DNA of 42,892 nt, from contig VMCJ01000153.1 in NCBI GenBank assembly GCA_008081395.1, forward strand, positions 1-42,892. Reading direction: 5' to 3'. Below, one piece after another: positions 1 to 42,892 of the stretch (position 1 is the stretch's first letter; every line of letters begins with the position of its first letter). The notes below the pieces were generated by a model. The model was not told where the DNA came from. It ran no database searches and saw only the letters and a program-made list of their open reading frames with translations. The translations under genes were made by a program, and so were the position numbers. The DNA comes from Rhodospirillales bacterium (GTDB lineage: Bacteria; Pseudomonadota; Alphaproteobacteria; Bin95).

Positions 1-207
1 TTCTTGCTGCCGGCTGCATTCAGGTTTGCACCAGCATCAACTTTGCAACCATTTGCGTATACGATGCCGGTGTGGGCGGCAATTCTCGGATGGATTGTTT
101 TTGATCACATCCCTGACGTAATGACATTAGTAGGTGGTGGGATCGTGATAAGCAGCGGCTTGTTTGCAATCTGGCGCGAAAGAGTGGCTGAAAATGTCCA
201 GCAGTGA
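1..207 (+). CDS. EamA/DMT family transporter, C-terminal end (partial)
   Basis: Only the last 68 or so codons are in the window and the frame is open at the left edge. The visible part holds the end of one hydrophobic helix pair: the RFAPASTLQPFAYT stretch, then a helix containing VWAAILGWIVFDHIPD, then a last helix and a basic tail WRER. This matches the conserved C-terminal part of EamA (drug/metabolite transporter) proteins, where the APAS...PF.Y segment and the GW..F...PD segment recur. The substrate cannot be told. The frame ends at TGA 205-207 and is followed by a likely terminator. The TTG at 4 is not likely to be the true start. Confidence 0.8.
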   Translation, partial: FLLPAAFRFAPASTLQPFAYTMPVWAAILGWIVFDHIPDVMTLVGGGIVISSGLFAIWRERVAENVQQ

Positions 208-214
208 ACAACAC

Positions 215-248
215 ATCTGCTAAAGACCCTCATTTCGCAGATTTTTTT
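215..248 (+). terminator. Putative intrinsic terminator after the EamA gene
   Basis: ATCTGC (215-220) and GCAGAT (237-242) form a 6-bp stem with a 16-base loop, followed by a run of seven T (242-248). The loop base run TAAAGACCC (221-229) is perfectly complementary to GGGTCTTTA (264-272), so a competing or pseudoknotted structure is possible. It lies between convergent genes. Confidence 0.5.
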
Positions 249-312
249 ACAGTCTTCGTATTCGGGTCTTTAGACCTAGTTAAAGTTCATTTTTGTTTGA
301 CTAATCCCAAAT

Positions 313-1566
313 TCAATTTTCATTTTCGAGAGCGTCTGTAATTTTTGAAATACGTCTCCGAGCCCATGCCCAGGCGATTAAGCAAAGGCATGCGCCAATA
401 ACAACAGGTGCCTGCAATCCTATAAATTCAGAAGCTAAACCCATCACTAGTGCGCCCGCTGCCGGTCCAGCTCTAAAACATAGCCCATACAAAGACAGCA
501 CTCTGGATAATACGGAAGCATCCGTCGACCGCTGTATCAGACTTTGCATGGCAACCCCAGAAATCACCATAGCTGCACCAGACAGAGATGCGCCAAGCAC
601 CCCAAGCCAGAAAATGTTTGTCGATGCAAATATAATGGCGGAAAACGCCAGCAATAAAACGCCGTCGATAGCAAATCGAGTTAGCCCAATAAAACTACTG
701 CGTCCCCCGATCCAAATTCCCGCGAAGATAGCACCGATACCAACTGCGGCGGTCAAGGCTGCCAACCCATCCACCCCATAGCCAAATATTTTATCTGCAA
801 AGCCAGGTAAGAGCTCAACATAAGGCCTAACAGTTATAGCATTAGCAATTAACAAAAGTAGGATCGGACCTACGCCAGGATGTCCTGTGACGTAAGAAAT
901 TCCCTCCTTCATATCGGATAATAGTCCGGCCTGTTTTGCCTTAACTGCCCTAGAGCTTGGCAATACAATGCGATGAAGCGCGAACAGAAAAAATAGATAT
1001 GAAATCGCATTAAGCCCAAATGCCCAACCGGGGCCAGCTTGTGCAATCACAATGCCAGCAATTGCAGGCCCAATAAAACGAGCCGTATTCCATAAAATTG
1101 AATTAGTTGCGACTGCAGCCGGCAGATCTTCGGGCCTTACAAGCGAACGGACCATCGAAAGTCTCGCAGGCTGTCCAAATGAAACTACTACGCCCGCAAC
1201 AGCATTCAGAACTAACAATAGAATTGGAGTTATAACGCCTAATAGCGTCAGAATAGCCATAGTTAGTGCTACTAGACACAGTAGAGCCTGGTTAATCCGT
1301 AGGAGCGTTAGTCGGCTGACTCGGTCAGCAACAGCACCACCTATAGGCCCCATAAGAAGTGAAGGGGCAAGTTCTGCAGCAGCAATAGCTCCCAGCCACG
1401 CTCCAGATTTTGTCAACTCCCAAGCAAGCCAGCCGACTGCAACTCTTTGAATCCAAGTGCCAATTAGACTAAAGGCATTGCCAGTCTGGTAAATTCTATA
1501 ATTTCTATTTGAAAAGGCTCGACCAATCCCACCTGTATGGGTGGCAAACCAGTGGGCCAAACTCAC
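313..1566 (-). CDS. MFS transporter, MFS_3 / EntS-like exporter
   Basis: A 417-residue hydrophobic protein with about twelve predicted membrane segments. The N-terminus FSNRNYRIYQTGNAFSLIGTW is the signature opening of the MFS_3 (transmembrane secretion effector, enterobactin exporter-like) group, and the first cytoplasmic loop has the MFS motif G.VADRVSR. Such proteins export small molecules such as siderophores or drugs; the cargo here is unknown. The start is a GTG at 1564-1566, only 6 bases after the stop of the nitroreductase gene, so the two genes are probably one transcript and translationally coupled. No strong ribosome site is visible for the GTG. Confidence 0.85.
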   Translation of the reverse strand: MSLAHWFATHTGGIGRAFSNRNYRIYQTGNAFSLIGTWIQRVAVGWLAWELTKSGAWLGAIAAAELAPSLLMGPIGGAVADRVSRLTLLRINQALLCLVALTMAILTLLGVITPILLLVLNAVAGVVVSFGQPARLSMVRSLVRPEDLPAAVATNSILWNTARFIGPAIAGIVIAQAGPGWAFGLNAISYLFFLFALHRIVLPSSRAVKAKQAGLLSDMKEGISYVTGHPGVGPILLLLIANAITVRPYVELLPGFADKIFGYGVDGLAALTAAVGIGAIFAGIWIGGRSSFIGLTRFAIDGVLLLAFSAIIFASTNIFWLGVLGASLSGAAMVISGVAMQSLIQRSTDASVLSRVLSLYGLCFRAGPAAGALVMGLASEFIGLQAPVVIGACLCLIAWAWARRRISKITDALENEN

Positions 1567-1572
1567 TATTGT

Positions 1573-2433
1573 TTAATCCGTGCGAATACCCTGAGCGCGA
1601 ACAAAGCGTCCCAGATTTTCCCGTTCTGCAGTAGAGACTTGGCGCGCCTTATCTTCAGACCAACCATAAAACTCTGCTTCTCCGTAGACATCGTTCAGGC
1701 GACGACTAGCTGAAGGAATAGAAAAACGTTCGTCTCGACGTTTGTCATACCCTGCTACTTCCTCGGCAAGGTCCCAATCATCATAACGATCTGTATGAAC
1801 AGTAACCTTCGGCGGAAGGCGCATCGAAATAAAGCCTTCTTGGGATGGCCATCCTAAACAAAGACCCGCAACAGGAAACGTGTATAGCGGCAATTCCAAA
1901 ATATCTCTGATTGCGTCTATGTGATTTCGGACAACACTCACGGGACAAACCCCTAGGCCCTTAGTCTCAGCTGCTAGAGTAAAGGTTTGCATTGCTAACG
2001 CGGCATCAACGGCTGCATTCAAGAAGGCGTCCAGATGATCGTTGGCAAACGGCTTACCACGATGCTCGCAAATTCGGCGTATACGACGACTGTCTCCAAT
2101 CCAAATCATGAAGACTGCAGCATTGCCGATCCATGGCATTGAAGGGATCAATTCCTGAATTGCTTGACGCTTATTTTCGTCCTTCACAACTACAACACTA
2201 GCCTGCTGTAAGTCTGATTTAGCGCTCGCTGAAAAAGCTGCTGCAAATAAGACATCTAGCAGGTCATCAGAAACAGGCTGGTCTGTATATCGTCGGTGTG
2301 TTCTACGAAGGATTATTTGCGCCAAGGGGTCGTCAATTGGCATGTCACTACCACTATGGCCATTGCCAACCACCCCTTCGCCATAACGATGGGCGATAAT
2401 GTCGGCAAGCGAGTTAAATGACGAGTCAGACAT
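1573..2433 (-). CDS. Nitroreductase family flavoprotein
   Basis: A 286-residue protein with the nitroreductase fold: the RRTHRRYTDQPVSDDLLD segment near residues 43-60 corresponds to the FMN-binding R-[RST]-x-R-x-[FY] motif, the middle has FLNAAVDAALAMQTFTLAAETKGLG, the conserved helix over the flavin, followed by ...LCLGWPS, the usual strand near the end of the domain. The C-terminal 70 residues (DRYDDWDLAEEVAGYDKRR) resemble the extension of NfsA/Frp-type NADPH-dependent enzymes. Expected reaction is NAD(P)H-dependent reduction of a nitro, quinone or flavin substrate. It is upstream of and nearly abuts the MFS exporter, suggesting a detoxification or secondary-metabolite pair; that link is inference. 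Confidence 0.88.
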   Translation of the reverse strand: MSDSSFNSLADIIAHRYGEGVVGNGHSGSDMPIDDPLAQIILRRTHRRYTDQPVSDDLLDVLFAAAFSASAKSDLQQASVVVVKDENKRQAIQELIPSMPWIGNAAVFMIWIGDSRRIRRICEHRGKPFANDHLDAFLNAAVDAALAMQTFTLAAETKGLGVCPVSVVRNHIDAIRDILELPLYTFPVAGLCLGWPSQEGFISMRLPPKVTVHTDRYDDWDLAEEVAGYDKRRDERFSIPSASRRLNDVYGEAEFYGWSEDKARQVSTAERENLGRFVRAQGIRTD

Positions 2434-2652
2434 AAGGTATTGCCCTCAATTAGATTTAGTTGTCACCGGTAACACTAGAGAGGCAATCGTTTATGGAAAA
2501 GCTTCTTATTGCAGTTAGAACCTCGTCTTATGAATGGGAGGCCCATGAATGCACCTCCCATCTCACACCATTTTAAATGTGCAGTTGATGGGGCCCCTCA
2601 ATTTCCAGGACTTCTGACTTACTTGGAAACAATGCTGGCCCTTAATTCAAAC
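2434..2652. other. Intergenic gap with one inverted repeat, no gene seen
   Basis: This 219-base gap separates the SDR stop from the nitroreductase start, both on the minus strand. It contains an 8-bp perfect inverted repeat, ATGGGAGG (2534-2541) and CCTCCCAT (2554-2561), with a 12-base loop and no T run on either side. It may end SDR transcription or be part of the nitroreductase control region. A 61-codon plus-strand frame here has no recognisable features and runs into the SDR gene, so I do not call it. Confidence 0.4.
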
Positions 2653-3567
2653 TTAAATTGGATCCCAGGAGAAATATTCACCGGTACCATCTAAGCTAGT
2701 TAGTTCATTTCGGATCGAAGGCTCAACGGTCGCCGCCAGAGCTTCATGGGTCCAACCCGCACCATTATGGATTGTCTTCACTGGTCTGGGCTGATTGAAA
2801 AGATAAATTTCATTTCCGCGAACACCGAACACTTGCCCATTTATTCCAGAGGCAGAATCACTGCACAGGTAGCTCACCACAGGGGCTACATGCTCCGCGG
2901 TCGCTCCAGTCCTAAAAGCCTCAAAGGCACGCGCTTGTTCTTCTGATTTTATTGGAATTGATTCAATCATGCGCGTCCAAGCAAATGGCGCCACGCAGTT
3001 AGATCGAATACCTTTAGAAGCACCCTCCATCGCAATCACTCGTGAAAGGCCCATAATCCCCATTTTAGCTGCAGCGTAATTTGCCTGTCCAATTTGCCCC
3101 ACCAACCCAGAAGTTGATGTGAAGTGCACAAAGGAACCAGCCTCCTTCTCACGCATATGCTCCACTGCAGCGCGCGAAACATTAAAGCAACCATTAAGAT
3201 GCACGTCTAACACAGCCTGCCACTGCGCAGTTTCCATCCTATGGAACATTCCATCTCTTAGAATACCAGCGACATTTACTACACAGTCTATCGCTCCAAA
3301 TGCATCCATTGCAGTCTCAACCATGCGCTTTGCGCCTTGAGGATCTGAAACACTATCCGTGTTAAAAGCCGCTTCCCCACCAGCCTTTTGGATATCTTGG
3401 GCTGTTTCTTCAGCTGGCCCAGCACTCCCCTCGCCTCCATCTAAAGCTGCGCCCAAGTCGTTCACCACAACTTTTGCTCCTGCCTTAGCCATATCGAGTG
3501 CAATTGCGCGCCCAATTCCACGGCCAGAACCCGTTACTAAAGCTACCTTCCCGTCCAAAATACCCAT
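2653..3567 (-). CDS. Short-chain dehydrogenase, MFE-2 (3-hydroxyacyl-CoA dehydrogenase)-like
   Basis: With the ATG at 3565-3567 the protein is 304 residues and begins MGILDGKVALVTGSGRGIGR, the classical SDR start with the TGxxxGxG nucleotide-binding motif. The NAG-type strand (VNVAGILRD) and the S...YxxxK catalytic set (FTSTSGLVGQIGQANYAAAK) are present. The long insertion after the second strand (VVNDLGAALDGGEGSAGPAEE) is typical of the dehydrogenase domain of peroxisomal multifunctional enzyme type 2 and its bacterial stand-alone relatives, which oxidise 3-hydroxyacyl-CoA. The frame can be extended 21 codons upstream, but the conserved N-terminus makes the inner start better. It is divergent from the propionyl-CoA synthetase gene, so both may serve short-chain acyl-CoA metabolism. 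Confidence 0.88.
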   Translation of the reverse strand: MGILDGKVALVTGSGRGIGRAIALDMAKAGAKVVVNDLGAALDGGEGSAGPAEETAQDIQKAGGEAAFNTDSVSDPQGAKRMVETAMDAFGAIDCVVNVAGILRDGMFHRMETAQWQAVLDVHLNGCFNVSRAAVEHMREKEAGSFVHFTSTSGLVGQIGQANYAAAKMGIMGLSRVIAMEGASKGIRSNCVAPFAWTRMIESIPIKSEEQARAFEAFRTGATAEHVAPVVSYLCSDSASGINGQVFGVRGNEIYLFNQPRPVKTIHNGAGWTHEALAATVEPSIRNELTSLDGTGEYFSWDPI

Positions 3568-3653
3568 TGAATTGGTCCCTGCACTTTTAGATTGAATCTC
3601 TCTAATTCCCTGACAGACCCCACGCAACACTGCAAGTCAATGCCTGAATGTTT

Positions 3654-3667
3654 AACAATTGATTGTT
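3654..3667. promoter_or_regulatory. Palindrome in divergent SDR / propionyl-CoA synthetase promoter region
   Basis: AACAAT-TG-ATTGTT is a perfect 6+6 inverted repeat in the 162-base region between the two divergent start codons. Its position and symmetry suit the binding site of a dimeric repressor controlling both genes. No regulator gene lies next to it and the assignment is inference. Confidence 0.35.
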
Positions 3668-3729
3668 TAAAGTCGTGTATCGGCCTAAATAAGCTCCAGT
3701 CGAAGCAGAGGCAGATATCAGGAGCTACT

Positions 3730-5631
3730 ATGTCTCAGAGTTATGACCACCTGCATGCGCAGTCTATTGAAGATCCAGAAAGCTTTTGGGGAGAAGCTGC
3801 TGAAGCAATAGGCTGGTTCAAACCTTGGGATACTGTTCTTGACCCTGAAAATTCTGCATTCCCTCGCCGTTGGTTCAGAGGAGCAGAAACCAATACCTGC
3901 TTCAATGCTTTAGACCGTCATGTCGCTTCTGGACGCGGTGAACAAGTTGCCATCTACTATGATAGCCCAATTACCGATACCCGAAGATCCATCACCTATG
4001 CAGAGCTGCTAGATCAAACAGCTCGGTTTGCTGGAGTGCTGCAAGAGCTTGGTCTGACCAAGGGCGACCGTGCAATAATTTACATGCCAAATATCCCAGA
4101 AACAGCTGTTGCGATGCTAGCCTGCGCTAGAATTGGTGCAATACATTCGGTCGTTTTTGGAGGATTTGCCGCTAGCGAGCTTGCAGTTAGAATAGAGGAT
4201 AGTGGCGCAAAGGTTATAATTGCCGCTTCCTGTGGAATAGAACCTGGGCGGATCGTCGAATACAAGCCTTTGCTAGACGGTGCCATAGAAATTTCAAAGC
4301 ACAAGCCCGACCATTGCGTAATCATCCAGCGAGAGCAATCTCAAGCTAGCATGATTGATGGGCGTGATATTGACTATCACTCAGCGATGCAAACGGCCAA
4401 ACCAGCGGATTGTGTTAGCGTTTCAGCTCTAGATCCCCTTTACATCCTCTACACTTCAGGCACAACAGGACAGCCAAAAGGCGTAGTTCGTGATACTGGC
4501 GGCCATATGGTGGCTTTGTATTGGTCCATGAAGCATATTTATGGGATCGAACCAGGAGAAACTTACTGGGCTGCTTCTGATGTGGGCTGGGTAGTTGGTC
4601 ATAGCTACATTGTATATGCCCCGCTGCTTTACGGTGCTTCAACTGTGATGTTCGAAGGTAAACCAGTTGGCACACCAGACGCAGGAGTCTTTTGGCGAAT
4701 TATCCAAGATTACGACGTGAAGGCTCTTTTTACTGCACCAACTGCCTTCCGTGCTATTCGTCGCGATGATCCCCAAGGCAAGCTAATCAAAACTTATGAC
4801 CTATCAGGGTTTCGAACACTTTTCCTTGCAGGCGAGCGTTCTGACCCAGACACAATACAATGGGCTGAAGAACAACTAGATGTTCCAGTAATTGATCATT
4901 GGTGGCAAACTGAAACAGGCTGGTCTATCGCTGCCAACTATGCAGGTGTTGAAATATTACCAATCAAGTATGGCTCTCCGACGAAGCCAGCACCTGGTTG
5001 GAATCTATGCGTTCTTGATGAAGGTGGGCACGAAGTGGAGCCTGGCCAAATTGGCGCTCTATGCGCAAAATTGCCACTACCCCCAAGCTCGTTCCCAACT
5101 CTTTGGAATGCGCATGACCGATACCTAAAGGCCTATTTCACGGTTTTTCCTGGATATTACGAAACCGCAGATGCAGGTTTTATTGATGAAGACGGCTATG
5201 TTTTTGTCATGGCTCGGACTGACGATATCATCAATGTAGCGGGACATCGACTTTCTACAGGAGCAATGGAAGAAGTCATCGCGAGCCATCAAGATGTTGC
5301 TGAATGCGCGGTAGTCGGGGTAGCTGATGAGCTTAAGGGTCAATCGCCAATTGGTTTCATTGTGTTATCTGCAGGCGTCAACCGACCTCATGAAGAAATT
5401 CAAACTGAATGTGTCCAGTTAATTCGAAAAAACATTGGGCCTGTAGCTGCGTTCAAAACGGCAATTGTAGTAGAGAGGTTGCCAAAGACTCGATCTGGCA
5501 AAGTTTTGCGTGGCGCAATGCAAAAAATTGCAGATAGCCAAACGTTTAAAATGCCTGCAACTATCGACGATCCGATTATTCTAGAGGAAATTGAGGAAGC
5601 TTTAAAACTTGCCGGTTACGCAAAAGGTTAA
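3730..5631 (+). CDS. prpE: Propionyl-CoA synthetase (propionate-CoA ligase)
   Basis: A 633-residue AMP-forming acyl-CoA synthetase. It starts with the acetyl-CoA synthetase N-terminal domain ([20 protein letters not shown]), has the P-loop [11 protein letters not shown] at about 241-251, and ends with the acylatable lysine in [11 protein letters not shown] (K591). The segment [16 protein letters not shown] right after the P-loop and the [16 protein letters not shown] segment are hallmarks of the PrpE / ACSS3 branch, which activates propionate and to a lesser extent acetate. I chose the ATG at 3730 because of GGAG at 3721-3724 and the conserved N-terminus; the frame is open further upstream. 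The cytosolic product propionyl-CoA would feed a methylcitrate or methylmalonyl route. It is divergent from an SDR gene, and the mnmA reading frame follows immediately. Confidence 0.9.
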
Positions 5632-5635
5632 CGCG

Positions 5636-6775
5636 TTGGGTAAACAACCAAACATAGATTTAGGGCTTTCAGGAAAGCCGAAAGATTCCAGAGTAGTTGT
5701 GGCTATGTCCGGAGGTGTCGATAGTACGGTCACGGCAGCCTTGTTGCATGAGGCGGGCTATGATGTTGTAGGGATGACTCTCCAACTCTACGACTATGGT
5801 GCTGCGGTCCCAACGGGAAAAACTTGCTGCGCTGGGCAAGATATTCATGACGCCCGCCTAGCCGCAGACCGTATTGGAATTCCCCACTATGTCCTGGACT
5901 ATGAAAGTCGTTTCCGAGAAAGCGTGATGGATGATTTTGCCGACAGCTATCTACGAGGGGAAACGCCAATTCCATGCGTACGCTGTAACCAAACCGTAAA
6001 ATTTAAAGATCTCTTAGAAACAGCTCGGGATCTTGGTGCATCAGCTCTCGCCACAGGTCACTACGTTCAAAGAAAAGTAGGGTCCAATGGAGCTGAATTG
6101 CACAGTGGAGCTGATCCCTCAAAAGATCAAAGCTACTTTCTCTTTGCAACCACGCCATCACAGTTAGATTATCTTCGTTTTCCTCTTGGTGGGATGAGCA
6201 AAAGTGAGACTCGAGCTCATGCGCATCGCTTTGACTTAGCAGTTGCAGAAAAACCAGACAGCCAAGATATCTGCTTCGTACCCAACGGTCGCTACCAAGA
6301 TGTTGTAGCTAAACTTAGACCCGGAGCCATAGAGCCTGGTGATATTGTTGACCTTGAAGGTAACATTTTAGGCCAACACCAGGGGGTAATTGGCTTCACG
6401 GTAGGTCAGCGGCGGGGCCTCGATATTGGTGGAACTGCAGAGCCTTTGTATGTGGTCAAAATATCAGCTGATGAACGGCGTGTTATTGTTGGACCTCGAG
6501 CAGCTTTAGCTGCCAGGACAGTTTTACTATCTGATCAAAATTGGCTTGGCTCAACCGATCCAAATGGTGCACGGGTTTTAGTTAAATTACGCTCTGCATC
6601 GCCTCTTGCGGAAGCAACTTTAATAAAAGGTGAGGAAGGAAAACTCTCTGCTTTATTAGACGAGCCTCAATTTGGCGTTGCGCCAGGCCAAGCGTGTGTT
6701 TTTTACGACGCGGAACAACCTAGCAGGGTACTGGGTGGCGGTTGGATTGTTTCTGCAGAGTCAGGATTTGGCTAA
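5636..6775 (+). CDS. mnmA: tRNA-specific 2-thiouridylase MnmA
   Basis: This enzyme adds sulfur to C2 of the wobble uridine in tRNA-Lys, -Glu and -Gln. The PP-loop SGGVDS is at about residues 25-30, the two catalytic cysteines sit in [11 protein letters not shown] (about C117) and [13 protein letters not shown], and the [14 protein letters not shown] segment of the central domain is present. I propose the TTG at 5636-5638 as start: it gives a normal 379-residue protein and has AAAGG 8 bases upstream; the frame also stays open to a TTG at 5609, inside the end of the propionyl-CoA synthetase gene. The two genes are 4 bases apart, an unusual pairing of a housekeeping tRNA gene with a catabolic one. 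Confidence 0.95.
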
Positions 6776-6912
6776 ACACAGAGGCAAAAGTTAGGAAAAC
6801 TGGAAACTGATACCTATTCATGATAGTCGGATGTAAAATTTTACCCGTGACAATCAATTTCCTGACGTCTTTGCCAGATTAAATATTCTTTTTACTTGTG
6901 GCACCGTTAAAT

Positions 6913-6930
6913 GGGCACATCAGCCCTTTT
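6913..6930 (+). terminator. Weak terminator-like hairpin after mnmA
   Basis: GGGC (6913-6916) and GCCC (6923-6926) flank a six-base loop and are followed by TTTT. The stem is only 4 bp, so this is a marginal call; it sits in the right place to separate mnmA from the tRNA promoter. Confidence 0.25.
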
Positions 6931-6943
6931 AGCCTTAAGTATC

Positions 6944-6974
6944 TTGACAGCGTGACTTGCCCCGGCCATATACC
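6944..6974 (+). promoter_or_regulatory. Putative sigma-70 promoter of the tRNA gene
   Basis: A perfect TTGACA (6944-6949) is followed at about 17-19 bases by a TATA-containing -10 candidate (CATATA at 6967 or TATACC at 6969). Transcription would begin about 30 bases before the tRNA 5' end, as expected for a singleton tRNA gene. Confidence 0.5.
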
Positions 6975-7008
6975 CGGACCACACAAGAACTCGGTTTCGC
7001 GTGGTTAT

Positions 7009-7083
7009 GGCGGGGTAGCTCAGTGGTAGAGCAGGGGAATCATAATCCCTTGGTCGGGGGTTCAAATCCCTCCCTCGCTACCA
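7009..7083 (+). tRNA. tRNA-Met (anticodon CAT), elongator type
   Basis: The 75-base gene folds as a full cloverleaf. The acceptor stem GGCGGGG pairs with CCTCGCT with two G-U pairs; the D arm is GCTC-AGTGGTA-GAGC; the anticodon loop ATCATAA carries CAT at 7041-7043 with T33 before it; the T loop is TTCAAAT; and CCA is encoded at 7081-7083. The sequence is close to the usual alphaproteobacterial elongator tRNA-Met. A tRNA-Ile2 with lysidine at C34 has the same anticodon and cannot be fully excluded, but the overall sequence favours Met. The initiator form is unlikely because its three G-C pairs in the anticodon stem are absent. Confidence 0.93.
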
Positions 7084-7146
7084 AATACATCCGCTAAAGT
7101 TTTGGGCAAGTTTATCAGCAGGAGCACTGCGTAAATCACCCCAAAA

Positions 7147-8760
7147 TCATGAAAATTTAAATTCTTTATATCCTCCAGCGGCAACTTTAGCCGCCTTCTT
7201 GCGATATCGTGGAGCACCTCCGTTGTATCCTAGCGGACGCGGGACACTTTTTCCCTCAACATTTCGGTTTACTCCAGTTTGCCAACTTGGGACTTTTGAA
7301 GACAAAAGAAGAGCATCAACCTCAAGAACTTCTTGCGTGTAAGTTTCAACTGGTCCAGGTCGAGGCTCGCAGCGTTCATGACCTTTGTCTCGCATAAATT
7401 TTATTAACCCCACCACCCAATCAGAGATTTCTTCAATGTTACGCGGGATGTTTCCTCTCGCTGTATGTGGTCCAAGAACCATAAAAAGGTTTGGAAAACC
7501 TTCTGCTTGCACTCCTAAAAATGTCCTGGGTAATACTTTCCAATCATCAATTAGCTTGCGACCGTTCGGACCACAAAAATCTATTCGATCATACGGACCG
7601 GCAACGCCATCAAATCCTGTGGCGTAAATTAAAATATCAAAATCAAATTCTCGATTTGATGTTTTCACCCCTGATCTTGTTATCCTATCTATCGGTTCCT
7701 CTAGTACCGATACGAGCTCAACATTGTCTCTGTTGTAAGTCTCGAAATAGCCGCTTTCTAAAGGAAGTCGTCTTGTGCCAAAGCCATGGTTTTTGGGTAT
7801 TAAACGCTCTGCAACAATCGGATCATTAACACGTTGACGGACTTTGTTTGCAGCCCATTCTGTCATCAGCGCATTTGCTTTTTCATCTGTGAGAATATCT
7901 CGAAAATTTCCAAGCCAGATGCCAAAGCCTGGCGATGCATAAAGCTTTTCCCAGTGCTCAAGCCGTTCTTCTTCAGTTACCTCAAAGGTGCCACGTGGGT
8001 CTGGATTATGAATAAAATAAGCAACTGTCTCACGACAAGAAGCATAAATCTCTTCATACCTAGTTTTGATTTCTGCCATCTCTTCTTTAGAGATTTTTGC
8101 ATTATGAAGGGGCGCTGCCCAATTTGGCGTTCTTTGGAAAACTGTTAGCTGCCCTGCCTCTTTTGCAATTTCTGGAATAGCCTGAATGGCAGAAGCGCCA
8201 GTTCCTATAATGCCAACTCTTTTACCCTTTAGATCAACACCTTCCTTGGGCCAACGGGCAGTATGTACGGCCTGTCCTTGGTAGTCATCGCGACCCTTTA
8301 TGTCTGGCAGGGTATGCGCCGAAAGTGGCCCTAATCCAGTAACCAAAATAGGCGCAGAAAATTTACGACCATCCCGGAGGGTTATAGTCCACATTGTAGC
8401 AGCGTCATCAAAATGGGCAGCAATTACCTCAGCGTTAAATGTCATGTCACGGCGGAGATCAAATTTGTCCGCAACATATTGCAAATATTTCAGAGTGTGG
8501 GGTTGAGGTGAATAGTTCTCTGTCCAGTCCCACTCCTGAAGTAATTCCTCAGAGAAGGTATACCCATAAGTCCAACTTTCACTGTCAAACCGTGCCCCGG
8601 GATAGCGGTTCCAATACCAAGTGCCACCAACATCCGATCCATTTTCGAAAGCCCGCACCTTCATGCCCAGCGAGCGCAGACGATAGACCATGAACATACC
8701 CGAGATGCCACCACCGATTATGATAGCATCAAAATCCTGGGCAATTGAGGAATGTAACAC
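7147..8760 (-). CDS. Baeyer-Villiger type flavin monooxygenase (cyclohexanone monooxygenase-like)
   Basis: A 537-residue class B flavoprotein monooxygenase. The FAD Rossmann motif GGGISG is at 16-21, GTWYWNRYPGARFDSES at 46-62, the NADPH motif GTGASA at 186-191, and the Baeyer-Villiger fingerprint (FxGxxxHTxxW) appears as YQGQAVHTARWP at 160-171 with Y in the first place. The ATGFD segment near the end closes the flavin fold. Such enzymes insert oxygen next to a ketone, giving esters or lactones; the substrate is not predictable. The start is a GTG at 8758-8760 with GGAG 8 bases upstream. It is divergent from a second, longer enzyme of the same class 150 bases away. Confidence 0.9.
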   Translation of the reverse strand: MLHSSIAQDFDAIIIGGGISGMFMVYRLRSLGMKVRAFENGSDVGGTWYWNRYPGARFDSESWTYGYTFSEELLQEWDWTENYSPQPHTLKYLQYVADKFDLRRDMTFNAEVIAAHFDDAATMWTITLRDGRKFSAPILVTGLGPLSAHTLPDIKGRDDYQGQAVHTARWPKEGVDLKGKRVGIIGTGASAIQAIPEIAKEAGQLTVFQRTPNWAAPLHNAKISKEEMAEIKTRYEEIYASCRETVAYFIHNPDPRGTFEVTEEERLEHWEKLYASPGFGIWLGNFRDILTDEKANALMTEWAANKVRQRVNDPIVAERLIPKNHGFGTRRLPLESGYFETYNRDNVELVSVLEEPIDRITRSGVKTSNREFDFDILIYATGFDGVAGPYDRIDFCGPNGRKLIDDWKVLPRTFLGVQAEGFPNLFMVLGPHTARGNIPRNIEEISDWVVGLIKFMRDKGHERCEPRPGPVETYTQEVLEVDALLLSSKVPSWQTGVNRNVEGKSVPRPLGYNGGAPRYRKKAAKVAAGGYKEFKFS

Positions 8761-8910
8761 TCAATTTTCTCCTATACCCTTAGAACTGCATACCAAACAG
8801 GTAAAATCTTAATACGTGGGAGAAGATCATTCCACACACTGGTTTTCATATTAACAAGAGCTAACATAGAATGAGTAAAGACTCTTCTTTAGACTTAAGC
8901 GGGTAAAACT

Positions 8911-10764
8911 ATGTCAGCTATCACCGTTGATCCAAAAACCGGTCGCAAGCGCTTCAATACACGAGCTGCAAAAGCGACTGAAAAAATAACCGGCAAGGGT
9001 TATTCCGCGATTGAAGATGAAAAACTAAAAACTCTTCCACCACCTCCACCCGGCGCAAAATTCTCTGCCGAAGAACAAGAAAAATACAAGGCCTTTAAAG
9101 AAGCTCGCCAAGGTGCAGCTGACTACATGCGGATGGAAGGTGACTTTGCACATTACCTAGAGGATGTTTACTCCACCGCTCCAGTACCTCGAGAGTCTCT
9201 TACTGACGAATGTGAAGTAGTCATAGTTGGTGCCGGATTTGCTGCTCTCTTACTTTGGTACAAACTATCAAAAGCCGGCATAACAGACATTCGCTTTTGT
9301 GAAAAAGGCGGAGATGTGGGCGGTACCTGGTATTGGAACCGTTACCCAGGCATAGCGTGTGATGTTGAAAGTTATTCCTATCTGCCGTTGCTAGAAGAGA
9401 TGGGATACATCCCTTCTATGAAGTTCGCATCTGGATTTGAAATCCTCGAATATTGCCAGATGATTGCAAATAAGACCGGTTTCTATGACCAGTGTCTTTT
9501 CCACACAACTGTGGAAGATACCATTTGGGATGAAGGCTCAGGACGCTGGACTATAAAAACCGACCGCGGTGATGCGATGAAAGCGCGTTACCTCATTCTG
9601 GCGAATGGTATCCTTACTACCCCTCGCCTCGCTCGTATTGATGGCATGGAAACCTTTAAAGGTGAGAGCTTTCATACCTCTAGATGGAATTATCACGTAG
9701 ATCTTGAAGGAAAACGTGTCGGAATAATTGGAACTGGTGCAACTGCTGTCCAAGCGGTTCCTGAACTCTCTAAAATTGCCGGTGAGTTATTTGTCTTCCA
9801 GCGAACTCCATCCTCAGTTGATGTTCGTGACCAACGGGCAACAACCGATGAGGAACGCGCGCAATGGGCCAATGAGGAAGACTGGTCAAAAAAACGACGT
9901 GATCGATTGGCAATGATTGATTCAGGTCGTGTCGCCCTCCAAGGCAACGATGCTTTCCTCTCTGGTAAGGAAAAAGATTATAAGGTCAGGAAAACTCATA
10001 CAGGGACACTATCAGCCGAAGAGCGCATTCAGGCCCAGCTAAATACTAACTTCCGAATAATGGAGCAGATCAGAGCTCGCGTTGATAGCGTAGTTGATGA
10101 TCCCGCAACCGCAGAATCCCTGAAGGCTTTTTATCCTTACGGATGTAAGCGCCCAACATTTCATGATGAATTTCTCCCCGCGTTCAATAAAGAACATGTC
10201 CATTTAGTCGATTGCGCTCCTCACGGCGTTAAGCAAATAAATGAAGTTGGCGTGGTTCATGATGGAAAAGAGTATCCTCTGGACGTATTGATTTATGCTA
10301 CTGGCTTTGAGTGGATGGCAAAATCTACCTTCGCTTCTATTGTTGGGCGCGGTGGTCGGAGCCTCAATGAAAAATGGGATACCGAGGGCGTTAAAACCTT
10401 CTTGGGCATCCATTCCGAAGGTTTTCCAAATTTATTTATTCTATCTGGTCCACAAGGCGGTGGTGGTCAATTTAACTTTATTCGCGGTATCGAGAGCCAT
10501 ACTGACTATGTCACCTGGCTTCTAACAAAAATGCGCGACAACGGGCAAAACCTAATCGATATTAAATCAGACCCAGAAAATGCATATGCCAAACATTGCG
10601 CGGAAGCAGATCTGTTAACTCGCCCTCTTCGAGACTGCTTGAGTTACTACAATGGAGAAGGTGCTGCAGCACCGGGAAGCCTTGCATACTATGGCGGACC
10701 AAAGAAGTGGCACGAGTTAAGGAGTGAAGCTCAAGAAACTCTCGCACCATACATCTTCGCCTGA
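8911..10764 (+). CDS. Baeyer-Villiger type flavin monooxygenase with N-terminal extension
   Basis: A 617-residue relative of the neighbouring monooxygenase, about 80 residues longer. Residues 1-100 are a charged, proline-containing extension (TLPPPPPGAKFSAEEQEKYK) that precedes the FAD motif GAGFAA at 107-112, somewhat like the extended hydroxyacetophenone monooxygenase subgroup. GTWYWNRYPGIACDVES is at 138-154, the fingerprint FKGESFHTSRWN at 249-260, and the NADPH motif GTGATA at 274-279. Expected reaction is NADPH- and O2-dependent oxygenation of a ketone or related carbonyl. The two divergent copies share active-site motifs but not length, suggesting different substrates or successive steps in one pathway. 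The stop codon lies inside a strong inverted repeat. Confidence 0.9.
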   Translation: MSAITVDPKTGRKRFNTRAAKATEKITGKGYSAIEDEKLKTLPPPPPGAKFSAEEQEKYKAFKEARQGAADYMRMEGDFAHYLEDVYSTAPVPRESLTDECEVVIVGAGFAALLLWYKLSKAGITDIRFCEKGGDVGGTWYWNRYPGIACDVESYSYLPLLEEMGYIPSMKFASGFEILEYCQMIANKTGFYDQCLFHTTVEDTIWDEGSGRWTIKTDRGDAMKARYLILANGILTTPRLARIDGMETFKGESFHTSRWNYHVDLEGKRVGIIGTGATAVQAVPELSKIAGELFVFQRTPSSVDVRDQRATTDEERAQWANEEDWSKKRRDRLAMIDSGRVALQGNDAFLSGKEKDYKVRKTHTGTLSAEERIQAQLNTNFRIMEQIRARVDSVVDDPATAESLKAFYPYGCKRPTFHDEFLPAFNKEHVHLVDCAPHGVKQINEVGVVHDGKEYPLDVLIYATGFEWMAKSTFASIVGRGGRSLNEKWDTEGVKTFLGIHSEGFPNLFILSGPQGGGGQFNFIRGIESHTDYVTWLLTKMRDNGQNLIDIKSDPENAYAKHCAEADLLTRPLRDCLSYYNGEGAAAPGSLAYYGGPKKWHELRSEAQETLAPYIFA

Positions 10765-10786
10765 CTCATTTACGCCAGGCGAAGAT
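10753..10786. repeat. 11-bp inverted repeat spanning the monooxygenase stop codon
   Basis: ATCTTCGCCTG (10753-10763) and CAGGCGAAGAT (10776-10786) are perfectly complementary around a 12-base loop. The stop TGA (10762-10764) is at the top of the 5' arm. There is no T run, so this is not a standard intrinsic terminator, but it probably forms a stable 3' end hairpin in the mRNA. Confidence 0.55.
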
Positions 10787-10825
10787 CTCACAGCAGTAGT
10801 CTTCCGCTAAAGGCTCAGTGCTGGC

Positions 10826-10872
10826 GGCTGACATCGTTTATTCAAATTATAGACAGAAAAACGCTGTCAGCC
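10826..10872. repeat. Long imperfect inverted repeat at the MmgE/PrpD 3' end
   Basis: GGCTGACA (10826-10833) pairs with TGTCAGCC (10865-10872) and, after a single mismatch, CGTTT (10835-10839) pairs with AAACG (10859-10863), leaving a 19-base loop. The minus-strand stop codon (complement of 10867-10869) is inside the arm. It has no T tail. With the repeat at 10753 it brackets the convergent gap. Confidence 0.5.
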
Positions 10873-12303
10873 CGCTAAGGATAAGGCGCGAGCCAGAGGC
10901 CAAAGTTCTTCTGCCATCTCAAGGTTCATAACTTCGTCATAGACGCGTTGTGCCTTTGACTTCGATACAGCACGGGTCGCATTAGCCCAAAATTTTTCAG
11001 CTATATCATCACTCGACAGAGGGTTAGCATCAGAACCACGATTAACGGCTTCACGGTGCTCAATTGTGCGCCCGTCTTTTGTGCGAGCAATCAGTTTACC
11101 AGAGTAGTACCTTGGAAAAGCTGTATCGGGATCATCTTGCCAATCGACCTTTGCAGCAATTGCTAAAGCTCTCTCATCATTGATGGCGTCAGCATCAAGC
11201 TCATCTAAAGTGAACCGACCACGGGTTAGGCTAGTAGCTACAATATAAGGAATTGAAAATTGCGCATCGTATGCATTTTGTGGTCTTCGCTTCTGAACAA
11301 GAGGTTCACAAACTACAGCAGCCTGGGTTGGATGAATAAAGGCAGTAACACTATCGACATTATCCGCAGTTAAGCCTTGGCTCATGAGTGCGAGCGTCGC
11401 ATCCGCAAATGCATGATTAAAGTGGCAGGCCGGATAAGGTTTAAAACCGACATTCTCTAATTCCCACACTTCACCCAAACCTGCGGTACACATTGCAAGA
11501 TTTGCCGAATTTTCCTGGCCAAGATAGAGATTGAATAGGCCATAACGTCCCTCATACGCCTGGCTAGGCCCTTTAAATCCCTCTTTTGCAAGAGCAGCAG
11601 CAGTGATTGCTGAGGTCGCCGCCCAACCTGGGTGCATCCTCTTAGTCCAGGCTCCATCAGATAAGAATTCGAGATTTCCAGAAGACTGAGACAGAGCAAT
11701 TCCCTGAGCGTCTTCCATTTGCTTCGGCGTAAGGTGTCCAAGTTTTGCGGCAGACAGCGCAGCACCGAAAACACCTACCAAACCAGTGGGGTGATAACCA
11801 CGAGAGTGAAAACCACCCTGAGCGGCTGCACCAATGCGCGCCGAAACCTCAACTCCGATGAGGTATGCAGCCATCATTTCTGATCCGCTTGCATCATGCC
11901 GCAAGCCCTGAGCAAAGGCTGCAGCAAGAGCAGACGCACTCGCGTGGATCACTCCATCGGTATGAGTATCATCAAAATCTAAACCGTGAATAAGTGTTCC
12001 GTTTAATAAAGCTTGATCGCGGACGGGCAATGCCATGTCAAAGCCGATTACTGGATAGCCTCCATCACCGCCCAACGCTCTAAGAGCATTAGCTGCACGT
12101 TGGCCAAATTCAAATGTTGTTGATGCCAGTGCAATTCCAAAACAGTCCAGGATATGCAGTTTAGCGCGTTCCACTACATGGCTTGGAGCCTCGTCAAGGC
12201 TAAAGTCAGCCGCAAACGCCGCGAGCGAGGCAGAAATAGTTGAATGACCCTCAAGAAAACTTGATGATGAAGGAAGCTGTTCTGGCTTTGAGATAATGTT
12301 CAT
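10867..12303 (-). CDS. MmgE/PrpD family protein
   Basis: A 478-residue member of the MmgE/PrpD family, which includes 2-methylcitrate dehydratase and cis-aconitate decarboxylase. Visible family features are ERAKLHILDCFGIALA at the N-terminal domain, the conserved HGLDFDDTH active-site segment near residue 105, the GYHPTG...GA segment, and the lid domain with KPYPACHFNHAFADA. The length is normal. The enzyme may hydrate or dehydrate a tricarboxylate or a related acid; with a CitE-like lyase next door and a propionyl-CoA synthetase upstream, a role in methylcitrate-like or itaconate-like metabolism is possible, but no prpB or prpC is in the window, so true 2-methylcitrate dehydratase activity is unproven. 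Confidence 0.88.
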   Translation of the reverse strand: MNIISKPEQLPSSSSFLEGHSTISASLAAFAADFSLDEAPSHVVERAKLHILDCFGIALASTTFEFGQRAANALRALGGDGGYPVIGFDMALPVRDQALLNGTLIHGLDFDDTHTDGVIHASASALAAAFAQGLRHDASGSEMMAAYLIGVEVSARIGAAAQGGFHSRGYHPTGLVGVFGAALSAAKLGHLTPKQMEDAQGIALSQSSGNLEFLSDGAWTKRMHPGWAATSAITAAALAKEGFKGPSQAYEGRYGLFNLYLGQENSANLAMCTAGLGEVWELENVGFKPYPACHFNHAFADATLALMSQGLTADNVDSVTAFIHPTQAAVVCEPLVQKRRPQNAYDAQFSIPYIVATSLTRGRFTLDELDADAINDERALAIAAKVDWQDDPDTAFPRYYSGKLIARTKDGRTIEHREAVNRGSDANPLSSDDIAEKFWANATRAVSKSKAQRVYDEVMNLEMAEELWPLARALSLAG

Positions 12304-12340
12304 AGATCGGACCTTTATTCAGCTGAAACTTGAAACCAGA

Positions 12341-12361
12341 CCTCTCCGTCTCTCGGAGAGG
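12341..12361. repeat. 8-bp hairpin upstream of the MmgE/PrpD gene
   Basis: CCTCTCCG (12341-12348), loop TCTCT, CGGAGAGG (12354-12361): a perfect stem 38 bases upstream of the MmgE/PrpD start codon. It would lie in the 5' leader of that gene or just downstream of the CitE-like gene. On the minus strand the T run precedes rather than follows the stem, so it is not a normal terminator; an operator or leader structure is possible. Confidence 0.4.
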
Positions 12362-12442
12362 AAAAATGTGAAAGCACCAAAGATGTTTCTACTCTATCAT
12401 GACCGAGCCTTCCCTGGCTAATACGCAAGGTTCTCAATTAAG

Positions 12443-13312
12443 TCAGATATTGGAGCTTACGGCCTCGGCTATGGCCAGCGTGCGCTTTGCTTTTTCATAG
12501 ATGGGGTAATCAATAAAATAACCATCAACTTGGATAGACGCAGAACCTGCTGCCTCAGCAGATTGAAAAGCATCTATGACCCTACGTGCATAAGCTACTT
12601 CTAAATCGTCAGGCGTGAACGCTGCGTTAGCAGTTGGTACCTGGCTTGGATGAATACACAATTTTCCTTGAAAACCCAGGTCTCGAGCTCTCTCTGCAGA
12701 AGCCTGAAAAGCTTCACTTTCATTCAAATGAATAAAAACAGTATCGATCGGAGGTTCAATCCCTGCAGACCTACTCTCCATTACGCAGGTAGCGCGAGCA
12801 AACTCAAGTTCCGTCTCACCCAAACTCCAGTTGATACCAAGATCAAGCGTGTAGTCACCCGCACCAAAAGCAACTCGCTTTACTCGTGAACTGGCCATAG
12901 CAATATTCCCGATTTCTTTATGCCCTTTTGCTGTTTCAATTATGGGGATCAGGTCGATTTCCCCATTCGGAATCTTATTTTCACGCTCAAGTTGAGCAAT
13001 TAGCCAATCAGCTGTTTTGATTTGATCCGCACACTCGACTTTTGGCAAAACAATGCCATCCAACCAAGGACCGATAACCTCAGTTAAATCACCAAAACAA
13101 TGAGGCGTCTCCATACTATTAACGCGAACATAGCCCAAACATCGACGCGAACGTTTCAAAGCTTCAACAACGATTGCACGTGTAGCAGGCTTCTCTGCCT
13201 CAGCTACAGCATCTTCCAAGTCGAGGATTACCGCGTCAGCACCGACATCAAACACTTTTGCAACTTTGCGCTCATGATCTCCTGGCGCAAACAACATTGT
13301 TCTAAGTGGCAT
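12443..13312 (-). CDS. HpcH/HpaI (CitE-like) CoA ester lyase
   Basis: A 289-residue CitE-like TIM barrel. The N-terminus PLRTMLFAPGDHERKVAK, the DAVILDLEDAVAEAEK strand with acidic residues for Mg2+, the PKVE segment, the IPIIETAKG strand carrying the metal-binding glutamate, FGAGDYTLDLG with the metal-binding aspartate, and CIHPSQVP at the C-terminal side are all family landmarks. Relatives cleave citryl-, malyl-, beta-methylmalyl- or citramalyl-CoA. No CitD/CitF subunits are nearby, so a stand-alone malyl- or citramalyl-CoA lyase is more likely than citrate lyase. The gene is on the same strand as the PrpD-like gene, 139 bases upstream of it, and divergent from the aminotransferase. Confidence 0.87.
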   Translation of the reverse strand: MPLRTMLFAPGDHERKVAKVFDVGADAVILDLEDAVAEAEKPATRAIVVEALKRSRRCLGYVRVNSMETPHCFGDLTEVIGPWLDGIVLPKVECADQIKTADWLIAQLERENKIPNGEIDLIPIIETAKGHKEIGNIAMASSRVKRVAFGAGDYTLDLGINWSLGETELEFARATCVMESRSAGIEPPIDTVFIHLNESEAFQASAERARDLGFQGKLCIHPSQVPTANAAFTPDDLEVAYARRVIDAFQSAEAAGSASIQVDGYFIDYPIYEKAKRTLAIAEAVSSNI

Positions 13313-13463
13313 CGATTGCTCCCAATAGACTTAGACCGGAATGATCATTAACGAACACACAGGACCGTGCAACTGATGATTTGCCAATGGTTTTTGAAAC
13401 CTCATAATGCAATCACGGTTGAGCATTAATTGTGAAATTCGGAAAGCAGCATTGGAGGTTTTC

Positions 13464-14321
13464 ATGACAGAGCCATATTCCTGGATTGATGGAGAATGGA
13501 TATCCGGAAACCCGCCCATCATCGGGCCTTTAACTAACGCTGCATGGATGGCCACCGTAGTTTTTGATGGTGCTCGTGCTTATGACGGTCTCGCCCCTGA
13601 TCTCGACCTTCATGCAGAAAGATGTATTGCTTCGGCTCTCGCTCTTGGCCTTGAGCCACAGGTAACGGCAAAAGAAATACAACGTCTTGCGGTAGATGGC
13701 CTCTCACATTTCCCTTCAGGTGCAGCTGTCTATATTCGCCCGATGTTCTACGGTGACGAAGGGTGGTTAATCCCTACGACAACTAAATTCTGCCTCACGC
13801 TGTTTGAACTCCCAATGAATTCACCAGATAAAGGCTTATCGATCTGCAGGACCACCCGAGTTAGGCCAACACCTCTTGCAGCGCCAACTGATGCCAAAGC
13901 TGCGTGTCTTTATCCAAATGCACACCGCATGCTTAAAGAAGCTATAAGCCGAGGTTTTGACGCTGCTGTAGTTGGGGATGCAAACGGGAACGTCGCTGAA
14001 CTAACAACTTCGAATATATTTCTAGTAAAGGACGACGTCGTATCAACACCCGTACCAAACGGTACATTCCTGAATGGAATTACACGTCAAAGAACCATCA
14101 AACTTTTATTAGAAGCTGGAATAAAAGTTGAAGAGCGTACGATAGATTTTTCTGAATTAGACACTGCAGACGAACTTTTCTCGACTGGAAATGCCAACAA
14201 AATTCAACCAATTTCCCGTTATGAACACCGTTCATTTCAGCCAGGGCCGATAGCGCTTAAAGCCCAAAGGTTATATCGCACCTATGCAGAGGCTCACGGG
14301 AAATTAGTGAATTTTTGCTAG
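13464..14321 (+). CDS. Class IV (branched-chain type) PLP aminotransferase
   Basis: A 285-residue fold type IV PLP enzyme. The TVVFDGARAYDG segment, the PLP lysine K145 in TDAKAACLYPN, the E179 in GNVAELTTSNIFLVKDD, and the NGITRQRTIKLL phosphate-binding segment match branched-chain amino acid aminotransferases. D-amino acid aminotransferase and aminodeoxychorismate lyase share the fold; the length and NG-T-R motif favour BCAT-like activity. I chose the ATG at 13464 because GGAGG precedes it by 5 bases; the frame is open further upstream. It converges with the ornithine decarboxylase gene with 45 bases between stops. Confidence 0.85.
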   Translation: MTEPYSWIDGEWISGNPPIIGPLTNAAWMATVVFDGARAYDGLAPDLDLHAERCIASALALGLEPQVTAKEIQRLAVDGLSHFPSGAAVYIRPMFYGDEGWLIPTTTKFCLTLFELPMNSPDKGLSICRTTRVRPTPLAAPTDAKAACLYPNAHRMLKEAISRGFDAAVVGDANGNVAELTTSNIFLVKDDVVSTPVPNGTFLNGITRQRTIKLLLEAGIKVEERTIDFSELDTADELFSTGNANKIQPISRYEHRSFQPGPIALKAQRLYRTYAEAHGKLVNFC

Positions 14322-14366
14322 AAGTCAGAACAGAGAAACTACTATCCAACGACGATCCGGCAATTA

Positions 14367-15500
14367 TCAGACACAGTATGTCTTGAGTGGTGGCAACCCA
14401 TTAAAAGCGACCGAACAATAGGTCGAGGTGTATGCTCCAGCAGATAAAAAGTCCACTGTATCACCTGGCTTAAGATCGTCTGGAAGGTTGTAAGCCGTCT
14501 CTTGATAAAGTACGTCAACTTCATCACAGGTCGGTCCAGCAATAATCACCCTACTGGTATCGCCTTGCCCGTCTTTTGATGTGCGAATTCTATATTTTAT
14601 AGCTTCATCCATGGTCTCAATGAGGCCACCAAATTTACCAACATCAAGATAGACCCAGCGTGGCCCATCTTCCATTTTATGAGACACAAGAACTACTTCA
14701 CTACGGATCATTCCAGCATCTGCGACCAAGCTGCGGCCAGGCTCAATAAGGACTTCAGGGAGACGGTTCCCAAAATGCTTATGCAGTGCTGCAGTCAATG
14801 CAGAAGCATGTTCTTCGTGAGATGCGGCTTCTGTTAAATAATGGCCAGGCAATCCTCCGCCTACATTAAGCAGACGAAGATTCACGCCACGCTCGCGCAA
14901 GCTTGTGAATAGCATTGCTGCCTTACCAACAGCTACATCCCATTCACCTGCATCGCGCTGCTGAGAACCGACGTGAAAAGAGAGACCATATGGATCAAGA
15001 CCCATTTGCCCAGCACTAACCAGCAGTTCTTCTGCCATGGCTAAAGAACAGCCGAACTTGCCTCCCAATGGCCAGTCTGCGGTCTTGGACTTTTCAAAAC
15101 GAAGTCGGCAGTAAACTTTAGCTCCTGGAGCGGCAACTGCTAGTTTCTCAAGTTCACCCTGGCTATCAAATGCAAAAAGGCGAACACCAAGAGCATACGC
15201 CGCAGCTATATCACTCTGCTTCTTTACAGTGTTACCAAAGGAGATACGGCTTGCAGGCGCACCTGCAGCTAGCGCTTCTCGAATTTCATAAATTGACGCT
15301 GTGTCAAAACTAGAACCCATCTCAGCCAGCATACCCATTATTTGAGGTGCTGGGTTGGCTTTCATAGCGTAAAAGATGCGAGCCTGGGGCAGTGAGCGTG
15401 CCAAAGCGAGGTAATTGTCTCTGACCATGTCTAAGTCCATGACAAGGCATGGTGTAGCAGGACGCTGGTCAGCAAGAAATGTTTCTATGCGCGGTGTCAT
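14367..15500 (-). CDS. Ornithine decarboxylase-like, fold type III PLP decarboxylase
   Basis: A 377-residue eukaryotic-type (alanine racemase fold) decarboxylase that makes putrescine from ornithine, or cadaverine from lysine. The PLP lysine is K47 in YAMKANP; FHVGSQ (H176), GGGLPG (214-219) and EPGR (253-256) bind the cofactor phosphate; C325-D326 in GPTCDEVD is the catalytic cysteine pair from the partner subunit. Length and motifs fit ornithine decarboxylase better than the longer diaminopimelate decarboxylase. RBS AGGGA lies 8 bases before the ATG at 15498-15500. A GC-rich structured leader precedes it, as in other alphaproteobacteria where this gene follows the speF RNA motif. Confidence 0.92.
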   Translation of the reverse strand: MTPRIETFLADQRPATPCLVMDLDMVRDNYLALARSLPQARIFYAMKANPAPQIMGMLAEMGSSFDTASIYEIREALAAGAPASRISFGNTVKKQSDIAAAYALGVRLFAFDSQGELEKLAVAAPGAKVYCRLRFEKSKTADWPLGGKFGCSLAMAEELLVSAGQMGLDPYGLSFHVGSQQRDAGEWDVAVGKAAMLFTSLRERGVNLRLLNVGGGLPGHYLTEAASHEEHASALTAALHKHFGNRLPEVLIEPGRSLVADAGMIRSEVVLVSHKMEDGPRWVYLDVGKFGGLIETMDEAIKYRIRTSKDGQGDTSRVIIAGPTCDEVDVLYQETAYNLPDDLKPGDTVDFLSAGAYTSTYCSVAFNGLPPLKTYCV

Positions 15501-15514
15501 AGCAATTTCCCTAA

Positions 15515-15655
15515 AGCAAGAGGTAGAACGACGGACGAGTCGGGCGTGGACCCCGAACCGGCTGCCGCCCCGCCGCCGGTCCCGCGGTGGAGGCGGGATC
15601 CAGCCTGCAAACGCGCTTTGGGGCGTGCGTTTCAGATTAGGGTGCGCGGTATATT
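15515..15655 (-). ncRNA. Structured 5' leader of ornithine decarboxylase, probable speF motif
   Basis: The leader is strikingly GC-rich against the AT-rich neighbourhood. On the minus strand it offers several hairpins: AAACGC/GCGTTT (window 15609-15632), TCCCGC/GCGGGA (15580-15598) and CCGGC/GCCGG (15558-15579); the latter two can be enclosed by a TGGA/TCCA stem (15547-15550 with 15599-15602), giving a three-way junction. A small CGAC/GTCG hairpin follows close to the RBS. The alphaproteobacterial speF motif is a cis-regulatory RNA known from upstream of ornithine decarboxylase genes, so position and structure match; I cannot check the consensus itself. There is no T run, so control would more likely act on translation. 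Boundaries are approximate. Confidence 0.65.
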
Positions 15656-15692
15656 AGGTTCTCTTAAGAAACGCAACTGATTCAGATTATTT

Positions 15693-16676
15693 TTATTGCG
15701 CCCGAACGACACACTGCTCAATGTCACCAAAAGGCATTGAACCTGTGTGAGTTTGATAAGCAATACGCACCCTGTCGTTAAACTTCAGGAATGGGGTTCT
15801 TGGCTGCCCCTCTTCAATAATTTCAATCATTCGTGCCTCTGCGATGCAAGAAGAGCCAACAGAACGATTTCGATTAGAGACTGTGCCTGATCCAATGACT
15901 GTGCCTGCGCAGAGCCTTCGAGTACGAGCAGCATGAGCAATCAACCGGGGAAACTCGAAGTTCATATCTATCCCGGCATCCGGTCGACCAAATTCCTGAC
16001 CGTTGATTTCACACACCATCGGGCCAATCAATTTTCCACCATCCCATGCATCACCGAGTGCATCAGGAGTAACAACAACAGGAGCAAAAGCACTAGCTGG
16101 CTTACCTTGATAGAAGCCAAACCCCTTTGATAATTCGCCTGGAATTATGTTCCGAAGAGATACATCGTTCACAATGGTAATAAGCTTAATGTGTTGGCCA
16201 GCCTCAGCCTCTGTTACTCCCATGGGCACATCATCCAGAACGACCGCCACTTCGGCTTCAAAATCAATCCCCCATTCATCATCGTTAAGATCAATCGGAT
16301 CTCTGCATCCTTTAAAGTCATCTGAGCCGCCCTGATACATAAGTGGCTCTTCTAAAAACGTAGCTGGCATTTCAGCGCCCCTAGCTCGACGAACCAGCTC
16401 CATATGATTGAGATAAACACTCCCGTCAGACCAATTAAAACATCTTGGTAACGGCGCTGTTAGGTGAGAGAAATCTTCTAATTTGAAGGCACCTTTAAGT
16501 TTACCCTGCTCCAAGGCGACCGACGCCCGAATAAGCTCTGGTTCTATTGAAGCCCAATTATCCAGTGCGGACTGCAGCGTTGGCGCAATTTGCGGGATAC
16601 AAACAGCATTTTGCAAATTCTCAGACACAATTATTAGGGTGCCGTCCCTGCCCTGTTTTAGGGATGCTAATTTCAT
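15693..16676 (-). CDS. Fumarylacetoacetate hydrolase (FAH) family protein
   Basis: A 327-residue FAH-fold enzyme. The C-terminal catalytic domain has YLNHMELVRRARG, then the metal ligands in DFEAEVAVVLDD and NDVSLR, KGFGFYQGKPASAFAPVV, and GSGTVSNRN. This is the bacterial fumarylacetoacetase-like subgroup with an N-terminal domain of about 80 residues rather than the short 2-keto-hydratase type. Substrates in the family are fumarylacetoacetate, acylpyruvates and 2-hydroxy-hepta-dienedioates. Homogentisate genes are not adjacent, so the pathway is open. I take the ATG at 16674-16676; the preceding TTG is in frame but has no better ribosome site. It ends just upstream of the ornithine decarboxylase leader. 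Confidence 0.85.
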   Translation of the reverse strand: MKLASLKQGRDGTLIIVSENLQNAVCIPQIAPTLQSALDNWASIEPELIRASVALEQGKLKGAFKLEDFSHLTAPLPRCFNWSDGSVYLNHMELVRRARGAEMPATFLEEPLMYQGGSDDFKGCRDPIDLNDDEWGIDFEAEVAVVLDDVPMGVTEAEAGQHIKLITIVNDVSLRNIIPGELSKGFGFYQGKPASAFAPVVVTPDALGDAWDGGKLIGPMVCEINGQEFGRPDAGIDMNFEFPRLIAHAARTRRLCAGTVIGSGTVSNRNRSVGSSCIAEARMIEIIEEGQPRTPFLKFNDRVRIAYQTHTGSMPFGDIEQCVVRAQ

Positions 16677-16883
16677 CAATTAAATCCAAATTTGTCAGTC
16701 TTCATAGTGCCACAAATGACGCGATATAAATATCCAAAATTGAAAACCTAGTATTTAATAGAATACTATTCTATAATTATTCCTGCAGTTTACAAATATT
16801 CCAAAATGAAAAAATTACTATATGTAATTTCATTATTGGTAAACAATTTTATAAATAATTATAAATAATTGGAGAATTTTATA
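16677..16883. promoter_or_regulatory. AT-rich divergent promoter region with two palindromes
   Basis: This 207-base region between the FAH-family and methyltransferase genes is strongly AT-rich. It holds ATAGAAT-ACT-ATTCTAT (16758-16774) and AAATTAC-TATAT-GTAATTT (16812-16830), both perfect 7+7 inverted repeats, and an exact tandem repeat of ATAAATAATT (16851-16870) just before the ribosome site. The palindromes are candidate regulator sites; AT-richness alone raises the chance of such matches. Confidence 0.4.
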
Positions 16884-17906
16884 TTGCGTTTAATCAAAGA
16901 AGCTGAAGAAATAAGTGAAATTGCATTTGGTTTTATGGCTTCAAAAGCACTTTTTGCTGCTCTTCATGTTGGAATATTTACTAAGTTATCTGAACGACCG
17001 CGTTACGCTTCTGAATTAGCGGATGAAGTCGGCGTTCCCGTAAACCGCATACAGACCCTTCTAACAGCGCTAACCGCCCTAGGCCTTGTATCAAGCCAAG
17101 GTGGGCTATTCGAAAATTCACCTGGAGCTGAAGCCTTCCTTGTTGAAGGAGCGAAATACGATTTTGGTAATTATCTAAGACTGCAGATAGACCGCCAAAT
17201 GTTTCCAATCATGACAGGCCTCGAAGCGGTTGTAACTGGAGAGAGCAGTTCATCTCCCGTTATTGAGTCCTATGCTGATTGGTTCTCAGATCCCGAAGAA
17301 GCGAGACTTTACAGTGAGAGCCAGCATGCTGGATCACTTGGTCCAGGCCGCAGTGTTGCCCGTTTATTGGATTTATCAAAAGCAGAAAACCTAATGGATG
17401 TGGGGGGCGGCACTGGAGCATTTGCCATACGTCTTTGTGAGGCTAACCCAAAACTTACCGCCACCGTCCTCGACTTCCCTAATGTAGTGAAGCTTGGCGA
17501 GGAATACGTTGAAAAAGCCGGATTATCTGACAGAATTTCTTTCATAGCAGGCAATGCTTTGGAAGATGAATGGCCAGACGGTCAGGACATTGTATTGATG
17601 TCATATTTGTTCAACGGTGTGCCAGGAGATGCAATTCCAGATTTAACAAGACGTGCTTTTTCTAGCTTAAGGAATGGCGGTCATTTTCTGGTACATGATT
17701 TTATTGTTAACGATGATCGGAGTGGCCCCCCACTTGCCGCCCTGTGGCAACTGCAGCATCTAGCTTTCACTCCAGCAGCAAAATCGCTAACGCCAACATG
17801 GATCGCAGGCATGATGGAAGGAGTAGGATTTACAGAGGTTAAAACACACTCCTTAATCCCTGGAATGACACGCCTGATGCATGGCAGAAAATTCACCGCC
17901 ACATAG
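16884..17906 (+). CDS. SAM-dependent O-methyltransferase (HIOMT/CrtF-like)
   Basis: A 340-residue family 2 methyltransferase. The N-terminal 90 residues are a winged-helix dimerisation domain (ALFAALHVGIFTKL...ASELADEVGVPVNRIQTLLTAL), followed by the SAM motif LMDVGGGTGAF near 170-180 and the DFPNV acidic segment that holds the ribose; LMSYLFNGVPGD and GGHFLVHDFI complete the fold. Relatives methylate hydroxyls of small aromatic or isoprenoid molecules. The best start is TTG 16884: GGAG lies 9 bases upstream at 16871-16874; a TTG at 16869 overlaps that ribosome site. The catalytic His expected in plant-type members is not obvious. Substrate unknown; the gene stands alone after an AT-rich promoter region. 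Confidence 0.85.
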   Translation: MRLIKEAEEISEIAFGFMASKALFAALHVGIFTKLSERPRYASELADEVGVPVNRIQTLLTALTALGLVSSQGGLFENSPGAEAFLVEGAKYDFGNYLRLQIDRQMFPIMTGLEAVVTGESSSSPVIESYADWFSDPEEARLYSESQHAGSLGPGRSVARLLDLSKAENLMDVGGGTGAFAIRLCEANPKLTATVLDFPNVVKLGEEYVEKAGLSDRISFIAGNALEDEWPDGQDIVLMSYLFNGVPGDAIPDLTRRAFSSLRNGGHFLVHDFIVNDDRSGPPLAALWQLQHLAFTPAAKSLTPTWIAGMMEGVGFTEVKTHSLIPGMTRLMHGRKFTAT

Positions 17907-18003
17907 AAGTGTGATTGACCATTGCCGATTTTTTTTTGGCTTCTATTGTTAGATTTCACAACGGCTTTTCACGCCTTGAAAAATAACTGAGGACACTCTC
18001 TCC

Positions 18004-18270
18004 ATGACAGTCAAAGTGGAAATCTACTCAAGTATGTGGTGCCCATTCTGCTTCCGGGCCAAAAAATTGCTTCAGTCTAAAGGCGTGGACTTTATAGAAA
18101 TCGATGTAGATGGAGACCCTAGGGTCCGTGAGCTGATGAGAGAGCGTGCGGAAGGACGGCATACTGTACCCCAGATCTTCATTAATGACGTTGGCATTGG
18201 AGGCTCTGACGATCTTGCTCAATTAGATCAATCTGGCAAATTAGACAGCATGTTGGCGGGCGTAGAATGA
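18004..18270 (+). CDS. grxC: Glutaredoxin 3 (dithiol)
   Basis: An 88-residue thioredoxin-fold protein with the active site CPFC (C13, C16), the TVPQIFIND cis-proline loop and the GGSDDL glutathione-binding segment. This is the normal GrxC form, reducing disulfides with glutathione in the cytosol. The RBS GAGGA is 11 bases upstream. Its stop overlaps the start of the nitrilase gene by 4 bases (ATGA), so the two are co-translated, an arrangement common in alphaproteobacteria. Confidence 0.95.
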   Translation: MTVKVEIYSSMWCPFCFRAKKLLQSKGVDFIEIDVDGDPRVRELMRERAEGRHTVPQIFINDVGIGGSDDLAQLDQSGKLDSMLAGVE

Positions 18271-19100
18271 CCAAGTTCAAGGCTGCATGCGTCCAAAATA
18301 CCGCCGATCGTGATCCAGCGCCAAGTATGGCCAAGCTAAGCGAGCTTATTAAGCGTGCACGCGATGTTGATAGCGACCTTATTATGACACCAGAGGTCTG
18401 CCACATGTTGGAGCCAAGACGAAAGCTTGGGATAGAAAAAGCACAAATCGAAACCGCTAATGAGTCACTAGAAATATTCCGCAGCCTAGCGATTGAGACG
18501 GGAGCGTGGCTTCTAATCGGATCTATGGCAATTAAATTACAAGATGAAGAACGGATGGCAAACCGTTCTTTCTTGATAAATCCTGAGGGTAAAATCAAAG
18601 GCCGATACGACAAAATACATATGTTTGATGTCGATGTTGGTGAAGGAGATAGTTATCGAGAATCGAATGGCTATCGTCCTGGAGAAAGCGCTATCATAAA
18701 GAAATTGCCTTGGGGCAATCTAGGAATGACTATCTGCTACGACATGCGGTTTCCGAACTTATATCGAGACCTGGCTAAAGCTGGTGCAGACTTTTTAGCC
18801 GCCCCCTCAGCCTTCACAGTACCAACTGGACGCGCTCACTGGCATGTGCTTTTGAGGGCGCGTGCAATTGAAAACGGCTGCTTCGTATTTGCCCCAGCTC
18901 AAGTTGGTGAGCACGCGGAGGGTAGAAAAACGTACGGCCATTCTCTGATAGTAGACCCATGGGGAGAGGTGTTAGCTGATGGTGGAGACGACGTTGGTTT
19001 TGTTACTGCGGAAATAGATGTAACCAAGGTGAAAGAAGCGAGAAGTCGAGTGCCATCCCTGTTTAATGACAGACCTTATTCTGCGCCTAAATTAGATTGA
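18267..19100 (+). CDS. Carbon-nitrogen hydrolase (Nit1/NIT2-like amidase)
   Basis: A 277-residue nitrilase superfamily enzyme with the full Glu-Lys-Cys triad: E43 in TPEVCHM, K116 in YDKIHMFDVDV, and C157 in MTICYDMRFPNLYR. The DVDVG and RAHWHVLLRARAIENGCFV segments are typical of the Nit/omega-amidase branch, which hydrolyses deaminated glutathione or alpha-ketoglutaramate. Coupling to grxC (4-base overlap) supports a glutathione repair role: the amidase removes deaminated glutathione made by transaminase side reactions. The exact substrate among this branch cannot be fixed from sequence alone. Confidence 0.9.
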   Translation: MTKFKAACVQNTADRDPAPSMAKLSELIKRARDVDSDLIMTPEVCHMLEPRRKLGIEKAQIETANESLEIFRSLAIETGAWLLIGSMAIKLQDEERMANRSFLINPEGKIKGRYDKIHMFDVDVGEGDSYRESNGYRPGESAIIKKLPWGNLGMTICYDMRFPNLYRDLAKAGADFLAAPSAFTVPTGRAHWHVLLRARAIENGCFVFAPAQVGEHAEGRKTYGHSLIVDPWGEVLADGGDDVGFVTAEIDVTKVKEARSRVPSLFNDRPYSAPKLD

Positions 19101-19246
19101 TTTATCAGATCAAAGACTTCTTAAATTAAGGACCTTAGATCCCGTAGATCCTTGTTCTTGAAAATTTTTTCCTCAGAAGTCGCTCTTGGCATCTCAAATG
19201 CCGTGGTCATAATCTTACGCAACAAGTGCGAGTGGATCATTAGTAA

Positions 19247-20029
19247 ATGTCTAGTTCCGACCCTACAGTGACGCGAGAAAATGACGGGGCAATAGCGGTA
19301 CTCCGTATCTCCAACCCAAAACGGCGCAATGCTTTTTCCCCGGAGGTAAGAGGAGCCCTGGTAGGGCATATGAACGATATCGCAACTGACAATGCTATTC
19401 GTAGTATTGTTATCACTGGAGCTGGCAAAACATTCTCTGCAGGCGGCGACCTGTCAACCATGCAGGATATGACCGCATTCGAAGGTAGAGAACGTATTCG
19501 CGCAGGGCGCGCGATGGTCGAAAGCATATGGCGAAGTGAAAAACCAGTTGTTGCCGCAGTTGAGGGTTTTGCGTTTGGAGCAGGCCTCTCCCTTGCGTTG
19601 CTTGCCGACTGGATCGTTGCAGCTGAGGATGCCTCTTTTTGCGCATCTTTTGGCCGTGTTGGGTTGATGGGTGATATGGGCCTTTTTTGGACATTGCCTC
19701 AAAGAGTTAGCGCCGGCAGAGCTCGACGCATATTGATGCTAGCCGAAGTAGTTACAGCACAAGAAGCACTTAAAATCGGCCTGGTTGAAGAAATATCCAA
19801 CAACGGCAAAGCTCTAGACCAGGCGATGGCAAAAGCTCAAGCAATGGCAGAAGCGGCCCCCCTTCCAAATAGGCTGACTCGTGAGGCACTCGGACAATTC
19901 CCGGCCACCTTAGATGACATGCTGGCCTACGAGGCCCATGGACAGGGCCTCTTATTCACTAGCGCAGATACCAAAGAGGGGCTTGCATCATTTTTTGAAA
20001 AACGCCGCCCTGTATTTCAAGGAGCCTGA
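19247..20029 (+). CDS. Crotonase superfamily protein, PaaG-like (paralog 1 of 3)
   Basis: A 260-residue crotonase. The oxyanion-hole segments are FSAGGD (63-68) and EGFAFGAG (106-113). The two glutamates of true enoyl-CoA hydratase (rat E144 and E164) are missing: the first position is Ser in GAGLSLAL, the second is Phe in FCASFGRVG. Instead there is D143 in GLMGDMG, the place of the aspartate in PaaG-type isomerases (GLVPDSG). A 2,3-to-3,4 enoyl-CoA isomerase or ring-opening type reaction is thus likelier than hydration. First of three same-strand paralogs; no strong ribosome site is visible before the ATG. The upstream 146-base gap shows nothing else. Confidence 0.87.
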   Translation: MSSSDPTVTRENDGAIAVLRISNPKRRNAFSPEVRGALVGHMNDIATDNAIRSIVITGAGKTFSAGGDLSTMQDMTAFEGRERIRAGRAMVESIWRSEKPVVAAVEGFAFGAGLSLALLADWIVAAEDASFCASFGRVGLMGDMGLFWTLPQRVSAGRARRILMLAEVVTAQEALKIGLVEEISNNGKALDQAMAKAQAMAEAAPLPNRLTREALGQFPATLDDMLAYEAHGQGLLFTSADTKEGLASFFEKRRPVFQGA

Positions 20030-20033
20030 AATA

Positions 20034-20813
20034 ATGGCTGAAAAAATGACAGTTAATGTGACACGAGAAGGACCAATTGCAGTTCTTGAGATAGATAATG
20101 TTTCACAACGAAACGCATTAACTATGGCGGTCAAGTCGGTTCTCGTTCCCGCTCTCAAAGAAGCCGAAGAAGACACAGGTGTTCGCTGCATAGTCATAAC
20201 AGGCGCTGGCAACACCTTCTCTGCAGGTGGGGACGTTAGCCTTTTTGGTGATATGACGCCCGCTAAGGGACGTCAAATAGTCTTTGATCAACGCAACTTC
20301 CTTCACCTTATGCTCCGAGGAGACACCCCAATTGTTGCTGCGGTTGAAGGTTTTGCTTACGGAGCCGGTTTCGGTCTTGCGATGGCCGCTGACTATATCG
20401 TTGCTGCTGAGGACGCAAAATTTTGCGCCGCTTTTAATAAGATTGGATTAATGCCAGATGGGGGCCTTCTCTGGACTTTACCCCAACGTGTAGGCATGGG
20501 CCGTGCAAAGGACATGCTTATGTGTGCAACAGTAGTCGATGGTGTTGAAGCAAAAAGGTTAGGCATTGCTGACCAACTAGCCAAACCTAATCAAGCATTA
20601 AATGCAGCCATGGATAGAGCTGCAGCTTTTGCTTCAGCTGCACCTCTTGCTGTAGCCACTATTAAGTCAGCTTTTGCCCGTTACCCTCTTGATCTTGAGC
20701 AGGCCTTTGCAATCGAAAGTGATGCGCAGCCTGCACTGATGCAGAGTGAGGATGCTAAAGAAGCACGGCGTGCGTTTTTCGCTAAAGAAAAACCAAACTT
20801 CCGAGGAGCCTGA
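20034..20813 (+). CDS. Crotonase superfamily protein, PaaG-like (paralog 2 of 3)
   Basis: A 259-residue paralog of the preceding gene, 4 bases after its stop. It has FSAGGD, EGFAYGAG and D142 in GLMPDGG; the hydratase glutamates are replaced (Gly in GAGFGLAM and a Phe in the second place). I start it at the ATG 20034, preceded by GGAG at 20021-20024 within the end of paralog 1; the frame is open upstream, but the start fits the conserved N-terminus. The GA...C ending (KPNFRGA) and the repeated AAPLAV segment show close kinship with paralogs 1 and 3, consistent with local duplication. Substrate unknown. Confidence 0.87.
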   Translation: MAEKMTVNVTREGPIAVLEIDNVSQRNALTMAVKSVLVPALKEAEEDTGVRCIVITGAGNTFSAGGDVSLFGDMTPAKGRQIVFDQRNFLHLMLRGDTPIVAAVEGFAYGAGFGLAMAADYIVAAEDAKFCAAFNKIGLMPDGGLLWTLPQRVGMGRAKDMLMCATVVDGVEAKRLGIADQLAKPNQALNAAMDRAAAFASAAPLAVATIKSAFARYPLDLEQAFAIESDAQPALMQSEDAKEARRAFFAKEKPNFRGA

Positions 20814-20816
20814 GAA

Positions 20817-21590
20817 ATGTCTAATCCAGGCTGCAGCCTAGAAATTGCAAATGGCATAGCTACCATCACGATGTCGGACTCAAAGAAAAGGAACGCTCTT
20901 TCAACACCTGTTGTTAGCGACTTAAACAATCATGTCGATACCGCACTAACGCATCCAGACGTTCGGGCAGTCATTCTTACAGGAGCTAATGGTATATTTT
21001 CGTCCGGAGGCGATATCTCTGGGTTTGACAAAGACGACATACCCTTACGTCGTCGGATGCCACGATTACATCGTTTATGCGGAAAAATAGCCCACTCAGA
21101 AAAACCATTTATCGCTGCGGTTGAGGGGGGAGCTTTTGGTGGCGGCCTCTCTCTTGCTCTTTTGGCGGATCAGGTCGTTGCCGCTGACAACGCTCGCTTT
21201 TGTGCCAGCTTTGTAAAAATTGGCCTTATGCCAGATCTAGGACTTCTATCCACCCTCCCTGCACGTGTTGGTATCGGCCGTGCAAAGGAAATCCTGATGC
21301 TGGGCGAAGATGTGGCGGCAGTTACCGCGCTTGAAGATGGCCTTGTAGATGAGTTGTCTCCCCCCGGACAAGCCCTGACAAGGGCTATGAGCTTAGCAAA
21401 CGAATTTGCAAGTATGGCACCACTCGCTCTTGCTTACACAAAAGCTACTGTAATGCGCTGGCCAATGACGCTCCCTCAAGAGCTTGCTTGGGAAGCTCAA
21501 GGTCAGGGCCTATTATTCACTACCGATGATCTTCAGGAAGGCCGACAAGCATTCTTTGAAAAAAGAAAGCCAAATTTCAGCGGCAGTTAG
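20817..21590 (+). CDS. Crotonase superfamily protein, PaaG-like (paralog 3 of 3)
   Basis: A 257-residue third paralog beginning 3 bases after the second, with GGAG at 20804-20807 upstream of the ATG. FSSGGD, EGGAFGGG and D140 in GLMPDLG are present; the hydratase glutamates are again absent (Ser in GGGLSLAL). The C-terminus FEKRKPNFSGS aligns with the ends of the other two. Three adjacent, diverged copies suggest either a hetero-oligomer (crotonases are trimers of dimers) or successive isomerisation steps on related acyl-CoAs. No thiolase or dehydrogenase is in the same run, so the pathway is not defined. Confidence 0.87.
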   Translation: MSNPGCSLEIANGIATITMSDSKKRNALSTPVVSDLNNHVDTALTHPDVRAVILTGANGIFSSGGDISGFDKDDIPLRRRMPRLHRLCGKIAHSEKPFIAAVEGGAFGGGLSLALLADQVVAADNARFCASFVKIGLMPDLGLLSTLPARVGIGRAKEILMLGEDVAAVTALEDGLVDELSPPGQALTRAMSLANEFASMAPLALAYTKATVMRWPMTLPQELAWEAQGQGLLFTTDDLQEGRQAFFEKRKPNFSGS

Positions 21591-21872
21591 ATTTAAAAAT
21601 TTTCCGCACCAGAATGCCTAACCATATAACTTTTCTAAGTTTAAATTACTTTGAAATACTCTTATTTTATATAATTTTTAAGATTAATCTAAAAATATAT
21701 AGTGCTGTTTTTATTCAATTTAAATATAGTTTTTGGGATAATTAAATATGGGATTTCCTAAAAATTTTCACCAAAAAGATCTTTAGTTAATTCGGCCATA
21801 TTCCCGGTGGAAAAAATCATCTGTATGTTGTCCCCTTAATTCTAAATTATTCTCAGCAGTCAGGAATTTAAG
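21591..21872. promoter_or_regulatory. AT-rich intergenic region upstream of leuB
   Basis: A 282-base gap, AT-rich in its first two thirds, with the palindrome AGATTAATCT (21681-21690) and a TATAAT-like stretch around 21668-21675. I see no leucine-rich leader peptide and no terminator with a clear stem and T run. It probably carries the leuB promoter. Confidence 0.35.
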
Positions 21873-22985
21873 ATGGCGTCTAATAAAAAGCTTTTGGTAT
21901 TGCCCGGTGATGGTATCGGACCAGAGGTTGTCGGCGAAGTCAGGCGAATAGTTGATTGGATGGATCAGCGCCGCCACGTGTCTTTTGATATATCGGAGGG
22001 TCTTGTAGGGGGCGCCTCGATCGACGCTCATGGCACCCCTCTGACAGACGAGACTATGGCCGAGGCAATGAATGTTGACGCTGTATTATTTGGGTCAATT
22101 GGTGGACCAAAATGGGAAACTCTTCCTTTTAACTCCCAACCAGAACGTGGCCTTCTGAGGCTTAGAAAAGAGATGGATCTCTTCGCTAACCTCCGCCCCG
22201 CTATGGTCTTTGATGCTCTAGCAGATGCCTCATCACTAAAACACGAGTTAGTGGCCGGCTTAGATATTATGATTCTTCGAGAGCTCACGGGAGGCGTATA
22301 TTTTGGCGAGCCACGCGGGATAGAAACCCTCCCATCTGGAGAGCGGAGAGGTTTTAACACGCAATCTTACACAGAGAGCGAAATTGAACGCGTTGCGCGA
22401 GTTGGATTTGAATTAGCCCAAAAGCGGAATGGCAAACTCTGCTCTGTGGAAAAAGCAAATGTTATGGAGTCCGGAGTTCTCTGGCGCGAGGTAGTCTCTT
22501 CAATTGCCGGTGATTATCCAGATGTAACGCTGTCTCATATGTACGCTGATAACTGCGCTATGCAGATTGTTCGTAACCCAAAACAATTTGATGTGATTGT
22601 CACCGACAACCTATTTGGGGACATTCTATCAGACTGCGCAGCAATGCTCACAGGTTCTCTGGGGATGCTACCATCTGCGTCTCTAGGTGCCGAAGACCCA
22701 ACCACTGGTAGAAGAATGGCCCTATATGAGCCAGTCCACGGTTCTGCACCTGACATTGCAGGACAAGGCAAGGCTAACCCGCTGGCGGAAGTATTAAGTT
22801 TTGCGATGTTACTCCGGTATTCCTTTGATATGGGCGAAGACGCCGACATCATCGAAGCAGCAGTTGGTAATGTACTGGGAGCTGGGATTCGTACTGCGGA
22901 CATAGCTGCTCCAGGTCAGACAGCAATCTCCACCTCAGAAATGGGCACCGCGCTCCTCAAGGAGCTCGACAAGCTGGCTGCGTGA
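21873..22985 (+). CDS. leuB: 3-isopropylmalate dehydrogenase
   Basis: A 370-residue decarboxylating dehydrogenase of leucine synthesis. GDGIGPEV is at the N-terminus, the GSIGGPKW loop, the substrate arginines in NLRPAMVF and [15 protein letters not shown], the [17 protein letters not shown] helix, the K...Y pair and the metal-binding aspartates in [12 protein letters not shown] are all there, and [20 protein letters not shown] is the NAD loop; the NAD-type acidic end ([11 protein letters not shown]) is present. The length is normal. The stop overlaps the GTG start of gluQ by 4 bases, so the two are co-translated, although they belong to unrelated pathways. RBS CAGGAA precedes the ATG. Confidence 0.97.
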
Positions 22986-23815
22986 TCCGCACACGCTTTG
23001 CCCCAAGCCCCTCGGGCCGCCTCCATCTCGGTCATGCATATGCGGCATGGTTTGCATGGAATGCGGCCCTTCGGGCAGACGGTGAATTTCTACTGAGGAT
23101 TGAAGATCTAGACCAAACGCGAAGTCGCGTTGAATATGAAGCTGGAATAATTGAGGACCTAATCTGGCTTGGCTGTCACTGGCATGGTGCAGTAGTTCGC
23201 CAGTCAGAGAGAGCACCAGCCCATCAAGAATATCTCACTAAGCTTATAGATTTGGGCCACGTTTACCCCTGTTTTTGTACGCGGAGAGATATTCTTAGAG
23301 AAATTGCCGCTGCAGGCAATGCACCTCATGGACCAAGCGGCCCGATATACCCAGGAACTTGTCGCTCTATCCCTCGTGAAGAATCAAAAGAACGAATAGC
23401 ATCTGGAGAGAACCACGCTCTCCGTCTGAACATCATTCAGGCGGCACAAGAGGCAGGCCCTATAAGATGGAAAGATATTGATGCGGGAACCTTTGAGGCC
23501 AAGCCCGAACGATTTGGTGATATTATACTAGCAAGGAAAGACGCACCGGCTGCTTATCACCTTGCTGTTGTGATTGATGACGCTGCATCAGGCGTTACTC
23601 TCGTAACTCGGGGCGACGATCTCCTTGCTGCCACAGACATCCAGGTCCTGCTTCAAAGACTTCTAGGTCTTCCACAACCTCTATACCACCACCATCGACT
23701 TTTACTTGGCTCAAATGGCAAGCGCCTGGCAAAAAGGGACCAATCGGCGACAATCCAGTCACTCAGAGAAGCCGGTTATTCGCCAGACGAAGTCCTTAAC
23801 AAATGTCAGATATAA
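22982..23815 (+). CDS. gluQ: Glutamyl-Q tRNA(Asp) synthetase
   Basis: A 277-residue truncated class I glutamyl-tRNA synthetase paralog that attaches glutamate to queuosine at position 34 of tRNA-Asp. [15 protein letters not shown] (HIGH motif) opens the protein and [12 protein letters not shown] follows. The zinc-site cysteines are in [11 protein letters not shown] and YPGTC, the Asp-rich [14 protein letters not shown] helix is present, and [12 protein letters not shown] stands in for KMSKS. It lacks the tRNA anticodon-binding C-terminal domain, which is what separates GluQ from GltX. The start is GTG, overlapping leuB. The 3' end overlaps the convergent luciferase-like gene by 20 bases. Confidence 0.95.
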
Positions 23816-24791
23816 TTCTTCCAATTCGCTCGATATTACCCAATGTTTCCGAATGTTCCTGACCTGGCCATTGGACTCTTAGCAAGATGTGATCAGTGCC
23901 CGTTATCTCAGCGTAGCGGAGTATTTCATCCTTCGCTTCTTCAACATCTCCAATGATAAATCTGCCTTTGGCAAAATCCCCAAAGCCAGCCGCAAAATCT
24001 CCACCGGCAGTCTCGCCCTGCCCCCAAGAACTATAGGCCTGATACTTGTACATTAGAGGCCCTCGGCTTGCTTCCTCCGCATGAGCCTTATCACGACCCA
24101 CGAAACATTCTCGAATTACGGGGCAAGCGACGTTCGGATCAAGTCCATTAGCCACCCGTTCCTCGCGGAAAGCAGATAAGTAGTTAAGAATAGATTCTGT
24201 CGAAAGTGTTGGAGCTACGCACCAAGCATCAGCTAGACGCGCGGCTCGACGCACCGAGGCTTCCACATCCCCGCCTAGCCAAATTGGAGGTCTTGGCTGT
24301 TGCTTAGGTTGTACGGCCGGTTTTGCACCATCAAGTGTGAAATGCTTACCTTGAAAATCGACAGTCTTTTCGGTCCATAGACGCTTGATGATCTCCACGC
24401 CCTCTGTCAAACGGCCAACCCGTTTTTTCATATCCACACCCATGGCCTGGAATTCTTCCGGCCGGTAACCCAATCCAGCACATAGCACATAATTACCATC
24501 AGTTAGCCAATCGATGGTCGCACCTTCCTCGGCTGCCAACACGGGGTTCATCATAGAAAGCAAGAGGACACCTGGCCCAAGCTGCATTCCTTTGGCTTCC
24601 TCTGCCAAAGCACCCATAAGCGGAACTGTCTGAAACATGCCCATCGGGCCAGTCAGCAAATGCTGGCCAATAATCAAGGAGCCGAACCCAGCTTCCCTTG
24701 CTGCTCGCACCTGATCCTTGAGAGAATTGAGCACGTCATCTGGACGTTCCTCCTCAGACCATTGCATGGCTGTAAACATCCCTATCTTCAT
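23796..24791 (-). CDS. LLM class flavin-dependent oxidoreductase
   Basis: A 331-residue bacterial-luciferase-like TIM-barrel protein. The N-terminus MKIGMFTAMQWSEEERP, the GSLIIGQHLL strand, the LGPGVLLLSMMNPVLAAEE segment (flavin contact), ALCAGLGYRPEEFQAMG and PIWLGGDVEASVRRAARLADAW are typical of this family, which oxygenates or dehydrogenates substrates using reduced FMN or F420. The subgroup and substrate are not certain. It is divergent from the NtaA/DmoA-like monooxygenase with just 62 bases between the starts, so both are likely controlled together. No separate flavin reductase is adjacent. Confidence 0.88.
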   Translation of the reverse strand: MKIGMFTAMQWSEEERPDDVLNSLKDQVRAAREAGFGSLIIGQHLLTGPMGMFQTVPLMGALAEEAKGMQLGPGVLLLSMMNPVLAAEEGATIDWLTDGNYVLCAGLGYRPEEFQAMGVDMKKRVGRLTEGVEIIKRLWTEKTVDFQGKHFTLDGAKPAVQPKQQPRPPIWLGGDVEASVRRAARLADAWCVAPTLSTESILNYLSAFREERVANGLDPNVACPVIRECFVGRDKAHAEEASRGPLMYKYQAYSSWGQGETAGGDFAAGFGDFAKGRFIIGDVEEAKDEILRYAEITGTDHILLRVQWPGQEHSETLGNIERIGRIISDIC

Positions 24792-24853
24792 GGCCGAGCC
24801 TTCCTTTTGTACAATCGAGGAATCATCTTATCTGATTCTCGCGGATCCAATCT

Positions 24854-26164
24854 ATGGCTCGACAACTACATATTAATCTTTTTGTCCAATCACGGGGGCA
24901 TCACGAGGGAAGTTGGCGCCACCCGAAGGCAACTCCGAAAGCCCTTACCGACATAAGTTATTTGCAAGAAATGGCTCAGTTAGCTGAGCGCGGGAAATTA
25001 GATTCAGTATTCTTGGCCGACCAACTGAATGTTACTCAAGACGCCACCCGAGCCCCCCGAAATTGGTTGGAACCGATCACCGTGCTTCCGGCTATTGCAG
25101 CCGTGACAGAGCGTGTAGGCCTTATCGCAACTGCTTCAAGCACTTACTCGGAGCCGTTTAATCTCGCCCGACAATTTGCCTCAATAGATCATATTTCAGG
25201 GGGAAGAGCAGCTTGGAATATTGTTACATCTTGGTCGGCAGCTGCAGCGAGTAATTTTGGGGACGAGAGCCAAATTAGTCATTCTGACCGGTATGTGAGA
25301 GCAGAGGAGTACATGCAAGTAGTCAAAGCTCTTTGGAGCAGTTGGGACGAAGGGGCAATTGTAGATAATAGAGCTACCGGTGAATATATTCGCGAGGGCA
25401 GCTTTCGACCAATTAATCACAAGGGAGCGCTCTATTCTGTTGCAGGCCCCTTAAACGCTCCTCGAGGACCGCAAGGCAGGCCAGTTTTGGTTCAAGCAGG
25501 TTCATCTGACACAGGAAAAGCTTTTGCAGCTAGACATGCAGAAGCCGTGTTCACCGCGCACCTGGAACTAAAGACTGCTAAAGATTTCTACAGTGACCTT
25601 AAAGCAAGGGCTTTAGAATTCGGTAGAGATCCAGAGCATGTGATTATTCTACCAGGCCTATCACCCATGATCGGGTCAACAGAATCAGAGGCACAACAAT
25701 TTTCTGAAGAACTTGATGCCCTTACAGATCCCGAAATAGGCCGCAAGCGGCTATCAGCGCGATTTGGCGGTTATGACTTCTCGCACCTTCCTTTAGATGT
25801 TCCTCTTAGACCAGAAGACTTTCCCACCCCAGAAACAGTCGAAGCCGCTCGCAGTCGCGCAGAAACAATTGTGGGTTTTGTTAAGCGTGAGCAAGCGACG
25901 CTCCGCCAGTTGCTTACTAAGCTTGCTGGCGCCAGGGGACACTTCACTTTTGCCGGCACACCGAACCAAGTTGCGGATTTGATGGAAACGTGGGTTGAAG
26001 CAAAAGCGGCGGACGGCTTCAATCTAATGCCGCCGGTCCTGCCTTGGATGGCAGAGATCTTTATTGACGAGGTACTTCCAATTTTACGAAAGCGGGGTCT
26101 GTTCCGGGAGGAGTATTCGGGAAGCACCCTCAGGGACCACTTAGGATTACCTAAACCTTCTTAG
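24854..26164 (+). CDS. NtaA/DmoA/SnaA family FMN-dependent monooxygenase
   Basis: A 436-residue two-component type monooxygenase. The N-terminus [21 protein letters not shown] is the hallmark of the NtaA/SnaA/DszA/DmoA group; [54 protein letters not shown] and [24 protein letters not shown] further match it. These enzymes use FMNH2 from a separate reductase to attack C-S or C-N bonds (dimethyl sulfide, nitrilotriacetate, EDTA). Dimethyl sulfide use would suit a marine cell, but family members cannot be told apart by eye. It shares a 62-base promoter region with the other luciferase-like gene. Confidence 0.9.
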   Translation: [436 protein letters not shown]

Positions 26165-26331
26165 TAGTTTTTCTATATTTATTAGTTAGTTATATTTTTT
26201 ACTTAACGTTTTTTATTAAATAAATAACTATAAAGCTAATATTAGAGCACCTTCTAAACTGAGTTTTGTTAGAAACATCTCATGGAACTAAGTAGCTCGC
26301 AATCAGAGCATAGAGCTTATACAATATCTGG
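26165..26331. other. AT-rich gap upstream of the ceramidase gene
   Basis: A 167-base stretch, very AT-rich at its left end, with partly complementary runs TAGTTAT and ATAACTA that could form a loose stem. No gene, strong terminator or promoter is clear. The ceramidase ATG has only a weak upstream ribosome site. Confidence 0.3.
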
Positions 26332-26994
26332 ATGGATTGGAATCAACCCATCGATATCTATTGCGAAAGGTTAAGCCCAGAATTCTGGGCAGAGCCTGTT
26401 AATGCTATCACCAACCTGGCCTTTGTAGCTGCTGGTGTCTGGGCTTTTCTCTATGCAAGAGCTCGCAGCGTCCTTGATCCCGCAATCATAGGACTGTCAA
26501 TTCTTTCAACTTGCGTAGGTGTGGGATCTTTTCTGTTCCACACTTTTGCTGTCCAGTGGGCAGGCATCGCCGATGTTGGTTCAATTGCCTTATTTATGAT
26601 TGCAGGAATGTTGATTGGTCTTCGACGATTGTTTGCCATCAGTTGGCTTTGGGCAACCATTGCAGCAATTGGTTTTGCAATAGTTATTTTTGTTGGCCCT
26701 GAACGTTTTAATATCGAAATTCCAGCTTTAGGCGAAGGTAACCGGTATCTACCGGCTGTGATAGCTCTTGGCATGATATCAGGTACGTTGGCACTCAAGC
26801 GTCGTGAGGCATCCAGGCCGATTGCCTCTGCAGCTTGCATTCTCAGTCTATCACTTGTTTTTAGAACCATTGATGCTGGTATATGTGAGGCTTTTCCTCT
26901 CGGGACACACTTCCTGTGGCACATTCTCAATGGGTGTGTTTTGGCTTTAATTATGTATTCGATAATTCGATATCAAATTCATAGTGGTGATTAA
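26332..26994 (+). CDS. Alkaline ceramidase family membrane protein
   Basis: A 220-residue seven-helix membrane protein of the ceramidase (PF05875-like) family. The opening DWNQPIDIYCERLSPEFWAEPVNAITNLAF matches the family, as does the metal site: H70 in GSFLFHTF, D81 in GIADVGS, and H193 and H197 in THFLWH. Family members hydrolyse the amide bond of ceramides within the membrane. It is 11 bases overlapping with the CPBP-like gene, so they are co-expressed. Whether the host makes sphingolipids is unknown; bacterial members may act on other N-acyl lipids. Confidence 0.85.
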   Translation: MDWNQPIDIYCERLSPEFWAEPVNAITNLAFVAAGVWAFLYARARSVLDPAIIGLSILSTCVGVGSFLFHTFAVQWAGIADVGSIALFMIAGMLIGLRRLFAISWLWATIAAIGFAIVIFVGPERFNIEIPALGEGNRYLPAVIALGMISGTLALKRREASRPIASAACILSLSLVFRTIDAGICEAFPLGTHFLWHILNGCVLALIMYSIIRYQIHSGD

Positions 26995-27637
26995 AATAGG
27001 GCCGGTTATTCTTTGGACCGAACTTTGTTGCCTATATTTGATAGGGCCCATCGGCCTGACAGCTCTTCTCAGATTTGAGCTTCTCAATATTTCAAAGGTG
27101 CCACTAGTTTTTTTCGCGCTCTTTATTCTGTCTATCTTGCTTTTAGCTAAAACGCCCAGCTTTAAATGGCGTTCCCTGCTCCCTTCATCCTGGCGGCCAG
27201 AATGGAGAATAGTAGTTGTTTTTTTGTTAATCGGCGCAACCTTCATGATCTCAATAATCCAACTGACAAATCCAAACCATTTTTTTGGATTTCCCAGACG
27301 CGCACCAGAAATTTACCTAATTGTGATGAGCCTCTACCCCATACTGTCGGTTATTCCGCAGGGGATTATATACCGAGTTCTTTTCTTTAAACGATATGGT
27401 GAGCTGTTTTCAGACATTAGAATTGCGCTTCTTATAAGCTCAATAGCATTTTCCTTTGCTCATCTTCTATTTCAAAACTTATTTGCTGTCTGCCTTACTT
27501 TTTTTGGGGCGCTTGTCTTCAACTGGGCACACCATGTTCGAGGTTCTTTTTGGACAGCAAACCTACTTCATGTAGTCGGAGGTTGGTGCATTTGGACCAT
27601 TGGCCTAGGCGAGTATTTCTATCACGGGGCCATCTAA
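26984..27637 (+). CDS. CPBP family membrane protein lacking its catalytic glutamate
   Basis: A 217-residue hydrophobic protein with about seven membrane segments, of the CPBP (CAAX protease and bacteriocin processing) fold. Motif 1, normally EExxxR (or PQExxxR in this subgroup), reads PQGIIYR at 125-131: Gly127 (GGG, 27362-27364) replaces the expected glutamate. Motif 2 is SFAHLLFQ (H160) and motif 3 is FWTANLLH (H196), both kept. It probably is a catalytically dead scaffold, or a one-base change from GAG. It starts with GTG (26984) overlapping the ceramidase end by 11 bases, so the pair is translationally coupled. A GTG at 26987 is an equally possible start. Confidence 0.75.
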   Translation: MVIKIGPVILWTELCCLYLIGPIGLTALLRFELLNISKVPLVFFALFILSILLLAKTPSFKWRSLLPSSWRPEWRIVVVFLLIGATFMISIIQLTNPNHFFGFPRRAPEIYLIVMSLYPILSVIPQGIIYRVLFFKRYGELFSDIRIALLISSIAFSFAHLLFQNLFAVCLTFFGALVFNWAHHVRGSFWTANLLHVVGGWCIWTIGLGEYFYHGAI

Positions 27638-27659
27638 TGCACCCTTAGAACAAATCAGA

Positions 27660-28406
27660 TTAACGATGCGCCTTAATTAAATCTCTAAGCTGTGTTTTCT
27701 GCTGCTGCCGCTCATCAAAATTTGAGAAATCAAGCCACGCTTCGTAAGCAGAACGAAGTCCCGGCCACTCACTGTCTATAATGGAGAACCACGTTGTATC
27801 TCTATTTCTACCTTTATAAACGACAGCTTGGCGGAAGAGCCCTTCGTATCTGAAGCCAAATCTGACCGCCGCCCTTTTTGAGGGGGCATTCAAGCTATCG
27901 CACTTCCACTCATAACGCCGATAACCTAATTCATCAAAAACGCGGCGCATTAATAAGAACATTGCTTCGGTCGCTGCTGGCTTGCGCTGCAGAAGTGGCG
28001 AGTAGTGAATGTTCCCCACTTCAATAACCCCATTCAAAGGGTCTATTCTCATCAAAGAAGCAACTCCAACCGGTTTTCCTGTTGAAATATCAATGATTGC
28101 ATGAAAAAGCGGGTCTTCGCTTAAGCAGGATGTTTCGATCCATTGCAAGCAAGCGTCCTCGTTCGAAAACGGTTCATGCCCAAGATAAGTCCAATTTGCA
28201 CCGCCTCTATCTAAAGCGAAGGCTTCATAAAGCGAAGCCCCGTGCTCTACCGCATTGATTGGCTCAATACGACAAAACCTTCCCTCAATTGGCGATCTTG
28301 GCGGCAAGGAACGCGATGACCAACTATCCGCAATTTCACCAATGGCTTGTCCAAGATGGTTGGTTCTAATGGGCAAAATACATCCTCCTAGGTTTATAAA
28401 ACTCAT
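27660..28406 (-). CDS. GNAT family N-acetyltransferase, RimJ/RimL type
   Basis: A 248-residue protein. After about 40 variable N-terminal residues comes a GNAT domain: RIEPINAVEHGASLYEAF, GVASLMRIDPLNGVIEVGNIHYSP, the acetyl-CoA segment LLQRKPAATEAMFLLMRRVF (Q/RxxxA variant) and the WKCDSLNAPSKRAAVRFGFRYEG strand-helix. This is the RimJ/L (ribosomal protein alanine acetyltransferase-like) branch; many members modify small molecules or unknown proteins. It converges with the CPBP gene 22 bases away and is divergent from the PNPOx gene. The start may be further in, as the first 30 residues look unconserved. Confidence 0.8.
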   Translation of the reverse strand: MSFINLGGCILPIRTNHLGQAIGEIADSWSSRSLPPRSPIEGRFCRIEPINAVEHGASLYEAFALDRGGANWTYLGHEPFSNEDACLQWIETSCLSEDPLFHAIIDISTGKPVGVASLMRIDPLNGVIEVGNIHYSPLLQRKPAATEAMFLLMRRVFDELGYRRYEWKCDSLNAPSKRAAVRFGFRYEGLFRQAVVYKGRNRDTTWFSIIDSEWPGLRSAYEAWLDFSNFDERQQQKTQLRDLIKAHR

Positions 28407-28543
28407 CTTACTTTACGCGAACTTTGACTCATCATTCTCTCAGAAAGCATAGTTTAAAAAACTTCAACGAAAGTCCTGATTAGCTATCATTAAAAGTTGA
28501 TGATCAAGCGCGCATTCACGGACACATGAAAAGGATATGGCTG

Positions 28544-29107
28544 ATGGCAGAACAGTTCTCTGAAATTTCTGGAGAGTTAGCCCAATGGATTTCTGAGCAA
28601 AAAATATTTTTTACCGCCACAGCAGCGCCGAATTCTCGCGTTAACCTCTCTCCAAGAGAAGGAAGTGCCTTACGGGTGCTAGATCCTAACTCGGTTGTTT
28701 ATCTCGATAAGACGGGAAGTGGCAACGAAACGGCTGCTCATTTAAAAGCTGATGGCAGAATGACTATTATGCTCTGCTCAGTTGAAGGCCCGCCGAGAAT
28801 CTTAAGACTTTTTGGACAAGGCCGAGTAATTCATCGAGATAGTAATGAGTATGATAAAATTTTACAGGCCCGATATGAAGGAACAGCACCGCCGGGAGCG
28901 CGACAGATAATTCATCTTCGGTTAGACCTTGCACAAACTTCCTGTGGTTTTGGCGTTCCTTTGTTTTCATTTGAACGCGAAAGAGACGTCTTGGTCCGAT
29001 GGGCCGCTGGAAAAGGTGAAGCAGGAATTTCTGCTTATTGGGCAGAGAAAAATCAGACTAGCATCGACGGTCTTCCAACAGGTATTCTTGACGCGCCAGA
29101 ACAGTAA
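28544..29107 (+). CDS. Pyridoxamine 5'-phosphate oxidase-like flavoprotein
   Basis: A 187-residue split-barrel protein. FTATAAPNSRVNLSPREG, VVYLDKTGSGNETAAHLKADGRMTIMLC and RILRLFGQGRVIH follow the pattern of the FMN-binding barrel in PNPOx-like proteins. Most such proteins bind FMN or F420 and act on unknown substrates; it is not PdxH itself, which is longer in the C-terminal part. I prefer the ATG at 28544 because AAGG lies 10 bases upstream, over the ATG at 28526 which has a poor ribosome site. It ends 4 bases from the convergent zeta-like gene. Confidence 0.82.
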   Translation: MAEQFSEISGELAQWISEQKIFFTATAAPNSRVNLSPREGSALRVLDPNSVVYLDKTGSGNETAAHLKADGRMTIMLCSVEGPPRILRLFGQGRVIHRDSNEYDKILQARYEGTAPPGARQIIHLRLDLAQTSCGFGVPLFSFERERDVLVRWAAGKGEAGISAYWAEKNQTSIDGLPTGILDAPEQ

Positions 29108-29110
29108 ATC

Positions 29111-29425
29111 CTACTTAGTCGCGATTTGCTCGCTCGCGGCTTGCATCAGTTCATCCATTTTCGCACGGAACCGTGAACTGCTAATCTCGATTCCTGCGGC
29201 CTTCATGTCTGCTAAAACTTCCTGAACCAAATGTTCATCATCCAGTTTTTGAAATTGTGATGAACACAAATCAGCTGCGTATGCTGACAGAGCCTCACCA
29301 GATAATCCCATTTCTGCACCAACCCACTCACCGAGCAACTGATTGCGAAGAGTGATAAAGCTAGATCTGAATGCAGAGCCAAGTTTTGTATTGGCATCAG
29401 AATTATTCTCACACTCAGAGCTCAT
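29111..29425 (-). CDS. DUF1476 / F1-ATPase zeta-like protein with altered N-terminus
   Basis: A 104-residue small protein. The helical core RNQLLGEWVGAEMGLSG, AYAADLCSSQF, the short DDEHLVQEVLADMKAAGIEIS and SRFRAKMDELMQAASEQI run match DUF1476, the ATPase zeta subunit, which in alphaproteobacteria inhibits F1-ATPase. The position near purC also matches other members. In family proteins the first 25 or so residues are the inhibitory segment (a FDDRE..FE.KFAHDEE pattern); here they read MSSECENNSDANTKLG and have no such pattern. It may have lost the inhibitory role. The start is ATG 29423-29425 with GGAG 5 bases upstream; an in-frame GTG 6 bases further out has no good site. Confidence 0.85.
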   Translation of the reverse strand: MSSECENNSDANTKLGSAFRSSFITLRNQLLGEWVGAEMGLSGEALSAYAADLCSSQFQKLDDEHLVQEVLADMKAAGIEISSSRFRAKMDELMQAASEQIATK

Positions 29426-29541
29426 GGCCACTCCACTTAATTAGCAAGTCTGCTTTTTTACTTACGTTCCTGTAACAATTGAGGTAGTTAACTCGCCCTA
29501 GTATTCAAAGGGTTTCCTCTTAGAAAACGGAACAAAGTTTT

Positions 29542-30297
29542 ATGTGCACTGTTGTTCTGCTTCGGCGTCCAGAGCATGAATGGCCATTACTTGTTGCAGC
29601 AAACAGAGATGAACGAGTCAGTCGAGCATGGGACCCCCCTGCTCGTCATTGGCCAGATCGTGCGGAAGTGATTGCAGGCAGAGATCGCGAAGCAAACGGC
29701 TCTTGGCTTGGAATGAATGACCATGGGGTAGTTGCTGCAATTCTTAACCGGTCCGGAAGCCTTGGGCCGGCCCCCGATAAGCGCAGCCGAGGAGAACTGG
29801 TACTAGATGCATTAGATCATGCGGCCGCGCCTGATGCAGCAGAAGCTCTATCTGAAATTGATGCTGCCGCATTTAAAAGTTTCAATCTCGTTATTGCTGA
29901 TGCTGAGCGAGCCTTCTGGGTAAAAGGTGAAGGAAACGGGGCTCCAGAAGTCTCGGAAGTACCTGAAGGCATATCTATTTTCACCGCACACGATATGAAT
30001 GATGTGCTGTCATCTCCTCGAACCCGCCATTACCTTCCTTTATTTCAGAAAGCCCCTCCACCAAATCCGCAGCTTGGTGAATGGACAGCCTGGGAAAATC
30101 TGGTTGCATCTAGAGAAATGGGAGCTGGGCAGACCGACGCCAACGCTGCTATTCACGTTGAAACAGATTGGGGATTTGGAACAGTTTCGACTTCTTTGAT
30201 CGCCTTGCCTTCGCTTGCAAATACAAATCTTACCCCTAAATGGCGCTTTACCGAGGCTTGGCCGATACGACAACCGTACCGAGACATCTTGGCGTAA
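29542..30297 (+). CDS. NRDE family protein (TANGO2-like)
   Basis: A 251-residue protein whose N-terminus is MCTVVLLRRPEHEWPLLVAANRDERVSRAWDPPARHW; NRDE is the family signature and the conserved N-terminal Cys2 suggests an Ntn-hydrolase-like fold. GRDREANGSWLGMNDHGVVAAILNR follows, then a variable C-terminal part. Family members are poorly characterised; human TANGO2 is linked to lipid or haem handling. It sits between the zeta-like gene (divergent) and the purine operon and may be the first gene of a separate transcript, because 108 bases separate it from purC. Confidence 0.88.
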   Translation: MCTVVLLRRPEHEWPLLVAANRDERVSRAWDPPARHWPDRAEVIAGRDREANGSWLGMNDHGVVAAILNRSGSLGPAPDKRSRGELVLDALDHAAAPDAAEALSEIDAAAFKSFNLVIADAERAFWVKGEGNGAPEVSEVPEGISIFTAHDMNDVLSSPRTRHYLPLFQKAPPPNPQLGEWTAWENLVASREMGAGQTDANAAIHVETDWGFGTVSTSLIALPSLANTNLTPKWRFTEAWPIRQPYRDILA

Positions 30298-30405
30298 CTG
30301 AACGCAATGCATTCAAGGTCCGCATATCGTATAAGATAAAACGACTCTGGTATTGAGAATATCAATATCAGTCATTTTTATAGTTATATCGAAAGTTGCC
30401 CCGCC

Positions 30406-31209
30406 ATGGCCCGCCGCAGACGCATTTATGAAGGTAAGGCAAAGGTTTTATTTGAAGGACCTGAGCCAGGCACAATTGTCCAGTACTTTAAGGACGACGC
30501 CACTGCATTCAATAATCAGAAGCATGCCGTACTTGAAGGAAAAGGCGTACTCAATAACCGCATTAGTGAGTACCTCATGATGCGACTTCAGGACGTCGGT
30601 GTGCCAACGCATTTCATTAAACGACTAAATATGCGGGAACAGCTTGTCAGGGAAGTTGACATAATTCCGATAGAAGTAGTGGTTAGAAATGTTGCGGCAG
30701 GCTCATTCTCTAAACGATTTGGCGTAGCAGAAGGTTCACCATTACCTCGCTCAATCGTGGAATACTATTATAAAGCAGATGAGCTAGGCGACCCAATGGT
30801 AACCGAGGAACATATAACTGCCTTTGGATGGGCTTCACCTGCTGACCTAGATGATATGTTCAATCTTGCACTCAGGATAAATGATTATCTTACAGGGCTT
30901 TTCATAGGTTGCGGTCTCCGGCTAGTTGACTTCAAAGTTGAGTTTGGCCGTCACCTTACCGAAGACTCTGAACAAATCGTTCTAGCAGATGAAATTAGTC
31001 CCGACAGCTGTCGGCTCTGGGATATAACTTCCAACGAAGTTCTGGATAAAGATCGGTTTAGAAAGGATATGGGAGGCGTAATCGAGGCATATCGTGAGGT
31101 GGCGCGACGTCTGGGTATTCTTCAAGAGCAAAATGCAAATGTGACGGAAATTAACTCGGGAAAACCAAAAACAACTGGTCCAAAGTCTATCGAAGGAGGC
31201 AAGGAATGA
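30406..31209 (+). CDS. purC: SAICAR synthetase
   Basis: This enzyme joins aspartate to CAIR in purine synthesis. The 267-residue protein begins [22 protein letters not shown], the ATP-binding start of the family, followed by [27 protein letters not shown], and [17 protein letters not shown], with the active-site Asp and Glu. The C-terminal 25 residues ([20 protein letters not shown]) are a disordered tail, longer than typical alphaproteobacterial PurC. The stop overlaps the purS start by 4 bases. RBS near the ATG is weak. Confidence 0.96.
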
Positions 31210-31448
31210 GGGCTCGTGTTTCGATCCGTTTACGCCCTGATGTCCTTGATCCTCAGGGTAAGGCAATTGGACAGGCATTAGTCACCTTGGGTTTTTCGAG
31301 TGTTAATAATGTTCGCCAAGGCAAGCTTATAGAATTGGATGTGGAAGCTTCAGATGTCGGCAGTGCCGAACAGCAAGTACAGGCGATGTGCGAAAAATTA
31401 CTCGCAAACCCAGTGATTGAAGATTATGACATAGAGATCATAGCCTAA
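31206..31448 (+). CDS. purS: Phosphoribosylformylglycinamidine synthase subunit PurS
   Basis: An 80-residue small subunit of FGAM synthase that docks PurQ to Pur[20 protein letters not shown] and [19 protein letters not shown] match the PurS fold. It overlaps purC by 4 bases and purQ by 1 base, which fits equal production of the three-subunit complex. Confidence 0.95.
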
Positions 31449-32116
31449 TGCGCACAGCTATAGTCGTTTTTCCAGGTTCTAATCGAGAGCGTGACATGGC
31501 TCTCGCCTGCCAGCGCGCATTTAATACAGACCCTATCTTTGTTTGGCATGCTGACACAGATCTTCCTGAAGTCGATTTAGTTACTCTGCCAGGCGGCTTC
31601 AGTTATGGGGATTATCTTAGGCCAGGCGCTATCGCTGCAAGAGCCCCTATAATGGATGCCATCAGAGCCCATGCTCGAAAAGGGCGCCCGGTGCTAGGTG
31701 TATGCAACGGTTTTCAAATTTTAATTGAGTCTGGACTTCTAGCAGGCGCCCTTCTCAGAAATTCTGCCCTAAAATTTGTCTGCAGAGAGACGACGCTGAT
31801 CTGTGGAACCTCCAACTCCCCATTCACTCGCGAGATGCAGGCTGGGACAAGCAAAATAACGGTCCCTGTAGCTCACCATGACGGCGGCTATTTTGTAACT
31901 CCAGACCAGAAAAAAATGTTGGAAGATCGTGACCTCGTCGCTTTTCGTTATGAACCTGGGGACAACCCTAATGGTTCTACTGGAGACATTGCAGGTGTTC
32001 TAAGTGCTGATCGGAATGTACTCGGTTTAATGCCTCACCCAGAAAATGCAGTGGACCCTCTCACAGGCGGTGATGATGGTTTAATTATTTTCAAAAGCTT
32101 ATTAGCGGCGGCCTAA
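31448..32116 (+). CDS. purQ: FGAM synthase glutaminase subunit PurQ
   Basis: A 222-residue class I glutamine amidotransferase supplying ammonia to PurL. The nucleophile C86 is in GVCNGFQIL and the His-Glu pair in [22 protein letters not shown] opens the protein. The start ATG overlaps the purS stop (TAATG). Confidence 0.96.
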
Positions 32117-32120
32117 ACAA

Positions 32121-34313
32121 ATGCTCCCAGAAGAACCAGAAATTACCGAAGAATTGGTTGCCGCTCATGGTTTAACCCCAGAAGAGTACCAGCTTGTACT
32201 TCAGATAATGGGGCGATCACCAAATCTAACAGAGCTCGGTGTTTTTTCTGCGATGTGGAGCGAACATTGTTCATATAAGTCATCTAAGAAGCACTTAAAA
32301 ACTCTGCCTACCGAAGCCCCATGGGTTATTTGTGGACCTGGCGAGAACGCAGGCGTTGTGGACATTGGCGATGGTATGGCTGCGATCTTCAAGATGGAAA
32401 GTCATAATCACCCATCATTCATTGAGCCTTACCAAGGCGCTGCAACGGGTGTTGGGGGAATCCTGAGAGATGTGTTCACAATGGGTGCTAGGCCTATCGC
32501 TAATCTCAATGCCCTTCGGTTTGGCAGTCCCGACCATCCAAAGACTAAGAGCCTGGTTGCAGGTGTTGTAGCCGGCATTGGAGGTTATGGAAATTGTGTT
32601 GGTGTCCCCACTGTTGGAGGGGAATGTGAGTTTGATGCTTCTTACAATGGCAACAATCTCGTAAACGCAATGACAATTGGTGTGGCTCAGGCAGATAGAA
32701 TTTTTTATTCAACTGCTGCTGGTGTTGGCAACCCTGTTGTATATGTGGGATCTAAAACTGGACGTGATGGAATTCACGGAGCATCCATGGCATCCGCTGA
32801 ATTTGATGATGAATCAGAAGCTAAGAGGCCAACTGTGCAGGTTGGCGATCCCTTTGCCGAAAAACTACTAATCGAGGCTTGTCTTGAATTAATGGCAACT
32901 GATGCAATCGTGGCCATTCAAGATATGGGAGCAGCTGGCTTAACATCCTCCTCCTTTGAAATGGCTGGTAAAGGTGGGCTAGGCCTCGACCTCTATCTTG
33001 ACCAAGTTCCCATGCGTGAAGATGGTATGACACCCTATGAGTTGATGCTTTCCGAAAGCCAGGAACGCATGCTCATTGTAATGAAGCCAGGTCAGGAAGA
33101 TGTTGCTGCGAATATTTTTCTAAAGTGGGGTCTCGATTTTGCTGTAATTGGTAAACTTACAAATACCGGTCGCATGAGACTGCATTGGCATGGCGAAATT
33201 GCTGGTGATTTGCCTATCCAACCACTTTCAGAAGCCTCTCCTGAATATGATCGCCCGTACGTCATTCCTCCAGCTCGACCTCACTTAGACCCCCATTCAG
33301 TTAAGGGTGAGGATTTAAGCTCTGCTCTTGTTAAGCTTGTTGGTGGACCAAACCTATCTTCCCGGCGCTGGATATGGGAACAGTATGATAGCCTTGTAAG
33401 AGGTGACACAATTCGAGGGCCCGGTGGAGACGCAGCATTAATTCGTTTAGGTGACGGACCTAAAGGCCTAGCTGCGACAAGTGATGTTACTCCAAGATAC
33501 TGTGTAGCAGACCCTGTTGAAGGTGGCCGTCAAGCTGTAACAGAAGCTTGGCGCAACCTTATCGCGTCTGGCGCAAGGCCGTTAGCAGTCACAGACAATC
33601 TAAACTTTGGCAATCCTGAGAAGCCTGAAATTATGGGCCAATTTGTTGGCTGCATTCAAGGAATGGGGGAAGCCTGCCGAGCTTTGAATTTCCCTGTAGT
33701 TTCGGGGAATGTATCACTCTACAATGAGACCAATGGTCAAGCAATTTTACCGACGCCAACCATTGGTGCCATTGGCATTGTCGATGATATAAATAAAGCA
33801 ACAACTCTGGCTTTAGAATCTGGCTTAGACCTACTGCTTGTAGGCGAAACCGAAGGCTGGCTTGGTGCCTCACGTTATCTAATGGAAATCGAAGGAAGGG
33901 CTGATGGGGCCCCTCCACCGGTTGATCTTTCAACCGAACTTCAGAACGGAAAATTCGTCTCTGAAATGATCTCAAAAGGTCTTTGCCGTATTTGTCATGA
34001 CCTTTCAGGTGGAGGGCTTGCAGTAGGCCTTGCAAAGATGGTCATAGCTGGTGGCGTTGGAGCCAATATCCAAATACCAGATGGGGTAACTGCGGTGTTC
34101 TGGTTATTTGGGGAAGATCAAGCACGGTATCTCCTGGCGGTGTCTGAAACGACCCGTGTGATTGAGGAAGCAAAGAAGGCGGGCGTTCCTATATCGTGCG
34201 TTGGTCAAACAGGCGGTGAAAAGTTGACTGTTAATGACGCAATATCCATATCAATCTCAGACTTAGAGCAAGCACATGAAGGATGGTTTCCAACCTTCAT
34301 GGCGGGGGCCTAA
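32121..34313 (+). CDS. purL: FGAM synthase subunit PurL (small type)
   Basis: At 730 residues this is the small PurL that works with PurS and PurQ rather than the fused 1290-residue type. It has [43 protein letters not shown] with the catalytic His and ATP-site residues, TVGGECEF, and the second half repeats the AIRS-like fold ([27 protein letters not shown]). It starts 4 bases after the purQ stop. bolA follows 22 bases on, so the whole pur-bolA-grxD block may be a single operon. Confidence 0.96.
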
Positions 34314-34335
34314 GCTGAACGAAGAGGAACGCGCC

Positions 34336-34575
34336 ATGGCTATGGATGCAAGTCAAATCGAGCAACTTATCAAAGAGGCGATGCCAGACGCGACTGTCGA
34401 AATACGTGATTTGGCAGGCGATGGCGATCATTACGCTGCGCATGTCACTTCAATTGCTTTCAAAGGCAAAAATAGAGTGCAACAACACCAACTAGTTTAT
34501 GCCGCCCTTAAAGGGAGAATGGGTGGAGAATTACACGCCCTTGCTCTCCAAACCTCAATACCTGAGGATGCCTAA
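34336..34575 (+). CDS. bolA: BolA family protein
   Basis: A 79-residue BolA-like protein. MDASQIEQLIKEAMPDATVEIRDLAGDGDHYAAHVTSIAFKGKNRVQQHQLVYAALKG gives the alpha/beta class II KH-like fold with the invariant His (HQLVYAAL). Short BolA proteins pair with monothiol glutaredoxins in iron-sulfur delivery, and grxD is 24 bases downstream, supporting that role. The ATG at 34336 has GAGGA 6 bases upstream; upstream in-frame ATG at 34276 lies inside purL and lacks a site. Confidence 0.93.
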   Translation: MAMDASQIEQLIKEAMPDATVEIRDLAGDGDHYAAHVTSIAFKGKNRVQQHQLVYAALKGRMGGELHALALQTSIPEDA

Positions 34576-34599
34576 CCTCTTTTTTTGAAGGAGACTTTC

Positions 34600-34938
34600 A
34601 TGTCTGACGTAAATGCACGTATCCAAGCTGAAATCGACGAAAACGCGGTTGTTCTATTTATGAAAGGCACACCTGTTTTTCCGCAGTGCGGTTTCTCTGC
34701 AATGACTGTCCAAGTTCTTACTCACGTAGGAGTCCCGTTTAAAGGAATCAACGTTCTAGAAGATATGGACATTCGCGAGGGTGTGAAGCAATTCTCAAAT
34801 TGGCCAACCATTCCTCAGCTTTATGTAAAGGGAGAGTTCATCGGTGGCTGCGACATCGTTCGCGAAATGTATGAGTCCGGCGAACTTGAGCAACTGATGA
34901 ATGACAAAGGTGTAGTAGCTGCCGAGCAAGAAGCTTAA
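34600..34938 (+). CDS. grxD: Monothiol glutaredoxin (Grx4 type)
   Basis: A 112-residue monothiol glutaredoxin with active site CGFS (C30) in FPQCGFSAM, the KGTPVFP glutathione loop and WPTIPQLYVKGEFIGGCDI. It binds and transfers [2Fe-2S] clusters, usually with BolA, whose gene precedes it. GAAGGAG at 34588-34594 sits before the ATG at 34600. Confidence 0.95.
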   Translation: MSDVNARIQAEIDENAVVLFMKGTPVFPQCGFSAMTVQVLTHVGVPFKGINVLEDMDIREGVKQFSNWPTIPQLYVKGEFIGGCDIVREMYESGELEQLMNDKGVVAAEQEA

Positions 34939-34962
34939 TAAAGTTTAGCAGGAGGCGTTGGC

Positions 34963-36222
34963 ATGAACGTGTTTGATGCCATCGCGCTCCTTCTCGTCGC
35001 CACAGCATTAGCGGCATATATTAATCATCGATTACTGAGATTACCCCACACAATCGGCGTAGCCCTAGCCGCATTGATTGGGTCTTTCATCGTACTCCTT
35101 ATAGATATACTCCTACCCAGCCTGTCGCTCGCCGAGCGAATGGTTAGTTTTATAGATAGCTTGGAGTTTGCCGACACTCTGCTGCAAGGAATGTTGAGTT
35201 TTTTGCTGTTTGCTGGGGCGCTTCATGTAGACCTAGACCGTCTTGCAGAGCGGAAATGGCCAATCGCACTCCTGGCAACTGCAGGCGTATTAATCTCAAC
35301 ATTTGTTGTGGCCACCGTAGTCTTTTTCGGTTTTGCCATAATTGGTCAACCGATACCCTTTATTTGGGCCCTAGCCTTTGGCGCTCTCATTTCCCCTACG
35401 GATCCCGTTGCCACTCTTGGAATACTAAAGTCTTTAAGAGTTCCGCCGTCCGTTGCTGCAAAAATCGCCGGTGAAAGTCTTTTTAACGATGGCGTTGGGG
35501 TTGTCGTTTTTATTGTAATTCTTGGAATTGCATCTGGTACCGGCGGAGGCGACAGCGCTTCAGAAGTAGCAATTTTTGCTGGCGAGATTTTCGTATTAGA
35601 AGCTTTTGGAGGGGCGTTACTAGGATTGGTTGCCGGATATTGTTGTTTTCTGGCTCTCGCAAGTGTTGATGATCACATAGTGGAAATCTTGTTAACGCTT
35701 GGGCTATGCACGGGCGTCTATTCACTTGCCTCATCTCTTCATCTTTCTGGCCCAATAGCAGTTGTCATTGCAGGACTTTTAATTGGCAATCAAGGCGTTG
35801 ACCGTGCAATGACCGATCATACCCGCGATAATCTTCTGCGGTTTTGGGAACTTTCAGACGAAATTCTTAATTCAGTTCTTTTCATGCTGTTGGGAATGGA
35901 AGCAATTGTAGTTGGCCTATCATGGGAATTGCTTCTAGCTGGAATAGTCGCAATCATCGCTATGCTCGCTGGAAGAGTTTCAGCAGTCGCAGCCGTTCTT
36001 TTTGCCTTCCGTCATACTGATGACTTCGACAAAGGATCAGGAAAAGCGCTGATTTGGGGCGGGCTTAAAGGAGGTATCTCCGTCGCCCTTGCACTTTCCT
36101 TACCAGAGAGTGACGCAAAATCGGTACTTATCGGGGTAACTTATATTGCCGTGGTATTCTCCTTACTTGCTCAAGGGCTTACGCTTCAGAGGGTACTAGG
36201 GCGAGCTTTTACCGATAGTTAA
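34963..36222 (+). CDS. Na+/H+ antiporter, CPA1 / NhaP-like
   Basis: A 419-residue integral membrane protein with about twelve helices. The ion-binding motif ISPTDPVATLGIL and ESLFNDGVGVVVFIVI (the ND pair typical of CPA1) and a conserved GLKGGISVALALSLPE near the C-terminus are clear. It exchanges Na+ (or Li+/K+) for protons across the inner membrane, which fits a saline habitat. The gene starts 24 bases after grxD with GCAGGAGG upstream, so it probably is read with the same transcript. Confidence 0.92.
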   Translation: MNVFDAIALLLVATALAAYINHRLLRLPHTIGVALAALIGSFIVLLIDILLPSLSLAERMVSFIDSLEFADTLLQGMLSFLLFAGALHVDLDRLAERKWPIALLATAGVLISTFVVATVVFFGFAIIGQPIPFIWALAFGALISPTDPVATLGILKSLRVPPSVAAKIAGESLFNDGVGVVVFIVILGIASGTGGGDSASEVAIFAGEIFVLEAFGGALLGLVAGYCCFLALASVDDHIVEILLTLGLCTGVYSLASSLHLSGPIAVVIAGLLIGNQGVDRAMTDHTRDNLLRFWELSDEILNSVLFMLLGMEAIVVGLSWELLLAGIVAIIAMLAGRVSAVAAVLFAFRHTDDFDKGSGKALIWGGLKGGISVALALSLPESDAKSVLIGVTYIAVVFSLLAQGLTLQRVLGRAFTDS

Positions 36223-36247
36223 TTATTCTTAAGCATTTAAGTGTTTG

Positions 36248-36280
36248 ATAAAGCGCACCACGCGATATAAACCGCTTTAT
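36248..36280. repeat. 8-bp inverted repeat between antiporter and TPP enzyme genes
   Basis: ATAAAGCG (36248-36255) and CGCTTTAT (36273-36280) flank a 17-base loop. The right arm is followed by AATTTTG, a weak T tract; the hairpin could end the pur-to-antiporter transcript or be an operator of the next gene. Confidence 0.35.
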
Positions 36281-36310
36281 AATTTTGTGCTTTTTAATCT
36301 CTAACAAAAT

Positions 36311-37930
36311 GTGAGCATCAATCCAGTGAACAATGCAGACTTAATTGTCCAGTCCCTGAAAGAAGCGGGCATCACCCACGGTTTCGGTATCCCAAGCGGC
36401 AACGTGTTGCCCATGATTGATGCCATGCGGCGCGGAGGAATGGAATTTGTTTTGACTGCACACGAAGGCTCCGCTTCTTTCGCGGCCGACGTGATGGGCA
36501 GACTAACAGGGAACCCTGGATTTTGTATAGCGACCCTTGGACCAGGAGCAACTAATCTTGCGACGGGCGTAGGTTCTGCGTTCCTAGACCGTTCTCCAAT
36601 GATCGCCATCACTTGTAATTTAAATACGCCGCAACTTGGCAGACGAATTCAAATGTGGATTGATCACCACGCACTCTTCAGACCAATAACCAAAGCAACT
36701 TTAGCTGCCAGGCATGACAATGTTGCTGAAGTAATGCGGGAAGCAATCTCAATTGCGCTGGCTGAGCCGCAAGGTCCGGTCCACATTGATTTACCAGAAG
36801 ATGTTTCACTCGCAGAAGCTAAAGGAGTTGCCCCTGCAGGAGTTAATCCAGCAACACGACTTCCTAATGCTCAAGAAGAAGCATTGGCTAATGCTTCCAA
36901 AATTATATCGAAAGCAAAACGTCCGATTGCTGTCATCGGAAGTTCTGCAATGCGTATGCAAAGCCCCGAGAAACTACAGGCATTCTTGGAAAAGCATCGT
37001 ATACCCTTCGCAACAACTACAATGGCGAAAGGTTTGGTGGATGATGACCACCCACTAGCCATTGGCTGCATTGAGCGAGGGCGTCGACAAGTTCAGAGAT
37101 CATTTATTCGTTCTTGCGATCTCATACTTGGCCTTGGATATGATACAATCGAGGTTGAATATGAAGCCTGGTCGTCAGACGTACCCGTTCTGTCCCTTGA
37201 TATAGAACCACCTGACGTTGCCGAAAGCGTCAATCTCCAGGGGGCGGTCTCTGGTGATCTTGACAATATGCTTGAGCGCTTGGCGGGTATTACCACAATT
37301 CCAAATTCATGGAATGAGACAGAAATTAAAGAGCACAGAGAAAACTTTCAGGAGAGCCTTCGCCCTAATACATCAACTTTCACCCCATGGCAGGCAATCG
37401 ATGTTGTGCGTGAAGTGACTCCTAAAGAGGGCATATTATCATTTGATGTTGGCGCCCATACACACCAAATCGCCAGCCAATGGTCCGCCCATGCCCCTCG
37501 AAAATTTCTTATAACAAATGGTTGGTCGTCAATGGGGTTTGGGCTCCCGGGTGCCATAGCTGCAAAAATTTCAAACCCAGATAAACCTGTCGTATGCATG
37601 CTAGGTGATGGGTGTTTCCAGATGACAGCTGGTGAACTTGCTACCCTGCGTCGGATGAAGCTAGCTGTTCCAGTTGTAGTTCTGGATGACCGCTGGCTAA
37701 GCCTCATACAGATTAAGCAACACAAGAGACAGTATGAACAGTATGGCTCTAACGTTGAACCAGAGCCATATCGAGAACCTCCGAGCCACTATTTCAACGT
37801 TCCTACAGTAGGTGTTCGTAGCCCAGATGACCTCCGAAAGGCTTTAGAAGCGGCTTTTAAAGCAGATGGTCCAACAGTCATTGAAGCTGTGGTAGATGGC
37901 TCACATTATTTTGAAACGGTGTTCGATTAA
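36311..37930 (+). CDS. Thiamine diphosphate-dependent enzyme, acetolactate synthase/decarboxylase type
   Basis: A 539-residue three-domain TPP enzyme. The catalytic Glu is E52 in TAHEGSASFAADV, the N-terminal domain has GFGIPSGNVLPMIDA, LGPGATNLATGVGSAFLDRSPMIAIT, and the middle domain PIAVIGSSAMR. The diphosphate site GDGCFQMTAGELATL starts at 432; where most members have NN after 24 residues, this one has D459-D460 in VVVLDDRW. Reaction could be a 2-ketoacid decarboxylation or carboligation; the subgroup is uncertain. It starts with GTG (36311) and overlaps the next gene by one base, so the 2-hydroxyacid dehydrogenase is translationally coupled. Confidence 0.87.
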   Translation: MSINPVNNADLIVQSLKEAGITHGFGIPSGNVLPMIDAMRRGGMEFVLTAHEGSASFAADVMGRLTGNPGFCIATLGPGATNLATGVGSAFLDRSPMIAITCNLNTPQLGRRIQMWIDHHALFRPITKATLAARHDNVAEVMREAISIALAEPQGPVHIDLPEDVSLAEAKGVAPAGVNPATRLPNAQEEALANASKIISKAKRPIAVIGSSAMRMQSPEKLQAFLEKHRIPFATTTMAKGLVDDDHPLAIGCIERGRRQVQRSFIRSCDLILGLGYDTIEVEYEAWSSDVPVLSLDIEPPDVAESVNLQGAVSGDLDNMLERLAGITTIPNSWNETEIKEHRENFQESLRPNTSTFTPWQAIDVVREVTPKEGILSFDVGAHTHQIASQWSAHAPRKFLITNGWSSMGFGLPGAIAAKISNPDKPVVCMLGDGCFQMTAGELATLRRMKLAVPVVVLDDRWLSLIQIKQHKRQYEQYGSNVEPEPYREPPSHYFNVPTVGVRSPDDLRKALEAAFKADGPTVIEAVVDGSHYFETVFD

Positions 37931-38907
37931 TGGCTAATTGGATTGCATTAGCTGGCACGCAAGAACTTCCCATTGCTGAGGAGCTTGCTGTCGCAGCGCT
38001 GGAGGGAATCGCAAATACTCGAACGGTTCCTCTGCCATACAAGAAACTTACTCCAGAAGAAGAAGCTCATTGGGCAAAGGAGCTTGCAGGGGCATCTGGC
38101 ATCCTGCTTAGGTCGGGCTATCTGCCGGACTCGCTATTAGCTCTCTTACCCGACCTGAAAGTTGTTGCAGTTCATGGCGCTGGGGTAGATCCAGTGGATG
38201 TAGAAGCTTGCACCAAGCGCGGAATTAAAGTCACCAATGCACCAGGTGCAAATGCTAACGCCGTTGCAGAATTAGTCCTTGGATTAATGCTATCTTTGTT
38301 ACGCGGTATACCCCAAGCTTCACAGTCGGCAATGTCAGAGAAGGCGTGGGATACGGCAAGGGTAACAGGAGGAGAGCTAAAGAACAGAACTCTTGGGCTC
38401 GTGGGCTTTGGTCAGATTGGCAAACGCGTAGCCAAGATTGCACAGGCTTTTGGAATGGACGTGGCAGCCAGCGATCCAGCTGTAACTGAAGACGTTATGA
38501 ATGCCGAAGGCGTGACTTCTATGCCGCTAGAAACATTATTGAATAAAAGTCACATTATTTCCCTTCATGCGCCAGCAATTCCTGCAACAAAACAAATGAT
38601 TAATGCAGATGCCTTGCGGCAAATGCGAAAAGACGCACTGCTGATTAACTGTGCTCGAGGGGCATTAGTTGATGAAGCAGCCTTAGCTGATGCTCTTTGT
38701 AAAGGTAAAATCGCAGGTGCAGCGCTAGATGTTCTTGATGGCGAGCCGCCTGACCCCAATAGTCCGCTTTATCAAGCTCCCAATCTTCTCATCACCCCCC
38801 ACATGGCAGGCTCCACGCTAGAGTGTCTAAACACAATTGCAGCTACATGTGGAGCAGACATCGCTTCTGTACTCATGGGCCAGATGCCTAAACACCCAGT
38901 TAACTAA
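37930..38907 (+). CDS. D-isomer specific 2-hydroxyacid dehydrogenase
   Basis: A 325-residue NAD(P)-linked enzyme, with GFGQIG at 159-164 and the R243-E272-H291 catalytic set (CARGALVDE, DGEPPDP, TPHMAGST). NAPGANANAVAELVLGLML is the typical lead into the nucleotide domain. The first 40 residues are typical of the PGDH/glyoxylate reductase group, but no ACT regulatory domain is present, so a hydroxypyruvate or glyoxylate reductase, or another 2-ketoacid reductase, is likelier than serine-pathway PGDH. Coupled to the TPP enzyme (TAATG), it may reduce that enzyme's ketoacid product or supply its substrate; this is inference. Confidence 0.88.
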   Translation: MANWIALAGTQELPIAEELAVAALEGIANTRTVPLPYKKLTPEEEAHWAKELAGASGILLRSGYLPDSLLALLPDLKVVAVHGAGVDPVDVEACTKRGIKVTNAPGANANAVAELVLGLMLSLLRGIPQASQSAMSEKAWDTARVTGGELKNRTLGLVGFGQIGKRVAKIAQAFGMDVAASDPAVTEDVMNAEGVTSMPLETLLNKSHIISLHAPAIPATKQMINADALRQMRKDALLINCARGALVDEAALADALCKGKIAGAALDVLDGEPPDPNSPLYQAPNLLITPHMAGSTLECLNTIAATCGADIASVLMGQMPKHPVN

Positions 38908-38937
38908 AAATTAAACCAATCTAAAACTTCTGATTGG
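38905..38937 (-). terminator. Putative terminator of the minus-strand gst operon
   Basis: Read on the minus strand, CCAATC (38932-38937) and GATTGG (38916-38921) form a 6-bp stem with a 10-base loop, followed by TTTAATTTTT. It lies about 90 bases past the gst stop and also marks the end of the dehydrogenase gene on the other strand. Confidence 0.5.
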
Positions 38938-39029
38938 AAAAACGGCTACATATCAGAATGATGCACATGGACACAGCGTGAGAGACTTACTGAGCGACCA
39001 CTAGGTTTTGAACCAAAAAGTTCAGCCTA

Positions 39030-39689
39030 TCACCGACCTGTTTCAGCGCCTCCAAACAGGACAATTTGATCCTCAGGTTTCCAGGCAGGGTATTTTGTCA
39101 TTACAGATTGGAAGAGTTTGCTATCGAGTTGAGTATTAAACCAGGCCTGCAGTAGTGGATATGGTGCTCCATCGAACCAGGCTTTGTCGACGAAAGCAAA
39201 TTGCCGAACGAATGGAAATGCTGCGATATCTGGTAAGGTTATTCGAGGACCGAACAGTCCTGCTCCGTCATTCGCTGCCAACTTCTCTTCTAAAAGGGAC
39301 AGGAATAACGCGCCTTCATCACGATAGTCACTTTGCGAACGTTCTGGATGGTTCACAAAATATTTGTAACGATCCAGCGATCTCTTGAAACCCCCATCCA
39401 GTTCGCTGATAAAATCAGCTGCCGCATTAGTGGTCTCCAGCCAATCATCTGGATCATTGATGGCCAGCGCCCACAACATTACGTCAATGCTTTCTTCCAG
39501 TACCGAGCCATCCGGCAAATGCAAAACGGGCACCGTCCCTTTGGGTGAGATCCCTAGCATAACTGGGGGCTTGTCCCGAAGCACAACTTCACGCAGTTCG
39601 CAGGTAACGCCAGATTGCATGATGGCCAGTCTAGCCCGCATGGCATAAGGGCAGCGCCTAAACGAATATAAGACAGGATAGGATTGCAT
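39030..39689 (-). CDS. Glutathione S-transferase family protein
   Basis: A 219-residue two-domain protein. The thioredoxin-like N-terminus YSFRRCPYAMRARLAI carries a CPYA motif like glutaredoxins; SPKGTVPVLHLPDGSVLEESIDVM is the cis-Pro and glutathione-binding segment (ES). The alpha-helical C-terminal domain follows. The conserved catalytic residue is probably the CPYA cysteine rather than Tyr or Ser, so thiol-transfer or dehydroascorbate reductase activity is likely. Starts 6 bases after the trhO stop in the same direction, the last gene of the yaaA-trhO-gst run. Confidence 0.88.
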   Translation of the reverse strand: MQSYPVLYSFRRCPYAMRARLAIMQSGVTCELREVVLRDKPPVMLGISPKGTVPVLHLPDGSVLEESIDVMLWALAINDPDDWLETTNAAADFISELDGGFKRSLDRYKYFVNHPERSQSDYRDEGALFLSLLEEKLAANDGAGLFGPRITLPDIAAFPFVRQFAFVDKAWFDGAPYPLLQAWFNTQLDSKLFQSVMTKYPAWKPEDQIVLFGGAETGR

Positions 39690-39695
39690 AATCTA

Positions 39696-40613
39696 TCAGT
39701 CGTCTTCGTCTTTGCGCGTCTCTGCCAATTCCATCTGTTTTTGGCGTTCCTTTAGTCCAGCAACTTTCGCGGCACTGTGCTTTCCATAACAATGGGGACA
39801 GGACACACCAAGTTGATAATGCGGCGAGGCTATTTCAGCCTCTGACAAAGGCATGCGGCAACCGAAACATGATATATACTTACCTGGGTCCAGGTTTTCG
39901 TCCACAGAAACGCGTTCATCGAAAACAAAGCATTCACCACTCCAGAGGCTTTCATCCTTATCGACAGTCTCCAGGTATTTCAGGATACCACCATCCAAGT
40001 GGTATACCTCCTCAAAGCCCTGTTTCAGCAGGTAGTTAGTGGCTTTTTCGCAGCGAATACCGCCAGTACAGAACATCGCAATTTTGCGGTGTTTCTGTGG
40101 GTCAAGCTGTGTGTCAACGAATTGAGGAAACTCCCGGAAAGACTTAGTATTTGGGGATATCGCATTTTTAAATGTGCCAATTGCGCACTCAAAATCGTTT
40201 CTCGTATCGATCGTGAGTACTTCCGGATCCGTTATAAGGTTATTCCAACGCTTGGCATCAACTCGTTCCCCGCAGAACTTATTAGGGTCTGTATCAGGTA
40301 CCCCCATAGTTACAATTTCTCGCTTTAGTCGAACCTTCATGCGCCGGAAAGGCGGCGACGCCGCATAAGATTCTTTATGCTGCATCGTCTCGAAACGGGG
40401 ATCTGCTTTCAAAAACTCCAACAAGGCATCCATGCCCGTTCGGGGACCGGCCACCGTGCCATTAAGACCCTCATGCGCTAAAAGGATTGTTCCTTTTATC
40501 TGGTTTTGGACGCAGACATGTAACAATCTTGGCTTTAGTGCTTCGATATCATCCAGGGTAACAAAGTGGTACATTGCAACCACAACGGTTGTCTTTTCGG
40601 ATGGGCTGCTCAT
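39696..40613 (-). CDS. trhO: tRNA uridine(34) hydroxylase (rhodanese-like)
   Basis: A 305-residue rhodanese-domain protein that hydroxylates the wobble uridine of tRNAs, the first step to 5-methoxyuridine or 5-carboxymethoxyuridine. YHFVTLDDIEALKPRL opens the protein, HEGLNGTVAG is the acylphosphatase-like loop of the N-terminal domain, and the active loop is C182 in FCTGGIRCEKATNYLL. The C-terminal Cys clusters (CFGC, CPHC) are a typical zinc-like extension of the YceA group. It is 6 bases before gst and 13 bases after yaaA on the minus strand. Confidence 0.93.
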   Translation of the reverse strand: MSSPSEKTTVVVAMYHFVTLDDIEALKPRLLHVCVQNQIKGTILLAHEGLNGTVAGPRTGMDALLEFLKADPRFETMQHKESYAASPPFRRMKVRLKREIVTMGVPDTDPNKFCGERVDAKRWNNLITDPEVLTIDTRNDFECAIGTFKNAISPNTKSFREFPQFVDTQLDPQKHRKIAMFCTGGIRCEKATNYLLKQGFEEVYHLDGGILKYLETVDKDESLWSGECFVFDERVSVDENLDPGKYISCFGCRMPLSEAEIASPHYQLGVSCPHCYGKHSAAKVAGLKERQKQMELAETRKDEDD

Positions 40614-40626
40614 TGCTCACAGTCCT

Positions 40627-41400
40627 CTATTCTGCATAGTCCCGAGCAAAAACTAGGCGATGTGCTTTTGAGGCAGATGCCTGAAACACGTAGCCATCGG
40701 TATTAAAATCTTTCAGGTCATCAACCATCTCAGCACGATTTTTGACTACGAAGCGAGCCATTGCTCCGCGAGCTTTCTTAGCGTGAAAGCTCACAACCTT
40801 TTCTACCCCACCCTTACGTTCCAAGAAAACAGGCTCAACGATGGTAAGATTCAGTGTTTCTTGGTCAACTGATCCGAAATATTCTTGGCTGGCACAGTTT
40901 AACAGCAGGTTTGTACCTTCAGCCTCAGCCTCCGAATTCAGGGCTTGGGCGAGTTTCTTGCCCCAAAATTCGTATAGGTTCGACCCGCGAGAGGTTTGCA
41001 GGCGGCTTCCCATTTCAAGTCTGTAGGGCTGAATTCGATCCATGGGCCGCAGTAATCCGTAGAGGCCAGATAAGATACGTAAGCGTCGCTGCGCGAAAGC
41101 CATTTCAGATTCATTTAGTGTTTTGGCTTGGAGACCTTGATAGGTGTCCCCTCCGAAAGCTAGGACCGCCGGTTTCACAAGATCTGCAGACGGAGCCGCC
41201 GAAAACGCCTTGAACCTCTCAAAATTTAGCTTTGCAAGTGGTTCGCTAATACTCATGAGCTTTTGGAGATCGGACGTCGATAGCTTGCGCGCGGTCTTTG
41301 CCAAAACCAGCGCTTCTTTCTGAAACACCGGATCCGTTGCCGACGACATTTCAACCGGCGTGAAATCTAAGCGTTTAGCAGGAGATATTACTGTCAGCAT
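40627..41400 (-). CDS. yaaA: Peroxide stress protein YaaA (UPF0246)
   Basis: A 257-residue protein, starting at the ATG of 41398-41400: MLTVISPAKRLDFTP, then AFGGDTYQGLQAKTLN, LRILSGLYGLLRPMDRIQPYRLEMG and NCASQEYFGSV, and FHAKKARGAMARFVV, all features of YaaA, which lowers free iron and DNA damage under hydrogen peroxide. AAGGA precedes the ATG by 6 bases. The frame stays open upstream to 41682 but the extra residues are not conserved. It heads the minus-strand yaaA-trhO-gst operon and is divergent from metZ. Confidence 0.94.
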   Translation of the reverse strand: MLTVISPAKRLDFTPVEMSSATDPVFQKEALVLAKTARKLSTSDLQKLMSISEPLAKLNFERFKAFSAAPSADLVKPAVLAFGGDTYQGLQAKTLNESEMAFAQRRLRILSGLYGLLRPMDRIQPYRLEMGSRLQTSRGSNLYEFWGKKLAQALNSEAEAEGTNLLLNCASQEYFGSVDQETLNLTIVEPVFLERKGGVEKVVSFHAKKARGAMARFVVKNRAEMVDDLKDFNTDGYVFQASASKAHRLVFARDYAE

Positions 41401-41692
41401 GGATGGTCCTTGCGTCATGTTCTCATTTGAAACTGTTATACCGCAACTAGTGCTGCAAACCACTCCTCGATGGTCACAGTATTGCACTAGCGAGCAACAT
41501 TTTTGAAAAAGAGTTAAAGTCAAACACTGTATGAGTTTGAAAAGGAGCACCAAGAAACCAGCAGATCTAAATCTTTTAGACACTACTTTATCATGTACAG
41601 CAGTGACCTCCGTCACCCCCCGCGCTCCAGCAATGAACCCACATGGCCTTTGCTCCCAACCCTGTTGAACAAACTTAATCAAAAATTAAAAG
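41401..41692. promoter_or_regulatory. Divergent control region between yaaA and the metZ leader
   Basis: A gap of about 290 bases between the yaaA start and the metZ promoter and riboswitch. It should hold the yaaA promoter; I see no clear gene or strong hairpin in it. Confidence 0.3.
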
Positions 41693-41724
41693 TTGACATC
41701 TAAGCGTCAGTAATCGAGTAATCT
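41693..41724 (+). promoter_or_regulatory. Putative metZ promoter
   Basis: A perfect -35 TTGACA (41693-41698) lies just before the riboswitch. Candidates for -10 are TAATCT (41719-41724, spacing 20) or a weaker one at 41716. The spacing is not ideal, so the -35 is better supported than the -10. Confidence 0.4.
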
Positions 41725-41725
41725 T

Positions 41726-41790
41726 AAGTGTGGAGATTTGAGCGACCAGCTTGCGGGCCACGTTAAATAAACTGCTAAAGAGGTTGGTGC
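41726..41790 (+). promoter_or_regulatory. SAM-II type riboswitch upstream of metZ
   Basis: The segment TGTGGAGATTTGAGCGACC followed by AGCTTGCGGGCCACGTTAAA and ACTGCTAAAG has the conserved words of the alphaproteobacterial SAM-II aptamer, including GATTTG, GCTTGC, CCACGTTAAA and the GCTAAA tail that closes the pseudoknot. P1 pairs AAGTGTGG with CCACGTT over 7 bp (41727-41733 with 41758-41764), with two G-U pairs. Binding of S-adenosylmethionine would turn off metZ, a methionine synthesis gene. Location immediately upstream of metZ is where this riboswitch is typically found. Boundaries are approximate. Confidence 0.85.
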
Positions 41791-41794
41791 GATG

Positions 41795-41821
41795 CCCGGC
41801 CCTTTGCGGTCGGGTTTTTTT
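41795..41821 (+). terminator. Intrinsic terminator following the riboswitch
   Basis: CCCGGCC (41795-41801) and GGTCGGG (41808-41814) form a 7-bp stem with one G-U pair, loop CTTTGC, followed by seven T (41815-41821). It is between the aptamer and metZ, so transcription attenuation is likely. The base run CGGGC (41754-41758) is complementary to GCCCG (41794-41798), offering an antiterminator pairing. Confidence 0.8.
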
Positions 41822-41885
41822 ATCCGTCTCGCCAAAGTTCCAACGGCCTCCCACTGGCTGAAAGGGTTTTTTGGAGTCGTTGAAA

Positions 41886-42892
41886 ATGTTTGGTTATCGT
41901 AAATTACCGGAAGATGCGTCACCTCGCACTCAATCCATTCATGCTGGCCAGTTACCGAGCCAATATATGGAAAATGCAGAAGCCATTTATATGACTTCAG
42001 GCTTTACTTATGCATCAGCGGAGGAAGCTGAAGCTGCTTTTAAAGGTGAAGTTGAGCGGTATGTTTACTCTCGATATGCAAATCCTACAGTTTCAATGTT
42101 TGAAGAACGCCTACGCTTACTTGAGGGCGCAGAGGCCTGTATGGCAACCGGTTCGGGCATGGCTGCGGTATTCGCCGCTCTCGCCTGCCAGATTGGTGCT
42201 GGGGAACGTTTGGTAGCAAGTCGCGCTTTGTTCAGCTCGTGTCATGTAATTGCAACTCAAATTTTACCTCGCTTTGGCGTTGAAACAGAATTAGTTGACG
42301 GCACGGATCTTAACGCCTGGGAAAAGGCTCTCTCCAAACCAGCCAAGATTGCATTTCTAGAGAGCCCCTCAAACCCAACTCTAGAGATCCTAGACATAGC
42401 TAAAGTGGCATCTATGGCTCATGCTGCTGGCGCAAAACTTGTTGTCGATAATGTGTTTGCAACACCCATCATGCAAAAACCATTAGATTTGGGCGCAGAT
42501 ATCGTAACTTATTCGACTACAAAGCATATCGATGGTCAGGGCCGCAGTCTTGGTGGGGCTGTACTCGCTTCTAAGGAATTTGTAACCGAAAAGTTACTAC
42601 CCTTCCTCCGCCACACAGGTCCAGCGCTAAGCCCATTCAATGCTTGGATAGGGTTAAAGGGTTTAGAAACTCTTGAACTTCGCGTACGAGCAGCTGAGAC
42701 TAGCGCCGCAAAGGTGGCAGACTTTTTGAGCACCCATCCAGGCGTAGAAAACGTAATTTATCCTGGACGGAAGGACTGCCCAGGTCACGCACTTGCGGCA
42801 CAGCAAATGCAGGGGTTTGGAACTCTTACGACTTTTAGACTCACCGGCGGCAAAGCTCATTGCTTTGCAACTTTAAATAAACTTCAAACAAT
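41886..42892 (+). CDS. metZ: O-succinylhomoserine sulfhydrylase (partial, runs off window)
   Basis: The first 335 codons of a Cys/Met metabolism PLP enzyme; the frame is open to the window end, where about 60 more residues would be expected. RTQSIHAGQLPSQYMENAEAIY, SRYANPTVSMFEERL (phosphate-binding), SNPTLEILDIAKVA, VVDNVFATPIMQKPLDLGADIVTYSTTKHIDG with the PLP lysine K213, and RHTGPALSPFNAWIGLKGLETLELRV are typical of MetZ rather than MetB/MetC. It makes homocysteine from O-succinylhomoserine and sulfide. The ATG at 41886 follows GGAG (41872-41875) by 10 bases. The riboswitch and terminator upstream set its expression by SAM level. Confidence 0.94.
   Translation, partial: MFGYRKLPEDASPRTQSIHAGQLPSQYMENAEAIYMTSGFTYASAEEAEAAFKGEVERYVYSRYANPTVSMFEERLRLLEGAEACMATGSGMAAVFAALACQIGAGERLVASRALFSSCHVIATQILPRFGVETELVDGTDLNAWEKALSKPAKIAFLESPSNPTLEILDIAKVASMAHAAGAKLVVDNVFATPIMQKPLDLGADIVTYSTTKHIDGQGRSLGGAVLASKEFVTEKLLPFLRHTGPALSPFNAWIGLKGLETLELRVRAAETSAAKVADFLSTHPGVENVIYPGRKDCPGHALAAQQMQGFGTLTTFRLTGGKAHCFATLNKLQT

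Follow-up and report, generated by a model that had tools for sequence, protein, structure and literature searches.

A conserved structured leader upstream of an alphaproteobacterial ornithine decarboxylase gene carries hairpin loops of a class also found in speF leaders

In enterobacteria, the ornithine decarboxylase gene speF is preceded by SpeFL, an ornithine-sensing leader peptide; this system relies on translation of the peptide, and the enzyme belongs to a class unrelated to the ornithine decarboxylase (ODC) considered here. For the alphaproteobacterial RNA that is also named speF (RF00518), an orphan regulator since 2005, we know of no ligand or mechanism. This RNA lies before alphaproteobacterial ODC genes orthologous to the one described below (Corbino et al, 2005; PMC1273637), and the speF RNA of A. 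tumefaciens did not bind ornithine, lysine, meso-diaminopimelate, putrescine, cadaverine, or spermidine (PMC1273637). In the RF00518 leaders that we collected, a second element, ar45 (RF02347), usually comes directly before speF. Expression data from Bartonella suggest that speF is transcribed through into the gene, with ar45 forming a short RNA of its own (PMC7717549).

The ODC locus and its relation to speF and ar45

The window that we analysed is a stretch of 42,892 nucleotides from a Rhodospirillales bacterium. Its ODC gene (14367-15500, minus strand) encodes a decarboxylase of the COG0019 (ODC/LysA) fold, assigned from structural relatives and orthologues: lysine/ornithine decarboxylases rank above diaminopimelate decarboxylases among the best solved relatives, and the protein has a GPTCDEVD motif, which we take to be typical of ODC rather than LysA. 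Just as in speF, the leader that we studied (15515-15655, minus strand) precedes a gene for a COG0019 ornithine decarboxylase. As the original prediction stated, it is rich in GC, with 67.4% compared to 48.8% and 47.2% over 1 kb on either side; the GC peak of the window lies here, and only 0.06% of 141-nt stretches are as GC-rich and the richest begins at 15509. Elsewhere in the window there is a tRNA-Met (CAT) gene (7009-7083, plus strand) and a SAM-II riboswitch (SAM_alpha, RF00521; 41720-41799, plus strand, 58 bits), 3' of which an ORF for a PLP-dependent, sulfhydrylase-like protein starts at 41871 and continues past the end of the window.

The leader is flanked by a predicted promoter, TTGCGT-N17-TATACC (15648-15676, minus strand), and by the Shine-Dalgarno region of the ODC gene, GCUUUAGGGAAAUUG (15503-15517, minus strand). 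A sigma-70 scan did not call this promoter; the TTGC..-N17-TATA arrangement is present upstream of ODC in all five congeneric genomes, and it would place the ODC transcription start near 15645.

The leader had been linked to the speF motif from its position. RF00518 was readily found before orthologous ODC genes elsewhere in the alphaproteobacteria, a positive control for the search. The window leader, in contrast, gave no match at the gathering score (37 bits), scanning the leader by itself gave none at E <= 5, and the five congeneric genomes had no match either. Given that RF00518 has no match at any usable threshold or anywhere in the genus, the speF family name is unsupported for this leader. 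The covariance model of ar45 likewise found no match at its gathering score in the leader or the genus, and we rejected membership of both families. When we read the window leader we did not see the conserved central block of speF, ACUGAAGAGGC...UUGCC, which is visible in RF00518 leaders L032 and L035. The window leader is also much shorter than speF leaders and lacks the preceding ar45 with its GGGC-U-run. Within ODC leaders, ar45 has a 5'-terminal position like that of the window element, and its outer GCCC x GGGC stem resembles the helix P1 described below, but its core, CACGUGC...GCAACGA, and its U run are not present in the window leader.

Our survey of ODC leaders yielded separate observations on ar45. 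Of 144 ODC leaders, 58 have an ar45-like core (CACGUGC...GCAACGA or CACGUGCC...GGUAACGAGGU) close to the predicted transcription start, compared to 0.4% of shuffles; examples are L009 (upstream of 2628, minus strand), L051, L054, L062, L070, L071, L104, and L118. Most of the leaders with this core that were scanned have no Rfam match at all, and the ar45/speF 5' element seems far commoner than Rfam shows, though not in the window's genus. Often, a short ORF that has a strong Shine-Dalgarno sequence (GGAGGU-AUG) and begins, for example, with MLVV, MLKVVVGG, or MVA follows 3' of the core, between it and ODC (L054, L055, L072, L077, L098, L104, L115, L118, L129, and others); it could be a leader peptide or, if in frame, the true ODC start.

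Conservation and fold of the leader

ODC orthologues occur in all five genomes of the genus, and three of these carry the leader, each time before ODC: the window's own genome, G002 (L003), and G003 (L004). The conserved structured leader is known so far from only these three related bacteria. In G003, the DNA farther upstream is unrelated to that of the window and the leader is kept, showing that the leader travels with the ODC gene. Against general conservation, G001 and G004 keep the TTGCGT-N17-TATAC arrangement, but their leaders (L005 and L006) are about 45 nt long and the structured element is absent; these two genomes either lost it or never had one. Both retain the promoter and the Shine-Dalgarno region GCUUUAGG (GCUUCAGG in L006).

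The leader sequence is single-copy in the window's genome. A covariance model built from the three leaders gives one strong match per genome, at the ODC leader only, and found no convincing member beyond the genus in 385 genomes of the class, nor in the order; the best other matches (E ~0.003) fall in 1 of the 385 genomes. These results argue against a chance insertion before ODC of a dispersed GC-rich repeat or palindrome without a regulatory role. Such an origin would account for a GC content far above the surroundings and for the two congeneric genomes that lack the element. A repeat, however, should not be confined to a single copy, always at ODC, or begin at the predicted transcription start as this element does; we rejected the idea on copy number and regard it as very unlikely.

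Comparison of the three leaders yields a consensus fold (n = 3 sequences, two of them close relatives) in which P1 (GC-CGCCCC x GGGGCGGC) encloses P2 and P3 in a three-way junction, followed by P4. On the minus strand, the 5' strand of P1, GC(A)CGCCCC, occupies 15620-15628, and its GCCCCAAAGC is invariant in the three leaders; the 3' strand, GGGGCGGC, is at 15564-15571. Within the junction, P2 is a weak 3-bp helix (15606-15616) and P3 an 11-bp hairpin (15575-15604), GCUGG-A-UCCCGC[CUCCACC]GCGGGA-CCGGC, whose loop lies at 15586-15592. P4 is an 8-bp hairpin (15536-15560) with the loop GUCCACG at 15545-15551. Paired cells make up 95.8% of the consensus and 36-51% once the partners are slid. There are three compensatory double changes among the three leaders, two in P3 and one in P4, and P3 also has two one-sided changes. 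The four helices originally predicted from one sequence, including two hairpins inside a three-way junction, agree with this consensus, with the qualification that P2 is weak and that P1 is absent from the single-sequence minimum-energy folds.

Several results count against the fold. The covariation score was matched by 18 of 500 shuffles. Folded singly, all three sequences have a minimum-energy structure in which other pairings take the place of P1, and the junction is therefore a comparative result, not a thermodynamic one; its energy exceeds the minimum by about 10.6 (window), 6.0 (G002), and 2.8 (G003) kcal/mol. Single-sequence folding favors an alternative at P2, the hairpin AAACGC x GCGUUU, which together with an extended 3' stem competes with P1 and has a lower energy in the window and G002. 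Folded alone, the window leader is mildly better than its shuffles (z -1.0 to -2.1), so that its single-sequence stability proves little; the G003 leader alone beats its shuffles with a z of -2.6. P3 and P4 are firm helices, P1 is the least certain among the longer ones, and P2 is weak.

Two NUCCANN hairpin loops

P3 and P4 both carry 7-nt loops of the form NUCCANN, CUCCACC and GUCCACG, and this loop class is shared with speF. RF00518-type leaders have a hairpin 60-120 nt before the start codon whose 7-nt loop reads CUCCANN; P3 is such a hairpin at such a distance. The loop is held on unlike stems, as in L035 (GCGC[CUCCACC]GCGC), L037 (UGCGU[CUCCAAC]ACGCA), and L042 (UCGCGC[CUCCACC]GCGCGA). 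This hairpin falls outside the RF00518 base pairs, and the RF00518 structure shows no hairpin there. It may already have been described in a 2018 reanalysis of speF: as cited in PMC7266159, Greenlee et al (2018) are reported to describe additional conserved parts of the motif.

The strict CUCCANN hairpin is found in 3/3 window-type leaders, 12/14 RF00518 leaders, and 0/125 other ODC leaders, counts in which the leaders are not independent, the motif was noticed by eye beforehand, and the RF00518 set includes two members (L041 and L042) just under the gathering cut-off. The two remaining RF00518 leaders carry near versions of the motif, CCGCAU[UUCCACC]AUGCGG in L130 and one with UCUCCG in L137. 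With a minimum stem of 5 bp, all three window-type leaders have two NUCCANN hairpins, compared to 7 of 14 RF00518 leaders and none of 124 others; 12 of 14 RF00518 leaders have at least one, and 2 of the 124 others have one each. Twin NUCCANN hairpins arose in 0 of 2000 shuffles of each of the three window-type leaders. As a partial blind check, L132 was picked by the hairpin scan alone and later proved RF00518-positive at 56 bits. Thus, the speF identity first proposed for the leader fails as RF00518 membership, and what stands of it is a CUCCANN hairpin shared with true speF leaders and absent from other ODC leaders.

Could the leader be a genuine but highly divergent speF RNA after loss of ar45 and of the conserved block in the centre? 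The gene and position are the same, the CUCCANN hairpin sits 65-110 nt from the start codon, a distance shared with RF00518 leaders, and the first hairpin of RF00518 has a 7-nt loop, uUCCAaa, of the same class as that of P4. But P4 lies 3' of the CUCCANN hairpin, whereas the NUCCANN hairpin of RF00518 lies 5' of it, so the order of the loops is reversed in the window leader (CUCCA, then GUCCA). The missing covariance-model match and central block speak against it too, as do the closer ODC relatives (62-68% identical), which have a different, ar45-core-like leader. We consider this descent possible but doubtful. We read the window leader as a compact variant of the speF leader, either a functional analogue or a reduced relative, and not as an RF00518 member.

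The conserved sequence at the P3 loop, CGC CUC CAC CGC, could also be read as Arg-Leu-His-Arg, in which case a leader peptide would control ODC as SpeFL does in enterobacteria. Indeed, all three leaders, and several speF leaders too, have a frame that reads RLHR. In L032 and L034, however, this frame has no start codon between the preceding stop and the motif, and in G002 it enters ODC without a stop. The stems vary on both strands around a constant loop, which is an RNA pattern and not a codon pattern. With frames inconsistently open and a start codon missing, we rejected the peptide, and such control is extremely improbable; the likeness to SpeFL is that both are ornithine decarboxylase leaders, and the difference is that no leader peptide is supported in the window.

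Probable control of ODC and proposed recognition of the loops

The original prediction had noted the absence of a T run, and a terminator scan found neither a T run nor an intrinsic terminator before ODC, so we rejected a transcription attenuator. Because there is no terminator and the leader extends as far as the start codon, control probably acts on translation or on mRNA stability; for a conserved structured leader of this kind, both are likelier than attenuation, as had been suggested. The same prediction put the leader forward as a candidate sensor of ornithine or polyamines.

At a probability of roughly 60%, we favor the reading that the leader is a cis-acting structured RNA of the ODC mRNA that probably tunes translation initiation, with recognition of its twin loops shifting it between folds. 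The mRNA would have a 5' leader of about 145 nt in which the P1/P2/P3 junction is followed by P4, the Shine-Dalgarno region, and the ODC start codon, and ODC output would be tuned after transcription initiation, most likely through translation initiation. P3 and P4 would offer their two NUCCANN loops to one common recogniser, either an RNA-binding protein or, by pairing of UCC with GGA, a Shine-Dalgarno sequence. Recognition may then move the leader between its two folds, the junction and the rival extended one, altering access to the start site.

An alternative switch would sequester the Shine-Dalgarno sequence: the invariant CCCCAAAGC would pair in the on state with GGGGC, forming P1, and in the off state with the GCUUUAGGG of the Shine-Dalgarno site. 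Eight of nine positions are complementary in the window and G002, a contiguous CCCAAA x UUUGGG is part of the minimum-energy fold in G003, and the leader is predicted to pair the Shine-Dalgarno site in all three sequences. Shuffled leaders, however, pair this site equally often, and GCUUUAGG occurs also in the congeneric genomes without the leader. We rejected the pairing as a significant signal, and a switch of this form seems unlikely. Complementarity of the loops to Shine-Dalgarno sequences is similarly generic: GGAG is present in 9/14 RF00518 leaders and 1/3 window-type leaders but also in 46/125 other leaders, and we rejected it as a specific signal. Since Shine-Dalgarno pairing, UCC-GGA complementarity, and the RLHR peptide gave no specific support, we infer that the twin loops are probably recognised by a protein or by another RNA.

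The E. coli thrS operator, with its two anticodon-arm mimics, is comparable in part. Like the window leader, it has two hairpins with similar 7-nt loops upstream of the start codon, and the RF00518 loop uUCCAaa resembles a CCA anticodon loop. In P3 and P4, in contrast, the pyrimidine after UCCA is unlike an anticodon loop. More speculatively, and we think rather improbably, the twin NUCCANN hairpins may be a portable recognition module of two otherwise dissimilar ODC leaders, speF RF00518 and that of the window, bound by one dimeric regulator or acting as anticodon-arm mimics as in thrS, that senses the polyamine state instead of using a small-molecule pocket.

That a short, divergent leader keeps only the NUCCANN hairpins points to these loops as the functional core. 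With the loops as the core, the search shifts from small-molecule ligands to a protein or base-pairing partner.
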